From Luteitalea sp. (GTDB lineage Bacteria; Acidobacteriota; Vicinamibacteria; Vicinamibacterales; Vicinamibacteraceae), in assembly GCA_009377495.1 (NCBI GenBank), contig WHTZ01000016.1, positions 1 to 64,000 on the forward strand: a stretch of 64,000 nucleotides of DNA. The letters are read 5' to 3'. Position numbers and translations under genes: made by a program. Within the stretch, counting starts at the first letter, position 1; each line of letters starts with the position of its first letter. This document shows, in pieces, positions 1-64,000 of the stretch. Under the pieces are notes generated by a model. It saw only the letters and a program-made list of their open reading frames with translations, ran no database searches and was not told where the DNA came from.

Positions 1-438
1 CGACGAGGGTGATTCTGGTGGCATCCTCCACGCGCCGGGGCTTGACCTTTCGCTCAAATGGCAGCGAGCGAATCAGTACGGCGTTGACAAGGCTAAAGAT
101 GGCGGTGTTGGCGCCAATACCAAGCGTCAGCGTGAGCACGGCCACAGCGGTGAACCCGGGATTCTTGCGCAGGTTCGCAGCGCGTAGTGCAGGTCGCGAC
201 GCACCTCGTCGATGGTCACGAAGCCCCGTGTATCCCGGCATTCTTCCTTGCGCTGCTCGATCCCACCTATGGCGCGGACCGCAGCGGACCGTGCCTGCTG
301 GGCAGACACCCCGGACGCGATGTCGCCTTCGATCTCCCGTTCGACGTGGTAGCGGAGTTCCTCATCCAGCTCTCGTTCCACCTGGTCGCGCCGGAAGCCC
401 GAACGCAGGCGAAGACGCAGAATCTTGATCCATCGCAT
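1..438 (-). pseudogene. ADOP/MacB-type permease, 5' fragment with frameshift
   Basis: The reading frame starts at 438 with MRWIKILRLRLRSGF and contains the cytosolic [12 protein letters not shown] helix typical of the N-terminus of acidobacterial duplicated orphan permeases (MacB_PCD/FtsX type). The frame breaks near 172, where one base seems to be missing. The next frame continues with [13 protein letters not shown] and [17 protein letters not shown], the first membrane helix of the family. After SLPF the sequence turns into [17 protein letters not shown], which does not look like this family, and runs off the window edge. A PadR gene lies 63 bp upstream, the usual partner. The frameshift could be a sequencing error, but the unfamiliar continuation also points to a broken gene. 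Confidence 0.7.
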
Positions 439-501
439 GGGGCGCGTCTCCTTCGTGGCGGGGTTTCACCAAGACGACGTGTGAACGGGACCCGTCACGG
501 T

Positions 502-831
502 TTACGTCGGTCGTACGACGAGCGAGATCGCGGTCGACAGCCGTTCCCACTGCGCCGTCTCTGTCGCCAGCGCCTTCCGCCCAGCGCGGGTCAGCTTGTA
601 GTACTTCGCGCGGCGGTTGTTCTCGCTCGGGCGCCACTCCGCCTCGATCCAAGCTTGTTGCTCAAGCTTGTGCAGGGCGGGATACAGCGAGCCCTGCCCC
701 ACCCTCAGCTCGTCGTTGGACATCAGTCGGATACGCTGCGCGATCGCCCACCCATGCATCGGCTCGAGCGCGATGACCCGGAGAATGAGGAGGTCGAGCG
801 TCCCCTGTACGAGATCGGTCGGTTTACTCAT
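502..831 (-). CDS. PadR family transcriptional regulator
   Basis: This 109-aa protein has the PadR winged-helix layout: LVQGTLDLLILRVIAL, then HGWAIAQRI, LRVGQGSLYPALHKLEQQ and the wing ENNRRAKYYKLTRAGRKAL. PadR proteins are dimeric repressors, and the short acidobacterial form normally precedes an ADOP permease gene. That arrangement is seen here, with the permease fragment starting 63 bp downstream on the same strand. It probably represses its own operon, although the downstream permease is damaged. It is closely similar in layout to the PadR at 35549-35887. Confidence 0.92.
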   Translation of the reverse strand: MSKPTDLVQGTLDLLILRVIALEPMHGWAIAQRIRLMSNDELRVGQGSLYPALHKLEQQAWIEAEWRPSENNRRAKYYKLTRAGRKALATETAQWERLSTAISLVVRPT

Positions 832-1039
832 CTTGATCCCTCGGTTACCAACAAGAACCTACCGTACGCGGTGTCGGTAATCAAGGGAAACGTCTCACGT
901 CCCCACCTGGAGGTGGTATGACCGACGCCAGCAGAAATGGCTCTTTACTCAGCCTTCCGTCGATTCGACACTAGACGCTCTGCTGGCCGCCCCGCGCAGA
1001 TGCGACAGGTGCGTCGCAGCCGCGCCGGAGGTATCGTCC

Positions 1040-1813
1040 ATGCTCTTGTCCGGTCGAATGGTGTTCGCCACGGCGATGGCGGGCTTCGGCATCGTCTCGC
1101 TGGTGTTCGTCGATTTTGTCAAACAACTCCAGCCGGTGGGTGAACTGGTGCCAGCCTCGACTCCCGGGTACGGCTTGCTGGCCATACTGACCGGCGTCGT
1201 CCTGATTGCCGCTGGGCTGGCGATCATGGCGAACGTCAAGACCTACCAGGCGGCCATCGTCTTGACGGTGCTGTTTGCTGTCTGGATCGTGTTTCTGCAG
1301 GTGCCCAGCGCATTCCTCAATCCCAGCCTGCTGCGCTCACCTTGGTGGGTCCGCACGTTCGAGACGGTCGTGCTGGCCGGCACCGCGCTGATTCTGGCTG
1401 GACTGACGAGCCAGCCGACACGCAAGCGATGGGTTCGCATCGGCCGTCTCCTGTTCGGCGTTTCGTTGCCCGTCTTCGGCGTTCTGCACTTCATCTATGC
1501 CGAGAACGTGGCATCGCTGGTACCCTCCGTTTATCCGTGGCCGTTGTTCCTGGCCTATTTCACGGGCGCCGCTAAACTCGCGGCCGGAGCCGCCATCGCG
1601 GTGGGGGTGCTCCCGCGCCTGGCGGCGATCATGGTGGCAATCCTCTACGGGGCGTATGCCCTGACCCTGCACATTCCTCACCAGTTCATGGACCAGCCGG
1701 TCGGCTACCAACCACGCGGTGTGACCAGCATGTTCGTGGCCATAGCTTTCTGTGGCGCCGCCTTGATCGTGGCCGGCAGCCTGGCGCGGCAGGATCAACC
1801 GCCGGACGCGTGA
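1040..1813 (+). CDS. DoxX-like multi-helix membrane protein
   Basis: The 257-aa product is almost entirely hydrophobic, with about seven or eight predicted membrane segments. It appears to consist of two similar halves: about residues 1-120, and 125-250 beginning VRIGRLLFGVSLPVFGVLHFIYAENVASLVP. The second half resembles DoxX/DoxD-type proteins (GVLHF, PWPLFLAYFTGAAKLAAGAAIAVG). It sits in the inner membrane. DoxX relatives are linked to quinone or thiosulfate oxidation and to redox stress, but the substrate cannot be read from the sequence. It stands alone, between an ADOP remnant and a glyoxalase-type remnant. Start at ATG 1040. Confidence 0.7.
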   Translation: MLLSGRMVFATAMAGFGIVSLVFVDFVKQLQPVGELVPASTPGYGLLAILTGVVLIAAGLAIMANVKTYQAAIVLTVLFAVWIVFLQVPSAFLNPSLLRSPWWVRTFETVVLAGTALILAGLTSQPTRKRWVRIGRLLFGVSLPVFGVLHFIYAENVASLVPSVYPWPLFLAYFTGAAKLAAGAAIAVGVLPRLAAIMVAILYGAYALTLHIPHQFMDQPVGYQPRGVTSMFVAIAFCGAALIVAGSLARQDQPPDA

Positions 1814-1888
1814 TCTCGAGCGCAACAAGGAACCACGCGCGGTCAGGTTGAGAACGTCGACCGCACTGGGAGCGTCCGAGGAGTCCCC

Positions 1889-1963
1889 ATGCCCATCAAG
1901 GAACTGAACCCCGACCTCAACTTCAACGGCACCGCATCGAAGGCGATCGCCATCTACCGGGGC
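1889..1963 (+). pseudogene. VOC/PhnB-type glyoxalase-fold protein, N-terminal stub
   Basis: ATG 1889 opens MPIKELNPDLNFNGTASKAI followed by AIYRG, the recognisable first beta strand and helix of PhnB-like VOC proteins. The similarity ends after about 25 residues and the frame continues as low-complexity sequence. Up to about 2060 the opposite strand reads VALSILTQPFLPQTPPLELMQRS, which looks protein-like but was not identified. This is a decayed fragment at a rearrangement junction, not a functional gene. Confidence 0.5.
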
Positions 1964-2068
1964 CGAGCCAGAAGTTCGAGCGCTGCATCAGCTCCAGCGG
2001 CGGCGTCTGTGGCAGGAATGGCTGGGTCAGGATCGAGAGCGCCACACAGCGACCGATGGTGCGTCGAA

Positions 2069-3190
2069 CTAAGCGGACAGCGATCGCCAACGCCACATGC
2101 CCGCGCCAATCGTCAGGAGCAGGATGGGCAGCAAGTGTGACGCTCCGGCCATCTCGGATGATCGCGCGTCGACCAGCACCGGCTGGCACCAGGCTACGCC
2201 TCCGTTGCTCTCGATGACCTTCGCGCGCACGTACCCCTCGTCGCCGCGGATCTCGTAGGTCGCGTTGAGCTCTGTGGCCTCACGCAGCAGGCGTCCGCCC
2301 CTGCCGATGAATTGAATACGGTACTTCGCCTCCCCGCGCTCCTTCACGCTGATGGCGATCTGCTCGGGCGTCGCCTGATAGTCGGCGAGCTCGACCCCAG
2401 TCGACGCGTAGAAGTCACCGCGATCCAGCGCGTCGACGAGCGCGCGCGCCTCGAGCCGCGGCGCGCGGACCACGACCCATCCCCGCCCCGGACCCGCTAC
2501 GTACGGATTCCCCGGGTCCTTGAACGTGTGCGCATCATCAACCGCAATGCCGTAGAGCAGCGTGCCGTTCGTGAGGATGGTGTCCCACGCCTCCTCGAGC
2601 CCGAGCACGCCCCCTCCTCCGAGGTTGTTGACCGTAGGATGGCCATTGAAGACCTCGAACAGCCGGTTGTTGCGGACCTGGCGAAGCTCGTCGGCCGTGA
2701 TCGCCCATCTGTAGTTCGGATGATTGATATGGGGTATACCGTTGGCTCGACGGACTGCGTCCACGTTGCGCTGGAGCACGTCCACCACCGAGGAGCCACC
2801 CTGCGGCTCGACGCGAGTGCTGACGTCGAGACCGTTGATGTGCAGCGGCTTCTCCCCGAAGCCGTCCGTCACCTCTTCACCCTTGAGAACGACGAATTGC
2901 TCGTCCGCCCCATGGAGTGCGTTGAGCGCCTCGACGGAGGTGAGGAAGTTGTGGTCGGTGAGGACCAGGAAGTCGTAGTCGTGCTCACGGTACCAGCGCA
3001 CGACTTCGTCTGGTGTCGAATCGCCGTCGCTATTGAGCGTGTGCGTGTGCGTGTTGCCCTTGTACCACTGTAGCGAGGCCTCCGCCTGCGTCGCCGCGAC
3101 CGTCGGCTGGGCGGCTGAGGGCAAGGGAGCGAGCAGAAGCACTGGAAGCACGAGCGCAAGAGCACGACGGGAAAGGCTGAACGAGAGCAT
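2069..3190 (-). CDS. Secreted CehA/McbA-type PHP-domain metallohydrolase
   Basis: This 373-aa protein begins with a signal peptide (about residues 1-27, ending PLPSAAQP). It continues with a PHP domain: KGNTHTHTLNSDGDS carries the first metal-binding His pair, VLTDHNF the DH motif, HINHPNY a further His pair and AVDDAHTF the C-terminal Asp/His. These match the CehA/McbA branch, metal-dependent hydrolases that act on phosphoester or ester substrates in the periplasm. Residues about 350-365 (HLLPILLLTIGAGMWRW) form a C-terminal membrane anchor. No partner gene is adjacent and the substrate is unknown. Confidence 0.85.
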   Translation of the reverse strand: MLSFSLSRRALALVLPVLLLAPLPSAAQPTVAATQAEASLQWYKGNTHTHTLNSDGDSTPDEVVRWYREHDYDFLVLTDHNFLTSVEALNALHGADEQFVVLKGEEVTDGFGEKPLHINGLDVSTRVEPQGGSSVVDVLQRNVDAVRRANGIPHINHPNYRWAITADELRQVRNNRLFEVFNGHPTVNNLGGGGVLGLEEAWDTILTNGTLLYGIAVDDAHTFKDPGNPYVAGPGRGWVVVRAPRLEARALVDALDRGDFYASTGVELADYQATPEQIAISVKERGEAKYRIQFIGRGGRLLREATELNATYEIRGDEGYVRAKVIESNGGVAWCQPVLVDARSSEMAGASHLLPILLLTIGAGMWRWRSLSA

Positions 3191-3698
3191 GGCTGACCCT
3201 TATACACCAGACCGACAACATTCCCGCGACAACGTGTGCTCGCACGGTCTGTTCGTTGCCGTCGAGCGGCGGCCGTGTGTCTCCAACCTTGGCCTTGGCC
3301 CGTTCACTGAGTCCTACTGACGGCAGAAGCTGAGGGCTGTTCGGTGACCATCATTTGACTTCCACTAGGTATGTAATCAATCTCCTAATCTTCCCACCCT
3401 CCGAGCTCCAAGCAATTTGCGCTGCATTTCGGACTTACGCATCACGAAGGTAATTTGGAACCGAGAGCCGGAGCTACGGGATTCGTTCTCCTATCTTTGG
3501 TCCGAGCAGCAAGAACGTGAGCGAATTGTTCTCTCGCTTTGCATGGCGTCGTCGGCATGAACTCGTTCCGGGGGTATGCGCCTCACGCTTTCTCAGATCA
3601 GCTTGGAGGTATACCGCGCGGGACGAACCATCGGGTGCTGGTGTCACGTTCCGTTTCCCGTTACACTCGTCACCGCTGTCGACTGGGGAGGTTCATTC
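3191..3698. other. Intergenic region with no convincing gene
   Basis: These 508 bp separate divergently transcribed genes (PHP hydrolase on minus, DUF1080 protein on plus) and probably hold both promoters. The stretch around 3355-3400 is more AT-rich than its surroundings. No hairpin, repeat or coding pattern stands out. Confidence 0.5.
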
Positions 3699-4640
3699 AT
3701 GCGTGGGGTGAGCTCTGTTGCCGGGTTGCTGTTGGTTGTGATCTGCACGATCCCTGTGGCCGCTGACTCGACACCGTTTCTCGGTCGCTGGAACCTCATG
3801 AGCGTTGGGCGCGAGCCGACCTACGTCTACTGGCTCGAGGTGAAGGAGCGGGGCGGCGCGCTGACGGGCAGACTCCTTAATCGTGGTGGCAGCCCGATCC
3901 CGCTGCGGGAGATCTCTGTGGAGGGTAACGAGCTGATCTTTCGCCCGGCGAGCCCCGGCGATCGGCCGTCGCCCGAGTTCCGCGCCCGCATCAAGGATGA
4001 CGAGCTGATCGGCACGGTGACCGAGCGCGGCCGCACCATCGAGTGGATAGGCCGGCGCCCTCCGAGATGGGGTCGCGCTGATGCGAATGCCAACCACACG
4101 TTCGGCCCGCCGGTCGAGCTCTTCGATGGCCGATCGCTCGACGCTTGGGACGTGCAACACAAAGGACAGTCCTCCGGATGGTCGGTCGTCGACGGGGCGA
4201 TGACCAACCAGGCCAAGGCGAACAACTTGGTTTCGAAACAGCAGTTCACAGACTTCAAGATTCGCGCGGAGTACAAGCTGGAAGCGGGGAGCAACAGCGG
4301 CATCTACCTACGTGGTCGCTACGAGCTGCAGGTGCTCGACGACCATGGCAAGGCGGTCGACAGTGGCGGCCACATGGCCCTCTATGCGTGGGAGGCCCCT
4401 CGCGTCAACGCCAGCAAGCTGGCTGGCGAGTGGCAGACCATGGAAGCGACGCTCGTGGGCAATCGCGTCACGGTGACACTCAATGGTCAGAAGGTCCACG
4501 ACAACCTGGCGATCGAGGCGATCACCGGCGGTGCGCTGGACGGGGACGAGTCCAGGCCGGGCCCCATCATGTTGCAGGGGGACCACGGCACGGTGTGGTT
4601 CCGCAGAGTGACCGTGACGCCCATCGGGCGCACGCAATAG
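3699..4640 (+). CDS. Secreted DUF1080 (3-keto-disaccharide hydrolase family) protein
   Basis: The start was placed at ATG 3699 because GGGGAGG lies just upstream (3685-3691) and the following residues form a signal peptide (RGVSSVAGLLLVVICTIPVAADS). The 313-aa product has a small N-terminal beta domain (about 20-130), then a DUF1080 domain of concanavalin-like fold starting at PPVELFDGRSLDAWDV. It includes GWSVVDGAMTN, FKIRAEYKLEAGSNSGIYLRGRYELQV and the closing GPIMLQGDHGTVWFRRV. DUF1080 proteins are common secreted glycan-associated proteins in Acidobacteriota and Planctomycetes, and some hydrolyse 3-keto-glycosides. No partner dehydrogenase is adjacent. Confidence 0.88.
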   Translation: MRGVSSVAGLLLVVICTIPVAADSTPFLGRWNLMSVGREPTYVYWLEVKERGGALTGRLLNRGGSPIPLREISVEGNELIFRPASPGDRPSPEFRARIKDDELIGTVTERGRTIEWIGRRPPRWGRADANANHTFGPPVELFDGRSLDAWDVQHKGQSSGWSVVDGAMTNQAKANNLVSKQQFTDFKIRAEYKLEAGSNSGIYLRGRYELQVLDDHGKAVDSGGHMALYAWEAPRVNASKLAGEWQTMEATLVGNRVTVTLNGQKVHDNLAIEAITGGALDGDESRPGPIMLQGDHGTVWFRRVTVTPIGRTQ

Positions 4641-4859
4641 TCGCGCGTCTCCTAATCAATCACCGGCGATCGGTCCGAGTGACAGCGACGGGTGTTCGAG
4701 GAAACGTGAGTCTTCTTGGTGACTTGCTGGTCGTGAACACGATCTCATTGCTGGTCACGTGGGTCCCGCACCTCGGTTGGCGTGTGGCAGCGGTCGTACG
4801 CTCAACTGCCTGACGGTGGCTCGAGGTGGTAGTTCCACGCCGCCAGTATACTGGCAGGG

Positions 4860-6317
4860 TTGAGCGAGCTTCTCGACAGCTTTCAGCGCGTGCGTCGCGA
4901 CCATCCGTCGCGCACACTCATCGTGGCACGCTCGGAAGGGCGGGCGCTCACGGCGCGTGACATCTGGGACGAGCACCAGGCTGCGCGTGATGTCTTCACG
5001 CGACAAGGGCTAGGACCTGGCGCGGTGCTGCTCTCGCTCGCCGGAAACCGCGCCGGGTTTGCGGCAATCTTTCTCGCGTGCGTCGATCGTCAAATCACGA
5101 TCATGCCGGTCGATCGCGGCACGGCGATCCCGGAAGTCGTGACGCTCGCCACCGCGTACGGGGCGAGCGCGCTCGTCGTGCCTGACGGCCTCAGCGTGCC
5201 ACTCCCGCACATCACGGCTTCGCTGCCTGGGGGTCTCGCCCTCGCGGTGCTGACCGAGCAATCGCCGCGTGGGCGCTACCCTGACACGGCGTTGCTCAAG
5301 CTCACCTCCGGCTCGACTGGCTTACCGAAGGCCGCGCGGGCGGGCGAGCGCCACTTGATGGCCGACGTCCGACACATCATCGAGGCCATGGACATCCGGC
5401 CCGACGACGTGCAGTTGGCGGTGATCCCACTGTCACACATGTACGGCTTGGGCAACCTGTTGCTGCCGATGATCCTGCAGGGCACGGCGATGGTGTTGCG
5501 CGAAGGGTTCGCGCCAGCACAGGTCGTCCAGGATCTCGTCGACGACCGCGTCCGCATCTGGCCTGGCGTGCCGTTCATGTTCGACGCGCTCGTCGACCAG
5601 GTCACGCCCGGTGCGGTCCCGTTGCATTTCACCACGTGCATCTCCGCCGGCGCGCGGCTGGAATTCAAGACAGTCGACGCCTTCAAGCGCCACTTCAATC
5701 GAAAGATTCACTCGTTCTACGGCGCGACCGAAGCGGGCGGCATCACGTTTGACGACTCGGACGCCGTCAAGAGCCCGGTGCCTGTCGGCCGGCCGCTCGG
5801 CGACGTGCAGATCACGCTGCAGCCCATCGAGGATGCCGACGTGCCGGAGGGCAGTGGGCGCGTACACGTCTGCAGCTCAGCGGTATCTCACGGATACGTG
5901 GATGAGGCGCTGCCTGGCGAAGGATTCGTCGACGGAGGCTATCTCACCGGTGACCTCGGTTTCTTCGACGCGGACGGGCACCTTGTTCTCTCTGGCCGTC
6001 TGTCGTCGTTCATCAATGTGGCGGGCCGGAAAGTGCAACCAGAAGAGGTCGAACGCGTGCTCCGCACCATGCCTGGTGTGGCGGAGGTCGCCGTTGTCGG
6101 CGCACCTGACACGCGTCGTGGGCAGGTGCTCGTCGCCTGCATCGTGCCAGACGATCCAGCGCTGCGGCCCATCGCGGTGCGGACGTTCCTCGCAACGCGT
6201 GTTGCGCCGCACAAGATCCCGCGGGAGGTGTTGTTCGTCCACGACATACCTCGAACCGACCGCGGCAAGGTGGATCGGCGGGCGCTCGAAGCACGGGTTC
6301 GTCATACGCTGATTTGA
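4860..6317 (+). CDS. AMP-dependent acyl-adenylate synthetase/ligase (ANL superfamily)
   Basis: The 485-aa protein has the ANL core motifs: the P-loop LLKLTSGSTGLPKAA (about residue 145), HMYGLGN, the adenine-binding FYGATEAGG (about 285), GYLTGDLGFFDADGHLVLSGR (about 365) and the hinge/lysine motif PRTDRGKVDRRALE at the C-terminus. These enzymes activate a carboxylate as acyl-AMP, usually before transfer to CoA or a carrier thiol. The acyl substrate is not evident, and no carrier protein is next to it. A TTG start at 4860 is the longest plausible one; a GTG a few codons later cannot be excluded. Confidence 0.88.
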   Translation: MSELLDSFQRVRRDHPSRTLIVARSEGRALTARDIWDEHQAARDVFTRQGLGPGAVLLSLAGNRAGFAAIFLACVDRQITIMPVDRGTAIPEVVTLATAYGASALVVPDGLSVPLPHITASLPGGLALAVLTEQSPRGRYPDTALLKLTSGSTGLPKAARAGERHLMADVRHIIEAMDIRPDDVQLAVIPLSHMYGLGNLLLPMILQGTAMVLREGFAPAQVVQDLVDDRVRIWPGVPFMFDALVDQVTPGAVPLHFTTCISAGARLEFKTVDAFKRHFNRKIHSFYGATEAGGITFDDSDAVKSPVPVGRPLGDVQITLQPIEDADVPEGSGRVHVCSSAVSHGYVDEALPGEGFVDGGYLTGDLGFFDADGHLVLSGRLSSFINVAGRKVQPEEVERVLRTMPGVAEVAVVGAPDTRRGQVLVACIVPDDPALRPIAVRTFLATRVAPHKIPREVLFVHDIPRTDRGKVDRRALEARVRHTLI

Positions 6318-6550
6318 CCGGGGGAGCCGCGGGGGCCGCCCAACCTCAGCCAGAAACCCGGCGCAATCGTTGTGTTATAGTCACCCTGCTGTCCCGGACC
6401 AGCAGCGGCAGCTAACCTCTCTGCTCTCCGTTACTTGGCCGGGTGCGCGAGGTCGGTACACCAAGCCGATCTGTTCCATCTCGCGGTCTCGCCTGTCAAG
6501 CGACGCGAGGTTTGGCTGCCCGCGCATGGGACGCTCTGGAGGAAGTGGAG

Positions 6551-8476
6551 ATGAACGTGTGGAAGCCGGTCGAGCTGGCCTTGACCGGGGCCGCGCGGGT
6601 CGCCTGGCCGGTGCTGCAGGCGATGAACCGCCGCGTGGAGGGCCGGCCGTTCCAGCCAAAGTGGGCGCCCGCGCCGCTCCTGAAGAGCTCGCAGCGTACG
6701 AAGCCGCCGCTCGGGTGGCCTCGCACGACCGACTCGCTCTGTCCCGCATGCGTCAAGGAAGCGCGCGGCCGTATTCTCAGCGGCGATCAACCGATCGAAA
6801 GCTTGATCCACGAGCAGATCGGCGAGATCAAGGCGCACATCCTCGAGCGCGACGGTCAGGTCATCATCGAGAAGACCTGCCCGGTGCACGGCACGTTCAC
6901 CGACGTTCTCGCGATCAACCCGGCCTTTCTCGAGCGTATGGAACAGCTCTTCCCTGGCCGGGACTTCTCCGCGCTCACCGATCGACTCCACAATCACGGC
7001 ACGTCCTCCATCCAGTACGGGCGCGGCGCGGTGCTCACGGTCGACCTGACGAACCGCTGCAACATGATGTGCGACCCGTGCTTCATGGACGCGAACCAGG
7101 TGGGCTACGTACACGAGCTCACGCTGGACGAGGTGAAGCAGCTTCTGGACGATGCGGTGACCATTCAGCCGCGTCGACAGCTCTCGGTGCAGTTCTCTGG
7201 CGGTGAGCCGACGATCTCGCCGATCTTTCTCGATGCGGTACGCTACGCGCGCGAGGTCGGCTATTTCAGTGTCCAGGCCGCCACCAACGGGATTCGCTTC
7301 GCACAGGACGCGACGTTTGCACGGGCAGCGCATGACGCCGGCCTCCGCATCGCGTATCTGCAATTCGATGGCATCGGCGAAGAGGCCAACGGACACCGCA
7401 AGGTCAAGAATCTCTTCGAAGTGAAGCTGCGCGCGATCGAGCACTTGTACGCAGCGGGTATCGACGTGTGTCTGGTGGTGACGATCGTCAACGGTGTCAA
7501 CAACGATCAGGTTGGATCCATCGTCAAGTTCGCGATCGAGAACTGCGAGAAGATTAGCTTCGTATCATTCCAGCCGGTTTCCTTCACAGGGCGTGATGAG
7601 GATATCTCGGACCGGGAGCGGCTCGAGAAGCGCTACACGCTCTCGCATCTGGCCGAGGACGTGAAGCGGCAAACCGGCGTCACCGAGCCACTGCGCGACT
7701 GGTTCCCGCTGTCGGCCACGGGACCGCTTTCAGATGTGACCGACCTGCTCAAGGGACCCGGCGCTGACTGGGGCACGCTGAAGTGCGGATGCCATCCGGA
7801 GTGTGGCGTTGGCACGGCATTCATGGTCAGCAAACGCACCAAGAAATGGGCACCCGTCCCGCAGTTCATCAACATCGATCGTTTCCTCGCCGACGCGCGC
7901 GTCATCGTCGACGCCGCCCGCGGGCCGTTGATCACGAAAGTGCAAACGGCGCTCAGCCTGCTCCGCAACTACTCGCCGCTCGCAGCGCCCGAAGGCTTTC
8001 GGCTCGTGGATCTCGTGAAGAAGTACGACAAGCAGAGTGGCGGCGCGCTCGGCGGGCGCCTCGGCGCATGCGACAACGGCAACCGCAAGGGCGACGAGTG
8101 GCTCATCATGTTCGTCGCCGGCATGTGGTTTCAGGATCTCTGGACGTACGATTTTCGGCGCACGGAGATGTGCATCATCCCGTACGCGACGCAGATGGGC
8201 GAGATCTCGTTCTGTGCGTACAACACGGGCGTCGGCTGGCGACAGATCGTCGAGCAGATGCACCAGACGGCAACCGTGGCGGAGTGGTACAAGGAGCACG
8301 GCAAACATCCCGTCTACGCGAACCCGCGGAAGGCCGTGCCGCTGCCCGCCGGCGTGCAGCCCGTCACGCTGAAGATTCCCAAGGACGGCCGGCTCGTCGA
8401 TTGGTCGCCAGACCCCGCGGCCGAGCCGCAGGCCGCGCGCGACGTTGGCACGCGACCCGAGTTGGTGCGCGTGTGA
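6551..8476 (+). CDS. Radical SAM enzyme of the Tes/Mss-like (membrane-spanning lipid synthase) type
   Basis: ATG 6551 follows a strong GGAGGAAGTGGAG site, giving 641 aa. An N-terminal treble-clef-like segment (LCPACVKEARG, KTCPVHGTFTDV) is followed by a radical SAM barrel with the CX3CX2C cluster motif CNMMCDPC (about residue 176), SGGEPT and an LQFDG strand. A C-terminal Cys-rich region (CGCHPECGVG, MCIIPYATQMG, SFCAYNTG) suggests extra iron centres. This architecture matches archaeal tetraether synthase (Tes) and the bacterial radical SAM proteins proposed to join fatty-acyl tails into membrane-spanning iso-diabolic acid, a hallmark lipid of Acidobacteriota. The specific reaction is inference. 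An ADOP gene follows on the same strand after two hairpins. Confidence 0.75.
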   Translation: MNVWKPVELALTGAARVAWPVLQAMNRRVEGRPFQPKWAPAPLLKSSQRTKPPLGWPRTTDSLCPACVKEARGRILSGDQPIESLIHEQIGEIKAHILERDGQVIIEKTCPVHGTFTDVLAINPAFLERMEQLFPGRDFSALTDRLHNHGTSSIQYGRGAVLTVDLTNRCNMMCDPCFMDANQVGYVHELTLDEVKQLLDDAVTIQPRRQLSVQFSGGEPTISPIFLDAVRYAREVGYFSVQAATNGIRFAQDATFARAAHDAGLRIAYLQFDGIGEEANGHRKVKNLFEVKLRAIEHLYAAGIDVCLVVTIVNGVNNDQVGSIVKFAIENCEKISFVSFQPVSFTGRDEDISDRERLEKRYTLSHLAEDVKRQTGVTEPLRDWFPLSATGPLSDVTDLLKGPGADWGTLKCGCHPECGVGTAFMVSKRTKKWAPVPQFINIDRFLADARVIVDAARGPLITKVQTALSLLRNYSPLAAPEGFRLVDLVKKYDKQSGGALGGRLGACDNGNRKGDEWLIMFVAGMWFQDLWTYDFRRTEMCIIPYATQMGEISFCAYNTGVGWRQIVEQMHQTATVAEWYKEHGKHPVYANPRKAVPLPAGVQPVTLKIPKDGRLVDWSPDPAAEPQAARDVGTRPELVRV

Positions 8477-8478
8477 GA

Positions 8479-8538
8479 GGACGCCTCGGCGAGGCGTCCC
8501 TACCTTCCGCATGGTAGGGCGCGTTCGCCGAACGCGCC
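8479..8538. repeat. Tandem perfect hairpins (REP-like) between radical SAM and ADOP genes
   Basis: Two 9-bp perfect stems with 3-nt loops lie in the 83-bp gap: 8479-8499 (GGACGCCTC/GAGGCGTCC) and 8518-8538 (GGCGCGTTC/GAACGCGCC). A 7-bp inverted repeat (CCCTACC 8498-8504, GGTAGGG 8513-8519) connects them, so the block can fold as a three-way structure. There is no U-tract, so a REP-like element, mRNA stabiliser or attenuator is more likely than a classical terminator. Confidence 0.7.
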
Positions 8539-8559
8539 GGCCCTGACCGGAGGCTTGCC

Positions 8560-11013
8560 ATGACGGCGCTCGTTCAGGAGATTCGCCAAGCTGCCCGCAC
8601 GCTCTTCGCCCGGCCCGCCCTCGCCTTCACCGTCATCGTCACGCTCTCGCTCGGCATCGGCGTGACCACCGCGGTGTTCACCGTCTCGAACGCCCTACTG
8701 TTCCGGCCGCTGCCGTACCAGGAGCCGGAGCGCCTCGTTTGGATCGCCTCCAGCTTACCGGACTCGACGACCGCGCCAACGAAGGGCACCGGCCTGGACT
8801 ATATGGCTTGGCGCGACCGCAGCCGTTCACTGACGACGCTGGCAGCTTATCGACGTGGCGTGGGCGTCACGCTGACCGGACGCGGTGAGGCGCGCAGGCT
8901 CACAGCGGCTCGCGCGAGCACGACACTGCTCCCAACGCTCGGCATGTCGCTCGCGCAAGGACGCCCGTGGCCCGCGGCGTTCGACCGGCAACCTGACAAC
9001 AGGCAGGCCGCCATTGCCACGCACAGCGTGTGGGCACGCCTCTTCGGCGAAGAGACGAGGCTGTCCGGTCAGGTGCTGACGCTCGACGGTGCACCTATTC
9101 CAGTCGTCGGTGTTCTGCCGCAGGGCGTCGTTTTTCCGTGGGATCCCGAGGTTGAGCTACTCCTTCCGCTCGGGCTCGATGAGCGCGATGAGGGACGCGT
9201 CGCGATCAATCAGTTCACCCTCATCGGGCGGTTGCGTCCGCGTGTCGAGCTGGCGGACGCGCGGCAGGAGCTTGGCGCCCTGCGTCAAGCAGCGTTTGCC
9301 GCAAGAGGCTGGGATAAGTCGCGGGGGGCAGACCGTCTGCCGGCACTGGTGGCCGTGGAACCCTTGCAAGCACACCTCGTCGGTAATGTCCGGCCAGCGC
9401 TGCTGGTTCTTGCTGCGGTTGTCTGCCTGGTGCTCCTGATCGCCTGCGCCAACGTCGCCAACGTGCTGCTCGCGCGCGCGCTCGCACGACAGCGGGAGCT
9501 AGCGGTGCGGGCCGCCATCGGCGCCACCGGATGGCGTCTCACGCGAGTCGTCTTGATTGAAAGCCTGCTACTCGGCGTGTTCGGTGGCGTCTTTGGCCTT
9601 CTTCTGGCGCTGTGGGGCGTGCAGCTACTCAGTGCGGCGCTGCCGATCGACCTCGCGCGAGAGGTGTTGTACGTCAACCCGCTGCGGATCGATCGGCACG
9701 TCCTCCTCTTTACCGCGGGCGTCTCTACTCTCGCCGCCACGCTACCCGCCATGCTGCCGGGGTTCCTTGCCTTGCGGGTCGACGCGTCACGCTGGCTCGC
9801 CGGACGTAGCGCCCACTCGACGGCCACGCGTCCGGCGCGGCGGCTCCGAAGCCTGTCGGTCGCCATACAAGTCGCGTTGGCCACCGTGCTCCTGGTCGGA
9901 TCCGTGCTCCTCATGCGAAGTTTTACCCGCCTCCTGGCGGTGGATCCCGGATTCCGGCCGGATCGCGTCTTGACGTTTGCGGTGGGAACCTATGAAAGCG
10001 ATGATGCAACGCGGAAACGCGCCGCACTCTTTTTCGATCAGCTCCTCGATCGGCTCGCGGCACTGCCAGACGTGCAGTCAGTGGCGTTCAGTAACACAGT
10101 GCCCCTCACGCGGTTCGGCGTGATCTTCTTCAACCCGTCCGCGCACGACCGCCCGCTGCCACCCGGATCGCAGCTCGAGATGCCGCTCATCAGCGTGAGC
10201 TCGGACTATTTCAAGACTCTTGGCCTGCGGATCATGCGTGGCCGGGCGTTTACACGCGCGGATGATTCCAGCAGCTCGCCAGTGGCGATTGTGAGTCAGA
10301 GGCTGGCGCGCCAGCTTTGGGGTACGGACGACGTGGTCGGCCGTCGCTTCGGGTTCACGAAGTACGCGGATCTGATCGTGGTTGGTGTGGCGGCAGATGT
10401 GCGCCATGAGGGCCGAGAAACCCGCCCGCAGCCAGTGGCGTACATTCCCTCGCAGCTAGATCCAGTGGTAATCGCGCATGGGTACATCTCGATGCGGGCG
10501 GCAGGTGCACCTGAAGACCTGGTGGGCGCGGCACGGACGATTGTCCGTGAGCTCGATCCCACCCAACCGATCCACGACGTCGCTACGCTCGACCAGCGCC
10601 TGGCGACGTCGGTCGGCGCCCGACGCTTTCAACTACAGATCCTCACACTGTTTGCGTCGCTGGCGCTCCTCCTCGCGGCAGTCGGGCTCTATGGCGTGGT
10701 ATCGGGATGGGTGAGCGAACGCGCGCGAGAGATCGGTATCCGCGTCGCTCTTGGCGCACAGCCTGCAGAGATCCTCCGTGGTGTCGTGCGGCAAGGTCTC
10801 GTGCTCGCCACACTCGGCGCTACAGTCGGTCTGGCCGTCTCGCTCGCCGTCACCACGTCCCTCGAGGCGACCCTCTTCGGAGTGCGACGCCTCGACCCAG
10901 CGACTTACATCATCGTCCCGACGGTGCTGATCGGTGTGGCGCTGGTCGCGAGCTATCTCCCGGCACGCCGTGCGAGCCGGGTCGATCCCGTCACAACATT
11001 GCGTGCGGAGTGA
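8560..11013 (+). CDS. ADOP/MacB-like permease (FtsX-type, duplicated)
   Basis: The 817-aa membrane protein has two FtsX/MacB_PCD halves. The first begins ARTLFARPALAFTVIVTLSLGIGVTTAVFTVSN and closes its membrane part with LLIACANVANVLLARALARQRELAVRAAIGA. The second ends with LLLAAVGLYGVVSGWVSERAREIGIRVALGAQPAEI and SYLPARRASRVDPVTTLRAE. No ATPase gene is nearby, as usual for these orphan permeases, so the energy source and substrate are unknown. Unlike the copy at 35901 it lacks the N-terminal cytosolic helix segment and has no PadR gene. It may be cotranscribed with the radical SAM gene upstream. A CCGGAGG site precedes ATG 8560. Confidence 0.9.
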   Translation: MTALVQEIRQAARTLFARPALAFTVIVTLSLGIGVTTAVFTVSNALLFRPLPYQEPERLVWIASSLPDSTTAPTKGTGLDYMAWRDRSRSLTTLAAYRRGVGVTLTGRGEARRLTAARASTTLLPTLGMSLAQGRPWPAAFDRQPDNRQAAIATHSVWARLFGEETRLSGQVLTLDGAPIPVVGVLPQGVVFPWDPEVELLLPLGLDERDEGRVAINQFTLIGRLRPRVELADARQELGALRQAAFAARGWDKSRGADRLPALVAVEPLQAHLVGNVRPALLVLAAVVCLVLLIACANVANVLLARALARQRELAVRAAIGATGWRLTRVVLIESLLLGVFGGVFGLLLALWGVQLLSAALPIDLAREVLYVNPLRIDRHVLLFTAGVSTLAATLPAMLPGFLALRVDASRWLAGRSAHSTATRPARRLRSLSVAIQVALATVLLVGSVLLMRSFTRLLAVDPGFRPDRVLTFAVGTYESDDATRKRAALFFDQLLDRLAALPDVQSVAFSNTVPLTRFGVIFFNPSAHDRPLPPGSQLEMPLISVSSDYFKTLGLRIMRGRAFTRADDSSSSPVAIVSQRLARQLWGTDDVVGRRFGFTKYADLIVVGVAADVRHEGRETRPQPVAYIPSQLDPVVIAHGYISMRAAGAPEDLVGAARTIVRELDPTQPIHDVATLDQRLATSVGARRFQLQILTLFASLALLLAAVGLYGVVSGWVSERAREIGIRVALGAQPAEILRGVVRQGLVLATLGATVGLAVSLAVTTSLEATLFGVRRLDPATYIIVPTVLIGVALVASYLPARRASRVDPVTTLRAE

Positions 11014-11034
11014 CTTGGTACCGGCTGGGCATAG

Positions 11035-11060
11035 TCTTGATAAGCCACTTTGAATCAAGA
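11035..11060 (+). terminator. Weak terminator-like hairpin after the ADOP gene
   Basis: TCTTGAT at 11035-11041 pairs perfectly with ATCAAGA at 11054-11060 across a 12-nt loop. It is followed by the T-containing TTGTTTCG and lies 21 bp past the ADOP stop. The stem is only 7 bp and AT-rich, so the call is tentative. Confidence 0.35.
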
Positions 11061-11253
11061 TTGTTTCGAGGTTAACCCACCGAGGATCGAGGAACGATCA
11101 CGCTCATCCAGGCAGCGGCGTTGCGGCTGGTTCCGATCCGCGCACGGCATGGCTCGCGCGCCGCCCACAGTTGACGAGCCTGTGACTTTACCGATACATT
11201 GCTCCCATCAATTGGTTAACGTATTGGATCGTGATTTCACAAGGTGGTAAGGC

Positions 11254-14200
11254 ATGGCATTTCTCAGGCCCGCCTGGCTGCTCTTCCTCGGATGCGTCGT
11301 CCTGCTGCCCGCTTCCGGTCTGCACGCGCAGACCTTGACCGCCTCGCTCTCGGGAACGGTTTCTGACGCGACCGGTGGTGTTCTACCGGGTGTCACGGTC
11401 ACGATCACGAACGTCGCCACGAACGTGGTGGCGTGGCAAGGCGTCACCGATGACACGGGCACCTATCGAGCGCCGGTCGTTCCCGTCGGCCAGTACGACG
11501 TGACGCTCGAGCTCGAGGGCTTCAAGACGGTCGCCATTGAAGGGGTGCGCCTGCAGGTCGATCAACGGGCACGCGTGGATGCCGCGCTCGAACCGAGTGA
11601 TCTCGAAGAGACGATCACGGTGACTGGCGAGAGCTTCGGGCGTCTCGAGTCCGAGACATCCTCGCAAGGGCTCGTGATCAACACGTCACAGGTGCAGAAT
11701 CTCCCGCTGCCGAGTCGCAACGCGCTGAATCTGCTGACCCTGGCGGGCGGTGTGTCGAGCGGTGGTGCGGCCACCGGCATCAACCCGAACCAGATGTCCG
11801 TCAACGGCAGCCGCACCTTGAACAGCGAGTTCACCGTCGATGGGGTGTCGGTCGTGTCCGGCTCCACGGGTGGTCTCACGCGCATGCCGTCCACAGAGGC
11901 GCTGCGCGAGTTCAAGGTGCTGACGGCGAGCTACTCCGCCGAATACGGCCGCACATCGGGCGCTTCCGTGAACGCCGTCGTCGACTCGGGCACAAACGCG
12001 CTCAGGGGCAGTGTCTACGAGTACTTCCGGAACGAGAAGCTCAACGCCAACAATTTCTTCAACAATTTGCGAGGCGACCCGAAGCCTGAGGACCGGTACA
12101 ACCAGTTCGGCTTCACGCTGGGTGGTCCTGTCACGTTGCCTGGGCTCTTCAGCGGCCGCGATCGGACGTTCTTCTTCGCGAACTACGAGGGGCTGAGGCG
12201 CAGCCAACCGTCGACCCAGATCTCAACGATTCCGGATGTGGCGTTCCGATCCGGCGATTTCTCGGCCTCCCCGGTGACCGTGATTGATCCGCAGACCGGG
12301 CAACCGTTCCCAGGCAATCGGATCCCGCCGGATCGTATCGACCCCGCCGCCGCGAAAATGATGGCGCTGCTTCCAGAGCCGAACGCATCCGGCACGCCCG
12401 ACGCCACAACCGGACGACGTGTGTCGAATTACGTGTTCAACGAGTCGCGTGTTCCCTCGAATGATGAGGTCACGGCGCGCATCGATCACAACGCCGGCCG
12501 GCAAGCTCGATTCTTTGGGCGCTTCACGTACTACCGCCTTGACTCGCCAGCCGCGCAGATCATTCCGGGGCCCCTGGACCCTGCGGTCGGCGACAGCTTC
12601 ACCAAGGGCTACCAGACCGCGTTGGGCTGGACGCATACCTGGTCGCCTGCGCTCCTCACCGAAGTGAGCTTCGGGTACCTGCGCGACGACCCGAGAATCG
12701 ATCCACGCAGTCAGGGCATTGACGTTCAGGAGACCCTCGGCATCGAGCGTTCCGCGTTTCCGGGCACGCCCCACCTGAACATCTCGGACTTCTCGGACCT
12801 GGGCATGGACTCCAACACATTGCGCCGCCAGATCAACAACAACTATCAGGCGTCGATGGCGCTCACGTGGGTGCGTGGCTCACACGCGCTCAAGATCGGC
12901 ACGCAGTTCCGCTTCAACCAGTTCAACGTGTTCAATCCCGGTGCCAGATTCGCCGGCATCTACGACTTCAACGGCGAGATCACATCCCCGACCAGCTCCT
13001 CGGGGAACGCCGTCAACGCCATGGCCGATTTCCTCCTCGGTGCGGTCAAGACTGCCGACTACGAGCTGCCCCAGCCGATGACGGGGCGGCGCAACTACAA
13101 CCTCGGCTTGTATGTGCAGGACGATTGGAAGGTGACCCCGAAGCTCACGCTGAACATGGGCTTGCGCTACGAGTACGAGTCGCCGATGTGGGTCGACAAC
13201 GACATCTATTCCCGGCTCGACCCAGAGACCGGACAGCTCCTGGTGGCCAACCAGAACGCCTCGCGCACGCTCGACATCGACGGCGATACGCTCAACCTCG
13301 CGCCCCGGATCGGCTTGGCGTACTCGCTCAATGACAGGACGGTGCTACGCTCCGCCTTCGGTATCTTCTACAGTCAGATCTTCTCCAATCTCGGAGGGAT
13401 CGTGCTCTATCCGGGCTTCACCGTGCGCGAGAATTTCTCGAACCTCGGCACGGGCATTGCACAGCCGTTCACGCTGAGCCAAGGGCATCCTCTCTCCGCC
13501 CAACAGGATCTCAACGACCCCTTCTTCGTCGAGCGGAACGCGACGCCGGACAACCCCTTGAGCGGTGGCGCCCAGTTCGGTGAAGCCAGCCCGCTGCCGT
13601 ACTCCCAGCAATGGAACGTCGGCGTCCAGCGCGAGGTGGGGTATGGAACGATCGTCGACGTGAGCTACGTGGGCTCCCGCGGACGACATCTGCCGCTCAG
13701 TCTCCAGTTCAACCAGATCCCGTTCGACCGCGCGATTGAAGTGGTCGAGGCGGATAGCAATCTGGCGACGCAGCTCGCGCGCCCGAGCCCGAACGTTGCG
13801 GGATTCGGCAGCTTCATGCACGTCGGTAACTCCATCTATCACTCCCTCCAACTGCGGGCGAGCCGACAGCTCACCTCGCGCGTGGGATTTCAAGCGACCT
13901 ACACGTGGTCGAAGTCCATCGACGATGGGAGCGGCCTCTTCAACTTCTCGCAGCCGAATGGCATCGATAGAGGGCAGTTCTTCGACCTCTTCCCGGAGAT
14001 CAACCGCTCGCTGAGCTCCTTCGATCGGCCGCACGTGTTCGCCGTGGCAGTACAGCACACGACCGGGGGACCGCCTGCTGTACGCGACATCCAGGTCAAC
14101 GTCATCGTCACGGCGCGCTCGGGTCTCCCGGACACGATCAACCAGAACAACCTCCACCCCTTGGCCAGGCACCAGCGGCCGGATGTCGTGGGCGACAATC

Positions 14201-14631
14201 TCGGAGGCTTCGCACCTGACCAGACCGCGGAAGGAACGGCCATTCGATACCTGCTGCCGACAGACGATCCCAACTTTCCGTTTCGCCCGGTCGGCCCGCT
14301 GTTCAGCGGCTCGGGTGACGACCGTGAGCTCGTGCTGCCGTTCGAAGCACCTGGGAACCTTGGACGCAACACCACCCGCGAGCCGGGCGAGCTCAACGTC
14401 GACCTTGCGCTGGCGCGCCGATTCCCACTTCCCGGCGGCCTGGGCCTGACCGTGCGCGGGGAGGCGTTCAACCTCCTGAACCGCGTGAACCTCAACGGAC
14501 CGAACACGTCGCTGAATGTGATCGTCGATCCGAGCACCGGGGAGGCTGTCTTCAGCTCGCCGAACTTCGGCTTGATCCAGAGTGCCAAGGCGGCACGCTT
14601 CATCCAGCTCGTCGCCCGGATTGATTTTTAA
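11254..14631 (+). CDS. TonB-dependent receptor with N-terminal carboxypeptidase-regulatory-like domain
   Basis: This 1125-aa outer-membrane protein has a signal peptide (to about residue 25, GLHAQ), then a carboxypeptidase-regulatory-like/CNA-B domain (SLSGTVSDATGGVLPGVTVTITNV, VPVGQYDVTLELEGF). A plug domain follows (NALNLLTLAGGV, NGSRTLNSEFTVDGV, EYGRTSGASVNAVV) and then a long beta-barrel with family motifs such as QDDWKVTPKLTLNMGLRYEYE and SYVGSRGRHLP. It ends in the aromatic F expected of a barrel strand. This receptor type is expanded in Acidobacteriota and is thought to import oligosaccharides or similar ligands. The secreted toroid-type protein starts 96 bp downstream, so the two may form a small glycan-utilisation unit. 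Confidence 0.93.
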   Translation: MAFLRPAWLLFLGCVVLLPASGLHAQTLTASLSGTVSDATGGVLPGVTVTITNVATNVVAWQGVTDDTGTYRAPVVPVGQYDVTLELEGFKTVAIEGVRLQVDQRARVDAALEPSDLEETITVTGESFGRLESETSSQGLVINTSQVQNLPLPSRNALNLLTLAGGVSSGGAATGINPNQMSVNGSRTLNSEFTVDGVSVVSGSTGGLTRMPSTEALREFKVLTASYSAEYGRTSGASVNAVVDSGTNALRGSVYEYFRNEKLNANNFFNNLRGDPKPEDRYNQFGFTLGGPVTLPGLFSGRDRTFFFANYEGLRRSQPSTQISTIPDVAFRSGDFSASPVTVIDPQTGQPFPGNRIPPDRIDPAAAKMMALLPEPNASGTPDATTGRRVSNYVFNESRVPSNDEVTARIDHNAGRQARFFGRFTYYRLDSPAAQIIPGPLDPAVGDSFTKGYQTALGWTHTWSPALLTEVSFGYLRDDPRIDPRSQGIDVQETLGIERSAFPGTPHLNISDFSDLGMDSNTLRRQINNNYQASMALTWVRGSHALKIGTQFRFNQFNVFNPGARFAGIYDFNGEITSPTSSSGNAVNAMADFLLGAVKTADYELPQPMTGRRNYNLGLYVQDDWKVTPKLTLNMGLRYEYESPMWVDNDIYSRLDPETGQLLVANQNASRTLDIDGDTLNLAPRIGLAYSLNDRTVLRSAFGIFYSQIFSNLGGIVLYPGFTVRENFSNLGTGIAQPFTLSQGHPLSAQQDLNDPFFVERNATPDNPLSGGAQFGEASPLPYSQQWNVGVQREVGYGTIVDVSYVGSRGRHLPLSLQFNQIPFDRAIEVVEADSNLATQLARPSPNVAGFGSFMHVGNSIYHSLQLRASRQLTSRVGFQATYTWSKSIDDGSGLFNFSQPNGIDRGQFFDLFPEINRSLSSFDRPHVFAVAVQHTTGGPPAVRDIQVNVIVTARSGLPDTINQNNLHPLARHQRPDVVGDNLGGFAPDQTAEGTAIRYLLPTDDPNFPFRPVGPLFSGSGDDRELVLPFEAPGNLGRNTTREPGELNVDLALARRFPLPGGLGLTVRGEAFNLLNRVNLNGPNTSLNVIVDPSTGEAVFSSPNFGLIQSAKAARFIQLVARIDF

Positions 14632-14727
14632 CGTAGGGCGCGGCTTTCCTGGCCTGAGTGGAATCGAAGGCAGCCGCGCCGGGAGCACAGCGTGGACAAA
14701 GGGGGCGCCCTACCATGGCGGCCAACC

Positions 14728-16623
14728 ATGAACATACTCGTTCGCGCGCTTGCGCTGTGTCTGGCCTTGCTGCCTGTCGCCGGCGCCACTGACGACCGCT
14801 GGCTCGACGTGCCCCCGGCAGACCTCGCGACGCTCGGTCCCGACAGCTTCAGTGACGAGGAGCTCGATCTCCCCTTCTACCTCGCCCACTTCCATCGCCT
14901 CGCGGGCAGCGTCCGCGCAGAGGGTCCAGACCGCGGCTTCATCGATCTCCCAGTGTGGCGGGCGGTCAAGGACAACCAGCCCTACAACGCCCGCATCATG
15001 GAGAACATCCTGTCGCTGGCGTACTTCTACACGACCGATCGGCCGTGGAACGTCTATCGCGGCTCACGGCCGGTGCGACAGCGGCTCGAAGCGGCGCTCG
15101 ATTTCTGGTGTCGCCTGCAGAATGAGGATGGCCGCTTCAGCGAGTATGGGCCGGAGCAGTGGAACCTGGCCGCGACGGCGTTCGCCACGAAGTTCATCGG
15201 GCAGGCGCTGGTGCTCCTTGCGAAGGGTCCCCCTCTCGACGAGACGCTGCGGCAGCGCGTGATCGACGCGCAACGCAAAGCGGTTCACGTCGTGCTCACC
15301 GACCCGCAGCTCTACGAGCACGGCCTGCGGTTCTCCAATCAGTACACCAACGTCTGGAGTGGCGCGCTCGCCTTGCTCCGCGTGCGCCCAGACGATGAGC
15401 TGCGATTGCTTCTCGAACGCCGCATTCGGGAGACGCACACGGCGTTCCAGAGCCCTGTTGGCTACTTCTACGAAGGCCACGGCCCCGACTGGGGCTACAA
15501 CTTTGGCACGCATCAAAGCAATCTGCATGGCGCCTGGCACTATACGCGGGGCACGGCGCTCGGAGAGCAGTTCGTCGAAGAGGAACGGCGCTGGGCCGAG
15601 TGGCTCGCGTATAACGCACTGCCTGAACCGGACGGATCGGGGTTCATCCTGAATCGCGGCATCGAGACACGGCAGCAGCGCCCATTTCTGGAAGCTATCG
15701 ACACGCCGCTTGCCGAGAAGGCGCTTCCGCTCCGGGCTTTCACCACCACGTCCGAGGAGCTCCGCGAACGACGGGCGCGGCAACGCCAGACGCTGGAGGA
15801 CACCTGGCCACACGTGGAGCCGTTGAGTGTCGGAGAGTTCTGGGCCTTCTCGCCGTACACCTTTCTGCACCGCGATCACGGCGAGTGGCATCCCACCGAG
15901 GCGGAGCGCTCAGCGGCGCGCGCCACGCTCCCGGTCAACCGCGAACGATTCACTCATCAGCGGATGGATAGCCGCCACCCGCTGGTCTTCACCTACATTC
16001 GACGGCCTTCGTACTATGCGGCATTCAACAGCGGCAAGCATCTGACGGAACGGCAGCGGTACGGCCTCGGCCTCGTGTGGTCGGCAGAAACCGGGTCGCT
16101 CCTCCAATCCCAAAGTGGCTCGGCGGCGGCGGCCTGGGGCACGAAGGGCCCCGGGCAGGAGCACGTGTACGAAGCCGGCGACGTCGATGCGTCGTTCCGC
16201 GTGGCAGAGCGCGCGCTCGATCCCACGCCTGGTGTCCGAGACTTGCCCGCCGGCGAGGTCGCCGCAACCTATTCGCTTGGCGACGCCGGCGTGAAGACCG
16301 TCCGCTTCCTCGAGCGCGAGATCGTCGTGGAGGTTCGCCACGACGGCCCGTTTGTCGAGCACATTCCCTTGTTGGTCGGTGGCCGCGACGAGCTGGGCCA
16401 CGATGAAGACCAGGTGATGCTGACGCGATACGGTAAGCCTGTGCGGATTACCTTCGACTCCCCCACCCAACCGGAGATCGTCGAGACGGACATCAGCGTG
16501 GGTAACGTGCGCGTCCGAGTCGTGCGTGTCTCGGCCACAGACCGATTCGTGTACCGTTTGATCTTCGACGCGGCCACAACCGCTGACCAGGCCGCCAGCC
16601 TAGGAGTCCGTCAACAGCCTTGA
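14728..16623 (+). CDS. Secreted putative polysaccharide-processing protein (alpha/alpha-toroid plus beta domain)
   Basis: The start was set at ATG 14728, which gives a clean signal peptide (MNILVRALALCLALLPVAGA), rather than the upstream GTG at 14692. The 631-aa protein has a helical first half (WNVYRGSRPVRQRLEAALDFWCRLQNEDGRFSEYGPEQWNLAA and GYFYEGHGPDWGYNFGTHQSNLHGAWHY). A beta-rich second half contains NRERFTHQRMDSRHPLVFTYIRRPSYYAAFNSGKH. The layout resembles heparinase II/III or alginate-lyase-like enzymes, with candidate His, Tyr and Asn residues in the GTHQSNLHGAWHY region. The family was not identified with certainty. Its place right after a TonB receptor supports a role in glycan breakdown. 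Confidence 0.6.
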   Translation: MNILVRALALCLALLPVAGATDDRWLDVPPADLATLGPDSFSDEELDLPFYLAHFHRLAGSVRAEGPDRGFIDLPVWRAVKDNQPYNARIMENILSLAYFYTTDRPWNVYRGSRPVRQRLEAALDFWCRLQNEDGRFSEYGPEQWNLAATAFATKFIGQALVLLAKGPPLDETLRQRVIDAQRKAVHVVLTDPQLYEHGLRFSNQYTNVWSGALALLRVRPDDELRLLLERRIRETHTAFQSPVGYFYEGHGPDWGYNFGTHQSNLHGAWHYTRGTALGEQFVEEERRWAEWLAYNALPEPDGSGFILNRGIETRQQRPFLEAIDTPLAEKALPLRAFTTTSEELRERRARQRQTLEDTWPHVEPLSVGEFWAFSPYTFLHRDHGEWHPTEAERSAARATLPVNRERFTHQRMDSRHPLVFTYIRRPSYYAAFNSGKHLTERQRYGLGLVWSAETGSLLQSQSGSAAAAWGTKGPGQEHVYEAGDVDASFRVAERALDPTPGVRDLPAGEVAATYSLGDAGVKTVRFLEREIVVEVRHDGPFVEHIPLLVGGRDELGHDEDQVMLTRYGKPVRITFDSPTQPEIVETDISVGNVRVRVVRVSATDRFVYRLIFDAATTADQAASLGVRQQP

Positions 16624-16624
16624 C

Positions 16625-16657
16625 GATGTTATCAGCGAATAGTCGGGTGATAACATC
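16625..16657. promoter_or_regulatory. Perfect inverted repeat directly upstream of the antitoxin gene
   Basis: GATGTTATCA (16625-16634) and TGATAACATC (16648-16657) are exact inverted copies separated by 13 bp. The right arm touches the ATG of the ribbon-helix-helix gene. This is the expected form of an autoregulatory operator bound by the antitoxin. It leaves almost no leader, so translation may start close to the mRNA 5' end. Confidence 0.75.
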
Positions 16658-16888
16658 ATGATTCAGATGCAGATCTCGCTGACCCACGATATGTACCGCG
16701 AGGCGAAGAGCGCCGCAAGACGCGCGGGCGTTTCGCTGGCCGAGTTTCTGCGTCGTGCCCTGGCACGAAAGCTCGGCGAGCGGAAGGACGCCCAGCAGCC
16801 CTGGATGTCGTATGCGGGCGTCCTCTCGTCAGGTGATCCTCACGCCAGTCGGAGCGTGAACGACGTTTATCGCCGGCCGAGGCCATGA
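16658..16888 (+). CDS. Ribbon-helix-helix (CopG-like) antitoxin
   Basis: The 76-aa protein has the short N-terminal strand MIQMQISLTHDMYREAKSAA and the helix pair RRAGVSLAEFLRRALARKL of ribbon-helix-helix DNA-binding antitoxins, followed by a flexible tail that would wrap the toxin. Its stop codon overlaps the ATG of a PIN-toxin remnant by 4 bp. The frame is intact although the toxin is deleted, so it is now a solitary antitoxin or repressor. Confidence 0.85.
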   Translation: MIQMQISLTHDMYREAKSAARRAGVSLAEFLRRALARKLGERKDAQQPWMSYAGVLSSGDPHASRSVNDVYRRPRP

Positions 16889-17027
16889 CGTCCGGTCCCG
16901 TTTATCTCGACAGCGGGATCTTTATCGCCTTCCTCGATCGCTCAGACGGTACCGTATCAAAGCGGTCTGGGGCGCCGATGCGGACCTCACCATCGAAGGT
17001 GCGCGCGTCGTCCCCGTTCACGCTTGA
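16885..17027 (+). pseudogene. PIN-domain toxin (VapC-like) with internal deletion
   Basis: ATG 16885 overlaps the antitoxin stop and reads MTSGPVYLDSGIFIAFLDRS, the first strand of a PIN nuclease with its catalytic Asp. At about 16950 the similarity stops. From 16953 a different frame reads RIKAVWGADADLTIEGARVV then PVHA and a stop at 17027, which looks like the C-terminus of the same kind of protein. The middle, about 90 residues with the other acidic residues, is missing and the two ends are out of frame. Nuclease activity is therefore very unlikely. Confidence 0.7.
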
Positions 17028-17049
17028 ACACGACCGCTAATCTCTCTGT

Positions 17050-17086
17050 ACGAAGGTTTTCGTTGACACATACGAAGACTATCGTA
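17050..17086. promoter_or_regulatory. BlaI-type double operator overlapping a TTGACA promoter
   Basis: Two related palindromes flank a -35 box. ACGAA-GGTT-TTCGT lies at 17050-17063, TTGACA at 17063-17068 and TACGA-AGACTA-TCGTA at 17071-17086, with TACATA/CATACT near 17085-17092 as a possible -10. BlaI/MecI repressors bind such dyads as dimers, so this is probably the autoregulated promoter of the blaI-M56 pair. Confidence 0.6.
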
Positions 17087-17100
17087 CATACTACCCCGCG

Positions 17101-17487
17101 ATGTCCCAGGATGTGCCGAAGCCGACCGGCGCGGAGCTGTCGATCCTGCGCGTGCTCTGGCAACGCGGCCCGAGCACTGTCCGCGATGTTCATGATGCGC
17201 TCCAGCGTTACAGGCCCGCTGGCTATACCACGGTGCTCAAGTTGCTGCAGATCATGACGGAGAAGCGGCTCGTCACGCGTGACGAGTCCGCGAGGAGCCA
17301 TGTCTACCGCGCGCGCTGGTCTGAGACGACCACGCAGCGGCAGTTGGTCGCCGACCTTGCGCAGCGCGCGTTCGGTGGATCGGCTGCTCGGCTGGTGATG
17401 CAGGCACTCGCGGCCTCACCGGCCTCGCCCGACGAACTGAAGGAGATTCGAAAGCTGCTCGACGAGCGGCGAGGAGCACGCAAATGA
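17101..17487 (+). CDS. blaI: BlaI/MecI family transcriptional repressor
   Basis: The 128-aa protein shows the Penicillinase_R winged helix: PTGAELSILRVLWQRGPSTVRDVHDAL, then GYTTVLKLLQIMTEKRLVTRDES and the wing SHVYRARW. A C-terminal dimerisation helix includes LVADLAQRAFGGSAARLV. Family members repress a target operon until cleaved after signalling by an M56 sensor peptidase. The M56 gene follows with a 4-bp overlap, so the two are translationally coupled. No beta-lactamase is nearby, so the regulon is probably another stress response. Confidence 0.93.
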   Translation: MSQDVPKPTGAELSILRVLWQRGPSTVRDVHDALQRYRPAGYTTVLKLLQIMTEKRLVTRDESARSHVYRARWSETTTQRQLVADLAQRAFGGSAARLVMQALAASPASPDELKEIRKLLDERRGARK

Positions 17488-20069
17488 TCGCGTCAGACAT
17501 GCTGGATGCCAGGATCGTGGACGCGCTCGGGTGGACGCTCGTTCACTTCCTGTGGCAAGGCGCCGCAATCGGGCTGGCGACGGCCGTGGCGCTGCGACTG
17601 CTCGGCCGCTTCAGTCCTCGAGTCCGCTATGGCGTCGCGTGCAATGGCTTGCTGGCTCTGCTGGCCGCGCCGTGCGTCACCTTCGCTATGCTCGCGTCAG
17701 TGCCGGTACCGAGGCCTGTCGCTCCCGCCTCGGTTCGGTGGACGCTGGCCCCTGTGGCCACCGCGCTCAAGCGTGCCGCCTCCGCACGCGAAGCGCCCAC
17801 CGAAACGACCTCCCCTGCCTTACCAGCCGTCACGACATCACTGGCTCGGACGCGCAGCTTCTGGCTCATCTCGGTGATCGATCGAACACTGGCGAGCGTC
17901 GAGCGCTGGTTGTCGCTGTTCGTCTTGTGTTGGGCCATCGGGATCTGCGCTCTCTCCATCCGTCTCCTCGGCGGGTTGGTGATGCTCGAGCGCATGAAGC
18001 GAGTTGCAACGCGACCAATTCCAGCCGAATGGCAGGAACGCGCGAGCGACCTCGCGCGCCGCCTCGGCATCACGCGCGCGGTTCGGGTCCAGGAATCCGT
18101 CGCGGCCTTGACACCTGCCGTCATCGGCTGGATCCGTCCGGTGATCCTCGTGCCCACCAGTGCGCTCGCGGGCCTCACGCCGCAGCAGCTCGAAGCCATC
18201 CTCGCTCACGAGCTCGCGCACGTCAGGCGCCACGACTATCTTGTCAACCTTTTGCAGTCGCTGACGGAAACGTTACTTTTCTATCATCCCGCGGTCTGGT
18301 GCGTGTCCCATCAGATCCGCCTCGAGCGCGAGAACTGCTGCGACGACGTGGCGGTGTCCATGTGTGGCGATGCGGTGACGTATGCGGCCGCATTGACCGA
18401 GCTGGAAACGCTGCGTACCCGTCTCCCCCACGTGGCGGTTGCCGCGAGCGGCGGCTCACTGCTGCGCCGCATCCGTCGTCTGCTCGCTCCGGCGTCGCGG
18501 GCCGGCTCCTCATGGCCTGTGGCCAGCACAGCCGTCGCGGTCTTCGTTCTCGCGCTGGGCCTGGTCGCGACGCGACACTCTGTTGCGGCAGCACCGGAGG
18601 AGCAGGAACACGCGGCCGCGAGCAGCAACGGCGTCGATGAAAAGCGGAGCTGGTGGCGGATGATTCCCCCAGCACCTCCTGCACCCCCGACACCCCCGAC
18701 ACCCCCAACGCCTCCTACACCGCCAGCACCTCCGACACCCCCTACACCTCCTACACCTCCTACACCTCCTACACCGCCGGCACCTCCCGCATTCTGGAAT
18801 GACAGCGACAACAGCTCCTTCCGCATGGAGTGGAGAGACAAGGACGAGCGCGTCAGCATCCGTGGACGCGGTCGCATCGAGCTGACCGACGACGACGCGG
18901 ATGTGAAGAGCCTCGACGCTGATGGCTTCTTGGAGCTCGAATCGGGTAGCGGCAGGTGGTGGGGATCGAAGCGCCGCGTGGAGATTCGTCCGCGCCACAA
19001 CGGTCAGCTCGAGCGGCGCTGGTGGAAAGATGGCAAGGAAGCGAGCTTCGATCCGGAGGGACGTGCCTGGCTGGCAAAGATGCTTCCCGATCTCGTCCGG
19101 CGCACCGGCCTCGGAGCCGACGCTCGCGTTAAGCGTATCGTCGATCGTCACGGGCCGAACGGCTTGTTGGACGAGGTGTCACGGATTCCATCGGCCTTTG
19201 TCAAGCGCCTCTATCTGACCAAGCTGCTCGATTTGCAGGTGCTTGATACGCAGATCATGACGCGTCTGCTGGTGCAGGCGGGCCGCGAGATCTCCTCTGA
19301 TTTCGAGCTGGCACAGGTGCTGACAACCACGGCGACGAAAGGGCTCCGGCAGGATGAGAACAGACTCGCCTATCTTGCCGCGGCCAAAGCAATTGACAGC
19401 AGCTTCGAGCATCGCCGAGCGCTGACGGGCCTCATCGAGTCCGGTCCTCTCTCCGACGCGGTCATCGCGGCGCTGCTTGAGAACGGCGCAACCATCGACT
19501 CCGACTTCGAGCTCGCGACCACGCTGGTGGAGCTGTCGAAGAACCAGACACTCGAGGACAGCGCGATGCCGGCCTTCGCCGACGCGACGCAGACGATTCA
19601 ATCGGACTTCGAGCGTCGGCGCGTGCTCACACCCCTGCTGAAGCAGCCGCTGTCGCCATCGGTTCGCGGCGCGCTCCTCGAATCAGCGGCCCAGATCGGC
19701 TCGGACTTCGAGCTCGCCAGTACGCTGATCTCGCTGGTCGAGCACCAGGCGATTGACGATGCTACCAGACCGCCGTTCTTTCGGGCGGTCGAGTCCATCG
19801 GCTCAGCGTTCGAGCGCCGGCGAGTGTTGACGGCGCTGCTGTCGCACAGCCCTCTGCCGGATGCCGTCGTGCAAAACGTGCTTGCGTCGACTCGGGGCAT
19901 GAACAGCGCGTTCGAGATTGCCAGCGTGCTCACGAAGCTAGCAGAGACACAAACGTTGAACGATGCGACGCGCAAGGCGTACATCGAGGCCGCAGAGCAG
20001 ATCTCGTCTGACTTCGAGCGAGACCGCGCTCTGGCGAGGCTCGCGCGCGTCGATCCCGGCCAGCCTTAG
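17484..20069 (+). CDS. M56 (BlaR1-like) membrane sensor metallopeptidase with HEAT-like repeat tail
   Basis: The 861-aa protein starts with membrane helices (VHFLWQGAAIGLATAVALRLL and others) and an M56 domain with the zinc motif HELAHVRRHDY (about residue 241) and a downstream helix ERENCCDDVAV. A further membrane helix follows at about 350 (VASTAVAVFVLALGLVA), then a linker of proline-containing triplets (about 395-435), a beta-rich segment (about 440-560) and about seven repeats of 35 residues built on IxSDFExxxxLxxL up to the C-terminus. BlaR1 normally has a penicillin-binding sensor domain here. This repeat tail is a different probable sensor and should lie outside the membrane. It is coupled to blaI by a 4-bp overlap. 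Confidence 0.88.
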   Translation: MIASDMLDARIVDALGWTLVHFLWQGAAIGLATAVALRLLGRFSPRVRYGVACNGLLALLAAPCVTFAMLASVPVPRPVAPASVRWTLAPVATALKRAASAREAPTETTSPALPAVTTSLARTRSFWLISVIDRTLASVERWLSLFVLCWAIGICALSIRLLGGLVMLERMKRVATRPIPAEWQERASDLARRLGITRAVRVQESVAALTPAVIGWIRPVILVPTSALAGLTPQQLEAILAHELAHVRRHDYLVNLLQSLTETLLFYHPAVWCVSHQIRLERENCCDDVAVSMCGDAVTYAAALTELETLRTRLPHVAVAASGGSLLRRIRRLLAPASRAGSSWPVASTAVAVFVLALGLVATRHSVAAAPEEQEHAAASSNGVDEKRSWWRMIPPAPPAPPTPPTPPTPPTPPAPPTPPTPPTPPTPPTPPAPPAFWNDSDNSSFRMEWRDKDERVSIRGRGRIELTDDDADVKSLDADGFLELESGSGRWWGSKRRVEIRPRHNGQLERRWWKDGKEASFDPEGRAWLAKMLPDLVRRTGLGADARVKRIVDRHGPNGLLDEVSRIPSAFVKRLYLTKLLDLQVLDTQIMTRLLVQAGREISSDFELAQVLTTTATKGLRQDENRLAYLAAAKAIDSSFEHRRALTGLIESGPLSDAVIAALLENGATIDSDFELATTLVELSKNQTLEDSAMPAFADATQTIQSDFERRRVLTPLLKQPLSPSVRGALLESAAQIGSDFELASTLISLVEHQAIDDATRPPFFRAVESIGSAFERRRVLTALLSHSPLPDAVVQNVLASTRGMNSAFEIASVLTKLAETQTLNDATRKAYIEAAEQISSDFERDRALARLARVDPGQP
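18667..18790 (+). repeat. Proline/threonine-codon repeat inside the M56 gene
   Basis: About 120 bp consist of near-identical 9-base units of the type CCTCCTACA or CCCCCGACA, encoding PPT/PPA repeats. They form a stiff linker between the last membrane helix and the periplasmic part of the sensor. Such tracts expand and contract by slippage, so linker length may vary between strains. Confidence 0.8.
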
Positions 20070-21704
20070 CTCAGAACACGTGACTCTGGACCACGGTATC
20101 GGGGTTTGAATGCCACCCTCTCCGCCACCTCGAACTTCGTCCGAGGTGGGCGGAGCGGCTCGGTTTCCTGCCCTCCGCGGCTCGCGCCGCTCCGGGCCCG
20201 AATCCCTGCCTCCCAGCCAATCTCCTGTTTCGTTCCCGTCAGCCAGTAGATCGAACGGCTTAACGTAAGTGACTGAAAGACTTCCGCGGTCGAACGTCGA
20301 GTTCGATACCAGCGTTTTCAGCAGGCGCGCCTGTTCACGCGGATCCTGCCGAATGAACAGATTGTGGGCGCTTTTCGCGAGTTCTAGAATCTTCGACCCC
20401 GTGGCCGCGTAATCGTGGCTGGCGCGTTCGTGGCGTGCCGTCTCGCGCCGGGTGGAAGCGAGTTCAGCCTCCCACTCCCCGGACTTTCTGAGCCACAGTT
20501 CGTCGCTGATTCGTCCGCCCAGGCGGTCGTCGTACGCTTTGTCGAGCTTCGCCTGAATGGCGAGGTACCGCTGCTGCAGCTGCATCACGGCCGTTCGGTG
20601 GTAGCGCTCTTTGTCGCTCTGGCTCTCGCGCAGCGCTTCGGCGATCCAGTTCGCAACGTCGATGGGCACCTGGATGCGCTTGACGACGTCAGCAAACAGC
20701 CGGGAGAGCTCTTCTTCGCGGACATACGTGTTGCCGCAGGACCCGCGTCCGCCGGTGCAGTGGTAGTACACGTAGCGGCCTTTCTTGATCTCGGCGGTCA
20801 CTGCACAACCGCAACGTCCGCAGGAGACCAGACCCGTGAACGCATGCCGCCGCTTGGTGTATTTCGGTCGGTTCGCGGCCTCGAACACGTCCTGGACCTG
20901 CTCGAACAACGCCATCGAGATGATCGGCTGATGGAGACCCGTGTAACGTTTCCCCTTCCAAAGGAACTCGCCGGCGTAGATCGGGTTCCGGAGGATGCGA
21001 TGAACCTCTGATTTCACGAGGCGCCGTACCGAGCGCGGATGCGTTAGCCCGAGTTCGCCGGCGATGCGAGTGACCTCCTTCAGCGAGACGTCTCCCTGCG
21101 CATATCGTTCAAAGAGCCGCGCCACCAGCGGTCCGCGTAGCGGGTCGACTTCGATCCGGTGCGTCTCGAGGTTGTTCAAGAACCCGACGTGTGCGACTGT
21201 CGGCCAATGCCCCTGTTCGGCCTTCTCACGCATGCCCTTCCGAACCTCCTCGGAAAGGTTGTCGATGTAGTTCTTGGCCATCAGGACCCGGATCCCGTGC
21301 ATGAACTTCTCGGAGGATCGCGAGTCTTCGGACAGGACGACACCTTCCTTGACCAGGTGGACGTCGATGTCGAGGTCCGCGACCGTGACCCAGTCTTTGA
21401 TGTTCCGGTAGAGGCGGTCCGTCTTCTCGACCAGGAGCGTGCAACAGGCTGTGGAGGCGGCCTGGAGGAAGCTCACCATCTCGTCGAAACCGGGGCGTCC
21501 CGTACGCTTCGCGGTCTCGATGTCTTCGAACTCCTGGACGACGTTGAAGCCGTGGGTTTCCGCGTACTCGCGCAGCAGCTTCTGCTGCGCCGGAATGGAG
21601 AAGCCTTCCTTCTCCTGCTCCTTCGACGACACGCGGACGTACAGCACGGCGTCTCGGCCGGACACAGGGCCATCAGCGCGGGTGTTCTGTGGGCGTCGCT
21701 TCAT
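19938..21704 (-). CDS. Large serine recombinase (resolvase/recombinase zinc-ribbon type)
   Basis: ATG 21704 gives MKRRPQNTRADG followed by the resolvase domain AVLYVRVSSKEQEKEGFSIP, with the catalytic Ser in RVSS, and conserved LLVEKTDRLYRN. A recombinase domain follows (HRILRNPIYAGEFLWKGKRY), then a zinc ribbon (CGRCGCAV, YYHCTGGRGSCGNTY), a coiled coil and a C-terminal segment. The family integrates or excises elements at short att cores. Homology with the truncated copy at 38870-39360 stops exactly at WLGGRDS, the translated att core. The last about 95 residues therefore come from the insertion site and overlap the end of the M56 gene antisense. The natural C-terminus probably lay just past the core. 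Confidence 0.85.
   Translation of the reverse strand: MKRRPQNTRADGPVSGRDAVLYVRVSSKEQEKEGFSIPAQQKLLREYAETHGFNVVQEFEDIETAKRTGRPGFDEMVSFLQAASTACCTLLVEKTDRLYRNIKDWVTVADLDIDVHLVKEGVVLSEDSRSSEKFMHGIRVLMAKNYIDNLSEEVRKGMREKAEQGHWPTVAHVGFLNNLETHRIEVDPLRGPLVARLFERYAQGDVSLKEVTRIAGELGLTHPRSVRRLVKSEVHRILRNPIYAGEFLWKGKRYTGLHQPIISMALFEQVQDVFEAANRPKYTKRRHAFTGLVSCGRCGCAVTAEIKKGRYVYYHCTGGRGSCGNTYVREEELSRLFADVVKRIQVPIDVANWIAEALRESQSDKERYHRTAVMQLQQRYLAIQAKLDKAYDDRLGGRISDELWLRKSGEWEAELASTRRETARHERASHDYAATGSKILELAKSAHNLFIRQDPREQARLLKTLVSNSTFDRGSLSVTYVKPFDLLADGNETGDWLGGRDSGPERREPRRAGNRAAPPTSDEVRGGGEGGIQTPIPWSRVTCSELRLAGIDAREPRQSAVSLEVRRDLLCGLDVRLARRIVQRLCLC
20084..20220. other. Tandem att-like sites made of tRNA 3'-end sequences (attachment site A)
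   Basis: Two tRNA-like 3' ends follow one another. At 20084-20126, CTCTGGACCACGGTATCGG continues to a T-arm-like GTTTGAAT and CTCTCCGCCA. At 20199-20220 lies the core GAATCCCTGCCTCCCAGCCA with one extra base on each side. The first block looks like the anticodon loop (CTCTGGA, anticodon CTG) through CCA of a tRNA-Gln; no 5' half exists. A near-perfect hairpin (20120-20132/20142-20155, CTCCGCC and GGGCGGAG outer arms) sits between them. The core recurs at 25971-25992 and 38912-38933. I read this as the left attachment site of the element ending near 25992. Confidence 0.6.
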
Positions 21705-21965
21705 GGTCCGTTCGACTCCACCGGCCGGTCGCACGGGTGCTGCGTCAGGGACCATTCTCGCAGGATCGCGAAGTACGCGATCACGTTTTGTCGGAGGTCC
21801 GGATCCCCATCGATCCAATGAGCGACCTCAGCCACGAGAGCTTCTCCGCGCCCGTACGGGCCGGTGTCGTATCTCCCGCGCCGTCGCGCCTGGGCCGGAC
21901 GGTCTGACCTGTCGGTCGAACGGCGAGAGCGCACCTGTCGGGCCATCACATAAGAGCCTCGCTTG

Positions 21966-22049
21966 GGCGCCGCCGAGGCCCTCGTCAAGCCCGCCAGCCC
22001 TGAAGGGGGCGGAGCGGAGCGACGAGGCTTGACGAGGCCGAGGGGCGCC
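21966..22049. repeat. Long imperfect inverted repeat
   Basis: CCTCGTCAAGCC (21980-21991) is an exact inverse of the segment at 22026-22037. GGCGCC occurs on both outer sides (21966-21971 and 22044-22049), with near-complementary sequence in between. Transcribed, this would make an extended stem of about 20 bp with an internal GC-rich hairpin. Confidence 0.6.
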
Positions 22050-22978
22050 AGACAATCGCGTGATGTGATGGCCCGGCCCCTGCTCATGGACAGCTCCTTC
22101 GCGGCGTCGATGCCGTTCGTGAATGCACGACCGCGTCGAGCGGGTCGTGCGCACGTTGCAGTGAGAGGAGCCTGGCTCTAAGAGCGAAGGCGCTCGGCGC
22201 TCAGTAGACGCGCTCGTTCCGTGCGCGTCTGCGTACTGGGCGCGAGCCTCGCTGGTGGCGCGGATGTGGACGTGGGGTCGACATCGACGCGCGCGCGGCT
22301 CTGCCTCGCGCGCCGGTCGCGTGGCGGCGACCGAAGGGGCGAACGTCTGAGGGCATCACGCCGTGTCGGGCGACGCCGTGCGGGTCGATTGGACTCGTTC
22401 TCGGTGGGTCGCGGCCAGATTGAGGTTGGCGCCGCGACGGCTGGCGCTTCTGCTCAGAGGCGCCGAGCGCTCGCCGGCAGAATCGAGAACCTTGACCCTC
22501 TACCCTATAGAACGCTCTAAATCGGCGGTTTCTAACATAACGTGTGCGTCAACTCTCATGCGAGACAAGGTGGGCAGTCACGCGAATGTTTCCGTCCAGG
22601 GCTTCGATGTGGGTCAGCCTGGCGCCACGCCGCCGTTTGCTCCGGGCTCGATCCGCGTGCGTGACCTGGCCCGCGTCGCGCGCGAAACCAGTTGTCGGTC
22701 TGCGCGTGGGCGGCGCGGACGCGTTGTGCGGGTCCTGGCACGCGACGGAGGTCAAGGGTGTTCTAAGCCGCGATCACGTGGCGCGTCGCTTGACGGGTCT
22801 CGTCGTTGGCAGTCGCTCGTTCCTTCCTGTCCCGCCGCAGGCGCCGGGCGCCGTAGACCGACGCTTCCAGGACAAGCGGTCCCGATGGTCGCAGCGGTCG
22901 AGACACACCGCGGAGCCTCTTCATTGTCGCGCGCCGGACACCGGCATGGACCAGATGTGGGACCGTTCGTCGGCGCGA

Positions 22979-23061
22979 CACCCGGGGCGTGAGCGACCCC
23001 CTCGAGCAGCGCGTGGGGTCGGATTCGCGGTCAAAACAAGGGGTCGCTCACGCCCCGGGTG
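22979..23061. repeat. Perfect 22-bp inverted repeat
   Basis: The 22 bases at 22979-23000 (beginning CACCCGGGGCGTGAGCG) are repeated exactly in inverse at 23040-23061, with 39 bp between. The arms are GC-rich and would form a very stable hairpin or act as a binding site for a dimeric recombination or replication protein. No coding frame explains them. Confidence 0.75.
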
Positions 23062-24156
23062 CTTCCGCAGTTGCTCTCCGCCGGGCGACCGGGGCGGCAC
23101 AGAACGCCGCCCTCTCTCTGCCATCTGTTGCCCTATCACTCGCGGCGGCAACGACTTCCACGAGGGCGGCGCTTTTCACTGCAGCTTCATGATTGCGCTC
23201 CGTTCCGACGAACAAGGGGACAGACGCAGGGACAATTGCGATCGGGCGTTTTGTCCCTTCCCTCGTCCCCCCGTGTACCCCTCATGTCGCGCGGTCGCAA
23301 CCAGGGAAGGAGATGGAGATACTGGTGCAGCAGCACCCAGTGCTCGAGCTACCCAGTCCCCGTGCGGAGAGAACCGGGGGAAGCGGCGGCGTCCACGACG
23401 GTCGGACGGGTGGCGGAGCCAGGTTCGGGTGCACCGCGCTTTCCGCAAACCCACAAGGAGAGTGCGGGTTGCGGCTGATCTCGCGGAGTCCGGGAGGGAA
23501 ATACTGCATCCGCGCCACTGTTCCTCTTACCGCTCCTCCGTCTGCGTGCAACGCTCATACGGATCGACAACGAGAGGGGCCAAAGCAGGGGCCGAGTGCG
23601 TACAAGCTCGTTGGCCCCCCTTTCGGCCCCAGATCCACGAGCCAGGGCTATGGATGTCCGATCCAGAGCTGGACCGGCTATTCCCGGTGTGGCCTCTCCC
23701 TGGTACAACCGCTGAGCATCAGTGAGACCTGGCGAAGCGCACAGGGTCACATCTCAGTTGGAATACACCCGAAGTTCTTGCAAGCCACATCTATCTTTCC
23801 CTGTCCGCTTCGGTCGCACACGTCGGCGCATCGGTGGATGGAGTCGCACTTTTGGGCAACACGAGCAAACTGGCGCACATGTATGCAAGCGGCACCGGCC
23901 GTGATGTCGATCACACCGGCTGTTATTTTGAGCAGCCGACTTCCGGCTAGTGGGCCTTCGGCGTGCCCGCCTACGGGTATTGCATCGAAGGTGCTGACGA
24001 TGGCATCGTCATCGAGAAGGCAGAGCTCGCCTGGACTCACCGCGAGTCTGGCGCCTTCTGCACAACAGTTCTTTCGGAGGCGGCGGAGGTCTGATGAGTG
24101 CCGATCGTTGCTCTGCCGCACACCGACGTAGTACGGTGAGGGCGCAGGAGGTAGCT

Positions 24157-25305
24157 GTGGCACGCGGAACGCAAGTACCGATCACACCGGACGTTCTCAG
24201 GTGGGCGATTTCAGAATCGGGGCACGGCCCCGAGGAACTCGCCAGCGCCGTGGGCGTGTCGCCGGATGTCCTCGACGCGTGGCAGGCGGGCGGCTCTCGC
24301 CCGAACCTTACCCAGGCTCGGCGGCTCGCCTCGAAGCTTCACCGGCCATTGGCGGCGTTGCTCCTGCCCAGCCCCCCCAAGGCGCGACCACTCGCTGTGG
24401 AATTTCGGCATCCTGCCAGCGCGCGGCGCGAACTGAACGCATCGGAGAGAAGGCATCTGCGGCGGGCCAGCCGGATTCAGGAGACGTTGTCCTGGATTGC
24501 TGGGGAGCTTGCGCTCGATGCACCCCAGACGCCGTCCGGATCGGTCTCGGACGATCCGGCGCCTCTCGCAGCCGAAACGAGGAGGCTGCTCGGCATCACG
24601 ACGACGCAGCAAGTCGAGTGGCGATCGTCGGCGATCGCATTCGATCATTGGCGAAGCGCGCTCGAAGACACCGGCCACGTAGTGCTGTTGTTCTCGATTG
24701 GCAAGGCATCGTGTCGAGGCTTCTCAGCATGGGATCCGCGCGCTCCGATCATCGCCGTGAACACGGCATGGAACGAGGAGGCACGGATCTACACCTTGTT
24801 CCACGAGTTCGGCCACTTGATCACCAGGACGAGCTCCGCGTGCGTCGAATCACTACGGACTAGCGAACACGGGGATCCCATTGAACGGTGGTGTGAGCGG
24901 TTCGCTGCTGATGTCCTGATGCCCGGGCACGACGTGGAAATGTTCCTGCGCCAGCAAGGCTGGACGCCGGCGAAGAGGATCACGAGTCTCGATGCCGCTG
25001 CCGCCATGGCGAGGCGATTCAAGGTGAGCCTCCGAGCCGCAGTGATCAGACTGGTAACGATCAAGGCGGCGACATGGGACCTCTACGATCAAATCCCTGT
25101 CGTGGCGGACAAGAAGCCTGACGCTGGAGGTGGGACCGGCCGGAGTCGGACCGAGATCAGGGAGGACCAGTTCGGCGACCGCGTGGCCTCGGTGTTGGTT
25201 GATGCAGTTGAGAAGGACGTCATCGGTCGTTCGCAGGCTGTCGATTTCCTGGACATCCCGGACAGCTCGTTCGACGATCTTGCGCGGGCGGCGCACGGTG
25301 CGTAG
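24157..25305 (+). CDS. Xre-type HTH fused to ImmA/IrrE metallopeptidase
   Basis: GTG 24157 was chosen over the upstream ATG at 24094 because AGGAGG lies 5 bp before it. The 382-aa protein has an N-terminal lambda-repressor-like HTH (PDVLRWAISESGHGPEELASAVGVSPDVLDAWQAG), a basic linker and a zinc peptidase domain with HEFGHLI (about residue 225) and the partner helix ERWCERFAADVLMP. Such COG2856 proteins act as antitoxin or repressor that can destroy itself or a partner under stress. The DUF4411 gene starts 3 bp after its stop, forming a toxin-antitoxin-like operon. It is cargo of the 20-26 kb element. Confidence 0.88.
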   Translation: MARGTQVPITPDVLRWAISESGHGPEELASAVGVSPDVLDAWQAGGSRPNLTQARRLASKLHRPLAALLLPSPPKARPLAVEFRHPASARRELNASERRHLRRASRIQETLSWIAGELALDAPQTPSGSVSDDPAPLAAETRRLLGITTTQQVEWRSSAIAFDHWRSALEDTGHVVLLFSIGKASCRGFSAWDPRAPIIAVNTAWNEEARIYTLFHEFGHLITRTSSACVESLRTSEHGDPIERWCERFAADVLMPGHDVEMFLRQQGWTPAKRITSLDAAAAMARRFKVSLRAAVIRLVTIKAATWDLYDQIPVVADKKPDAGGGTGRSRTEIREDQFGDRVASVLVDAVEKDVIGRSQAVDFLDIPDSSFDDLARAAHGA

Positions 25306-25308
25306 CGC

Positions 25309-25806
25309 GTGGTCGCTGGCGTTGTCTGGGTCGTGGATACGTCGTCGATTGTCGAGGTTCGCAGATCAGTCGAGAACACGAAGAAGCCCCACGTGTTCGA
25401 GAAGCTCACGGAGCTGGTGAGTCAGGGCCGGCTGGTATTCCCGCGCCAGGTGCTCGGCGAACTGGCGCGCGTGGCAGACCCCGTTGGTCCGGATCAGCAG
25501 TATCTGTGGGCGAAGCGGAATCAAGCCACGGCCTGCCAGAACGATCCATCGCTCGAAGCGGTGAAAGAGGTGCTTGCTGTCGTCCCCCGCGTCCTGGATC
25601 CGGACAAGGACACGGGCGCAGAGGAGGCGGATCCGTACGTGCTGGCGAAGACACAGGATCTGAGGCGGGACGGAACGGACGCTCGCGTCGTTACGGAGGA
25701 GAAGAACGACACGCCGAGGAAGATGTCGCTGAGAACGGCTGCTGGCCTGTTGGGCATTCCGTCCGTTCCCCTTCGCGCCTTCCTGGAATTCGAGGGAATC
25801 CTGTGA
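25309..25806 (+). CDS. DUF4411/PIN-like putative toxin
   Basis: The 165-aa protein starts VVWVVDTSSIVEVRRSV, a PIN-like first strand with an Asp. It contains conserved acidic residues in the middle (EEADPYVLAKTQDL) and ends VVTEEKNDTPRKMSLRTAAGLLGIP, characteristic of DUF4411. These proteins are predicted PIN-fold RNases paired with Xre-ImmA proteins, as here. The GTG start at 25309 lies just 3 bp after the previous stop. The full length is present, so unlike three other PIN genes in this window it is probably functional. Confidence 0.8.
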   Translation: MVAGVVWVVDTSSIVEVRRSVENTKKPHVFEKLTELVSQGRLVFPRQVLGELARVADPVGPDQQYLWAKRNQATACQNDPSLEAVKEVLAVVPRVLDPDKDTGAEEADPYVLAKTQDLRRDGTDARVVTEEKNDTPRKMSLRTAAGLLGIPSVPLRAFLEFEGIL

Positions 25807-26179
25807 CGATGTGAGGCCGGCCCCCTGAGACACGATGAGACACGCTGCACGAGAACGCGCGGAAACAGAAGGGAGCGGACGGAGGTGATGGCGAGAAAGA
25901 CGGCCTGAAAACGCACGGACGGGAGCGGACGGGACCCCGTCGACGGTTCTCTGGACCACGGTATCGGCGTCGAATCCCTGCCTCCCAGCCAAGCTCTTCC
26001 GGTAGAGTGCACCACTCCGTGCTGCTATGAACGCAAGTTCTGGAGGATTCCCTACGCGGAGTGACAGTGCCGACTGCCTAGTCGACGAAGTTCGGTGAAC
26101 AGGACCGAATCGCAGTAGCCCTTCATTAGCGGAACTATTGGCGGCCGCCGAGCGTCTCTATCCGCGATCGGGGAGGCCC
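25807..26179. other. Element end and intergenic region
   Basis: This stretch carries the right end of the 20-26 kb element. Direct repeats of GGGAGCGGACGG-type sequence occur at about 25872 and 25921, and attachment site B at 25949-25992. No gene was recognised. The remaining DNA up to the ADOP start at 26180 shows no clear structure. Confidence 0.5.
25949..25992. other. tRNA-Gln(CTG)-like 3' half: attachment site B
   Basis: CTCTGGACCACGGTATCGG (25949-25967) followed directly by the 22-bp core at 25971-25992 (inner part GAATCCCTGCCTCCCAGCCA) reads as a tRNA-Gln(CTG) from anticodon loop to CCA, without a 5' half. Both parts recur at site A (20084-20102 and 20199-20220). To the right of the core the sequence differs from sites A and C, as expected for the opposite end of an integrated element. 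Confidence 0.65.
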
Positions 26180-28588
26180 ATGTTCGCTCACTCGCTCGCG
26201 CAGGACGCGCGCTATGCATGCCGGGGGGCTCGTCGTTCCCCGCTCTTCGCCATCAGCGTCGCCGGCACGATAGGCGTCGGGCTCGGCGTGCTCTGTTCCT
26301 GGTTCACCATCGTCAACGCCTATCTCTTCAAAGCGGTGCGCTTGCCGCAGCCGACCGAGCTGCATGGCCTGAGTTGGGACAGTTCGGCGCAGGAGCGGTA
26401 CAAGCTGACGCTCGCCGAGTTCGAGGCGCTCGCGGCCGATAACCCGGTGTTTGCGCGGCTCGCCGCTGGCAACTCGGTCATCGCGGCGATGCCGAGCGGC
26501 CAATCGATGGCCGGACATCTTGTCACCGGCGAGTATTTCGCCGTCCTTGGCGCTCCCGCCGCGCTCGGCCGCTTGCTGACACCGGCGGACTTCACCTCCT
26601 CTGCGGTGGCCCCGGTTGTCGTTTTGTCCGACGTCGGCTGGCGCCGGTACTTCAACGCCGACCCGTCGATTGTCGGGAAAGAGATCGTGCTGGCAGGCGC
26701 GCGGCTCACGGTGAGTGGTGTCACGCGGCCCGGTGCGACGCTGCCCGGCGACGAAGCGATTGGCTTCTGGGCTCCTTTATCCCTGACGACGACGTTCGGC
26801 TTACCAACCTTGGCGACGAGTCAGGAGCGATCGCTGTTCGTCGTGGGCCGTCGTCGTGCGGCCGCGACGGCGGATCAGGTGCGCGCCTGGTTCGAGACGT
26901 GGGTACGCCAGCGATTCGCGGGCACCGAGCTCGAGCCGGTTCGCACGCGGACTGACTCGCTGGCCACGCGCGTGCCGCTCACCCGCGCCACGCTGACGCT
27001 GTTCATGTTACTCACCGCTGCCTTCGGGCTGGTGCTACTGATCGCCTGCGTAAACGTTGCAAACATGTTGCTGGCGCGTGGCCTCAGCCGGCAACGCGAG
27101 CTCGGCATACGCATCTCGCTCGGCGCCAGCCGCTGGCGCCTGATTCAGCAGCTGTTGATCGAGAGCAGTGTGCTGGCTGTCCCTGCCGCAGGTGTGGCGC
27201 TCCTATGCACGTTCGCCACGGCGTGGGGTTTCCCTCGGCTGGTAACGTCCACCATGCCGGCTGGCGCCGAGGTGCTTAGCCAAATTCTAGCGCCGTATGA
27301 TCCCGACATACGCGTGCTGACGGTTCTCGTTGCCGCGGGATGGCTCGCCGCGCTGCTCGCCGGCCTGAGTCCGGCCATACAGCTCACGCGCACGAGCCTT
27401 GTCGCCGCCATGCGCGGGCAGATCGGATCTGGCGGGCGCGTCTCGCGGTTGCGTAGCGTGTTCGTCACCGTGCAGGTAGCCACCTGCGTGCTCTTCCTGG
27501 TCGCCGCGCTGGCGTTCGTCGCGGAATCGAGACGGATGGGCAGCGCCGAAACCGGTCTCGACTACGAGCGCATCGTAACCGTGCAGGCGCCGACGGCTTT
27601 ACGTCCCGCCATTGCTGCGGAACTTGCTGCGCGGGCCGACGTTGCGGCGGTATCAGCCACTTGGCGACCACCGCTGATTTCCCCGATGTCTCTGCTGCGC
27701 GTCACCGCTGAGGAGGGCGTCACCCAGACCGCTGGCTTCATGGTCGTCTCGCCGGACTACTTCGATGCGCTGGGCGTGAGAGTACTTCGTGGGCGCGAGT
27801 TCACACGCGCGGAGGCCGAGCAGCATGCAGCTCTGATTCTCGTCAGCCACGCGACAGCGCGACTGTTCTGGCCGGGCCGCGATCCGATCGGCCAGAAGCT
27901 CGACATTGCGCCTCCCCTGACCGACCATCAGCGGCAACCGGCGGTGACGCGGGCAACGGTCATTGGCGTCGTCGAAGATGTCGTCAACGGCACACTGCTC
28001 GACGGCGTGGCCCGCACGAGCGTCTACTTCCCAACGACTGCGGCGGATCCCGAAGCGCGATGGCTGCTCGTGCGGACGCGTGGTGACGCCGCTGTTGGCG
28101 ACAACCGCATCGCCAAGGCACTGCGTGACACACATCCGGCAACCGCGCTCGACGTGGCTGCCTTGCGCCAGCATGCCGCCGTTCAGGTGTGGGCGTTTCG
28201 CGCGTTCTCGACCGCCTCGAGCCTACCAGCGGCGATCGGGCTACTGCTGGCGTTTGTCGGCGTCTACGGTGTCGTGGCGTTCGTGATGACGCAGCGCACA
28301 CGCGAGTTCGGCATTCGCATGGCTCTCGGGGCGACGTCCGGGCGCATCGTGCGAAACGTAGTCGGCAGTGCGATCCGTACGGCGACGCTGGCCGCCGTCT
28401 TGGGGCTGCTTGGCACCGCAGGCATCATGCGCGGCGTTGCCGCTATTTCTAACCTCAGGCCCGTCATCAGCCCTTCGATCTACATCGCTGGCGTCGTCAT
28501 CGTCGTGGTCGCTGCAGCCCTCGCATCGCTGATTCCGGCGATGCGCGTCACAAACCTCGATCCATCGTCGACGCTGCGAGCCGACTAG
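26180..28588 (+). CDS. ADOP/MacB-like permease (FtsX-type, duplicated)
   Basis: ATG 26180, preceded by GGGAGG, gives 802 aa; an in-frame TTG at 26138 is less likely. The protein repeats the two-half permease plan: RRSPLFAISVAGTIGVGLGVLCSWFTIVNAYLF at the start, LLIACVNVANMLLARGLSRQRELGIRISLGASR at the end of the first membrane block, then LLLAFVGVYGVVAFVMTQRTREFGIRMALGATSGRI and SLIPAMRVTNLDPSSTLRAD at the C-terminus. The N-terminus lacks the ELDEELR-type cytosolic segment. It is more diverged from the other two copies than they are from each other. No PadR or ATPase gene is adjacent, and the function is unknown. Confidence 0.88.
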   Translation: MFAHSLAQDARYACRGARRSPLFAISVAGTIGVGLGVLCSWFTIVNAYLFKAVRLPQPTELHGLSWDSSAQERYKLTLAEFEALAADNPVFARLAAGNSVIAAMPSGQSMAGHLVTGEYFAVLGAPAALGRLLTPADFTSSAVAPVVVLSDVGWRRYFNADPSIVGKEIVLAGARLTVSGVTRPGATLPGDEAIGFWAPLSLTTTFGLPTLATSQERSLFVVGRRRAAATADQVRAWFETWVRQRFAGTELEPVRTRTDSLATRVPLTRATLTLFMLLTAAFGLVLLIACVNVANMLLARGLSRQRELGIRISLGASRWRLIQQLLIESSVLAVPAAGVALLCTFATAWGFPRLVTSTMPAGAEVLSQILAPYDPDIRVLTVLVAAGWLAALLAGLSPAIQLTRTSLVAAMRGQIGSGGRVSRLRSVFVTVQVATCVLFLVAALAFVAESRRMGSAETGLDYERIVTVQAPTALRPAIAAELAARADVAAVSATWRPPLISPMSLLRVTAEEGVTQTAGFMVVSPDYFDALGVRVLRGREFTRAEAEQHAALILVSHATARLFWPGRDPIGQKLDIAPPLTDHQRQPAVTRATVIGVVEDVVNGTLLDGVARTSVYFPTTAADPEARWLLVRTRGDAAVGDNRIAKALRDTHPATALDVAALRQHAAVQVWAFRAFSTASSLPAAIGLLLAFVGVYGVVAFVMTQRTREFGIRMALGATSGRIVRNVVGSAIRTATLAAVLGLLGTAGIMRGVAAISNLRPVISPSIYIAGVVIVVVAAALASLIPAMRVTNLDPSSTLRAD

Positions 28589-28671
28589 CCGGAGCGCTCG
28601 TTCATGCCGCCGCAGGTAGGCATCGTAGCAGCCGGCCCTGTTCGAACGCTCGACAGACGCCAGCCTATTGT

Positions 28672-28814
28672 GTCCGAGATGTGTATCTGAAGTTCGGGCA
28701 ACGGTCGCGCGGATTCAAGCGACAAGTGACTGCAGCGCAGACGGTTGGCTGCGGTTCACTCTCGCGCCGCCACCGCCAGCCAGTTGCGAATTCCGTCCCG
28801 AACACCCAGCCAGC
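28672..28814. repeat. Intergenic palindrome-plus-box element, copy 1
   Basis: A 28-bp imperfect palindrome of the form GTCCGA-N16-TCGGGC (28672-28699) is followed 76 bp later by the conserved box CCAGCCAGTTGCGAATTCCG and onwards (28776-28814). The same two parts with similar spacing recur at 35062-35205 and 38675-38824. The element lies 83 bp past the ADOP stop. The box translated on the minus strand reads LGTRDGIRNWL-like, similar in style to the recombinase att tails. Confidence 0.7.
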
Positions 28815-28906
28815 CCATCCGCAAGGCACACGCGTCCCTACTTTAATAGACGCACGTTCAAGTCGAAACCTGACTAGGGTAGGGGCTCGCCATCCGTAAG
28901 CGCTGT

Positions 28907-29340
28907 TTAGCCGGCATCGACGCGCAGGCCGGCGCTTGCGAGGCGGTGACGGTCAGCAGCTGCCTGGAGCATCCAGGCACCGGCGAGCAACGCCGCGCCA
29001 CGCCATGGTGCAGATGCGGATTGCATGGAAGATTCGCCATCGGCTGGCGGAGAGCACCGGCGCCGCACAGGCCAATCGCCACCAGCTGCGCGCCCTCCAC
29101 TCCGATGTTGAACCCGCCAACAGCGAGCGCGCACACCCAGGGCGTGAGCGTGAGTTCCTTGAGGCTTTCCGAGAAGGCCAGGCCGTGCACCGTTCCGAAC
29201 GCCGCGCCGACGAGCCATTCACGTCCAGCGAACAGCGGCCGGATCGGATGAATGGCGGCAATTGCGATCGACCCGGCAATAAGGATTCCGATCGCTGCGC
29301 GCGGGACGGATACGAACTCGTAGGGCTGCACCGCGAACGA
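28907..29340 (-). pseudogene. HupE/UreJ_2 family membrane protein, truncated and frameshifted
   Basis: The minus strand reads AIAAIHPIRPLFAGREWLVG, then AAFGTVHGLAFSESLKELTL and LAVGGFNIGVEGAQLVAIGL, the conserved membrane helices of HupE/UreJ-type metal or small-molecule transporters. After GALR the frame shifts. A second frame supplies a plausible C-terminus (WRGAALLAGAWMLQAAADRH) ending at a stop near 28907. The N-terminal half is missing upstream of about 29340. It is a remnant beside the ImmA operon. Confidence 0.65.
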
Positions 29341-29399
29341 CCAACATGTGCGACCGGACGAACGACGAGCTGACGCTCGATGAGATCGAACGGACCGCT

Positions 29400-30218
29400 C
29401 TAGTCGTTACGCCAGTCAGATCGTCGGTACGCTCGTCTCTCGTCCCGTTCAACTATCGCCTCAAGAGGCTCTTCGTCTGTCCACCACAGGATCGACAACA
29501 CCAGGTCGTCGGTGACCCGGCGCGAATCCTCGTGGATGCTGTGCCGCTCGTCCGCGCCGCTGAACCACTCGTCGACGTACACGTCACCGGACCCAGCGTC
29601 CCCTTGCCCCTTCGCGAGGTCGTGAGCAAAGGTTTTTCTACCAGGCAAGCGGGGCCAGAGCGATTCGGGCACATCGGGGCCTCGACGGAACCATCTGATG
29701 CGCGTCGCGTCCGAGGCGACAACTGCGGCGGGAAACGATCCGAGCTGAATGAGACGGATCGCAGTCGATGTGAGGCTCGTGGTGAACACATCTGCCAGTT
29801 CTGAGGCAGTTGCGAGCGTCATCGACTTGCCCTCGCTGCGCGGCGAGAACATGAATCTCGGCATGAGCAGGTCCGCTGCGTAGTCGTTTGCCCGTGATTC
29901 CCTGTTCGTCCCGCCCGATTCGTCGAATGCTCGGTGAGGGTTACACAACAGAGCCACCTCGCCGGCATCTCGGAGCCAATGCGCGAGTTCATGAGCCGCA
30001 GAGAATCGCTCTCTGCCTCTGCTGCTACTGTGATTGACCGTGATGATCGCCCTCTCGTCCGCACCGACGATTCGAGCTTCCGAACCGGACAGAGTTCCGT
30101 ATGTGACGGTTGCGTCGCAATGCTGAGCGATCGCCTCGATATCGATCTCGCTTGGCTCGGTGATACCGAGCTCCTTGAGCAAGTCGACGGCGGACCGATA
30201 TCGAGCCGGTTGAGTCAT
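29400..30218 (-). CDS. ImmA/IrrE family metallopeptidase (CapP-like candidate)
   Basis: The 272-aa protein has the zinc motif FSAAHELAHWLRDAGE (about residue 75) and the conserved helix ESRANDYAADLLMPRFMF supplying a further ligand. These are followed by a helical part and an acidic C-terminal half (WTDEEPLEAIVERDE). The family cleaves repressor proteins after DNA damage or phage signals. In described CBASS systems CapP, an ImmA-like peptidase, cleaves the repressor CapH. Here it is the last gene of a three-gene operon, overlapping the 143-aa gene by 4 bp, and the operon is divergent from a CBASS locus. There is no HTH domain in the protein itself. The link to CBASS is inference from position. 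Confidence 0.85.
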   Translation of the reverse strand: MTQPARYRSAVDLLKELGITEPSEIDIEAIAQHCDATVTYGTLSGSEARIVGADERAIITVNHSSSRGRERFSAAHELAHWLRDAGEVALLCNPHRAFDESGGTNRESRANDYAADLLMPRFMFSPRSEGKSMTLATASELADVFTTSLTSTAIRLIQLGSFPAAVVASDATRIRWFRRGPDVPESLWPRLPGRKTFAHDLAKGQGDAGSGDVYVDEWFSGADERHSIHEDSRRVTDDLVLSILWWTDEEPLEAIVERDERRAYRRSDWRND

Positions 30219-30646
30219 TTCTCAGAGCCCGGCTTCTTGTCCAAAAGGCCTAGGGCCCCAAACTGCTGGAGCCAACTCTCGACATCTTCATCGGTGAGCT
30301 CCTTGAATTCTCGATGCTGCGCGATCAGCATCCGCCCTGCTTGCTGATGCTGCGCGATCACTGCGTCGAGCAGCGCTCGGCGCTCTTCTGGACTGGCCGG
30401 TAACTGAAACTGCTGTGCGCTGATCGTCGCCGTCCTCTCCTCGTGCTTCTTCCGAGCAGCCACGAGCGCCCGCTGCTGAAACGTCTTAAACGTGTTCGCC
30501 AGGAGCTGCCGCATCCGGTCGGCGTCGGCGTCCATGGACATCCCGCCCTCTCGGTACTCCTCTTCAAGCTCAGCATCGTCGGCTTGCAGGATGCTCTCGC
30601 TCATCTCCTCGTAGAAAGCCCGGAGCGCTTCGTCTTTCTTGCTCAT
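30215..30646 (-). CDS. Unknown 143-aa helical protein between sigma factor and ImmA peptidase
   Basis: I do not recognise the family. The protein is charged and mostly helical. It has an acidic N-terminus (SILQADDAELEEEYREGG), a middle with MDADADRMRQLLANTFKTFQ and Lys/Arg-rich RKKHEERTA, and a C-terminal part ELTDEDVESWLQQFGALGLL. It has no signal peptide or membrane helix and no evident HTH. It overlaps both neighbours by 4 bp (ATGA), so the three proteins are made in step. Size, charge and place suggest an anti-sigma factor or adaptor that the ImmA peptidase could cleave; this is inference only. Confidence 0.75.
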   Translation of the reverse strand: MSKKDEALRAFYEEMSESILQADDAELEEEYREGGMSMDADADRMRQLLANTFKTFQQRALVAARKKHEERTATISAQQFQLPASPEERRALLDAVIAQHQQAGRMLIAQHREFKELTDEDVESWLQQFGALGLLDKKPGSEK

Positions 30647-31236
30647 GACTGGCCCTCCAACAATCGCTTCACGGCCCGACGAATGCGCTTCACCGTCGTC
30701 TCGTACTCCCTCTGGGAGAGCCCCAGACTTTCGCGGATCTCGCTCGGGTCTTTGCCGTCTAGCCTGGCTTCGAGCACTAACGCCGCCTCTGGATCGTCCG
30801 CGAATCGTTCCTTGATCAGTTTCTCGAGATCCGCGCTGTCACCACCGGGCGGTGCCTCGAACTCTTCGAAGGGATCGGCCTCCGGATCCTCTCGATCGAC
30901 GATCGACTTCAGATCGTCAAAGGCGTCCTTCGCTGCCTTCGTCCGCATGTTGTACGTCTGACTACGAATCGCGCCGATGAGCGCTACGAAGAACGCCGCC
31001 TTGGTAGGGTACCAGGTGCGCGTCCCGTCGAGGATCGCGAGGAACGCGTCCGTTACCAGCTCGTCGGGATCACGTGCTTGTCGGCGCCGGCCGAGAGCTT
31101 GAAACCGCCATCGCGCGAAGCTGGCGAGACGCGCCAGCTCCGTCTTCGTCACGGCGAGATACGCCTCACGAATCTGATCTGGGGTCGCTGCGATCGCTTC
31201 CGGCTCGGGCGGCGACCTCCGTTTGGCGTTGCTCAT
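30643..31236 (-). CDS. RNA polymerase sigma factor-like protein (ECF-like)
   Basis: Start at ATG 31236 (MSNAKRRSPPEPE) gives 197 aa. A longer frame to 31341 would run through the upstream repeat unit. The segment RDPDELVTDAFLAILDGTRTWYPTKAAFFVALIGAIRSQTYN resembles sigma region 2. The C-terminal ALVLEARLDGKDPSEIRESLGLSQREYETTVKRIRRAVKRLLEG resembles the region 4 helix-turn-helix. The linker is acidic (DREDPEADPFEEFEAPPG). It is the first gene of the operon with the 143-aa protein and the ImmA peptidase, and it faces away from the CBASS operon. It probably directs transcription of its own operon or of the defence genes. Confidence 0.75.
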   Translation of the reverse strand: MSNAKRRSPPEPEAIAATPDQIREAYLAVTKTELARLASFARWRFQALGRRRQARDPDELVTDAFLAILDGTRTWYPTKAAFFVALIGAIRSQTYNMRTKAAKDAFDDLKSIVDREDPEADPFEEFEAPPGGDSADLEKLIKERFADDPEAALVLEARLDGKDPSEIRESLGLSQREYETTVKRIRRAVKRLLEGQS

Positions 31237-31291
31237 TCTGTTGCTTTCACCTCGCACCGCCTTCTTCTTGAGTGCCGTGGACACGGCGACA

Positions 31292-31474
31292 CCGGACATC
31301 TCGCGAAAAATCTCGATCCGCATGTCCGGCGCGGCGTCCACCCCGGCACTTAGTAGCTAGGGAGTACACCGGCACGCTCTCCCAGTGCTCCCAGGAACCT
31401 GGTGCCGGACAACGCGCCCAAAACTTTTTCGAGGGGCATGTCCGGCAACCGGCGGTTCTCAGCACTTAGTAGCT
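31292..31474. repeat. Two tandem about 70-bp units in the divergent sigma/CBASS intergenic region
   Basis: Each unit has an inverted pair CCGGACA...TGTCCGG (31292-31298/31323-31329; 31405-31411/31439-31445). Exactly 16 bp further on is the 13-bp direct repeat GCACTTAGTAGCT (31346-31358; 31462-31474). Between the arms the units share CGCG, an A-rich tract, TCGA and GCATG. The left unit is 56 bp upstream of the sigma-factor start. They may be operators for a regulator controlling both directions, or small structured RNAs. Confidence 0.7.
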
Positions 31475-31784
31475 GTGGGCGCATTCCGCGCCCCCGCGCT
31501 CAGGAGACGTCGAACCCGAGCTCGACGAGCCTCGATATCGGGGCATTCGCCGGCTCGAGTGTAAGCCACGAGCGACATCCGCATCGACAACAAGCCGTAT
31601 GTCGTTGAGAAGTCGGTAATTACGGCCCGCGATCTGCTGTGCTCGTCTAGAAGCCCATCCCGGGGCTTACGGGGCTCGCACTCGCGGTGCCAGGGGAGTG
31701 TTGGATCATGGATCAACGACTCACAATCTCTTTCTGCGCTAGCGTCGGCGGTGTGCGCTCGGTCGCGGGGGAACCGCAGGCGCG

Positions 31785-32984
31785 ATGACGACGCAGGGCG
31801 CTCGCCAAGTCGCGTCGATGGCGCCCGAACGCCCGACGAAGGTAAAGTCGCGGGACATCAGCCGCTCCGTCGAGGCGATGCTGTGGGGCAGGGCCGCGGG
31901 ACGATGTCAGTTCGACGGCTGCAATCGCCCACTCTGGAAGTCTCCGGTCACGCAGGAGCGCGTCAACCTCGCCGAGAAGGCGCACATCTACTCGTTCAGC
32001 GCCGACGGTCCGCGCGGCAATCGTGGTATCGACGCGAAGCGACTGAACGCGCTTGAGAACCTGATTCTCGTCTGCGACATCTGCCACAAGACGATCGACA
32101 AGAACTGGAACAGCGGCCGCTATACCGTTGCGCAGCTGCAGCAGTGGAAGGCTGCCCACGAGGGGCGCGTTGCCCGTGTCACCGGCATCGGGCCTGAGAA
32201 GAGCAGCCACATCCTTCTCTTTGGCTCGAACATCGGCGACCACCACGGGCCGCTCCACTACACCCAGGCGGTGGATGCCGTCTTCCCGCACTGGTATCCC
32301 GCAGAAGACCGCGCGATTGAACTCGGCGTACGGAACAGCGTGCTCTCGGAAGCCAAGAAGGCGTTGTTCTGGGACCCGGCGCACGAGAACCTGGAAACCG
32401 ACTACGAGCACGTCCGCCGGCGCATCAGGAGCGGCGAGATCAAGCACCTCTCTGTCTTTGCGCTAGCGGCGCAGCCGCTGCTCATCAGGCTCGGCGCGCT
32501 GCTCGGCGACATCGTGCGCGCCGATGTCTACCAGCTCCACCGCGAACCGGCTCCGTCGTGGAGATGGCCGGCGCAGGCACCTGCGGCACCTGAGGTCGAG
32601 ATCCGGCGGCCGTCGTCGACGAACGGGCCGCCCGCGCTCGTGCTTGCGTTCAGCGCACCGGTCACGGCCGATCGGATCACCTCGGTTCTCGATCCGAACG
32701 CCGCGATCTGGACGCTGACGGTGCCGTCTCCGCACAAGGAGATCGTGAAGTCGCCGGCGCAGCTTTCCGAGATGCGCGGGCTCTTCAGCCGAATGTTTGA
32801 CGAGATCAAGGCAGTGCACGGTCAGGACACGCTGCTCCATGTGTTCCCGGTCATGCCCGTGTCCCTTGCGGTCGAACTTGGGCGCGCGCGGTCGCCCAAA
32901 GCCGAAATGCCGTGGCGCATCTACGACCAGGTCGGTGCGCTCGGCGGGTTTGTGCCCGCGCTTGAGATCGATCCGAAGGAGTAA
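31785..32984 (+). CDS. cap5: CBASS effector: HNH nuclease-SAVED domain protein (Cap5-like)
   Basis: The 399-aa protein has an N-terminal HNH nuclease: GRCQFDGCNRPLW, NLAEKAHIYSFSADGPRGN and LILVCDICHKTID, with zinc-binding Cys and catalytic His. A C-terminal SAVED sensor domain follows, ending in LLHVFPVMPVSLAVELGRAR and AEMPWRIYDQVGALGGFVPALEI. Cap5 proteins bind a cyclic dinucleotide made by the partner CD-NTase and then degrade DNA, killing the infected cell. It is the first gene of the CBASS operon, 5 bp before the CD-NTase. ATG 31785 is taken as start; ATG 31818 is also possible because no clear ribosome-binding site precedes either. Confidence 0.9.
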   Translation: MTTQGARQVASMAPERPTKVKSRDISRSVEAMLWGRAAGRCQFDGCNRPLWKSPVTQERVNLAEKAHIYSFSADGPRGNRGIDAKRLNALENLILVCDICHKTIDKNWNSGRYTVAQLQQWKAAHEGRVARVTGIGPEKSSHILLFGSNIGDHHGPLHYTQAVDAVFPHWYPAEDRAIELGVRNSVLSEAKKALFWDPAHENLETDYEHVRRRIRSGEIKHLSVFALAAQPLLIRLGALLGDIVRADVYQLHREPAPSWRWPAQAPAAPEVEIRRPSSTNGPPALVLAFSAPVTADRITSVLDPNAAIWTLTVPSPHKEIVKSPAQLSEMRGLFSRMFDEIKAVHGQDTLLHVFPVMPVSLAVELGRARSPKAEMPWRIYDQVGALGGFVPALEIDPKE

Positions 32985-32989
32985 CGACT

Positions 32990-34168
32990 ATGCTGACTGA
33001 CACCGGAATCGGCCGACAGTTCTTCGAGCTGCTCGTCGAGAGCCTCGACATCCCACCATCACTCTACGAGCGCGCAGTGAGCCGCCACCGTTCGCTCGGC
33101 GAATGGCTGTGCCGCGACGGTTCGCGCCTTCGCGAGTTCAGTCCCCACGTGTCACCGCAGGGCTCGTTCCGGCTCGGCACCGTCGTCAGGCCGCTCGCCG
33201 CGGACGCGGTCTACGACCTCGACAACGTCACGACCCTGATGCTGTCCAAAGCGACGATCACGCAAAAGCGCCTCAAGGAGCTCTACGGGCTGGAGATCCA
33301 GGACTACGCGACCGCGCACGGCATGCTCGCACCGCCGGAGGAGAAGAAGCGGTGCTGGCGGCTGCCGTACGCCGACGAGGTGAACTTCCATCTCGATTCG
33401 TTGCCGTCGCTGGCGGAGGAGGAGAGCTTCGTCCGCACACTGCGCATGCGCGATGTCCCTGAGGAGTGGGCCAGGCGCGCCATCGCGATCACGGACAAGC
33501 GGCATCCGGCCTACGCGAAGTCGACGACGCTCTGGCTGACGAGCAACCCGCGCGGCTTCGCCCGGTGGCTCGAGTCACGGATGGGCACCTTCGCGGACGT
33601 GCGGCGGCGCGAGCTGGTTCAGCGCCGGCTGTACGCCGCAGTCGAAGACGTTCCGACCTATGAATTGAAGACGCCGCTGCAGCGCGCCATCCAGTTGCTG
33701 AAGCGCCACCGCGACGTGATGTTCGTGGACAACCCGGACGTGGCGCCGCTCTCTATGGTTCTGACGAACCTCGCCGGGCACGCGTATGACGGCGAAGCGG
33801 ATGTTTACGACGCCGTGCGCGGCATTCTGGCACGAATGCTGAGGTACCTGCGTGCGGAGCGGCCCCGCGTTCCCAACCCGACGCATCCGGATGAAGACTA
33901 CGCCGACAAGTGGTCGAAGGACCCACGGCTCGAGCTGAGTTTCCTGCAGTGGCACAGCCAGGCGTCCCGGGATTTCGAGACATTGCCGGCGTTGAGGGAC
34001 CCGGTCGCGCTCAGGGCCGCGACGAAGCGCTCGTTCCAGGTTGACCTGCGGGACGATCATCTCAGGAGCCTGGGGCTCGCATCGGCCGCGCCGGCCATCA
34101 TCGTCACGTCTCCGGCACCGAGGGTTCAGATCTCCTCGCCGTCGCGCCCGTGGGGAAGCCTTGACTGA
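32990..34168 (+). CDS. CD-NTase (cGAS/DncV-like nucleotidyltransferase) of CBASS
   Basis: This 392-aa protein has the catalytic signature SPQGSFRLGTVVRPL (Gly58-Ser59) with YDLDNV (Asp76, Asp78). A third acidic residue is in EVNFHLDSLPS (about Asp136). The helical C-terminal half includes LQRAIQLLKRHRDVMF, typical of the nucleotidyltransferase fold. It should make a cyclic oligonucleotide on phage infection that activates the HNH-SAVED effector. Pairing with Cap5 and an E2 fits the CdnG-type short type II systems; the exact clade and product are inference. The C-terminus (APRVQISSPSRPWGSLD) is a flexible tail of the sort conjugated by E2-type ancillary enzymes. The E2 gene overlaps it by 8 bp. 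Confidence 0.92.
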   Translation: MLTDTGIGRQFFELLVESLDIPPSLYERAVSRHRSLGEWLCRDGSRLREFSPHVSPQGSFRLGTVVRPLAADAVYDLDNVTTLMLSKATITQKRLKELYGLEIQDYATAHGMLAPPEEKKRCWRLPYADEVNFHLDSLPSLAEEESFVRTLRMRDVPEEWARRAIAITDKRHPAYAKSTTLWLTSNPRGFARWLESRMGTFADVRRRELVQRRLYAAVEDVPTYELKTPLQRAIQLLKRHRDVMFVDNPDVAPLSMVLTNLAGHAYDGEADVYDAVRGILARMLRYLRAERPRVPNPTHPDEDYADKWSKDPRLELSFLQWHSQASRDFETLPALRDPVALRAATKRSFQVDLRDDHLRSLGLASAAPAIIVTSPAPRVQISSPSRPWGSLD

Positions 34169-34979
34169 GACTGTCGCGGAGCGATTTCGCAAGAGCGAGA
34201 TCGCGGCGCTCCTTGTGCGCTATCCCGGATTGCGGTTGGTTCCGTCCGGGTCGATGGCTTTGCGCGTTGAGGGAACGTTGAGGTTCTGTGCGAACGGCAA
34301 AAAGACCGAGGTCATCGAGGATGGCTTTGACGTTCGCATAGAGGCTCCGGAGAATTTTCAGGAGCGAATGGCGCTGGCGTGGGAGACGGGCGGGCGCATA
34401 CCGCGCGACTACCACAAGCTGAGGAACGGCGCGCTTTGCCTCGGATCACGCGTGGGGCTGCGGCTGCAGATGGGCGGGTCACCGTCGCTTCTTCGCTTCG
34501 TCGAGCGCTGCGTGATCCCGTACCTCTAGGGCTATTCGTATTCGGTGAAGCACGGCGCGCCGCCCTTCGGAGAACTGGCACACGGCGAGCTCGGCTCGCT
34601 CCAGGATCTGGCCGGTCTGCTCGGCGTCGACGACTTGGACCTTGCCTTCCGCTATTGCACGCTGGCCGCCACGAAGAGACGACGCGCGAATAAGCAACCG
34701 TGTCCATGTGGCAGCGGCCGACGGCTAGGCCGTTGTCACAGTCGAAGAATCAACGCCCTACGTAAACGCGTCGGCCGTGCGGTTGTTGCCTCTGAGATGA
34801 GAACGATTGTGCTGGCTTTCCGCGAGCAGTCGCGCCGCAAGCGCATCGCGACCGCGCGAGAGGAAGCCGCCGCGACTAGACCCAGCCTCCTCGAGGTCAT
34901 TCGGGAGATGCGCAGACCAGCCGCTCTTCCGCTATGGGTCCGCCCCGATGGCCACGTTCTCCTACAGGGACCTGCCTAG
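34161..34979 (+). pseudogene. E2-like CBASS ancillary protein with SEC-C tail, split by an in-frame TAG
   Basis: TTG 34161, overlapping the CD-NTase end by 8 bp, starts a frame with the E2 signature RIPRDYHKLRNGALCLGS (His85, candidate catalytic Cys93) and continues FVERCVIPYL to a TAG at 34527-34529. The same frame then goes on without shift as GYSYSVKHGAPPFGELAHGE to a C-terminal SEC-C zinc motif CPCGSGRRLGRCH and a basic helix, stopping at 34979. From my memory of related proteins Tyr is usual where the TAG lies, so one substitution (TAC/TAT to TAG) explains it. Full length would be 271 residues apart from the amber position. E2-only proteins mark type II-short (II-C) CBASS. The 122-aa product ends after the catalytic region but lacks the rest. 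Confidence 0.75.
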
Positions 34980-35061
34980 AGGAATCACAGCTCTGCCGGG
35001 GGCAGGCTACCGCGAGCGCATTGCCGAGCTGCGGGCCGTCGATCGTCCATCGCCAACGCCT

Positions 35062-35205
35062 GTCCGAAGTATGTCTACATATTTCGGACGACTGATCGGA
35101 AGCCCTACGCCTGAATCTAAAGCCCGCTCAATCAGTTGTGACGGATGCTCGATCACGCCGCGGAGACCAGCCAGTTGCGAATTCCGTCCCTAACACCCAG
35201 CCAGC
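35062..35205. repeat. Intergenic palindrome-plus-box element, copy 2
   Basis: The 28-bp palindrome here (35062-35089; GTCCGAAGTATG and CATATTTCGGAC) is the best preserved of the four. The box starting CCAGCCAGTTGCGAATTCCG lies at 35167-35205, 77 bp downstream. It follows the E2/SEC-C gene. Confidence 0.7.
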
Positions 35206-35548
35206 TCAGTCGTATGCCCCCTCTCTACATCTGCTAGAACGCAGATTAGGCGCGGAACCTTACAGCAACGTCTCGATCAACACGGTCGACGCGGTCGGCT
35301 TGCGGGCGCCGGCTCGCCCTGGGTCTTGCCGGCGGCGTCTCGCTCACAACTGCGAAAGGCCACCGTCCACGACAAGCTCCTCGCCTTGCCGTGAAGCTCG
35401 AACATCCTGTGACTTGGCTAGTCCCGGCTTAGGCCGGGCTTAGGCCTCCCACGCGGGACCAATGGCACATGACGCATGATTGTCCCCTCACCCATTGATG
35501 GCAGTTGACGGAGCGTCGCCCTCGACGATATAGTCCCATCAAGAGCTG
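35206..35548. other. Intergenic region before the PadR-ADOP pair
   Basis: No gene was recognised. A duplicated GGCTTAGGCC/CGGGCTTAGGCC motif lies at about 35425-35450, and the DNA just upstream of the PadR start (GACGATATAGTCCCATCAAGAGCTGATGGGAC, in part) contains the inverted pair GTCCCATCA/TGATGGGAC (35531-35539/35546-35554). This is a possible PadR operator overlapping the start codon. Confidence 0.55.
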
Positions 35549-35887
35549 ATGGGACTCACCAATACTCCTTCCGATCTCCTGCCGGGCACGCTCGAGCTCC
35601 TGATCCTGAAGACGCTCGTCAGTGGAGCCACACATGGCTATGGCATCGTCGAGCACCTGCGCCAGGCGTCCGACGACGTGTTGCGCGTCGGCGAGAGCGC
35701 GCTGTATCCCGCGCTCCAGCGGTTGCTCCTCAACGGCTGGGTGAAGGCTGAGTGGGGCACATCGGAGAACAATCGCCGCGCGCGCTACTACACGCTGACC
35801 GCGGCCGGCCGCAAGCAGCTCGCCGCCGAACGTGCCGAGTTCGACCGCATGGTCGGTGTGATTCAGCGGGTGTTGGGGACGACTTGA
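35549..35887 (+). CDS. PadR family transcriptional regulator
   Basis: The 112-aa winged-helix protein carries LPGTLELLILKTLVSGATHGYGIVEHLRQ, LRVGESALYPALQRLLLNGWVKAEW and the wing ENNRRARYYTLTAAGRKQL. It is the usual partner of an ADOP permease, which starts 13 bp downstream, so this is an intact PadR-ADOP operon. An inverted repeat around its start codon (35531-35554) is a likely autoregulatory operator. Confidence 0.93.
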   Translation: MGLTNTPSDLLPGTLELLILKTLVSGATHGYGIVEHLRQASDDVLRVGESALYPALQRLLLNGWVKAEWGTSENNRRARYYTLTAAGRKQLAAERAEFDRMVGVIQRVLGTT

Positions 35888-35900
35888 AGAGGCCGGTGTC

Positions 35901-38582
35901 ATGAACAGATTCCTTCGCGGTCTGCTGCACCTACTTCGCCGCTCGCGACACGACGCTGACTTGCGCGAGGAGATCGAGACGCATCGCGCCCTCCGACAGG
36001 CCGCGTTGGAGCGTGACGGCCTCGATTCCGGCGACGCGGCGTGGGCAAGCCAACGGGCCATGGGCAACGTGACGCTTGCCGTCGAGGAGGTGCGGGACGT
36101 GTGGGTGTCGCGCGCTGTCGATCAGCTGTGGCAGGACATCCGGATCGCGGTTCGCGGCTTGAGCAAGAACCCGGTTTTCACGCTCGTCGCCATCGCGACT
36201 CTGGCCCTGGGCATCGGCGCCAATACTGCGCTTTTCTCGATCTTCAACGGTCTCATCCTGCGCCCGCTGCCAGTGCGCGACCCGAGCCGTCTGGCGCTGC
36301 TCACCGATGGAGGGTGGTCCTACCCGGTCTGGGCGGAGATCAGGGCTCGCGAGAACGACCTGTTCGACGGAGCCTTCGCGTGGTCCGGCGAGAGATTCGA
36401 TCTGTCCCGCGGGGGGCAGAGCGCATTTGTGGACGGTGCCTACGTGAGCGGACGCTTCTTCGAGGTGCTGGGTGTGTCGGCCGTACGTGGTCGCATGCTC
36501 ACTCCGGCCGATGACGGTGTCGGTGCAATGGATGGCTCCGTGGCCGTCATCAGCCATCGATTCTGGCGTGAGCATTTTGCCGGCGCCGATGACGTGGTCG
36601 GACGTCGGGTCACGCTGCAGCGCAGGGCATTCACCATCATCGGCGTGATGCCACCGGGGTTCTTCGGCGTGGACGTCGGGCGGATGACGGACGTGATGCT
36701 GCCATTTGCCGCCGAGCCACGCATTCGAGGTCAGGAAAGCTTGTTGGCAGCCGTCGACTCGGCGTGGCTCGACATGATGGTGCGGCTGAAGCCAGGGCAG
36801 AGCCTCGAGCAGGCGAATGCCGCGCTCCGCGGCGTGCAGCCGCAGATCCGCGCCGCGACGGTGAGCGGTGTGGTGGGAGCAAGAGCCGCGCGCTATCTCA
36901 CCAATCCATTGACCCTGGCCGCGGCGACGACCGGCAGGTCGTCGCTGCGCACACAATTCGAAACCCCGCTCTTCGCGATGGTCGTGGCCGTGGGCCTCCT
37001 GCTGCTCGTTGCTTGCACGAACATCGCCAGTCTGCTCGTCGCGCGCGCGCTGGCCCGGCGCCGCGAGCTCAGCGTGAGGATGGCGCTTGGCGGCTCACGC
37101 GGGCGGCTCGCGCGGCTGCTCTTCACCGAGAGCCTGATCGTGGCGATGGCCGGTGCGGCCCTCGGACTGGTCTTCGCGAGTTGGAGCGGCGCCCTCCTCG
37201 TCCGGCAGTTGACCACGTGGGAGAGCAACGTATCGCTGGAGCTCGTGCTCGATTGGCGCGTGCTCGGATTCACCGCGGCGCTCGCCTGCGCGTCAGCGAT
37301 TGTCGCCGGCGTGGCGCCGGTGCTCGGATTACAGAGCGTTGCCGCCGGTGAGGCGTTGAAGGATGCAGGTCGAGGCCTTGCCGGCGACCGTCGCTTCGCC
37401 GTCCGCGGCACGCTCGCCGTCGCGCAGATTGCCGTGTCGCTGATACTGGTCACGGCCGCCGGGCTCTTTCTCCGCTCGTTCGCATCGCTCAACCAACTGC
37501 CGCTCGGCTTCGTGCCAGAGCCTCTGCTGGTCGCGGAGCTGCAGTCGAGTGATGCGCCGATTGAACAACGCGGTCCACGGGCCGAGCGCCTGCGCGCCGC
37601 CGCGGCGGCCGTGCCCGGTGTGAGGTCAGCATCGCTATCCAGGGTGCCGCTGCTCACCGGCGGGGGCTGGGGAGCCAACCGGATTGCGATCGACGATGGG
37701 CCCATGCCTGTTGAGGATCGGAGCGATCAGCGACTCTGGCGCAATGCCACAACCCCGGGCTGGTTCGAAACCATGGGGACACCGCTCGTGAACGGCAGGG
37801 ACTTCACCGACGGCGATCGCGTCGGCGCGCCGCTTGTTGCCATTGTCAACCAAGCATTCGTGCGCCGCTATCGGCTCGGCCAGCAGCCCATCGGCCGGAC
37901 CGTACGCATTGGCCTGTCGAACGGCGAGAGGCGCTACGAGATCGTCGGGCTTGTTGGCGACAGTGTCTATACGTCGACGCGCGACGGCATGATGGCCACG
38001 ATGTACGAGCCACTCGCGCAGATCGACCCCGAGGACTTCAGGGAAACCGTAGTCCTGACCATCAACGCGGCTCACGGCCAGCGAGCCGCGGTGGAGCGCG
38101 ATGTTGCGGCCGCACTCGCGCGGACCGAGCCGACCGTTGCATTCACCGTCAGGACCTTCGATCAGTTCATCGACGCGACCGTCACGCAGGAACGCCTCAT
38201 CGCCATGCTCTCGAGCTTCTTCGGCGGGCTCGCCCTTCTGCTGGCCGGCATCGGGCTCTACGGCATCGTCGCGCAAGCCGTGCGCACGCGCCAGGGCGAG
38301 ATCGGTCTCCGCATGGCGCTGGGTGCGCAGCCTGCCGGGATCGTGCGTCTCGTGCTTCGTCGCGTTGGCGTCTTAATCGTGGTCGGACTCGCGCTCGGCC
38401 TGGCAGGCAGCCTCTGGGCGGCGCAGTTTGTGGGGCCGTTATTGTTTCAGGTGGAGGCCCGCGATCCGGCGACGTTCGTGGGCGCGGCTGGGGTGCTGGT
38501 TGCTGGGGGTGTGCTGGCCGCCTGGCTGCCGGCGCGGCGCGCCGCCCGGCTTGATCCTGCGGCCGTACTGCGCGAAGGGTAG
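35901..38582 (+). CDS. ADOP/MacB-like permease (FtsX-type, duplicated), full length
   Basis: This is the most complete of the permeases in the window (893 aa). It has the N-terminal cytosolic helix segment RRSRHDADLREEIETHRALRQAALERDG. The first permease half opens with [38 protein letters not shown] and closes with LLVACTNIASLLVARALARRRELSVRMALGGSRGRL. The second half ends with LLLAGIGLYGIVAQAVRTRQGEIGLRMALGAQPAGIV and AWLPARRAARLDPAAVLREG. The two periplasmic domains face the cell envelope. It is coupled to the PadR gene; substrate and energy source are unknown. A repeat element lies 93 bp past the stop. Confidence 0.93.
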   Translation: MNRFLRGLLHLLRRSRHDADLREEIETHRALRQAALERDGLDSGDAAWASQRAMGNVTLAVEEVRDVWVSRAVDQLWQDIRIAVRGLSKNPVFTLVAIATLALGIGANTALFSIFNGLILRPLPVRDPSRLALLTDGGWSYPVWAEIRARENDLFDGAFAWSGERFDLSRGGQSAFVDGAYVSGRFFEVLGVSAVRGRMLTPADDGVGAMDGSVAVISHRFWREHFAGADDVVGRRVTLQRRAFTIIGVMPPGFFGVDVGRMTDVMLPFAAEPRIRGQESLLAAVDSAWLDMMVRLKPGQSLEQANAALRGVQPQIRAATVSGVVGARAARYLTNPLTLAAATTGRSSLRTQFETPLFAMVVAVGLLLLVACTNIASLLVARALARRRELSVRMALGGSRGRLARLLFTESLIVAMAGAALGLVFASWSGALLVRQLTTWESNVSLELVLDWRVLGFTAALACASAIVAGVAPVLGLQSVAAGEALKDAGRGLAGDRRFAVRGTLAVAQIAVSLILVTAAGLFLRSFASLNQLPLGFVPEPLLVAELQSSDAPIEQRGPRAERLRAAAAAVPGVRSASLSRVPLLTGGGWGANRIAIDDGPMPVEDRSDQRLWRNATTPGWFETMGTPLVNGRDFTDGDRVGAPLVAIVNQAFVRRYRLGQQPIGRTVRIGLSNGERRYEIVGLVGDSVYTSTRDGMMATMYEPLAQIDPEDFRETVVLTINAAHGQRAAVERDVAAALARTEPTVAFTVRTFDQFIDATVTQERLIAMLSSFFGGLALLLAGIGLYGIVAQAVRTRQGEIGLRMALGAQPAGIVRLVLRRVGVLIVVGLALGLAGSLWAAQFVGPLLFQVEARDPATFVGAAGVLVAGGVLAAWLPARRAARLDPAAVLREG

Positions 38583-38674
38583 GAAGCTCTCCGTCGCGTG
38601 ACAGATTGCCCAGATCCGGGCAAGTGCGCGTTTGCCGATGCAAGTCGAGATCTGCTGCCCGGGGCGTTCGTTTT

Positions 38675-38824
38675 GTCCGATATTTGTATACAGATCTCGG
38701 ACGCTCGTGGAGTCGCGTCGAGGCGTCGTCTCCTCAAAGTGGTTCGTGGTCAGAGAGTTGGGAAGCTTCGCCGTCATGCCGCGGTGATCAGCCAGTTGCG
38801 AATTCCGTCCCTAACACCCAGCCC
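38675..38824. repeat. Intergenic palindrome-plus-box element, copy 3
   Basis: The 28-bp palindrome GTCCGA-N16-TCGGAC (38675-38702) is followed by the box beginning CAGCCAGTTGCGAATTCCGT at 38789-38824, a gap of 86 bp. It lies between the ADOP stop and the recombinase remnant, so the box here is about 90 bp from att core C. Confidence 0.7.
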
Positions 38825-38869
38825 ACTTCCCTCGCCTCCGGCTCGGGGCGTGGGCTGCTCGGTCCGTCT

Positions 38870-39360
38870 TCAGGCGCAGCCGATTCGCCTTCGGCTCATC
38901 GCGACTGGGCTCGAATCCCTGCCTCCCAGCCAATCTCCTGTTTCGTTCCCTTCTGCCAGTAGATCGAACGGCTTAACGTAAGCGACTGAAAGACTTCCGC
39001 GGTCGAACGTCGAGTTCGATACTAGCGTTTTCAGCAAGCGCGCCTGTTCACGTGGATCCTGCCGAATGAACAGATTGTGGGCATTTGTCGCGAGTTCTAG
39101 AATCTTCGACCCCGTGGCCGCGTAATCGTGGCTGGCGCGTTCGTGGCGTGCCGTCTCGCGCCGGGTGGAAGCGAGCTCAGCCTCCCACTCTGCGGACTTT
39201 CTGAGCCACAGTTCGTCGCTGATTCGTCCGCCCAGGCGGTCGTCGTACGCCTTGTCGAGCTTCGACTGAATGGCGAGGTACTGCTGCTGCAACTGCATCA
39301 CGACCGTTCGGTGGTAGCGCTCTTTGTCCCTCTGGCTCTCGCGCAACGCTTCGGCGATCC
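38870..39360 (-). pseudogene. Serine recombinase 3' remnant ending at att core C
   Basis: About 140 codons are nearly identical to the C-terminal part of the recombinase at 19938-21704 (ESQRDKERYHRT, KLDKAYDDRLGGRISDELW, NETGDWLGGRDS). Upstream similarity begins abruptly at 39360, inside the codons for NWIAEALRE. At the other end the match ends exactly at the att core (38912-38933), after which the tail reads SPVAMSRRRIGCA instead. Resolvase and zinc-ribbon domains are gone. The left break has cut into a PIN toxin gene. Confidence 0.9.
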
Positions 39361-39740
39361 TCGCTCGGATTCAACGTGGTGATGAAGTCTGCGCTGCCGT
39401 CTTCTGCGCACGTGCAGAACGGTTCGTCACCAGGGTCAGGCGAGAGGTGGCGCGATCGACCACTAGCAATAAGCTCAGCCCCTTCGGCCAGCAAGTTGAG
39501 CACGCGGCCCACAGTCCCTCGGCGTACTCGCACCCGGCGAAGTACGTCCCGGTATTCGTCGAGAATCTCTTTGGAGACCAGCCAGACGAACGATCGGCGG
39601 TCGACCCACGCGCGGATCAGCTGCGCGCTTTTGTTGGCCCGGGCCAAACGCACCCGCCGGAAACCCGAAATGCCGGCGACCAGGACCGACGTATCGACAA
39701 CGCCGCGCGGCCTACGGCGGCGTTCACCCTTTCGCCGCAA
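39358..39740 (-). pseudogene. PIN-domain toxin truncated at its 3' end
   Basis: A TTG at 39740 starts a PIN-domain frame: RGVVDTSVLVAGISGF (first catalytic Asp), FVWLVSKEILDEYRDVLRR, and DPGDEPFCTCAEDGSADFIT with acidic residues. After TTLNPSE the sequence runs into the recombinase remnant out of frame, so about the last 25 residues (final strand and helix) are replaced by unrelated sequence. It overlaps the upstream antitoxin gene by 17 bp. This resembles COG1569-type toxins; activity is doubtful. Confidence 0.75.
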
Positions 39741-40266
39741 CCGCGATCTCCGGCCTGCCGCGCGTTCGGCGGTGCTGTCGGACCACGCTCAGGATCTGCT
39801 CTTCCGATAGTTCGGGCATCTCCTGAGCGGCATCCCGCAGACTTCGCAGGAATTCCTGCTTCCATCCTGGGCGTCGGCGGCCAGGGGGAACGTCCTTCGC
39901 CACCGCCGCGAGCGGTATGCGCGCCTCGAGCGCCCTGCGAAGCATCCCGACGGGCACGATGATGCCGACCGGCGGCAGGCCAGGCCGCGGGCTCGACTCG
40001 ATGCGCACCGACGCACGTTCCTTCGTGAGGTCTCGCCGGCCGGCCAGCGCCCGCACGAAGCCGGCCAGGTACTCGGTGGAGGCGCCTAACGTTTCCTTGA
40101 GGTAAAACGCACACTTGGCTTGCAGCAGGGTGTCGCGGTCGAACCAATAGGCCCTCCCGCGACGCTTGGGGCGAATCACCTTGAACTGGACCAGATTCTG
40201 GAGCTCCTTGGGAGGGACGTCCGCCACGACGGAGGCCTGCTTCAGTTTGAGCTCAGGGATGTTCAC
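39724..40266 (-). CDS. MerR-like HTH antitoxin of the PIN module
   Basis: The 180-aa protein begins LKLKQASVVADVPPKELQNLVQFKVIRPKRRGRAYWFDRDTLLQAK, a MerR-like winged helix. A middle part follows (PGLPPVGIIVPVGMLRRALEARIPLAAVA) and a basic C-terminus (RRTRGRPEIAVAAKG). It is followed with a 17-bp overlap by a PIN toxin gene and is therefore probably its antitoxin and autorepressor. The upstream region is AT-rich (TATAATTAACATCTATATTT near 40280), a likely promoter. The frame is intact, whereas the toxin is truncated. Confidence 0.7.
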   Translation of the reverse strand: MNIPELKLKQASVVADVPPKELQNLVQFKVIRPKRRGRAYWFDRDTLLQAKCAFYLKETLGASTEYLAGFVRALAGRRDLTKERASVRIESSPRPGLPPVGIIVPVGMLRRALEARIPLAAVAKDVPPGRRRPGWKQEFLRSLRDAAQEMPELSEEQILSVVRQHRRTRGRPEIAVAAKG

Positions 40267-40870
40267 GGCGGCACTCCTATAATTAACATCTATATTTTAG
40301 TCTACATATCAGATTCCAGTCAAGATTCCAGTTAAGTCAAGACAGTTTCCTTGTAGACAGTTTCTTTGTAGTCGGCTTTCGTCTTTTGAGCCGGGCTGGA
40401 CGTCTCTCCACCCTCGCGCAGGGACAGAGACGGCGGCACGAAACGGCACCCGCCGCCTCCAAGACTCCTCCACGTCGACGCGGCGGGAGACCTTGGAGGC
40501 GGCGGGAACGTTCTTCGGAATCGGCGGCGGGCACTGTGTACCGCCGCCTCCAAAATACCTCTAAGAATCGGGTCGAAAACTGAGGATTCGTGAGGACGTC
40601 ACGCCTTGGGACGAGCGCTGTGGGAGGAAGCTGTGTCGGATCAAGGCGATCGCAGAGACCCCGTCGGACTAGGACCGACTACTTGGCGCGCGATCCAGCG
40701 TCCATACACAGCGCCGATCTCACACGGTCGCCCGCACTTCGATCGGCTGTCCGAGATTCATATCGACTCCTCGGACAGCCTGCGCGGTCTCGCGTGCGAC
40801 AACATCCCTGTACGAAGCTTCGATCGCCGGTTCGCCTCCTATCAGACGGGCGTACAGCCCGCACCGTAAG
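40267..40870. other. Intergenic region with GC-rich hairpins; no clear gene
   Basis: The left end is the AT-rich promoter of the HTH antitoxin, with repeated GACAGTTTC/TTGTAGACAGTTTC motifs at 40330-40375. The middle contains the inverted repeats listed separately. At 40720-40860 the minus strand has a protein-like stretch (LIGGEPAIEASYRDVVARET) of unknown identity, possibly the end of a lost gene. Confidence 0.45.
40449..40548. repeat. Nested GCCGCC-type inverted repeats
   Basis: CCCGCCGCCTCCAAG (40449-40463) pairs perfectly with 40492-40506 across 28 bp. GGCGGCGG (40523-40530) pairs with CCGCCGCC (40541-40548) across 10 bp, and the second arm is followed by CTCCAA again. The three GCCGCCTCCAA copies suggest a repetitive extragenic element. 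Confidence 0.65.
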
Positions 40871-42484
40871 CTAGGAGAGCAGTTTTGCGATCTTGTCGTG
40901 CCCGCGCCTGATGGCCCACGCGAGCGGCGTGGCCCATGGCGGATCGTCGGGCAGGCTCTTCGGCGCGCCACGTCGGAGCAGGAACTTGACCATCTCGAGC
41001 TGACCGTACTTGGCCGCCCAGGCGAGCGGCGTCGAACGGAGGTGCTCGTCACGCGCCGTCAGATCGGCGCCAGATTTGAGCAGTTTCTTCGCCTCCTGCA
41101 AATCGCCCTTGCGCGCCGCCTCGTGGAGCGGCGACATGCGCAGCCAGTTGTGCGCGCGCGTTGGCCAGTCTTCCTCCCGGTGTTCCTGCGGCGGCGGCGT
41201 GGCGCCGTACGAAAGGAGCAACTGCTCCATGCGCTTGTGGGGGCGCCATTCCCGCGACACCCACAGCGCGTCACCCGAGCTTTCGACAGGCGGATTCGGA
41301 AACGCGCCGCGCTCGAGGAGGAGCTTCGCGATCTCGTAGTGTCCGTGATAGACGGCCGAGTAGAGCGCCTTGCCCTTGGGCGCAAACTGCTCTTCGGGCA
41401 GATTGGCGTCAGCGCCGTGATCGAGAAGCAACTGCACGATGTCCATGCGCCCGACGGCGGCGGCATTTGACAGCGGCGCGCCGGCGCCGAGGTAGTAACC
41501 CTCGTGCTCTCCAATCTTGTTTGCCAGCGACCGATCCTGCTGGAGCAATTCGCGCACGCGCTCGATGTCGCCGGTGTGACACGCAGTCGGCAGATCGATG
41601 AACGCGCCGCGCGCCTTGAGGTGCGTCATGACGTGTGCGGGAGTCACCGGCCAATTACGTGGCACATCGCGCCAACCGCGGTAGAAGTAGTCACCGTTGG
41701 TGAGGTGAATTGGCCGAGCGCCGTCCATTCTCTGAGCGTTGATGTCCGCGCCGCGCCGCAGCAGCTCGTCGATCGCGTCGAGCTGTCGCGTCATCGTGGC
41801 CCAATGGATCGGCTGGTTGGATCGCCTGTCGCCTTTGGCGACGAGCTCCGGCTGCGCATCGAGCAGCTCGCGCATCCGCTTCAGGTCGTGATCCCGCAGC
41901 GCCAACGCGACCGGCTCCCCCTTCGGCGAGGCGTTGAACCTCGTTTCGAGCGTGTGCGTCAGCAGCTGTTCCATCTCCGTGTAGCCGCGATCGCGTGCAA
42001 TCTCGAGAGGATCATCGTCGACCCAGAGATCCAGCGGGTTGCGATTGTGTTCGAGTAGGAATCGCACGACATCTATGCGGTTCTCGCGCACGGCGAAGTA
42101 GAGCGGCTTGCGATAGTCGTAGTGCGACCGCGCCAGCGACGAATCTTTTGCGATGAGCGCTTGTACGGCTTCGAGATCCCCTGACGTACACGCCTGAATG
42201 AGCGCCCACACATCGGTGCCGCGCCCGGGCGACCACAAGAGTTTTTGATCGGATTTCAGCTCGGCTGGTTGCAGCATGCGGTTCGCCGGCTGCATGGACT
42301 CGACGTGGTGTACCAGCGTCGGCCAACTGTCGAAACCGTACTCGCGCGCAAGCGCGTGCTGCGCCGCAGCCAAACTCACCGATGGATCGGCGGCGCGCAG
42401 CGTGTCGAGATGTTCCTTGGCTTGCTTGCGGAGCTGCTCGAGCGACGGACGTTCCGGCAGACGCCGCTGAGGGGGAACGGACAT
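40871..42484 (-). CDS. Ankyrin-repeat protein
   Basis: The 537-aa protein begins with a helical region (RPSLEQLRKQAKEHLDTLRAADPSVSLAAAQHALAREYGF) seen in acidobacterial ankyrin proteins. It continues with about nine ankyrin-type repeats, such as DVWALIQACTSGDLEAVQALI, RMDIVQLLLDHGADANLPEE, MSPLHEAARKGDLQEAKKLLKSGADLTARD and TPLAWAAKYGQLEMVKFLLRRGA. It has no signal peptide, so it is cytoplasmic and likely a protein-binding scaffold. It is not obviously linked to its neighbours. Confidence 0.9.
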   Translation of the reverse strand: MSVPPQRRLPERPSLEQLRKQAKEHLDTLRAADPSVSLAAAQHALAREYGFDSWPTLVHHVESMQPANRMLQPAELKSDQKLLWSPGRGTDVWALIQACTSGDLEAVQALIAKDSSLARSHYDYRKPLYFAVRENRIDVVRFLLEHNRNPLDLWVDDDPLEIARDRGYTEMEQLLTHTLETRFNASPKGEPVALALRDHDLKRMRELLDAQPELVAKGDRRSNQPIHWATMTRQLDAIDELLRRGADINAQRMDGARPIHLTNGDYFYRGWRDVPRNWPVTPAHVMTHLKARGAFIDLPTACHTGDIERVRELLQQDRSLANKIGEHEGYYLGAGAPLSNAAAVGRMDIVQLLLDHGADANLPEEQFAPKGKALYSAVYHGHYEIAKLLLERGAFPNPPVESSGDALWVSREWRPHKRMEQLLLSYGATPPPQEHREEDWPTRAHNWLRMSPLHEAARKGDLQEAKKLLKSGADLTARDEHLRSTPLAWAAKYGQLEMVKFLLRRGAPKSLPDDPPWATPLAWAIRRGHDKIAKLLS

Positions 42485-42560
42485 ACGATCTCCTTTCGGA
42501 TATCGCCCGCGTCCGCTCGACGGGCTGAAAGAAGATCGCAGATTGTGACCGAGGCTTAGC

Positions 42561-42743
42561 TCAGGTGGGCTCAGCCCTTCCCGCGGACGGGGTGCGTCCT
42601 GTCACGCGAAACGGATTGTATGCACGATTCGACGGGCGAGGCAAATGCCCGAGCCCGCCAAACCACCCGAACAGCTTCTGGGTACCGTGTGCCGCGAGGG
42701 TCAGCCCGAGGGTCACTCGCAGCAAGAGAAGGCCCGTCGCCAT
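42561..42743 (-). pseudogene. DoxX family protein, N-terminal fragment
   Basis: ATG 42743 reads MATGLLLLRVTLGLTLAAHG then TQKLFGWFGG, the conserved first helix and GxQKLFGWFGG turn of DoxX proteins. The homology ends there and the frame closes with unrelated HLPRPSNRAYNPFRVTGRTP sequence. Three of the four helices are missing. It lies 26 bp after the alpha/beta hydrolase gene on the same strand. Confidence 0.75.
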
Positions 42744-42769
42744 GTGCAACTCCGTTCCGTCACCGGCGC

Positions 42770-43609
42770 TCAGGCCGCGGCGACTGTCCCCTCACGGAAG
42801 AAGGCAAGCAGGTCTGCGTTGATGCGATCCTTGAGCGTCGACGGCATACCGTGCGGCGCGCCCTTGTAGACCCGCAGGGTGGCGTTCGGCACGATCTTCG
42901 CTGCCAGCAGCGCCGAGTCAGCGATCGGCACGATCTGATCGTCGTCTCCGTGCAGAATCAGCGTCGGCACGTCCATCTTCTTCAGGTCCTCGGTCAGGTC
43001 CGTCTCGGAGAAGACCTTGATGCACTCGTAGACGGCGTTGAGACCGGCCTGCATGCCCTGCAGCCAGAACGTGTCGCGGAGACCCTGCGACACCGTCGCG
43101 CCATCGCGATTGGCGCCATAGAACGGCCCGCTCAGATCCTTGAAGAACTGCGAGCGATCCTTCTGCACGGCCGCGCGAAGGTCGTCGAACACCTCGATCG
43201 GGAGGCCCCCGGGGTTGGCAGGCGTCTGGAGCATGAGCGGCGTGATGGCGCTGATCAGCACGGCCTTCTCGACGCGCTCGGTGCCGTGCCGCCCGATATA
43301 GCGCGCGACTTCCCCACCGCCCGTCGAGTGGCCAACGTGGATTGCATCCTTCAGGTCCAGCACTTCGACCAGCGCGGCAAGATCGTCGGCATACGTGTCC
43401 ATGTCGTGACCGGTCCAGGGCTGGCTCGATCGCCCGTGGCCGCGACGATCGTGGGCGATGCAGCGGAAGCCGCGCGCCGCCAGGAACATCATCTGGTCCT
43501 CCCATGCATCGGCGCTCAGCGGCCATCCGTGGCTGAAGACCACCGGCTGCCCGGCGCCCCAGTCCTTGAAGTAGATGCGCGTGCCGTCCTTGGTCGTGAT
43601 CGGATTCAT
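42770..43609 (-). CDS. Alpha/beta hydrolase, non-haem chloroperoxidase/arylesterase type
   Basis: The 279-aa protein has the oxyanion-hole motif [31 protein letters not shown], the nucleophile elbow [18 protein letters not shown], the acid region [13 protein letters not shown] and the catalytic His in KGAPHGM. These match cofactor-free chloroperoxidases and arylesterases of the alpha/beta-hydrolase fold, usually about 275 aa. It is cytoplasmic, with no signal peptide. It belongs to a minus-strand series (HbpS-like, SDR, SnoaL-like, hydrolase, DoxX remnant) that looks like a stress or detoxification operon. Confidence 0.92.
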
Positions 43610-43644
43610 GGGTTCCTTCCTTCGTCAGAATCGGTGCCGATGTC

Positions 43645-44145
43645 CTATTCCGGGGTAGCGGGTGCCACGCGCGCCCACAGCTCGTTGAGCTCGAGGCTGT
43701 CGAAGAACGCCGACGCCGCAACCACCCTCTCATCACGCATCTCGAGCAACCACGCGTAGGTGTTGACGTACGGTTTGCCGTCTCGTGCCGTGCCTCTGGC
43801 GTCGAAGAACACGATGACGGCATCCCCATCGGTGTAGATGCGGCGAATCACGGGCTTCAGCGGCTCGCGCATGCGCGCGTTGAACGGCCGAATGACGTCG
43901 CGCATGAACTCGTCGCGGTTCTCATACGTCTTCGCGACGACCGAACGGCCGACGATCGTCCAGGTCGCGTCGTTGGTCAGGAGATCGAAGGGGCTCCCCG
44001 TGCCGTCCCTCCAGGCATTGAAGCTGGCCTCGACGATCGCCTTGTTTCGCGATTCCGTGATGCCGATATTCGACTGAGCCATCACGACCCCTCCGAGCTG
44101 GGTGGTCAGTGTGAGGACCACCGGAACCAGGACCAGGTTGCGCAC
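43645..44145 (-). CDS. Secreted SnoaL/NTF2-like protein
   Basis: GTG 44145 is preferred because it gives a signal peptide (RNLVLVPVVLTLTTQLGGVVMA) and follows GGAAAGGGGC; ATG 44082 is an alternative. The 166-aa protein has the NTF2-like cone fold pattern: NKAIVEASFNAWRDGTGSPFDLLTNDATWTIVGRS, then MRDVIRPFNARM, and the strands VIRRIYTDGDAVIVFFDARGTARDGKPYVNTYAWLLEMRDERV. Members bind or convert small hydrophobic substrates; the specific role is unknown. It lies between SDR and hydrolase genes in the same operon. Confidence 0.85.
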   Translation of the reverse strand: MRNLVLVPVVLTLTTQLGGVVMAQSNIGITESRNKAIVEASFNAWRDGTGSPFDLLTNDATWTIVGRSVVAKTYENRDEFMRDVIRPFNARMREPLKPVIRRIYTDGDAVIVFFDARGTARDGKPYVNTYAWLLEMRDERVVAASAFFDSLELNELWARVAPATPE

Positions 44146-44171
44146 GGTATGCCCCTTTCCGACGTGTGCTG

Positions 44172-44975
44172 CTAGATCTGATTGTTCCAGGCCTCGCATT
44201 GGTGCTTCTTCAGCATGTCCTCCACGAACTGCGGAACCACGTTGCGGAACTTGCCCGTATCGGCCGGCACAATCTCGATCATCTGAGCGATCATCTCCGC
44301 TGGATCGAGCCGCCCCTCCGGCGTGCCCAGCAGGCTGTCGAACGTGGCGCGCATCGCGGCGCGCTTGGTGAAGTGGCGCGAGTCGTCCAGCCACCGGAAG
44401 GCTGAATCCGCCATCGTCTCGTTGTAGCCCGTGAGATAGGCGCCCGGGTTGATCGTCTGCACCTTGATGCCGAACGGCTTGAGCTCTTGCTGCATAGACT
44501 CGGCGAGCGCCTCGAGCGCGTGCTTGGTCGAAACATATACGCCGTACCCGGGCGGCGTGAAGAGCCCACCCATCGAGGACGTGAAGACGATCTTCCCGGC
44601 CTTCTTCTGCTGGATCCACTTCCGGATGAAGCCCTGGGTGAGCGCAAGGGGCGCGTAGACGTTCACCTCGAAGTTGCGTCGCACCAGATCGACTGGAATC
44701 TCGCTCACCGGTCCGGCCTCGCCGACTCCGGCGTTGTTGAACAGCACGTCGATGTCCCAGGTCTGGGCCTGTGCGACGTCGTACGGATCGAGGAGATCCA
44801 GCTTCTCCACCTGGAGGTTCTTGAGGCCGAGCTCGTCGACCTTGCGTCGAAGCGCCGCCACCTGCGGCGAGATCTGCGCCGTGGCGATGACCTGGTGGCC
44901 GTTTCTGGCCATGCCGATTGCGGCGCCTTCGCCGAAGCCGGAACCGGCCCCCGTGATGAGAATCGTCTTGGACAT
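44172..44975 (-). CDS. Short-chain dehydrogenase/reductase (SDR)
   Basis: The 267-aa protein is a classical SDR. It has the cofactor motif TGAGSGFGEGAAIGMARNG, LFNNAGVGEAGPV, the catalytic Ser in FTSSMGG and the YxxxK pair in YGVYVSTKHALEAL, then INPGAYLTGY. NAD(P)-dependent oxidoreduction of an alcohol or carbonyl is expected; substrate unknown. It is in the same minus-strand series as the HbpS-like gene (22 bp upstream) and the SnoaL-like gene (26 bp downstream). Confidence 0.93.
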   Translation of the reverse strand: MSKTILITGAGSGFGEGAAIGMARNGHQVIATAQISPQVAALRRKVDELGLKNLQVEKLDLLDPYDVAQAQTWDIDVLFNNAGVGEAGPVSEIPVDLVRRNFEVNVYAPLALTQGFIRKWIQQKKAGKIVFTSSMGGLFTPPGYGVYVSTKHALEALAESMQQELKPFGIKVQTINPGAYLTGYNETMADSAFRWLDDSRHFTKRAAMRATFDSLLGTPEGRLDPAEMIAQMIEIVPADTGKFRNVVPQFVEDMLKKHQCEAWNNQI

Positions 44976-44996
44976 TGGCTTCTCCTTTCGTGATGG

Positions 44997-45413
44997 CTAC
45001 GCGTGAGACGGACTGGTGGCGAACGCAGCCGCCGCCGCCTCAGCGATCTCGAGGTCCTGTACGACGGCACCGCCAGACACGCCGACCGCGCCGACCAGTT
45101 CGCCGCCGGCCTTCAGTGGAACACCTCCACCGAAGGGGACGAGTCCGCCGTTGGTGAGCTCGAGGCCTGGTGCGGGGCCGCCGGGCTTGCAGTACTCCCA
45201 CACCTCCTCGCTCTTGGCCCCGAACAGCGCCGCCGTTCTGGCCTTCTTCATTGCGATATCGATGGACGCGAGCGGTGCACCATCCATGCGGCTGAAGGCC
45301 TTCAAGTGGACGCCTTCGTCAAGGACGGCAACGACCACCGGTACGCCGATTTCCCATGCCTTCGACTCCGCGGCGGCAATCACCGCGCGCGCTCGATCCT
45401 CCGTCAGTGACAT
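44997..45413 (-). CDS. GlcG/HbpS family protein
   Basis: ATG 45413 (MSLTEDRARAVIAAAESKA) was chosen; the longer frame to 45485 has no family similarity at its start. The 138-aa protein has the GlcG/HbpS pattern: VPVVVAVLDEGVHLKAFSRMDGA, SIDIAMKKARTAALFG, GLELTNGGLVPFGGGVPLKAGGELVGAVGVSGG. HbpS-type members bind haem or cobalamin-like ligands and sense redox stress; GlcG occurs in glycolate operons. It heads the minus-strand SDR/SnoaL/hydrolase series. Confidence 0.9.
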   Translation of the reverse strand: MSLTEDRARAVIAAAESKAWEIGVPVVVAVLDEGVHLKAFSRMDGAPLASIDIAMKKARTAALFGAKSEEVWEYCKPGGPAPGLELTNGGLVPFGGGVPLKAGGELVGAVGVSGGAVVQDLEIAEAAAAAFATSPSHA

Positions 45414-45529
45414 CGTGTGTTCTCCCGTGGCTTCCGGACACACGCGAGAATAGTCGTCGCGCCGGCCCGTGAGAACCTCAATCACTGCAGGTGCGCGCCT
45501 GTGTTTTTCTGCAGGTGGGAGATACGACG

Positions 45530-48523
45530 CTAGTGGGAAGGCGAGGTCGGACCGCTCCGGAACACGTTGGCGCCCGGAGCGACGAGCGAGATTGACGTCC
45601 CCGAGGCGGAGCCGACGACCGTGAGCGTAGCCCCGATGTTCGCCGCGCGCTCGCGCATGCCTGGGAGCCCGAAGCGCCCGTGCTTGCCGGAGCCGGCGAT
45701 CGCTGGGTCGATGCCGATACCGTTGTCGGTGATCCGCAGGAAGAGGTCGCGCGCGTACTCGATCTCGATGTCGAGCCGCGTCGCCTTCGAGTGCGCGTAG
45801 GCGTTGCGGATCGCCTCATACCCGATGCGGTAGATCTCGTCGCGCACGATCGGATGGAGGTCGCGGGACTCGCCCCGGACGCCGACCGAGAGGGTCAGCG
45901 TCGGAGGCTTCGTCGGGCTGTCTGCGGCGGCCCTGAGTGATTCCGCCAGATCGTTCACGGCGACGGTCGACGCCCGCAACGAGTTCAGCGCCGCCCGGCC
46001 CTCGTCTACGGCTCGACCGAGCCAGTCCGACAGCCGCTCCATGGCGCGGCGCATGTGGTCAGCATCCCCCAGGCGATCGAGCGCGTCCTCGGCGACCATC
46101 TTGCTGCCCTGGACCGTCTGCAGCAGCGTGTCGTGTAGCTCGCGCGCGATACGCGTGCGCTCCGCGAGCCGCTCATCGAACTTCGCGCTGAGCGCCGCGG
46201 ACACCCGCCGCAGCCGTACTCGGTAGAGCGTCGCCACGGATGCGAGCAGGCACGCAGCCATGAGGCCTTGGAACCACATCGTCTGGTACCAGGCTGGCGC
46301 AACGGTGAACGCGAACGTCGCGCCGGCCTCGTTCCACACGCCGTCGTTGTTGCAGGCCAGCACGCGAAACACATAGCGGCCTGGCCGCAGGTCGGTGTAG
46401 AACACCGTGCGCCGCGTGCCCGCGTCGTGCCAGTCCGTTTCCCAGCCTTCGAGCCGGTAGCGGAACCTGACGCGCTCCGGGATGGACAGGCTGAGCGCTG
46501 TGTAGTCGATGCGAATCGTCCTCGTGAGCGGCGGCAGCGTCGCCGCGCCTTGTGGCGAGTAGGTCTTGTCGTCAGCAGTCACGGTCCGGACGAGGACGGG
46601 CGGCTGAAGCGTATTCCGGACGATCTTGCGGGGATCCACCGTGGCAAGACCACCGTTCGTCAGGAACCAGAGCACGCCGTCCGCGCCCTCCACGACGGGT
46701 GCAAAAGCCCGGGTGGTGCCGCGGACCATCAACGCCTCCGGCAGATCGCTCACTAGATCGAACAACTCGTACTGCACCCGATGTTCGGGGTCGCCCAGCA
46801 GCCGCTGAACCTCGGCAGCGGGGATGCGCACGATGCCGATCGCGGCACTTAACCAGACACCATCCCGTGATACCACGATCCCGGCCACCGCGCCGAACCT
46901 GATACCGCTCGCCCTCTGGACCACGTGGAAACGATCACCGTGGAGGAACGCCAATCCCTGCTCGCCGGTGATCCAGACCTGTCGATCCCGTCCGCCGAGC
47001 GCCAGGAGCGGCCCGACGTCGAGACCGTCGGCCTTCGTGAACAGGCGGACCTTGCCGCGTTCCACCATGGCAAGCTCGTCCCGATACGCGAGCCAAAGGC
47101 GATCGGCACCGTCGACATGCGCCGCGGCGGCGGTCCAGTCCGGACGGCCCGGCAAGATCGGCACGAACGTCCATTGCTCATCCTCGCGATAGAACACGCC
47201 GAGGCCGCTGATCGACACCCACAACCGGCCGGCACGATCCTTCGCGGCGGCCGCGACCGCGAAGTAGTCTGCGCGCTCGAAGAATTCGTCGGGCGGAGGG
47301 ATCTGGATGAAGCGCCCGTCGGTCCACCGCAGGAAGGAACGCGTCGTGCTGAGCCAGACGGAGCCGTCGGGATCCAGGAACCCGACATCCAGCGTGTCTG
47401 GCGCGTTGGGAACCGGTGCGCCGTCGCGGGCGCGCCTGAGCGCTGCGGGGAGGTACGACAGCACCCAGACTTCTCCGTTCTTGTCGCTGACGAGACTCGC
47501 CCCTGGCGCGAGCTGTGTGTCGGCTTTCCATGCGAGATTCCGGCGGCGGAATCGATCCAGGCCACCCTGGGTCAGGACCCACACATTGCCTTCGTGGTCC
47601 ACGAGCACATCCCTCGACAAGCGTCCGGACAATCCCTCCTTGATCGTGAAACGTTCGACCGCGGGTCGAACACGCCCGTCGGACCCCACACCTGAGGGGG
47701 CACTGATGCGCAGACGCGTGATGTCGTCCCCTGCGACCCACAGGCCGCCGTCTCGGTCCAGCGCAAGTCCCTGCGACGGCAGTTCCACGATGGTCCGCCG
47801 AGCTTCCGCGCCATCCACTTCACGGCGCACCTCGTGGACGATGGTGGAGAACATGTCGGCGAAGGCGATGGTGTTGTCGCCTGTCTGCGCGAACCCCGCC
47901 GCGCTGGTGGCGATGCCGAGGTCTCTGAACCTCCTCGTCCCCTTCGGCAGGTAGAGGATCCTGTCCGGGCTCGCCGCACCCACCCACAGCGTGCCGTCGC
48001 GCTCGAGGAACAGTCTCCAGGCCGATCGACACGGATAGTTCCAGTCCATACGGACTGTTCGCCAACGGTCGGCATCGAGCCGCGCGAGGCCGCCCACGGC
48101 GGCAACCCACACCACGCCGTCGAGGTCCCGCGCAAAGGAGCGTACCGTTCCGACGGGCAGCCCTTGGTCGACGGTGTAATTGACGGGACGTCCGTCCGAG
48201 CCGATGAAGGTGGCGCCTCCACGGGAATAGCCCACCCACAGACCACCGTCCGGCACGGCCAGGAGGGCGGACACGGCAACCGCCGGCAGTGCGCCGCCCT
48301 GCCGCTGATAGCGCTCGAACGCAACGCCGTCGAAGCGATACAGGCCGTTGCTGGTGCCGATCCAGAGATAGCCGTCGGTCGTCTGTGCGAGGCAATTCGG
48401 CTCGCCCGTCAGGCCCTCCTTCGCCGACCACGCCGAGTGGTGCATCTGATCGAGGCGCTGATAGAGGTCGAGCCCGGAAGCCGGCGATGCTGGGGCCAGC
48501 GTCAGCAGGCAAACCGTGACCAT
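45530..48523 (-). CDS. Hybrid sensor: propeller-domain histidine kinase (HisKA_3)
   Basis: The start is taken as ATG 48523 (MVTVCLLTLAPASPASG, a signal peptide), giving about 997 aa. The N-terminal two thirds are two-component-regulator propeller repeats (DGYLWIGTSNGLYRFDGVAF, GGLWVAGDDITRL, GNVWVLTQGGLDRFR), then a Y_Y_Y domain (IRIDYTALSLSIPERVRFRYRLEGWETDWHDAGTRR). Next comes one membrane helix (WFQGLMAACLLASVATLYRV), a HisKA_3 helix with the phosphorylated His in IARELHDTLLQTVQGSK, and the ATPase motifs NAYAHSK, DNGIGIDP and GRFGLPGMRERA. It probably senses a periplasmic oligosaccharide-like ligand and phosphorylates the regulator encoded just upstream. Confidence 0.92.
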   Translation of the reverse strand: MVTVCLLTLAPASPASGLDLYQRLDQMHHSAWSAKEGLTGEPNCLAQTTDGYLWIGTSNGLYRFDGVAFERYQRQGGALPAVAVSALLAVPDGGLWVGYSRGGATFIGSDGRPVNYTVDQGLPVGTVRSFARDLDGVVWVAAVGGLARLDADRWRTVRMDWNYPCRSAWRLFLERDGTLWVGAASPDRILYLPKGTRRFRDLGIATSAAGFAQTGDNTIAFADMFSTIVHEVRREVDGAEARRTIVELPSQGLALDRDGGLWVAGDDITRLRISAPSGVGSDGRVRPAVERFTIKEGLSGRLSRDVLVDHEGNVWVLTQGGLDRFRRRNLAWKADTQLAPGASLVSDKNGEVWVLSYLPAALRRARDGAPVPNAPDTLDVGFLDPDGSVWLSTTRSFLRWTDGRFIQIPPPDEFFERADYFAVAAAAKDRAGRLWVSISGLGVFYREDEQWTFVPILPGRPDWTAAAAHVDGADRLWLAYRDELAMVERGKVRLFTKADGLDVGPLLALGGRDRQVWITGEQGLAFLHGDRFHVVQRASGIRFGAVAGIVVSRDGVWLSAAIGIVRIPAAEVQRLLGDPEHRVQYELFDLVSDLPEALMVRGTTRAFAPVVEGADGVLWFLTNGGLATVDPRKIVRNTLQPPVLVRTVTADDKTYSPQGAATLPPLTRTIRIDYTALSLSIPERVRFRYRLEGWETDWHDAGTRRTVFYTDLRPGRYVFRVLACNNDGVWNEAGATFAFTVAPAWYQTMWFQGLMAACLLASVATLYRVRLRRVSAALSAKFDERLAERTRIARELHDTLLQTVQGSKMVAEDALDRLGDADHMRRAMERLSDWLGRAVDEGRAALNSLRASTVAVNDLAESLRAAADSPTKPPTLTLSVGVRGESRDLHPIVRDEIYRIGYEAIRNAYAHSKATRLDIEIEYARDLFLRITDNGIGIDPAIAGSGKHGRFGLPGMRERAANIGATLTVVGSASGTSISLVAPGANVFRSGPTSPSH

Positions 48524-48566
48524 GCCGCGGACGACGCGACGTGCCGTGGTACGGCGCGCGTAGGCG

Positions 48567-49208
48567 TCACATCGGGAGCAGGCCACGCCGGATCGCGATC
48601 GCGACCGCGTGGGCTCGATCGTTCGCACCGAGCTTCTCCACCAGGTTCTTGATGTGAAAGTTGACCGTGGTCTCCGCGATCGACAGCCGATCGGCGATCT
48701 GCTTGTTGCGATAGCCCTCGCGGATCAGGCCGAGCACCTCCAGCTCGCGCGGCGTGAGGTCGTCCTCGCCCAGGTGCTCCGCGAGGCGTGCCGCGACGTC
48801 CGGCGGCACATAACGGCCGCCGGCGTGGACCGCGCGGACCGCGGCCAGCAGCTCGTTCTTCGGCGCGCTCTTCAGCAGGTAGCTGGCCGCCCCAGATCGC
48901 AAGGCGCGGCGAATCTCTCCGTCGCTGTCGGAGGTGCTCAGCATGATGATGCGGGCGCGGGGAAACTCGCCGCGGATGGCAACGAGCGCGTCGATGCCGT
49001 CTGTGCCCGGCAGGCGCACGTCCATCAGCGTGATGTCGGGACGGTACCGCCTGAGCGCTTCGATTGCTTCCTCGGCGTTTGCGGCCTGCGCGACGAGCCG
49101 CATGTCGCGTTGGGACTCGATAATCGTGCTCAGGCCTTCTCGGAAGACCGGGTGGTCCTCGACGCAGAGAATCGAGATGCACGTCGGGCGAGCGGGATCT
49201 CCTTGCAT
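48567..49208 (-). CDS. NarL/FixJ-type (LuxR HTH) response regulator
   Basis: ATG 49208 gives 213 aa. The receiver domain has the acidic pair in LCVEDHPVF, the phosphorylated Asp in ITLMDVRLPGTDG, LSTSDSD and the conserved Lys in YLLKSAPK. The C-terminal LuxR helix-turn-helix is DLTPRELEVLGLIREGYRNKQIADRLSIAETTVNFHIKNLVEKLG. It is transcribed ahead of the propeller kinase, 43 bp apart, and is its obvious partner. Targets are not evident. Confidence 0.94.
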   Translation of the reverse strand: MQGDPARPTCISILCVEDHPVFREGLSTIIESQRDMRLVAQAANAEEAIEALRRYRPDITLMDVRLPGTDGIDALVAIRGEFPRARIIMLSTSDSDGEIRRALRSGAASYLLKSAPKNELLAAVRAVHAGGRYVPPDVAARLAEHLGEDDLTPRELEVLGLIREGYRNKQIADRLSIAETTVNFHIKNLVEKLGANDRAHAVAIAIRRGLLPM

Positions 49209-49412
49209 CGTCCGCAACCTCACTGTCCGCGGACAGGACCCGGGGAGGAGTCCGCGCGATCGACCTGGCCAGAATTATTGATCGCCTCAGCGGTGCGGTA
49301 GATAACGAGTCGCGTTGCTGGCCGTCGCATGGGCGGCCGGCGGAAATCGGCGTGACCATGCCGCCGCACGTCCACCGGCGGCCCACCAGGCGGGTCCTGC
49401 TCTCGAGTCCGG

Positions 49413-49440
49413 GTCCGAAGTATGCCTACAAACTCCGGAC
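49413..49440. repeat. 28-bp palindrome of the intergenic element family, copy 4 (no box)
   Basis: GTCCGAAGTATG...ACTCCGGAC has the same 28-bp length and centre as the palindromes at 28672, 35062 and 38675. The CCAGCCAGTTGCG box is not found downstream. It lies at the broken 3' end of a DoxX pseudogene. Confidence 0.6.
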
Positions 49441-49469
49441 TGGATCTGAAAGCTGTTCAATCGGATGCC

Positions 49470-49687
49470 TCAGGCTCGCACAGGGGATTTCCCCGTCGCG
49501 GCCGGAATTACCAGGCCCACGGCGCAAAGCAGTTCGAAGATGCCGATGCACATCCACATTTCACGGGGAAGGGCGTTGTTCGAGGCGACCTGCTGCGAGA
49601 CTTTCTCGAATATGAAAACTTTGGTACTGCCGCCATTACGAAAAGTGCGGCCAATAGGCCTTGAAGAACCCACAGCAGAATGTTCAT
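49470..49687 (-). pseudogene. DoxX-like membrane protein, frameshifted and 3'-truncated
   Basis: ATG 49687, after AGGAGGGAC, starts MNILLWVLQGLLAALFVMAA and VPKF, a first DoxX-like helix. Near 49612 the frame changes. The second frame contains LPREMWMCIGIFELLCAVGL and VIPAATG, a second conserved helix of the same family, and then stops at 49470. The gene is broken by a frameshift and cut short near the palindrome at 49413. Confidence 0.7.
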
Positions 49688-49969
49688 GTCCCTCCTCTTT
49701 CTCCAGCAGCGTAAGCTCTTGCAGGATCGCCTCGGCCGCGTCGAGACATCCAGAGCGATACACTGTGAGACACGGAGAAACTAACCAGAATTGGCAGTAG
49801 GGCGGGTCTTAACGACGAGCGATTCGGAGAGCACCGCGTCTCTCAGGCAGGGTTCTGGTGGCGGACGATGCTTCTCACCCGAGTCCAAGGATCACAATGC
49901 CTGAAAAGTGCAACCTCGTAACCCGTTCTCTCGTCCAAGCTTCTATTCCGGCATCGAGGTGACCGTCTG

Positions 49970-50149
49970 ATGTCCGTCACAGACCTCCTGGGGGATGCGA
50001 AATACTCGTGCCGCAGGCTTTTGCAGAGCCCGGGCTTCACGCTCGCCGCCGTGGCCGCCTTGGCGCTCGGTATTGGCGCAAACACCGCCATCTTCTCGGT
50101 CGTCAACACCGTCCTGCTCAAACCGGCCGCTTTTCCGGATCCCGATCGC
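49970..50149 (+). pseudogene. ADOP permease 5' fragment
   Basis: ATG 49970 reads [20 protein letters not shown], then [20 protein letters not shown] and [20 protein letters not shown], the first about 60 residues of an ADOP permease. Immediately afterwards the sequence becomes the interior of a sugar isomerase/epimerase gene in another frame. More than 90% of the permease is absent. The cut is at nearly the same residue as in the fragment at 1-438. Confidence 0.85.
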
Positions 50150-50759
50150 CGCCATCGACCTCACCGTCCGGCTTGGTGCGCGATACTGTCGGACCTTGAG
50201 CGGCCAGCGCTATCCAGGGCTCACGCGGTCGGAGGGCATCACCCGCACGGTCGACGGCATCTCGAGATCACTCGATCACGCCGAGCGGCGAGGCGTGACC
50301 CTCTGCCTCGAAAACCACTACAAGGACGGCCGCTGGCGCTATCCCGAGTTCGCGCAGCCGCAGGACATTTTTCTCGAGATCCTCGACCGCATCGACTCGC
50401 CGTTCTTCGGCGTGCAGTATGACCCCTCGAACGCGACCGTCGGCGGCTACGACCCGATCGCATTTCTCGAGCGGGTGAAGCATCGGATCGTGACGATGCA
50501 CGCGTCAGATCGGTATCTCGCATCGGGTGCAACGCTCGACGACCTCCGACAAGCGGACGGCAGCCTTGGCTATGCTGACGAGCTCAGGCACGGTGAGACG
50601 GGCAAGGGCTTGAACGACTACGATGCGATCTTCCGCATCCTGTCGAGCGTGGGGTTCGATGGCTGGATCTCGGTGGAGGATGGGATGAACGGTCTCGACG
50701 AGCTTGCGCGCTCTGTGACGTTTCTCAAAGACAAATGGGCATCAATCTCGATCACCTAA
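50140..50759 (+). pseudogene. Sugar phosphate isomerase/epimerase (AP endonuclease 2-like TIM barrel), 5' missing
   Basis: From about 50140 the frame reads [63 protein letters not shown] and GFDGWISVEDGMNGLDELAR. These motifs include Glu, Asp and His metal ligands of xylose-isomerase-like TIM barrels such as hydroxypyruvate isomerase or UlaE. The first about 90 residues are missing and replaced by the ADOP fragment out of frame; no good start codon exists. It overlaps the next gene by 25 bp, as in an operon of related enzymes. Confidence 0.8.
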
Positions 50760-51460
50760 CGTTTCCTGTTGTACAGATTTCGCTGGACGTTACCTCGATC
50801 GACGAGGCCTTGGAGACGGCGGCGTTGGCCGTGGACGCCGGCGTGGATTGGCTGGAAGCCGGCACGCCGCTGCTGCTGGCGGAGGGGTTGTCGGCGGTTA
50901 AGGCGCTCCGGGCGCGGTTCCCCGATCATCCAATCGTGGCCGACCTGAAAACCATGGATGGCGGCTACCTCGAAGCCGAAATGATGGCCCGCGCGGGTGC
51001 CAACCTCGTCGTGGTGATGGGGCGTGCGCATGAAGCCACGATCCGCCGGGTGGTGGACGCGGCCCGCGAGTATGGCCTGAAGGTGATGGGCGACAATCTC
51101 GCGGCGGAGGATCGCGTGGGCTGTGCGCGCTGGCTGCAGTCGCTCGGCGTCGACTTCGTCATCCACCACATCGGTTACGACGAGCGGCGGATGGTGTCGG
51201 GCCTGAGCCCGCTCCACGAGCTCGAAGCGGTGGTCGATGCCGTCTCGATCCCGGTCCAGGCCGTCGGAGGCTTGTCGATTCAGCAAGCGATTTCCTGCCC
51301 CGCGCACGGGGCCCCACTCGTGGTGCTGGGCGCGCCGCTCGTGATTCACGCGGACGAGTTTCGCGTGAGCGGGAATGACGTTGGCGCCGCGCTGCGCGAG
51401 ATCTGCGCCGCCATTCGGCGGACGCCCCTCAGACAGCCCGGCGGCGTGCGCACGAAGTAG
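50735..51460 (+). CDS. HUMPS/KGPDC-type decarboxylase or hexulose-6-phosphate synthase-like protein
   Basis: The 241-aa TIM-barrel protein belongs to the orotidine-5'-phosphate decarboxylase superfamily: QISLDVTSIDEALETAA, the catalytic VADLKTMDGGYLEAEMMARAGA (Asp-Lys-x-x-Asp) and VQAVGGLSI. The superfamily includes 3-keto-L-gulonate-6-phosphate decarboxylase and 3-hexulose-6-phosphate synthase; which reaction applies cannot be told. It is about 25 residues longer than typical members. It overlaps the broken epimerase gene and is followed by an alcohol dehydrogenase, suggesting sugar-acid catabolism. Confidence 0.85.
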   Translation: MGINLDHLTFPVVQISLDVTSIDEALETAALAVDAGVDWLEAGTPLLLAEGLSAVKALRARFPDHPIVADLKTMDGGYLEAEMMARAGANLVVVMGRAHEATIRRVVDAAREYGLKVMGDNLAAEDRVGCARWLQSLGVDFVIHHIGYDERRMVSGLSPLHELEAVVDAVSIPVQAVGGLSIQQAISCPAHGAPLVVLGAPLVIHADEFRVSGNDVGAALREICAAIRRTPLRQPGGVRTK

Positions 51461-51479
51461 TGCGTGATGCGGTTCGACC

Positions 51480-52529
51480 ATGATGCAAACACAGCCTGCG
51501 GTTGTCCACTATGCCCTCGAGCCGCTCGCCGTCGAGCTGCGTGAGGTGCCGATGCCGCCGATTCGTGACGAGGACGTGCTGCTCGAGGTGGGCGCGGCGT
51601 CGGTGTGTGGCTCAGACGTGCATCAGGCGTGGTGTACCCATACCTGGCCGGTCGCGACGCCGGTCATCCTCGGCCACGAGTTTGCCGGCACGGTAGCGGC
51701 GCGGGGGCGCGCGGTGACGACGGTGCGCGAGGGCGACCGCGTCGTGAGCGAGACCGCGGCCGTGATTTGCGGTACGTGTCTGATGTGCCGCACGGGTCGC
51801 TACAACCTATGCCCGTCGCGCAAGGGGTTTGGCTACGGCGTGGATGGGGCAATGGCGCGCTTCGTCCGTGTGCCCGCACGCTGTCTGCACGCCGTGCCCG
51901 ACGATCTACCATTCGACCTGGCGTGCCTCGCTGAGCCGCATGCGGTGGCGTATCAGGCGATGTGCGTCAATGCCCACATCCGGCCCGGCGACACCGCGGT
52001 CATGTTGGGGCCTGGACCGATCGGCCTGTTGTGTGCACGCATGGCAGCGCTCTCCGGTGCGCATCCGCTCGTCGTCGCGGGCCGAACGGTGGACGCGCCC
52101 CGCCTCGAGACGGCGCGGGCGCTGGGCGCTACACACACCGTCAACGTAGATACCGAGCGGCTCGAGGACGTGGTGCGTGCGCTCGATCCGCTCGGGGCCG
52201 ATCTGGTGTGTGATGCAACCGGTGCCAGTCGGCCGCTCGACGTGGCGTTGTCACTGGTCAAGCCGGATGGGCAGATCGTCAAGGTGGGATGGTCGCCTGA
52301 ATCGGTCCCCGTCAATCTCAATCCGCTCGTGCAAAAGAACGTCCGGCTGCAGGGCTCCTTCAGTCACAACTATCCCGTCTGGGAGCGCGTTGTCGATCTC
52401 ATCGCCCATCGTCTCACGCAGCCCGAGCTGATCGTGGGCCTTCGCACCGGGCTCAGCGGCTGGCGCGACGCGTTCGACGCGATGCATGATGGCTCCGTCA
52501 TCAAATCCGTCTTGATCCCGTCGCTGTAG
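51480..52529 (+). CDS. Zinc-dependent medium-chain alcohol dehydrogenase (polyol/threonine DH-like)
   Basis: The 349-aa protein has the MDR signatures: catalytic zinc ligands in VCGSDVHQAW and GHEFAGTVAARG, the structural zinc loop CGTCLMCRTGRYNLC, and a Rossmann motif VMLGPGPIGLLCARMAALSG. Family members oxidise sorbitol, threonine or sugar alcohols with NAD(P). It starts 19 bp after the HUMPS-type gene and probably acts in the same catabolic pathway. Confidence 0.92.
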   Translation: MMQTQPAVVHYALEPLAVELREVPMPPIRDEDVLLEVGAASVCGSDVHQAWCTHTWPVATPVILGHEFAGTVAARGRAVTTVREGDRVVSETAAVICGTCLMCRTGRYNLCPSRKGFGYGVDGAMARFVRVPARCLHAVPDDLPFDLACLAEPHAVAYQAMCVNAHIRPGDTAVMLGPGPIGLLCARMAALSGAHPLVVAGRTVDAPRLETARALGATHTVNVDTERLEDVVRALDPLGADLVCDATGASRPLDVALSLVKPDGQIVKVGWSPESVPVNLNPLVQKNVRLQGSFSHNYPVWERVVDLIAHRLTQPELIVGLRTGLSGWRDAFDAMHDGSVIKSVLIPSL

Positions 52530-52538
52530 GAGACGACC

Positions 52539-53759
52539 TTACTGGGTGGTCGTTGCTGGTCTGACCGCTGAGCCCTCGACGACGTCAATCTGCAACATTG
52601 GATTGGTGGCAGGAATCTCCGTTGTCGGCAACCCAAGCTCGGTACGGACGATGTTGCAGCCCTGAGCAATCGCCGTGGCCTTGTAGAATGCGATCTCGCG
52701 GTTGCAACCCTGGCGTCCGAAGCCGCAGTCACTCGATACGATCAATTGCTCCACGGGGACGTGCTTCAGCGCGCGCCGAATCTCGCCCGCGACGTCCTCG
52801 GCACGGTCGGCCTGCAAGGTGCGGTGACTGACAGTGCCGACGCAGATCTTCTTCCGGAGGTCGTCGCGAAATGGCGCAAGCAGCTCGAGGTCCTTCTGGT
52901 CGCGGTCTTTCATCTCGAGGGTCCACACGTCGCCGCGACACCGCTCGAGATAAATCTCGATGGAGTTGGCGTAGCTCGTGTCCTCCATTACCCGTTGCAT
53001 GTTGGGATTTCCCCAGCAGGTGTGAATCCACAGCTCCACATCGTCCAGGCCCTGCACCTCGCGATTGAAGGCCTCGATGAGGAATCGGACCTCGTCGTGA
53101 TCCTTGCCAAATGTGTTCGCCATGAAATGGAACGTGGGCTCTTCAATCTGGATCAGCCGGCAGCCCGCGTCGCGCAGCGCCAGCAGCTCCGTGTTCATGG
53201 CTTCCGCCATGTCCCAGATGACCTGGCGCTTGTCGCGGTACTTGGGCGTGTGAATGTCCAGGAAGAGCGCCATGACCTGTGAACAGCACGTGCCGAACCG
53301 AACCGGCTTCGCTGTCTTGCTCTGGGCGATGCGCCAGATCTTCGGGTACGCCAGGGGCCGGTGCTCGATGGTGTCCACGACATGCGGCCAGCGCCAGCCC
53401 GTGTAGATCTCGTTGAGGAGGGTGCCCGGCGGGTAGCGGAGCCAGGGTGCGCGCGTCTCGTCGGATTGCAGGTAGTCCCCCTCGAAGCCGGTCCACCGTT
53501 GTAACGGATAGTGATGCCAGGCGCGGCCCGCCATGTCCTCGTCACAGTGATAGTCGCCGTGCGTGAGCAGATCGAGGCCTGCCCGTTCCTGATCGCTGAT
53601 CACGACGGCGAGCGCGTCCTGAAACTTCTCGCGAAAGTGGACATCCATCATGCAGGTGTCGAGGGACTTGCCCCACGTGCTGACGTCGAACCAGCGCGGA
53701 CGCGGCCAAGAGCCTGTGACAGTGCTGGGCAAGATGAGATTTGCCGTGGCGGTGAACAT
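52539..53759 (-). CDS. Cobalamin-independent methionine synthase-like protein (MetE C-terminal domain family)
   Basis: The 406-aa protein resembles the C-terminal catalytic barrel of MetE. It has PSTVTGSWPRPRWF at the start, LLTHGDYHCDEDM, IEEPTFHF, the zinc-site sequence LWIHTCWGNPN, EMKDRDQKDLELLAPF and VSSDCGFGRQGCNREIAFYK. Single-domain proteins of this type transfer methyl groups from various donors or act in other thiol chemistry; they are not necessarily methionine synthases. It is convergent with the alcohol dehydrogenase (9 bp between the stops). Confidence 0.85.
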   Translation of the reverse strand: MFTATANLILPSTVTGSWPRPRWFDVSTWGKSLDTCMMDVHFREKFQDALAVVISDQERAGLDLLTHGDYHCDEDMAGRAWHHYPLQRWTGFEGDYLQSDETRAPWLRYPPGTLLNEIYTGWRWPHVVDTIEHRPLAYPKIWRIAQSKTAKPVRFGTCCSQVMALFLDIHTPKYRDKRQVIWDMAEAMNTELLALRDAGCRLIQIEEPTFHFMANTFGKDHDEVRFLIEAFNREVQGLDDVELWIHTCWGNPNMQRVMEDTSYANSIEIYLERCRGDVWTLEMKDRDQKDLELLAPFRDDLRKKICVGTVSHRTLQADRAEDVAGEIRRALKHVPVEQLIVSSDCGFGRQGCNREIAFYKATAIAQGCNIVRTELGLPTTEIPATNPMLQIDVVEGSAVRPATTTQ

Positions 53760-53960
53760 GAAGCGCCTCCTGCGTCAATACAACTGTGCCTGGGGATTGA
53801 CATCATATGCCGGCTGATGCCGTACAGACACCGCCCGGGCGAATGAGTCACTCGTTCCACTTACTGGCCGGCGTTGATGGTCTCTCCGCTCTGTCGACGC
53901 CAGTGTACTATCCTCGTACTATCCTCTGTCGGGTCCGTTCATGGGTCTCCGTAGGATGTC

Positions 53961-54881
53961 ATGATCCGTCAGCCGGTTGTTCAGGTTTCCGGTATTCGCA
54001 AGCTCTACGGCGCAACCGTTGCCGTAGACGAGGTGTCGTTCGACGTTCAAGAAGGTGAGATCTTTGGCCTCATCGGGCCCAACGGTGCCGGCAAGACCAC
54101 CACCATGGAGTGCGTCGAGGGACTGCGCGTGCCAGACCGCGGAACTATCTCGGTTCTGGCGCTCGATCCTGTCCGCGACGCCCGCAGGCTGCAGAACCGG
54201 ATCGGTGTGCAGCTTCAAGAAGCGCAGCTCCAGAAGCGGGTCAAGGTGTGGGAGGCGGTCGATCTCTGGGCCTCCTTGTACCCAAAGACGGTGAACGGCG
54301 ATCGGTTACTGGAGCAGCTCGGTCTTGCCGACAAACGGGACGCCTGGTTCATGACGCTCTCGGGCGGCCAGAAGCAGCGGCTGTTCATCGCCCTTGCGCT
54401 CATCAATGATCCCGAGGTGGTGTTTCTCGACGAGCTGACCACTGGGCTCGACCCGCAGGCGAGGCGAGCGATCTGGGACCTGGTGCGTGGCATCCGCGCG
54501 CGCGGTAAGACGGTCTGCTTGACGACGCACCTCATGGAGGAGGCGGAGCGGTTGTGCGACCGAGTAGCGATCATCGAGCACGGTCGGATCATCGATATCG
54601 ACACACCGGGAAGGCTCGTCGGTCGGCACTGCCCCGAGCGAACGGTGGTTCTGACCACAGACGATCGGACTGCCGAGGGGCGCTTTCGAACGATCCCGCT
54701 CGTTGACGCGGTGAGCCGCCGCGACTCTCGGTACACGATCCGCGGCCGGGGAGAGGGGATGGTCACCCAAGTCATCGATTGCTTGTCCGAGCACCGGATC
54801 AGGGTTACCGACTTCCGGACGGTGCTCCCGAACCTCGAGGACGTCTTTCTCAAGCTGACCGGTCACTCGATTCGCGACTAG
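53961..54881 (+). CDS. ABC transporter ATP-binding protein (ABC-2 exporter)
   Basis: The 306-aa ATPase has Walker A IGPNGAGKTTTMECVEG (about residue 38), Q-loop region IGVQLQEAQL, signature LSGGQKQRLFIALALI, Walker B VVFLDELTTGLDPQARR and the switch His in CLTTHLMEEAERLCDRV. A C-terminal about 80-residue extension follows. It belongs to the DrrA/CcmA-like multidrug or lipid exporter group. The permease gene follows after 17 bp on the same strand. Confidence 0.95.
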   Translation: MIRQPVVQVSGIRKLYGATVAVDEVSFDVQEGEIFGLIGPNGAGKTTTMECVEGLRVPDRGTISVLALDPVRDARRLQNRIGVQLQEAQLQKRVKVWEAVDLWASLYPKTVNGDRLLEQLGLADKRDAWFMTLSGGQKQRLFIALALINDPEVVFLDELTTGLDPQARRAIWDLVRGIRARGKTVCLTTHLMEEAERLCDRVAIIEHGRIIDIDTPGRLVGRHCPERTVVLTTDDRTAEGRFRTIPLVDAVSRRDSRYTIRGRGEGMVTQVIDCLSEHRIRVTDFRTVLPNLEDVFLKLTGHSIRD

Positions 54882-54898
54882 GCCCGGCTGGACTCATC

Positions 54899-55648
54899 AT
54901 GCTGCGTGGACTCGGGAAACTGACCTGGCTCGAGATCAAGATCTTCCTCCGGGAGCCGCTGGGTGTCGTTGGTGCGATCGGCATGCCGGTGCTGGTCTTC
55001 GTGGTGCTCGGCCGCCTGCTCGGTCGACGCGCCGCGGCGCGCTCTCCGGACGTCGCCAGTGGCGTGAGCGTCGACGTGGCCGTGTTTGCGACGATTCTCA
55101 TCGCGCTTGCTGCGGTGCTGTCGTTGATCACGATTATCTCGATCTACCGCGAGGGCGGCATCCTCAAGCGACTCCGCGCCACGCCGCTGCGGCCTGAGAC
55201 CATCCTCACCGCGCACGTGGTGGTGAAGCTGGTGTTCACCGCGGCCACATTGGCGTTGATGATCGTCGTCGGCGCGCGGTATTACCCGATGGCTCTCGAC
55301 GTTCGAGTGGTCAGCTTTTCGCTTGCGCTGCTCTTGAGCACGACCAGCATCCTCTCAACAGGTTTCCTGATCGCCAGCATCGTTCCGACGGCGCGCTTCG
55401 CGCAGCCGATGGCGAGCCTCATCCTGTACCCGATGATCGCCATCTCGGGACTCTTCGTGCCCGTCGAATCCCTACCGACCGCGCTGCAGACGGTCGCGCG
55501 CCTCGTGCCGCTCACCTACGCGGTGTCGCTGCTCAAGGGGATCTGGAACGGCAGCGCGTGGTCGGCGCACCTACTCGATATCGCGGCACTGATATTGGTA
55601 TTCGTCGTGTGCACGGCGCTGTCAGCGAAACTGTTTCGATGGGAGTAA
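54899..55648 (+). CDS. ABC-2 type transporter permease
   Basis: ATG 54899 gives 249 aa; the longer frame from 54779 overlaps the ATPase gene and is not needed. The protein has about six membrane helices, including LGVVGAIGMPVLVFVVLGRLLG, VFATILIALAAVLSLITIISI with REGGILKRLRATPLRPETIL and SLILYPMIAISGLFVPVESLPTALQTVARLVPLTYAVSLLKGIWNG, which is typical of ABC2_membrane. It forms an exporter with the preceding ATPase; substrate unknown. Its 3' end is convergent with a damaged DUF222 gene. Confidence 0.93.
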   Translation: MLRGLGKLTWLEIKIFLREPLGVVGAIGMPVLVFVVLGRLLGRRAAARSPDVASGVSVDVAVFATILIALAAVLSLITIISIYREGGILKRLRATPLRPETILTAHVVVKLVFTAATLALMIVVGARYYPMALDVRVVSFSLALLLSTTSILSTGFLIASIVPTARFAQPMASLILYPMIAISGLFVPVESLPTALQTVARLVPLTYAVSLLKGIWNGSAWSAHLLDIAALILVFVVCTALSAKLFRWE

Positions 55649-55678
55649 CATCCGTTCGGTCACTCGACTTCCTTCTGC

Positions 55679-56288
55679 TCATGCAGCCGGCCGCGCGGGC
55701 TCCGGCGTGGTGGCGCGCTTCGCGATACGGCGAGCCGGTATCCCTGATCCCACACACACGGCGCGTCGACCGATCACGCCGCTGAGGCCTGACGACGTCG
55801 ACGAGCCGGTCACGGCGCGCGTGGTGCAAGACGCGTCCGGTCCGGCGTAGGAGGCTGCGCGACGACGAGCGGTCGCACACGGCGTACCGGACTCGTTCCA
55901 GCAGCTCGACGTCACGCTTGCGACCATGCTGCGCTTCCGCCAAGAGCGCCGCGTGGTTCTCGTCGGTCAGGTGCGGTGCGAGGAGCCGAATCGTGGTGAG
56001 CGTGACCGCCCCCGCGGCGAGCTGCGTGAGGATCGCCGGGAAGCGGCGGGCGGCCCGCGCGACTTCTATCCGGTCGTACGCGGCGTGCTCCGAGAGACGC
56101 AACATCTGCGTGCAGTACGTGAAGAGCGAGGCACAGCCTTCGGCCAGATAGAGGCGCCGGGCATCGAGCGCGGCGAGGGAGGCGATGAGGCGCGCGGTCG
56201 CATCGCGTTCGCAGGCAGCGAGGCGGGTCACCTCGCGGAGCAGATCCTGATCGGAGAGGTGATCGAACGAGGGAAGCGGCGTCGTCAT
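55679..56288 (-). pseudogene. DUF222/HNH endonuclease-type protein, N-terminal part with decayed remainder
   Basis: ATG 56288 starts MTTPLPSFDHLSDQDLLREV followed by RLAACERDATARLIASLAAL, LYLAEGCASLFTYCTQMLRL and LTTIRLLAPHLTDENHAALL, the conserved N-terminal helical region of acidobacterial HNH/DUF222 proteins. After RKRDVELLERVR the frame loses family character and continues as arginine-rich sequence over the convergent permease gene. The C-terminal HNH motif is absent. It is a truncated gene. Confidence 0.7.
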
Positions 56289-56670
56289 ATCTCATTATAC
56301 GGACGCGATTTTCGAGTCTCAGAACACGCCCGTCGCGCACGAACCCGACGGGATCCACGTCGGATGTCGCCCGCACGCTTGCAAGCGGCTGGTACGCCCG
56401 GCTGACGCCTGCAGCCCTGCATCCTCACGCGATCGGGCACAGACCAGCGCCAACACCCTGGAAACATGTCAAGACTTTTTTGGGCCGGATCAGACGAATC
56501 GCGACGTGTGCCACCGGGCCCGCGTACGCGCAGGCAACGGCCTCAGCCCCTGGTGAAGCTCGACACCCTACCGCTGCCGGCCGTCTGAAGAAGGCAACCA
56601 TACGTCACTTTCGTTCCGAAATGCAGTACTAAGCTTGACGTATTCTTGCCATCAAAGGCACCATCATGAC
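56289..56670. other. Intergenic region between DUF222 remnant and antitoxin
   Basis: No gene was recognised. The left border carries AT-rich CATATCTCATTATACGG, a plausible promoter for the DUF222 remnant. The right border (TTGACGTATTCTTGCCATC near 56635) is a plausible -35 region for the antitoxin gene. Confidence 0.4.
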
Positions 56671-56910
56671 ATGGCGCGTCGAAAAATCAGGACGCTTCTA
56701 GACGAACATCTCGTTCGCCGAGCGAAGCTGGAATCTGTGCTGCAGCAAAAGCAAGTGAGCGAGATTCTCGGCGAAGCGCTCGAGCGCTATCTGGCCGAAA
56801 CGGGAAGTCGACGCGCAACCACTAGCGTTGTCGCGGGGACTTGGGGGCTGCTGAAGGTCGGGCGGCAGGAGCTCGAACGGCTTATGACGGAGGAGGAGGG
56901 TTTTGTTTGA
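56671..56910 (+). CDS. Ribbon-helix-helix-type antitoxin
   Basis: ATG 56671 gives a 79-aa protein: MARRKIRTLLDEHLVRRAKLESVLQQKQVSEILGEALERYL, a basic strand and two helices as in ribbon-helix-helix antitoxins, then a linker and a C-terminal helix WGLLKVGRQELERLMTEEEG. Its stop codon overlaps the ATG of a PIN toxin stub. It probably once neutralised that toxin and may still regulate its own promoter. Confidence 0.75.
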   Translation: MARRKIRTLLDEHLVRRAKLESVLQQKQVSEILGEALERYLAETGSRRATTSVVAGTWGLLKVGRQELERLMTEEEGFV

Positions 56911-56975
56911 TGCTTGATGATGTCCCACCGGCGGCACGCCTGTTTCTTGACTCCACGATTGTCGTTTGCTCATGA
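56910..56975 (+). pseudogene. PIN toxin stub (first strand only)
   Basis: ATG 56910, overlapping the antitoxin stop by one base, reads MLDDVPPAARLFLDSTIVVC-S and stops. LFLDSTIVV is the first beta strand of a PIN nuclease with its catalytic Asp. Nothing resembling the rest of the domain follows before the CBM9-type gene at 57038. Confidence 0.65.
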
Positions 56976-57037
56976 ACGACTATATCAGCCGAAGCGGTAG
57001 CGTGCATGGATACAGGATGTGTACGTACATCCGGTGA

Positions 57038-58177
57038 ATGGGCGCCCTGCGACACCGTTACCGATTCGAGCCTTCGCGAGTGAAGCACCCCGCACTTTCG
57101 ATCGTCCTCTTGCTGTTGGTCGCGTTCAGGCTTCAAGGTCAATCGAAGCCGGGCGCAGACTTCGAGACGCTGCCGTTCGCGCCGCGGCAGGCGATTTGCT
57201 ATCGCGCGCCCTCGCGCATGACCCTCGACGGCCAGCTCGACGAAGCGGCCTGGCGGGCGGCGCCATGGTCCGATCCCTTCGTCGATATCGAGGGCCACGG
57301 CCGTCCCCGCTTCCGCACACGTGCGAAGATGCTCTGGGACGATGAGCACTTCTACATCGCGGCGGAGCTGGAAGAGCCAGACATCTGGGGCACTCTCACC
57401 GAGCGCGACTCGGTCATTTTTCGCGACAACGACTTCGAGGTCTTCATCGACCCTGATGGCGAAACACATGCCTACTACGAGCTGGAGGTGAATGCGCTCG
57501 GTACCGTGTGGGATCTGATGCTGTTGCAGCCCTACCGCGATGGCGGTCCGCCGATCGACGCATGGGACATTCCAGGGCTCCGGGTTGGCATCGATCTGCG
57601 TGGCACGATCAATCGTCCCGGCGATCGTGACGAAGGCTGGGTCGTGGAGATGGCGATTCCATGGAAAGCCCTCCGCGAGGCGGCGCCGGGTCGCAGGCCG
57701 CCGCGCAACGGCGATCAGTGGCGCCTCAACTTCTCACGCGTCCAGTGGCGGACTGACGTCAAGAATGGCACCTACGTCAAGCGCTTGGATCCGAGCACCG
57801 GGAAGCCGCTGCCCGAGGACAATTGGGTCTGGAGCCCACAGGGGGCGATCAACATGCACATGCCCGAGCGGTGGGGTGTCGTGCAGTTCTCGGGCATGCA
57901 CGCCGGTCGGACCACCACGCCGTTCGTCGAAGATCCCAACGATCGCGTGAAGTGGGCGCTGCGGCGCCTGTACTATCGCCAGCGGCAGTTTCGCGCCGCA
58001 CACGGCCGGTACGCCGCCGATCTGTCGGCGCTCGACGTCGGCAGCATTCGCGTGGACGGGCTCGCGTTCCGGCCGTCGATGAAGGTGACGGATTCTCTGT
58101 ACGAGATCCGAGCGCGTGGTTTCGGCGGCGCGGTCGTGCACCTTCGCCAGGACGGCAAGGTCTGGTTGATACCGTGA
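57038..58177 (+). CDS. Secreted carbohydrate-binding family 9-like (CBM9/DOMON-fold) protein
   Basis: The 379-aa protein has a signal sequence (LSIVLLLLVAFRLQGQS), then a CBM9-like domain: MTLDGQLDEAAWRAAPWSDPFVDIEG, RAKMLWDDEHFYIAAELEEPDIWGTL, RDNDFEVFIDPDGETHAYYELEVNALGTVWDLML and WVVEMAIPWKAL. A C-terminal about 100-residue part (VKWALRRLYYRQRQFRAAHGRY) is less conserved. Related proteins are secreted by Acidobacteriota and Bacteroidota near glycan genes, and the CBM9 fold binds sugar chain ends. No enzyme is adjacent, so its target is unknown. Confidence 0.85.
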   Translation: MGALRHRYRFEPSRVKHPALSIVLLLLVAFRLQGQSKPGADFETLPFAPRQAICYRAPSRMTLDGQLDEAAWRAAPWSDPFVDIEGHGRPRFRTRAKMLWDDEHFYIAAELEEPDIWGTLTERDSVIFRDNDFEVFIDPDGETHAYYELEVNALGTVWDLMLLQPYRDGGPPIDAWDIPGLRVGIDLRGTINRPGDRDEGWVVEMAIPWKALREAAPGRRPPRNGDQWRLNFSRVQWRTDVKNGTYVKRLDPSTGKPLPEDNWVWSPQGAINMHMPERWGVVQFSGMHAGRTTTPFVEDPNDRVKWALRRLYYRQRQFRAAHGRYAADLSALDVGSIRVDGLAFRPSMKVTDSLYEIRARGFGGAVVHLRQDGKVWLIP

Positions 58178-58188
58178 GCGCAGGTCGG

Positions 58189-59037
58189 TCACGTGCGGCG
58201 AGCGAACAGCGCCTCCGCCTCACCGAACCCATAGAAGCTGCGCTCGATGGATGTCCAGGTTCCGGTGTCGCGAAGCTCTTTCGCGATGTCCCGCAGCGTG
58301 CCAAGCGTCGCCAACATCGCCATCTGACCGAGGCTGACGCGACGGGCGCCGGCCGCGAACAGCACCTCGGCCGCCGGCGCGCCAGGCAGGGCCATCAGAC
58401 TGATGGGGCCGTCGATCGCATCAACCAGCCGCCGCACCCCGTCAGGATCGACCAGCAGCGGGACGAACACAAGATCGGCGCCAGCCTCGAGGTAAGCCTG
58501 CCCTCGCACAACGGTCATCGCAATCCGCTCGTCGAGGTCCGCGCCGAGGCCCAGCAAGAACGTGTCGGTTCGCGCATTGATCACGAGAGGGATACCTCGC
58601 TGTTCGGCAGCCGATCGCGCCGCAGCGATCCGCCTTGCCTGATCTGCGACACTGAAGAGCGGCGCTTCGCCCATCCCGGCCGTGTTGTCTTCCAGGTTCA
58701 CGCCGACGGCGCCGACATCGAGCACCGCGTCGATGGTCTCGGCGACGTCCGCGGGCGCGGGGCCGTAACCCGCCTCGATATCGGCGGTGATCGGCCGCTC
58801 GCACGCGGCGACAACGGAAGCAATCTCGCGAACCATGGCCTCTCGTCCGATCCGCTGACCGTCACCGAGTCCGCGGGCGTAGGCGATTCCCGCGCTCGTC
58901 GTGCCAATGGCCGGGAAGCCGGCCTCTTCGAAGATGCGCGCGCTTGCGGCATCCCAGGCATTGGGCAGTAGCAAGCGACCGGCGAGGTTGAGATCGCGGA
59001 AGTGGGTGGCAAGCGATGCTTGATCGAATCGAGTCAT
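58189..59037 (-). CDS. Isocitrate lyase/PEP mutase family protein
   Basis: The 282-aa protein matches the PEP mutase/ICL barrel: LLLPNAWDAASARIFEEAGFPAIGTTSAGIAYARG, the metal-binding region ITADIEAGYGP, VGVNLEDNTAG, LVINARTDTFL and a C-terminal helical segment. The family includes oxaloacetate hydrolases, methylisocitrate lyases and phosphonomutases; the KKCG-type lyase motif is not present, so C-C or P-C chemistry cannot be assigned. It is convergent with the CBM9-type gene (11 bp). Confidence 0.9.
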   Translation of the reverse strand: MTRFDQASLATHFRDLNLAGRLLLPNAWDAASARIFEEAGFPAIGTTSAGIAYARGLGDGQRIGREAMVREIASVVAACERPITADIEAGYGPAPADVAETIDAVLDVGAVGVNLEDNTAGMGEAPLFSVADQARRIAAARSAAEQRGIPLVINARTDTFLLGLGADLDERIAMTVVRGQAYLEAGADLVFVPLLVDPDGVRRLVDAIDGPISLMALPGAPAAEVLFAAGARRVSLGQMAMLATLGTLRDIAKELRDTGTWTSIERSFYGFGEAEALFARRT

Positions 59038-59408
59038 GTCTCTCCTCGTGTGGGTATAAGGCGTGGGTCGCAGGGCGTGAAGCCCGTCTGCGACCGATCA
59101 TGTCTCGTGATGCTGACGTTTGCTGGCCGTTTTCGGACCTAGACATCTTCTAAGGCCGAAGTCTTGAGAGATGAAGCAAGTTTTCTGAAGGGCGGCCTTA
59201 GAAGCTGTCTTAGGCGCGGCCGCCGTCGGCGGCCGCGCATCTAGTAGCGAAGATCCGCCCCACCGTGGTTCGCCTTAGGCTCGGCGGTTTGAGGCGGAGC
59301 TTCGCTACGAGTCCCTCGTCGCACGCGGCGCGATGACACGAGTCGACGGAGAATGACCGTGTCCGAAAACCGCTAGACTTTGGGGGCACGGCGGCGCAAC
59401 GATCGGTC
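59038..59408. other. Intergenic region between PEP mutase-family and Ada/AlkA genes
   Basis: The genes are divergent, so both promoters must lie here. Most of it is occupied by a series of three inverted repeats (59147-59308) described separately. No gene was recognised. Confidence 0.5.
59147..59308. repeat. Three consecutive inverted repeats (extragenic palindromic block)
   Basis: CTTCTAAGGCCG (59147-59158) pairs exactly with 59193-59204. GCGCGGCCGCC (59214-59224) pairs exactly with 59228-59238 over a 3-nt loop. The 16 bases GTAGCGAAGATCCGCC (59244-59259) pair with 59293-59308 with one mismatch. All are in non-coding DNA, and no spacers of array type occur. Confidence 0.7.
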
Positions 59409-60935
59409 ATGGATCTCGATCACGACGCCTGTTACCGAGCAATGTGTGCTCGAGACGCGCGCTTCGATGGGCGGCTCTTCTGCGGCGTGAAAACGACTGG
59501 CATCTACTGCCGACCAGTGTGTCCCGCACGCACCCCGAAGCGCGAGAACGTCACCTTCTATGCGGCGGCCGCCGCAGCGCAGGGGGCGGGCTTTCGTCCC
59601 TGCCTGCGTTGCCGGCCGGAGACCGCGCCCGAGCTCGCCGCCTGGCGCGGGACGTCGAACACCGTCTCGCGGGCCCTCTCGCTCATCGAGCTCGGTGCCC
59701 TGGACGAAGGCTCGGTCGATGCCCTCGCTGAACGACTGGGTGTGGGCGAGCGACAACTCCGGCGGCTGTTTCACCGACACCTCGGCGCATCGCCCATCGG
59801 CGTCGCCCAAACCCGGCGGGTGCTGCTCGCCAAGCAGCTGATCCACGAGACGAGCTTGCCGATGGCGGAGGTGGCGTTGGCAGCCGGATTCGGCAGCATC
59901 CGACGATTCAACGAGATATTTCGGCAACTCTTCGGCCGACCGCCGAGCGCCCTTCGCCGCGGTGGTGCCACAGAGGTGTCGTCTGGATCGACGGGAGAGG
60001 TGATGATTCTGCTTCGCTATCGGCCACCGTACGATTGGCCAGCGATGCTGTCGTTTCTCCGAGCGCGCGCGGTTCCGGGTCTCGAGGCGGTGTCAGGCGG
60101 CGGCTATGCACGCACGATCGAGATTGCCCGCCTGCATGGGACGGTCTCGGTACGGCCGGCTCGAGGGAACGCCCTTCAGGCCACCATCCGATTTCCGAAG
60201 CTGTCAGCCCTCCCCACCATCATTGCGCGCCTGCGCCGGGTGTTCGATCTCGCCGCAGACCCCGACGTCATCGGCGCTCACCTCGCCGAGGATCCCGTTC
60301 TGGCACCCTTGGTGGCGGCACGGCCAGGCCTGCGACTCCCTGGGGCGTGGGACGGCTTCGAGCTCGCCGTTCGTGCGGTGCTGGGCCAGCAGATCACGGT
60401 GACGGCGGCGGCCGGCTTGGCAGGGAAGTTGGTCGCGAGCTACGGGGCGCCTTTAGCGGGCCAGCCGACGCGCAGCGAAACCGCGCGCCGGACGGCGACC
60501 GCGAGCGTCGGGTCAGACGCGCTCACACACGTCTTCCCACGACCCGAGCGCCTTGCGGCGGTCGACCTCTCGACGCTCGGGATGCCACGGACCCGAGCGG
60601 CCGCACTTTCATCGCTGGCGGCGGCCGTCATGGCAGATCCGGAGATCTTCAGCGCTGGCCGGAGCCTGGACGACACCATCACCGAGCTTCGCGCGCTCTC
60701 TGGCGTTGGCGAGTGGACCGCTCAATACATCGCCATGCGTGAGCTGCGCGAGCCAGACGCCTTTCCCGCGGCCGACAGTGGTCTGATGCGGGCGATGATT
60801 GATGCCGAGGGGCGCAGGCCGACCGCCAGCGAGTTGCTCGCGAGATCGGATCGCTGGCGGCCATGGCGTGCTTACGCCGCGCAGCACCTCTGGGCCTCCT
60901 GCGGGACGGGCCGTGGCGTCGAAGATGCAGCGTGA
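59409..60935 (+). CDS. Ada-type sensor fused to AlkA DNA-3-methyladenine glycosylase
   Basis: The 508-aa fusion has an Ada zinc domain (DARFDGRLFCGVKTTGIYCRPVCPARTP, with CLRCRPE completing the four Cys) at about 1-75, and an AraC-type HTH (LAERLGVGERQLRRLFHRHLGASPIGVAQTRR) to about 185. It continues with the AlkA N-terminal domain and a HhH-GPD glycosylase (LGQQITVTAAAGLAGKLV, LSGVGEWTAQYIAMRELREPDAFPAAD, with the catalytic Asp). It excises alkylated bases and, through methylation of the zinc Cys, should sense methyl phosphotriesters and activate transcription. This fusion is common where separate ada and alkA genes are absent. Confidence 0.94.
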   Translation: MDLDHDACYRAMCARDARFDGRLFCGVKTTGIYCRPVCPARTPKRENVTFYAAAAAAQGAGFRPCLRCRPETAPELAAWRGTSNTVSRALSLIELGALDEGSVDALAERLGVGERQLRRLFHRHLGASPIGVAQTRRVLLAKQLIHETSLPMAEVALAAGFGSIRRFNEIFRQLFGRPPSALRRGGATEVSSGSTGEVMILLRYRPPYDWPAMLSFLRARAVPGLEAVSGGGYARTIEIARLHGTVSVRPARGNALQATIRFPKLSALPTIIARLRRVFDLAADPDVIGAHLAEDPVLAPLVAARPGLRLPGAWDGFELAVRAVLGQQITVTAAAGLAGKLVASYGAPLAGQPTRSETARRTATASVGSDALTHVFPRPERLAAVDLSTLGMPRTRAAALSSLAAAVMADPEIFSAGRSLDDTITELRALSGVGEWTAQYIAMRELREPDAFPAADSGLMRAMIDAEGRRPTASELLARSDRWRPWRAYAAQHLWASCGTGRGVEDAA

Positions 60936-60946
60936 GGTGAGTCGCG

Positions 60947-61099
60947 TCAGCTGACGAGAGGACCGATGGTCCGTCCCGAGGGTGCTGGTGCCGGTATCCC
61001 CAGCCAGGACGCCATCGTGGCGCACACGTCCGAGAGGCTCGCTTTCCGCAACGCCGCAGTCGGCACGTCTGGCATGTCGGGCCGGATCGCCAGCATCTC
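60947..61099 (-). pseudogene. Alkaline phosphatase/sulfatase-like C-terminal fragment
   Basis: The minus strand reads DEMLAIRPDMPDVPTAALRK, ASLSDVCATMASWLGIPAPA and PSGRTIGPLVS, then a stop at 60947. SDVCATMASWLGIPAP resembles the conserved LxDVxPTxxxxLGIxxP stretch near the end of sulfatase and alkaline-phosphatase-fold proteins. No upstream part of such a gene exists; the GntR promoter begins at once. It is a 50-residue remnant. Confidence 0.5.
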
Positions 61100-61116
61100 G
61101 TCGACACCAGGTAGCC

Positions 61117-61152
61117 TTGACAACTATTATACTAATGAGCTAGTACAATAGT
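61117..61152 (+). promoter_or_regulatory. TTGACA promoter with GntR-type palindromic operator
   Basis: TTGACA (61117-61122) is followed by a 30-bp dyad: ACTATT-A-TACTA (61123-61134), 6 bp, then TAGTA-C-AATAGT (61141-61152), perfect except one pair. Possible -10 hexamers (TAGTAC, TACAAT) lie inside the right arm, and the GTG start of the GntR gene is only 5 bp beyond. A regulator bound here would block RNA polymerase, fitting YtrA-type autorepression. Confidence 0.75.
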
Positions 61153-61156
61153 TCAA

Positions 61157-61591
61157 GTGGGCATCGTCTCCATCGACCCTCGCGACCGAACGCCGATCTA
61201 CGCCCAGCTCGACCGCGGGTTGCGCGCGGCGATCGCCACCGGCCGCTTGCGCCTCGGCGATCAACTGCCGACTGTCCGTCAGCTCGCGGTCGATCTCCGT
61301 GTCAACGCCAACACGGTCGCGCGGGTCTACGCGGAGCTCGAGCGCGCCGGCGTCATCGAGACGCGGCGCGGCGTCGGGTCGTTCATCCGTGCCACGCCTG
61401 CGCAGGCCCACCCGCCGCGCGAGCACGAGCGTCGGCTACGCGCCTTCGTCACGCGCGTGCTCGCCGATGCCGATGCCGCGGGGCTGGCAATCGACGATGT
61501 GATCGCTGCATTGAGCGCGCATCGGCCTTCGACCCTTCGACAGTCTCAGGGGCGCCCCACGCGTGTTGCAGGGCGACAAGGAGGAACATAA
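61157..61591 (+). CDS. GntR family regulator, YtrA-like subfamily
   Basis: The 144-aa protein has the short GntR form: RTPIYAQLDRGLRAAIATGRLRLGDQLPTVRQLAVDLRVNANTVARVYAELERAGVIETRRGVGSFI is the winged helix, followed by a small helical dimerisation part (ERRLRAFVTRVLADADAAGLAIDDVIAAL). YtrA-type regulators control membrane-protein operons. The slipin gene starts right after its stop. GTG 61157 is used as the start, next to the palindromic operator. Confidence 0.93.
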   Translation: MGIVSIDPRDRTPIYAQLDRGLRAAIATGRLRLGDQLPTVRQLAVDLRVNANTVARVYAELERAGVIETRRGVGSFIRATPAQAHPPREHERRLRAFVTRVLADADAAGLAIDDVIAALSAHRPSTLRQSQGRPTRVAGRQGGT

Positions 61592-62557
61592 ATGGTCTCC
61601 ATGGGCTTCGGACGTCGCTCGGAGGACTCGGCTGTCAACGGGCCGCGCGTGAACGTGGTCGCGATCGCGATCTTGCTTGGTGCCATCGGACTGGGCATGG
61701 CTGGATCGATCGCGATCGGCGACTACCTCCCGCTGTTCGCAATGATGGTCGTGGGCGTGGTGCTGATGCCGTCGCCCCGGATCGCGCAGCAGTGGGAACG
61801 CGCCATTGTTCTACGATTTGGCCGATTCGTCGGCTTGCGCGGCCCGGGGCTGTTTTGGATCGTGCCCTTCGTCGACCGCGTGTCGTCGTGGATCGATCAG
61901 CGCACGATCACCACCAGCTTTGCCGCCGAGCAAACGCTCACCTCCGACACGGTGCCGGTGAATGTCGACGCGGTGCTGTTCTGGATGGTGCACGACGCGG
62001 AGAGGGCCGCGCTCGAAGTACAGGACTACTCACAAGCGGTGAGTTGGGCGGCGCAGACCGCACTGCGTGACATCATCGGCCGCACCACGCTCACCGATTT
62101 GCTGCGCGGCCGCGAGCGGATCGAGAGCGAGTTGCAGAACTTGATCGATCAACGGTCCAATCCCTGGGGCGTCACCGTCTCGTCTGTCGAGATGCGCGAC
62201 GTGGTCATCCCCGGTGCCCTGCAGGACGCGATGTCGCGGGAGGCACAGGCGGCGCGGGAGAAGCAGGCGCGCATCATCCTCGGCCAAGCGGAGATGGAAA
62301 TCGCCCACTCGTTCCGAGAGGCCGCAAAGTCCTACCACCAGGACCCGACGGCGCTCCACTTGCGCGCGATGAACATGCTCTATGAAGGGCTGAAGGAAAA
62401 GGGCGCGCTCATGGTGATCCCGAGCAGCGCCGTGGACTCGATGGGCTTGGGCGGGTTGGTCGGCGCCGCGGCGCTGAGACAAGAGCATCTCGCTGCGAGC
62501 GGACCGCCTTCGTCCAGGCTACAGCGGTCTGGCGAGGAGGGAAGGAAGACGGAGTAG
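61592..62557 (+). CDS. Slipin/stomatin-like SPFH (band 7) protein
   Basis: The 321-aa protein has two N-terminal hydrophobic segments (VVAIAILLGAIGLGMAGSIAIG and LPLFAMMVVGVVLM), then a band 7 domain: VLRFGRFVGLRGPGLFWIVPFVDRV, VDAVLFWMVHDAERAALEV, LRDIIGRTTLTDLLRGRE and GVTVSSVEMRDVVIPGALQDAM. A coiled AREKQARIILGQAEMEIAHSF region follows. It assembles into membrane microdomain scaffolds. It directly follows the GntR gene with AGGAGGA before ATG 61592, making a two-gene operon. The usual NfeD partner is not seen. Confidence 0.94.
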   Translation: MVSMGFGRRSEDSAVNGPRVNVVAIAILLGAIGLGMAGSIAIGDYLPLFAMMVVGVVLMPSPRIAQQWERAIVLRFGRFVGLRGPGLFWIVPFVDRVSSWIDQRTITTSFAAEQTLTSDTVPVNVDAVLFWMVHDAERAALEVQDYSQAVSWAAQTALRDIIGRTTLTDLLRGRERIESELQNLIDQRSNPWGVTVSSVEMRDVVIPGALQDAMSREAQAAREKQARIILGQAEMEIAHSFREAAKSYHQDPTALHLRAMNMLYEGLKEKGALMVIPSSAVDSMGLGGLVGAAALRQEHLAASGPPSSRLQRSGEEGRKTE

Positions 62558-62637
62558 CCCAGGAGGCGGAGATTAGGGGCCAGTGGCTGGGCAAAGATCG
62601 TCACTGCGCCCAGGCGCGCTATCCGCGCCGCCTCGTG

Positions 62638-62925
62638 ATGGGCGGCATAACGATGCCAGGCTTGGCGGGTGTCTTGTCGGGGTTGGTGAACCGAGTCGTG
62701 GTGGATCGGACCGGGCTCACGGGAAACTTCGATCTGGAGCTCGAAGCCGTCGAAATCCGCGCATCGGCAACGCAGGGGCCGAGCTCCAGGCCGTCCGACA
62801 CCGATCAATCAATCTTCGCGGCGCTGCCGCAACAGCTCGGGCTCGAGCTGGAATCGACAAAGGGTCCGGTGGAGATCATCGTCATCGATCGTGCCGAGAA
62901 ACCTGTTGTGCAAGAGAACCTAGTT
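62638..62925 (+). pseudogene. TIGR03435 family protein, C-terminal fragment
   Basis: The frame reads GGITMPGLAGVLSGLVNRVV, VDRTGLTGNFDLELEAVE and SIFAALPQQLGLELESTKGP followed by VEIIVIDRAEKP, the conserved closing region of the acidobacterial TIGR03435 proteins. The N-terminal two thirds are missing. The normal stop is lost, so the frame runs antisense into the vapC gene. It was probably truncated when the vapBC module arrived. Confidence 0.75.
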
Positions 62926-63303
62926 TCGCGCGTCGATGAGGGGGAGGGCATAACGTGGAAACGTGCTGTCGCTAGTGACGATCGTCAACTCCTCGACTCG
63001 CGCGGCGGCAAGGATCAGGCGGTCGAACGGGTCGCGATGGTGCGGCGGTAACTCGCGCACCGCGTCGGCGTGCTCGAAGCTGACAGGCAGCTCGCTGAAC
63101 CCACTTTCGATCACGGCCTGGGCGGGTCGTCGGACGCTGCGCAGTTTGCCGAGCGCGGCCTTGATCGCGATCTCCCAGGCCGAGGCCGCGCTGACGTAGA
63201 CTTCAGCAGCGTTCTGCATGGCGGCGCGGGCGTTGCCGCCAAGACGCGGATCGTTGGCATCCCACCAGATGAACGCTTCCGTGTCGAGGAGAAGGCGCTT
63301 CAC
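62920..63303 (-). CDS. vapC: VapC-type PIN-domain toxin
   Basis: The 127-aa PIN protein has the catalytic acidic residues: MKRLLLDTEAFIWW (Asp7), VYVSAASAWEIAIKAALGKL (Glu near residue 44), HHRDPFDRLILAAA (Asp pair) and IVTSDSTFPRYAL. This is the FitB/VapC class with typical length, an RNase that usually cleaves tRNA or rRNA. It overlaps the antitoxin gene by 4 bp, and unlike other PIN genes in this window it is complete. It is the last gene of the pair. Confidence 0.92.
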   Translation of the reverse strand: MKRLLLDTEAFIWWDANDPRLGGNARAAMQNAAEVYVSAASAWEIAIKAALGKLRSVRRPAQAVIESGFSELPVSFEHADAVRELPPHHRDPFDRLILAAARVEELTIVTSDSTFPRYALPLIDARN

Positions 63304-63548
63304 TCCGCTCGTCCCTCAAAGGCGGCCAACAGCTCATCCGGCAGAGCCTCGTTGAAGTCACCGACGATTTCCCACTGACCCGCTCCACGTCCGGGCACCC
63401 GGGGCCTCGTGGGAGAGAGCGGGACGAGGCGTGCTTGAGGCTTGCCGTTCCGAGTGATGATGACCTCTTCGCCAGCGGCGGCCCGCTGGACCAGTTCCGG
63501 CAAGCGTGCCTTGGCGTCCGCGATGTTCACCGGCTTGGGGAGAGGCAT
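63300..63548 (-). CDS. Phd/YefM family antitoxin
   Basis: ATG 63548 (MPLPKPVNIADAKARLPELV) is preferred over the longer frame because it lies next to the operator and fits the family start. The 82-aa protein has the Phd N-terminal domain (NIADAKARLPELVQRAAAGEEVIITRNGKPQARLVPL) and a C-terminal toxin-binding tail (DFNEALPDELLAAFEGRAE). It neutralises the VapC encoded next and represses the operon. Confidence 0.92.
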   Translation of the reverse strand: MPLPKPVNIADAKARLPELVQRAAAGEEVIITRNGKPQARLVPLSPTRPRVPGRGAGQWEIVGDFNEALPDELLAAFEGRAE

Positions 63549-63561
63549 GACGCATATTCCT

Positions 63562-63608
63562 TGACCATGATGACCTGACAATAGTACTTAATATGACCAT
63601 CATGGTCA
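63562..63608. promoter_or_regulatory. Repeated TGACCAT operator of the vapBC pair
   Basis: TGACCAT occurs at 63562-63568, with TGACC again at 63571-63575, and as a near-perfect palindrome TGACCAT-C-ATGGTCA at 63594-63608. AT-rich DNA (ATAGTACTTAATAT, 63581-63594) between them supplies a promoter. Phd-type antitoxins bind such pairs of palindromes cooperatively. Confidence 0.7.
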
Positions 63609-63741
63609 ACACGCAGATCAATGTAGGAGACGAGACGAACGTGTACGATCGGGTACACCTTGCCGTGGCAGCCTCGGTAAGCGTCCGGACTTCTGCACCG
63701 GGCTTCTTTAGGCTGCGAAACGTCGAGGTCGGAGGGACTCT

Positions 63742-64000
63742 ATGTCGGTCATTATGACTCTGCTCGTGCTTGTCCTCGTCATCGTCGTGCTCGGCGCGGT
63801 CGTGACGGGCATCTTCAACAAACTCGTGACCTATCGAAACCGTTACAAAAATGCGTTCGCCCAGATCGAGGTCCAGCTCAAGCGGCGTTATGATCTCATT
63901 CCCAATCTGGTCGAGACCGCCAAGGGCTACATGAAACATGAGCGCGAGACGCTCGAGGCCGTGATCCATGCGAGAAATCAGGCGGCTGGCGGTCTGCAGA
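63742..64000 (+). CDS. lemA: LemA family protein (5' part, runs off the window)
   Basis: ATG 63742, preceded by GGAGGGA, starts [20 protein letters not shown], a membrane anchor, then [48 protein letters not shown], the hallmark of LemA proteins. LemA is an inner-membrane protein with a long helical periplasmic-side domain of unclear role, normally about 185-200 aa; only 86 residues lie in the window. Confidence 0.95.

Follow-up and report, generated by a model that had tools for sequence, protein, structure and literature searches.

Three minus-strand genes and a divergent operon of the CBASS type were delimited in the 64-kb stretch of DNA that was analysed as a whole (the window). Gene 1 (30643-31236) encodes an ECF-like sigma factor of 197 aa, counted from the ATG at 31236; a GTG start at 31341 would give a longer gene. 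Gene 2 (30215-30646) encodes an orphan protein of 143 aa, herein called X, which is the conserved partner between the sigma and CapP genes. Gene 3 (29400-30218) encodes a CapP-type ImmA/IrrE metallopeptidase of 272 aa. The sigma/X and X/CapP junctions are each formed by a 4-bp ATGA overlap, and 548 bp separate the sigma ATG from the start of the divergent gene at 31785. The initial annotation had described three minus-strand genes coupled by two 4-bp overlaps and separated by about 550 bp from an HNH-SAVED/CD-NTase operon; the ORF coordinates proved exact, and the measured distance agrees.

Gene 1 is classified as a divergent ECF-like sigma factor in which regions 2 and 4 are present. The protein passes the Pfam Sigma70_ECF cut-off of 21.1 bits only barely (22.5 bits, E = 1.2e-4); the profile of 26 relatives matches the ECF factor SigH in RNA polymerase complexes over regions 2 and 4 (6jcy, E = 6e-7), and Sigma70_r2 was matched individually by 10 of the 26 family members. 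NCBI annotates the gene as a sigma-70 family sigma factor in several cassettes. The structure models were based on alignments of 4-5 rows and are weak, that of gene 1 being moderate; its Foldseek matches were mostly to sigma factors, and no single match fell below 0.001. Gene 3 is assigned to the CapP family on the basis of its matches to Pfam Peptidase_M78 (1e-13) and, over the full length, to PADLOC capP (1e-53, residues 10-246 of 272 on positions 9-241 of 242). The best PDB match of the peptidase profile was CapP 7t5t (9e-23). Both the HExxH motif and C92, which is located after the HExxH helix, are invariant in the 24 peptidase relatives, and C92 has a Cys counterpart in CapP 7t5t but none in IrrE 3dte.

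Protein X gave no significant match in Pfam, NCBIfam or PDB when the window protein and the profile were searched. A recognisable anti-sigma domain was absent among the known families considered (zinc-binding, RseA, FecR, NepR-like and others); a CapH-type HTH was likewise absent from gene 1, and X reached only E = 0.26 against PADLOC capH. The X family is small and acidic (median pI 4.9), and the model of X is all-helical with low confidence (pLDDT 62, pTM 0.28). The sole invariant residue across 27 X sequences is R112, which belongs to a C-terminal LTxAAR-type motif and is positioned at a helix break predicted in this low-confidence model. The C-terminal AARxG of X was also considered as a shared recognition tag for CapP; proteins encoded upstream of viral ImmA genes gave one convincing case, against a background of 2%. 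This single case apart from X is an HTH protein of locus L095 (4545-5000) ending in LLAARNSG, and its plasmid relatives gave no support. The L095 protein, with the terminal sequence LLAARNSGDAITQKD, is encoded immediately before an ImmA gene, and its tail resembles the LTxAAR of X; a peptidase recognition motif common to both proteins is possible.

The divergent operon is located on the plus strand. The first gene (31785-32984) encodes a Cap4-like effector with HNH fused to SAVED (PADLOC 1e-134, Pfam SAVED 3e-44, HNH_2 2e-4), and it is followed by a CD-NTase, i.e., an oligonucleotide cyclase (32990-34168; PADLOC Cyclase about 1e-113 [7e-113], Pfam DncV-like 3e-8), and by an E2-like CBASS gene with an approximate start (34165-34979), both halves of which match PADLOC E2 (6e-24 and 2e-21). 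The occurrence of the CD-NTase and the HNH-SAVED effector in one operon identifies the system as CBASS. The intact E2 needed for CBASS with an ancillary E2 (short type II) is not present in the window, because an in-frame TAG at 34527-34529 splits the gene; the E2-like gene may be decaying or broken, or the TAG may stem from an error in the assembled base.

The gap between the cassette and CBASS contains the decayed 5′ part of a multiubiquitin (Bub-type) gene on the plus strand (31512-31638), which was recognised by blastn (E = 2e-23) through a gene of locus L008. The L008 gene occupies the same position beside a closely related cassette and matches Pfam Multi_ubiq (3e-16). ORFs of 65-85 aa in the gap were considered, and the multiubiquitin remnant was the only meaningful reading. 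Since this remnant sits between the promoter-like sites described below and CBASS, the window cassette probably once faced a ubiquitin-like operon, and the immune operon was later exchanged.

Other features were observed in the surroundings of the cassette. An HTH-ImmA fusion (24094-25305) followed by a DUF4411 PIN-like gene (25309-25806) is located 5 kb away, and the two genes are a probable toxin-antitoxin or regulator pair. A direct repeat with an identical 22-nt core is found at 28762-28817, at 35153-35208 and at approximately 38790; these are the only three copies in the genome, all within the window. Two copies flank 6.4 kb comprising a HupE-like gene fragment, the cassette and CBASS, and two copies directly follow permease genes of the MacB/ADOP kind. 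The repeats are possible boundaries of an acquired block.

Distribution and neighbours of the sigma-X-CapP cassette

Thirty-seven non-redundant loci, distributed over Acidobacteriota, Proteobacteria and Bacteroidota, have the sigma-X-CapP order; the chromosomes surveyed were those of Acidobacteriota, and the proteobacterial and Bacteroidota cassettes come from plasmids and viral-collection contigs. The 4-bp overlap was kept at the sigma/X junction in 24 and at the X/CapP junction in 14 of the 33 cassettes measured. Conservation of the order in 37 loci of three phyla, together with the retained overlaps, argues that the cassette is not a chance arrangement. The capP family search of 396 Acidobacteriota genomes yielded 20 matches with E < 1e-39, including 13 sigma-X-CapP cassettes, two probable cassettes (L080, cut by a contig end, and L089, without a clear sigma gene) and five ordinary HTH-CapP pairs. 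X was present in 5 of 296 other Acidobacteriota genomes, all five of which have sigma, X and CapP in order. Plasmids of Alpha-, Beta- and Gammaproteobacteria and Bacteroidota provided 22 non-redundant cassettes, and viral-collection contigs provided two further cassettes. The viral-contig scan with the sigma protein gave no match, and no cassette-like CapP was found in phage records. In contrast to these loci, plasmid locus L042 carries an ordinary CapH-like HTH gene and adjoins a ThiF-type operon.

In a tree of 48 peptidases, 30 sigma-linked sequences from Acidobacteriota and Proteobacteria formed one group (100/100) apart from the CapH-linked peptidases, and sigma linkage overall requires at least two changes. 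More distant CapP loci were observed at L091 (944-2947) and L089 (7758-8991), where another small protein (113 and 124 aa, respectively) with an ARAARLGGEI motif near its end precedes the peptidase; a 271-aa sigma-like gene comes before it in L091. These two loci may represent a second, divergent branch of the sigma type.

The count of neighbouring genes proposed in the initial annotation was conducted for all 37 cassettes. Twenty-five are divergent from defence operons (8 CBASS and 17 ubiquitin-like operons of the Bil/Bub type), and a location mostly in unrelated contexts did not occur. CBASS is faced in the window, in L010 (HNH-SAVED), L079 (CD-NTase, HORMA, TRIP13 and NucC) and L082 (CD-NTase, E2 and phospholipase), in the plasmid cassette of Cereibacter sphaeroides 2.4.1 (L024), and in Pseudoalteromonas (L030), Bradyrhizobium (L037) and Roseivivax (L041). 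Ubiquitin-like operons are faced in L007 (UBL, E2, JAB and a BilD-like E1), L008, L009, L085, L086 (assigned by reading its translation), L087, L091, L029, L031, L032, L034, L036, L039, L040, L045, L046 and L094. With 17 ubiquitin-like operons versus 8 CBASS operons, the cassette appears to serve immune operons generally, and CBASS is a minority partner. The control had originally been regarded as a feature of CBASS; this part of the interpretation was not retained, given that ubiquitin-like operons are commoner and that the window itself keeps the start of a decayed multiubiquitin gene.

No nameable defence operon was located next to the other 12 cassettes, which adjoin unknown small genes, a Beta-protein gene (L026), insertion sequences or nothing nameable. 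In several plasmid cassettes, namely L024 (5573-5851), L025 (5532-5810), L035 (4562-4840) and L038 (4564-4842), a gene of approximately 92 aa comes first in the divergent position, and in some cases a DUF2188 gene accompanies it; Pfam gave no match for the L024 copy. The small gene may be a defence gene that has escaped recognition and is controlled by the same promoter.

Promoter-like sites upstream of the sigma gene

The motif TGTCCG-N17-GCACT occurs four times in the window, with 0.10 copies expected, and all four copies fall within the 548-bp gap, two per strand. On the minus strand, the copies at 31271-31298, about 34 nt from the sigma ATG, and at 31384-31411 face the sigma cassette; on the plus strand, those at 31323-31350 and 31439-31466, in the form TGTCCG-N17-GCACT(TA), face the CBASS operon. 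The whole Acidobacteriota genome (6.5 Mb) holds six copies, four of them in this gap, and the longer GCACTTA form is found only here. A sigma-70-type (housekeeping) promoter was looked for in the gap, and none was found. The first CBASS codon is located about 320 nt downstream of the nearer plus-strand site, behind the gene remnant; the unusually long leader before the start codon is explained by the intervening multiubiquitin sequence.

Similar sites were found among the relatives. Upstream of their sigma genes, CGGACA and TGTCCG arms are followed by outward-facing GCATAG-like hexamers, and many loci have paired back-to-back sites of the TGTCCG-N17/18-GCAT type with spacing matched within the locus. 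Across 34 loci, TGTCCG-N17/18-GCA occurred 28 times in 12.5 kb upstream of the sigma gene versus 10 times in 507 kb of surroundings, a 114-fold higher density for which a formal p-value overstates the case, because these very sequences had first drawn attention to the motif and closely related loci are among them. Its concentration in a single gap of the window and the genome is nevertheless striking in itself. The exact motif was absent in several cassettes, mostly of distant branches (e.g., L031, L032, L082, L085 and L088). Where a plasmid locus has a strong site, the second half is in most cases located 13-41 nt from the start codon of the sigma gene. In 29 of 30 cases, 17 or 18 nt separate the half-sites; within a locus this spacing is nearly always equal in both directions, with the second-half variant usually identical too. 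The distance from one TGTCCG arm to the other, in contrast, ranges between 6 and 27 nt among loci. Fixed spacing of the half-sites combined with a variable gap between the arms points to two back-to-back promoters, as expected if one sigma factor read both, rather than to a dimer operator.

Gene 1 is very probably a working sigma factor for TGTCCG-type sites. Activation of both its own cassette and the divergent operon through these predicted promoters is well supported at the level of sequence. The earlier idea of a CapP-type controller in which a sigma factor stands in for CapH and exerts positive control over the divergent defence operon is supported by the conservation of the cassette, the defence neighbours of 25 of 37 loci and the paired sites facing both operons.

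Proposed mechanism and alternative explanations

We consider it reasonably likely that the cassette is a portable sigma-X-CapP controller of immune operons, in which the sigma factor is released upon the destruction of X. The sigma factor would read the back-to-back TGTCCG-N17/18-GCAT/GCACT promoters and drive its own operon together with the divergent defence operon (CBASS in the window), thereby creating a positive feedback loop. X, which would be produced in coupled amounts through the overlapping frame, would bind the sigma factor and hold it off. The CapP-type peptidase, probably activated by ssDNA during phage replication or DNA damage, would cut X, perhaps at the loop with the invariant R112, and would thereby free the sigma factor. 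Replacement of CapH by a sigma/anti-sigma pair would make the switch one of activation instead of derepression.

The individual steps of this model differ in strength. X is probably the anti-sigma factor of gene 1, as suggested by its position after the sigma gene, the overlapping frames and its nature as a small acidic helical protein. Cleavage of X by CapP is likewise probable by analogy, since related peptidases cut their partners CapH and DdrO. The cut in DdrO falls within a C-terminal-domain loop with an arginine that, in a model, touches ssDNA; this precedent, the invariance of R112 and its position at a predicted helix break make the surrounding loop a candidate cut site in X, as a first guess. 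ssDNA activates CapP and PprI (PMC13373217, PMC10904395), and by analogy ssDNA or DNA damage is a moderately likely trigger of the cassette.

Three other explanations of the cassette were weighed. The sigma-like protein could be a sigma-derived DNA-binding repressor or co-repressor that substitutes for CapH and is removed by CapP, which would result in derepression. CapP relatives do cut DNA-binding repressors, the sigma domains of gene 1 are divergent, and the inverted repeat made up of the TGTCCG arms could resemble an operator. However, a repressor reading is at odds with half-sites conserved at a fixed 17-18 nt while the spacer of the repeat varies between 6 and 27 nt, with matches of the gene 1 profile to ECF factors in region 2 as well as in region 4, and with a gap in which no housekeeping promoter was seen; it also leaves gene X without a role, and we regard it as unlikely. 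X could instead be a cofactor or sensor of CapP, and the peptidase would then degrade the sigma factor itself and shut the system off after activation. This assignment accords with the position of X directly before capP, which it overlaps in many loci, and with the lack of any anti-sigma domain found in X. CapH and DdrO, the analogous partners whose genes adjoin those of such peptidases or are linked to them, are nevertheless substrates, an anti-sigma gene usually follows its sigma gene, and a free self-activating sigma factor without a brake is unlikely, so that little probability is given to a cofactor role.

The cassette as a whole might also be a selfish or toxin-antitoxin-like unit that regulates only itself and is found in defence islands by chance. 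The 12 of 37 loci without an adjoining named defence operon, the many loci on plasmids and the unknown nature of the divergent small genes in several plasmids are compatible with such a unit. It appears highly improbable when set against the CBASS or ubiquitin-like operons that are divergent in 25 of the 37 loci, and against the promoter-like sites that also face those operons. The release of a sigma factor from X by CapP is preferred over all three.

Comparison with known systems

CapH-CapP (Lau et al. 2022) is composed of an HTH repressor and an ssDNA-activated metallopeptidase, and it controls CBASS, Bub and other immune operons, as outlined in PMC13373217. The cassette shares with it a CapP-family peptidase and a module placed divergent from the same kinds of immune operon. 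Unlike CapH-CapP, an ECF-like sigma factor and the orphan X replace the HTH protein CapH, a new conserved bipartite site is present, control would be activation, and most sigma-linked peptidases form the clade of 30 described above. Lacking the HTH repressor that defines CapH-CapP, the cassette does not qualify as such a system. Some Bub operons published with 'CapH+CapP' might be of the sigma-X-CapP type.

CapK-CapS and CapW/BrxR are further control genes of immune operons (PMC13373217, PMC9122588). They resemble the cassette as DNA-damage-linked control genes that adjoin CBASS and Bub operons, but CapK-CapS is a kinase with a STAS repressor and CapW/BrxR is a WYL repressor, and both are without a sigma factor or peptidase. 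To our knowledge, the DNA-damage controllers of CBASS and related operons (CapW, CapH-CapP and CapK-CapS) all lift a repressor. A full-text literature search that did not extend to key papers of the group which defined CapP and Bub returned no paper on sigma-factor/ImmA control of immune operons; control of this kind is likely, although not certainly, new to the literature. By a slight lean of the evidence, we favour an undescribed and widespread controller family in which a DNA-damage-activated CapP-type peptidase would destroy an anti-sigma factor by cutting its LTxAAR loop, free a self-amplifying sigma factor, and move among CBASS, Bil and Bub operons with its own promoters.

The release of sigma factors by proteolysis is familiar from CRISPR. 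In type III-E CRISPR, RpoE-Csx30 with the Csx29 protease constitutes a defence in which a sigma factor is released by proteolysis; unlike in the cassette, however, the protease and inhibitor are unrelated, and the NCBIfam III-E sigma model reached only E = 0.17 against the cassette. In the CalpL-CalpT-CalpS system of type III CRISPR, the protease cuts the anti-sigma factor CalpT and frees the ECF sigma factor CalpS (PMC11417357, PMC11229360). The proposed three-part logic is common to both systems, namely, a sigma factor, a small inhibitor and a protease that destroys the inhibitor upon infection. CalpL is a SAVED-Lon protease of CRISPR activated by cyclic tetra-adenylate, whereas the cassette has an M78 CapP-type zinc peptidase, its trigger is by analogy probably ssDNA, and its proposed output is the immune operon itself.

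If correct, this model would provide the first activating, self-amplifying switch for these immune operons, and the promoter motif would predict membership of the regulon. Control modules would be swapped between unrelated immune operons, as illustrated by the multiubiquitin remnant of the window, and the CapP family would be joined to a sigma-release logic so far known from CRISPR, as in CalpL/T/S.
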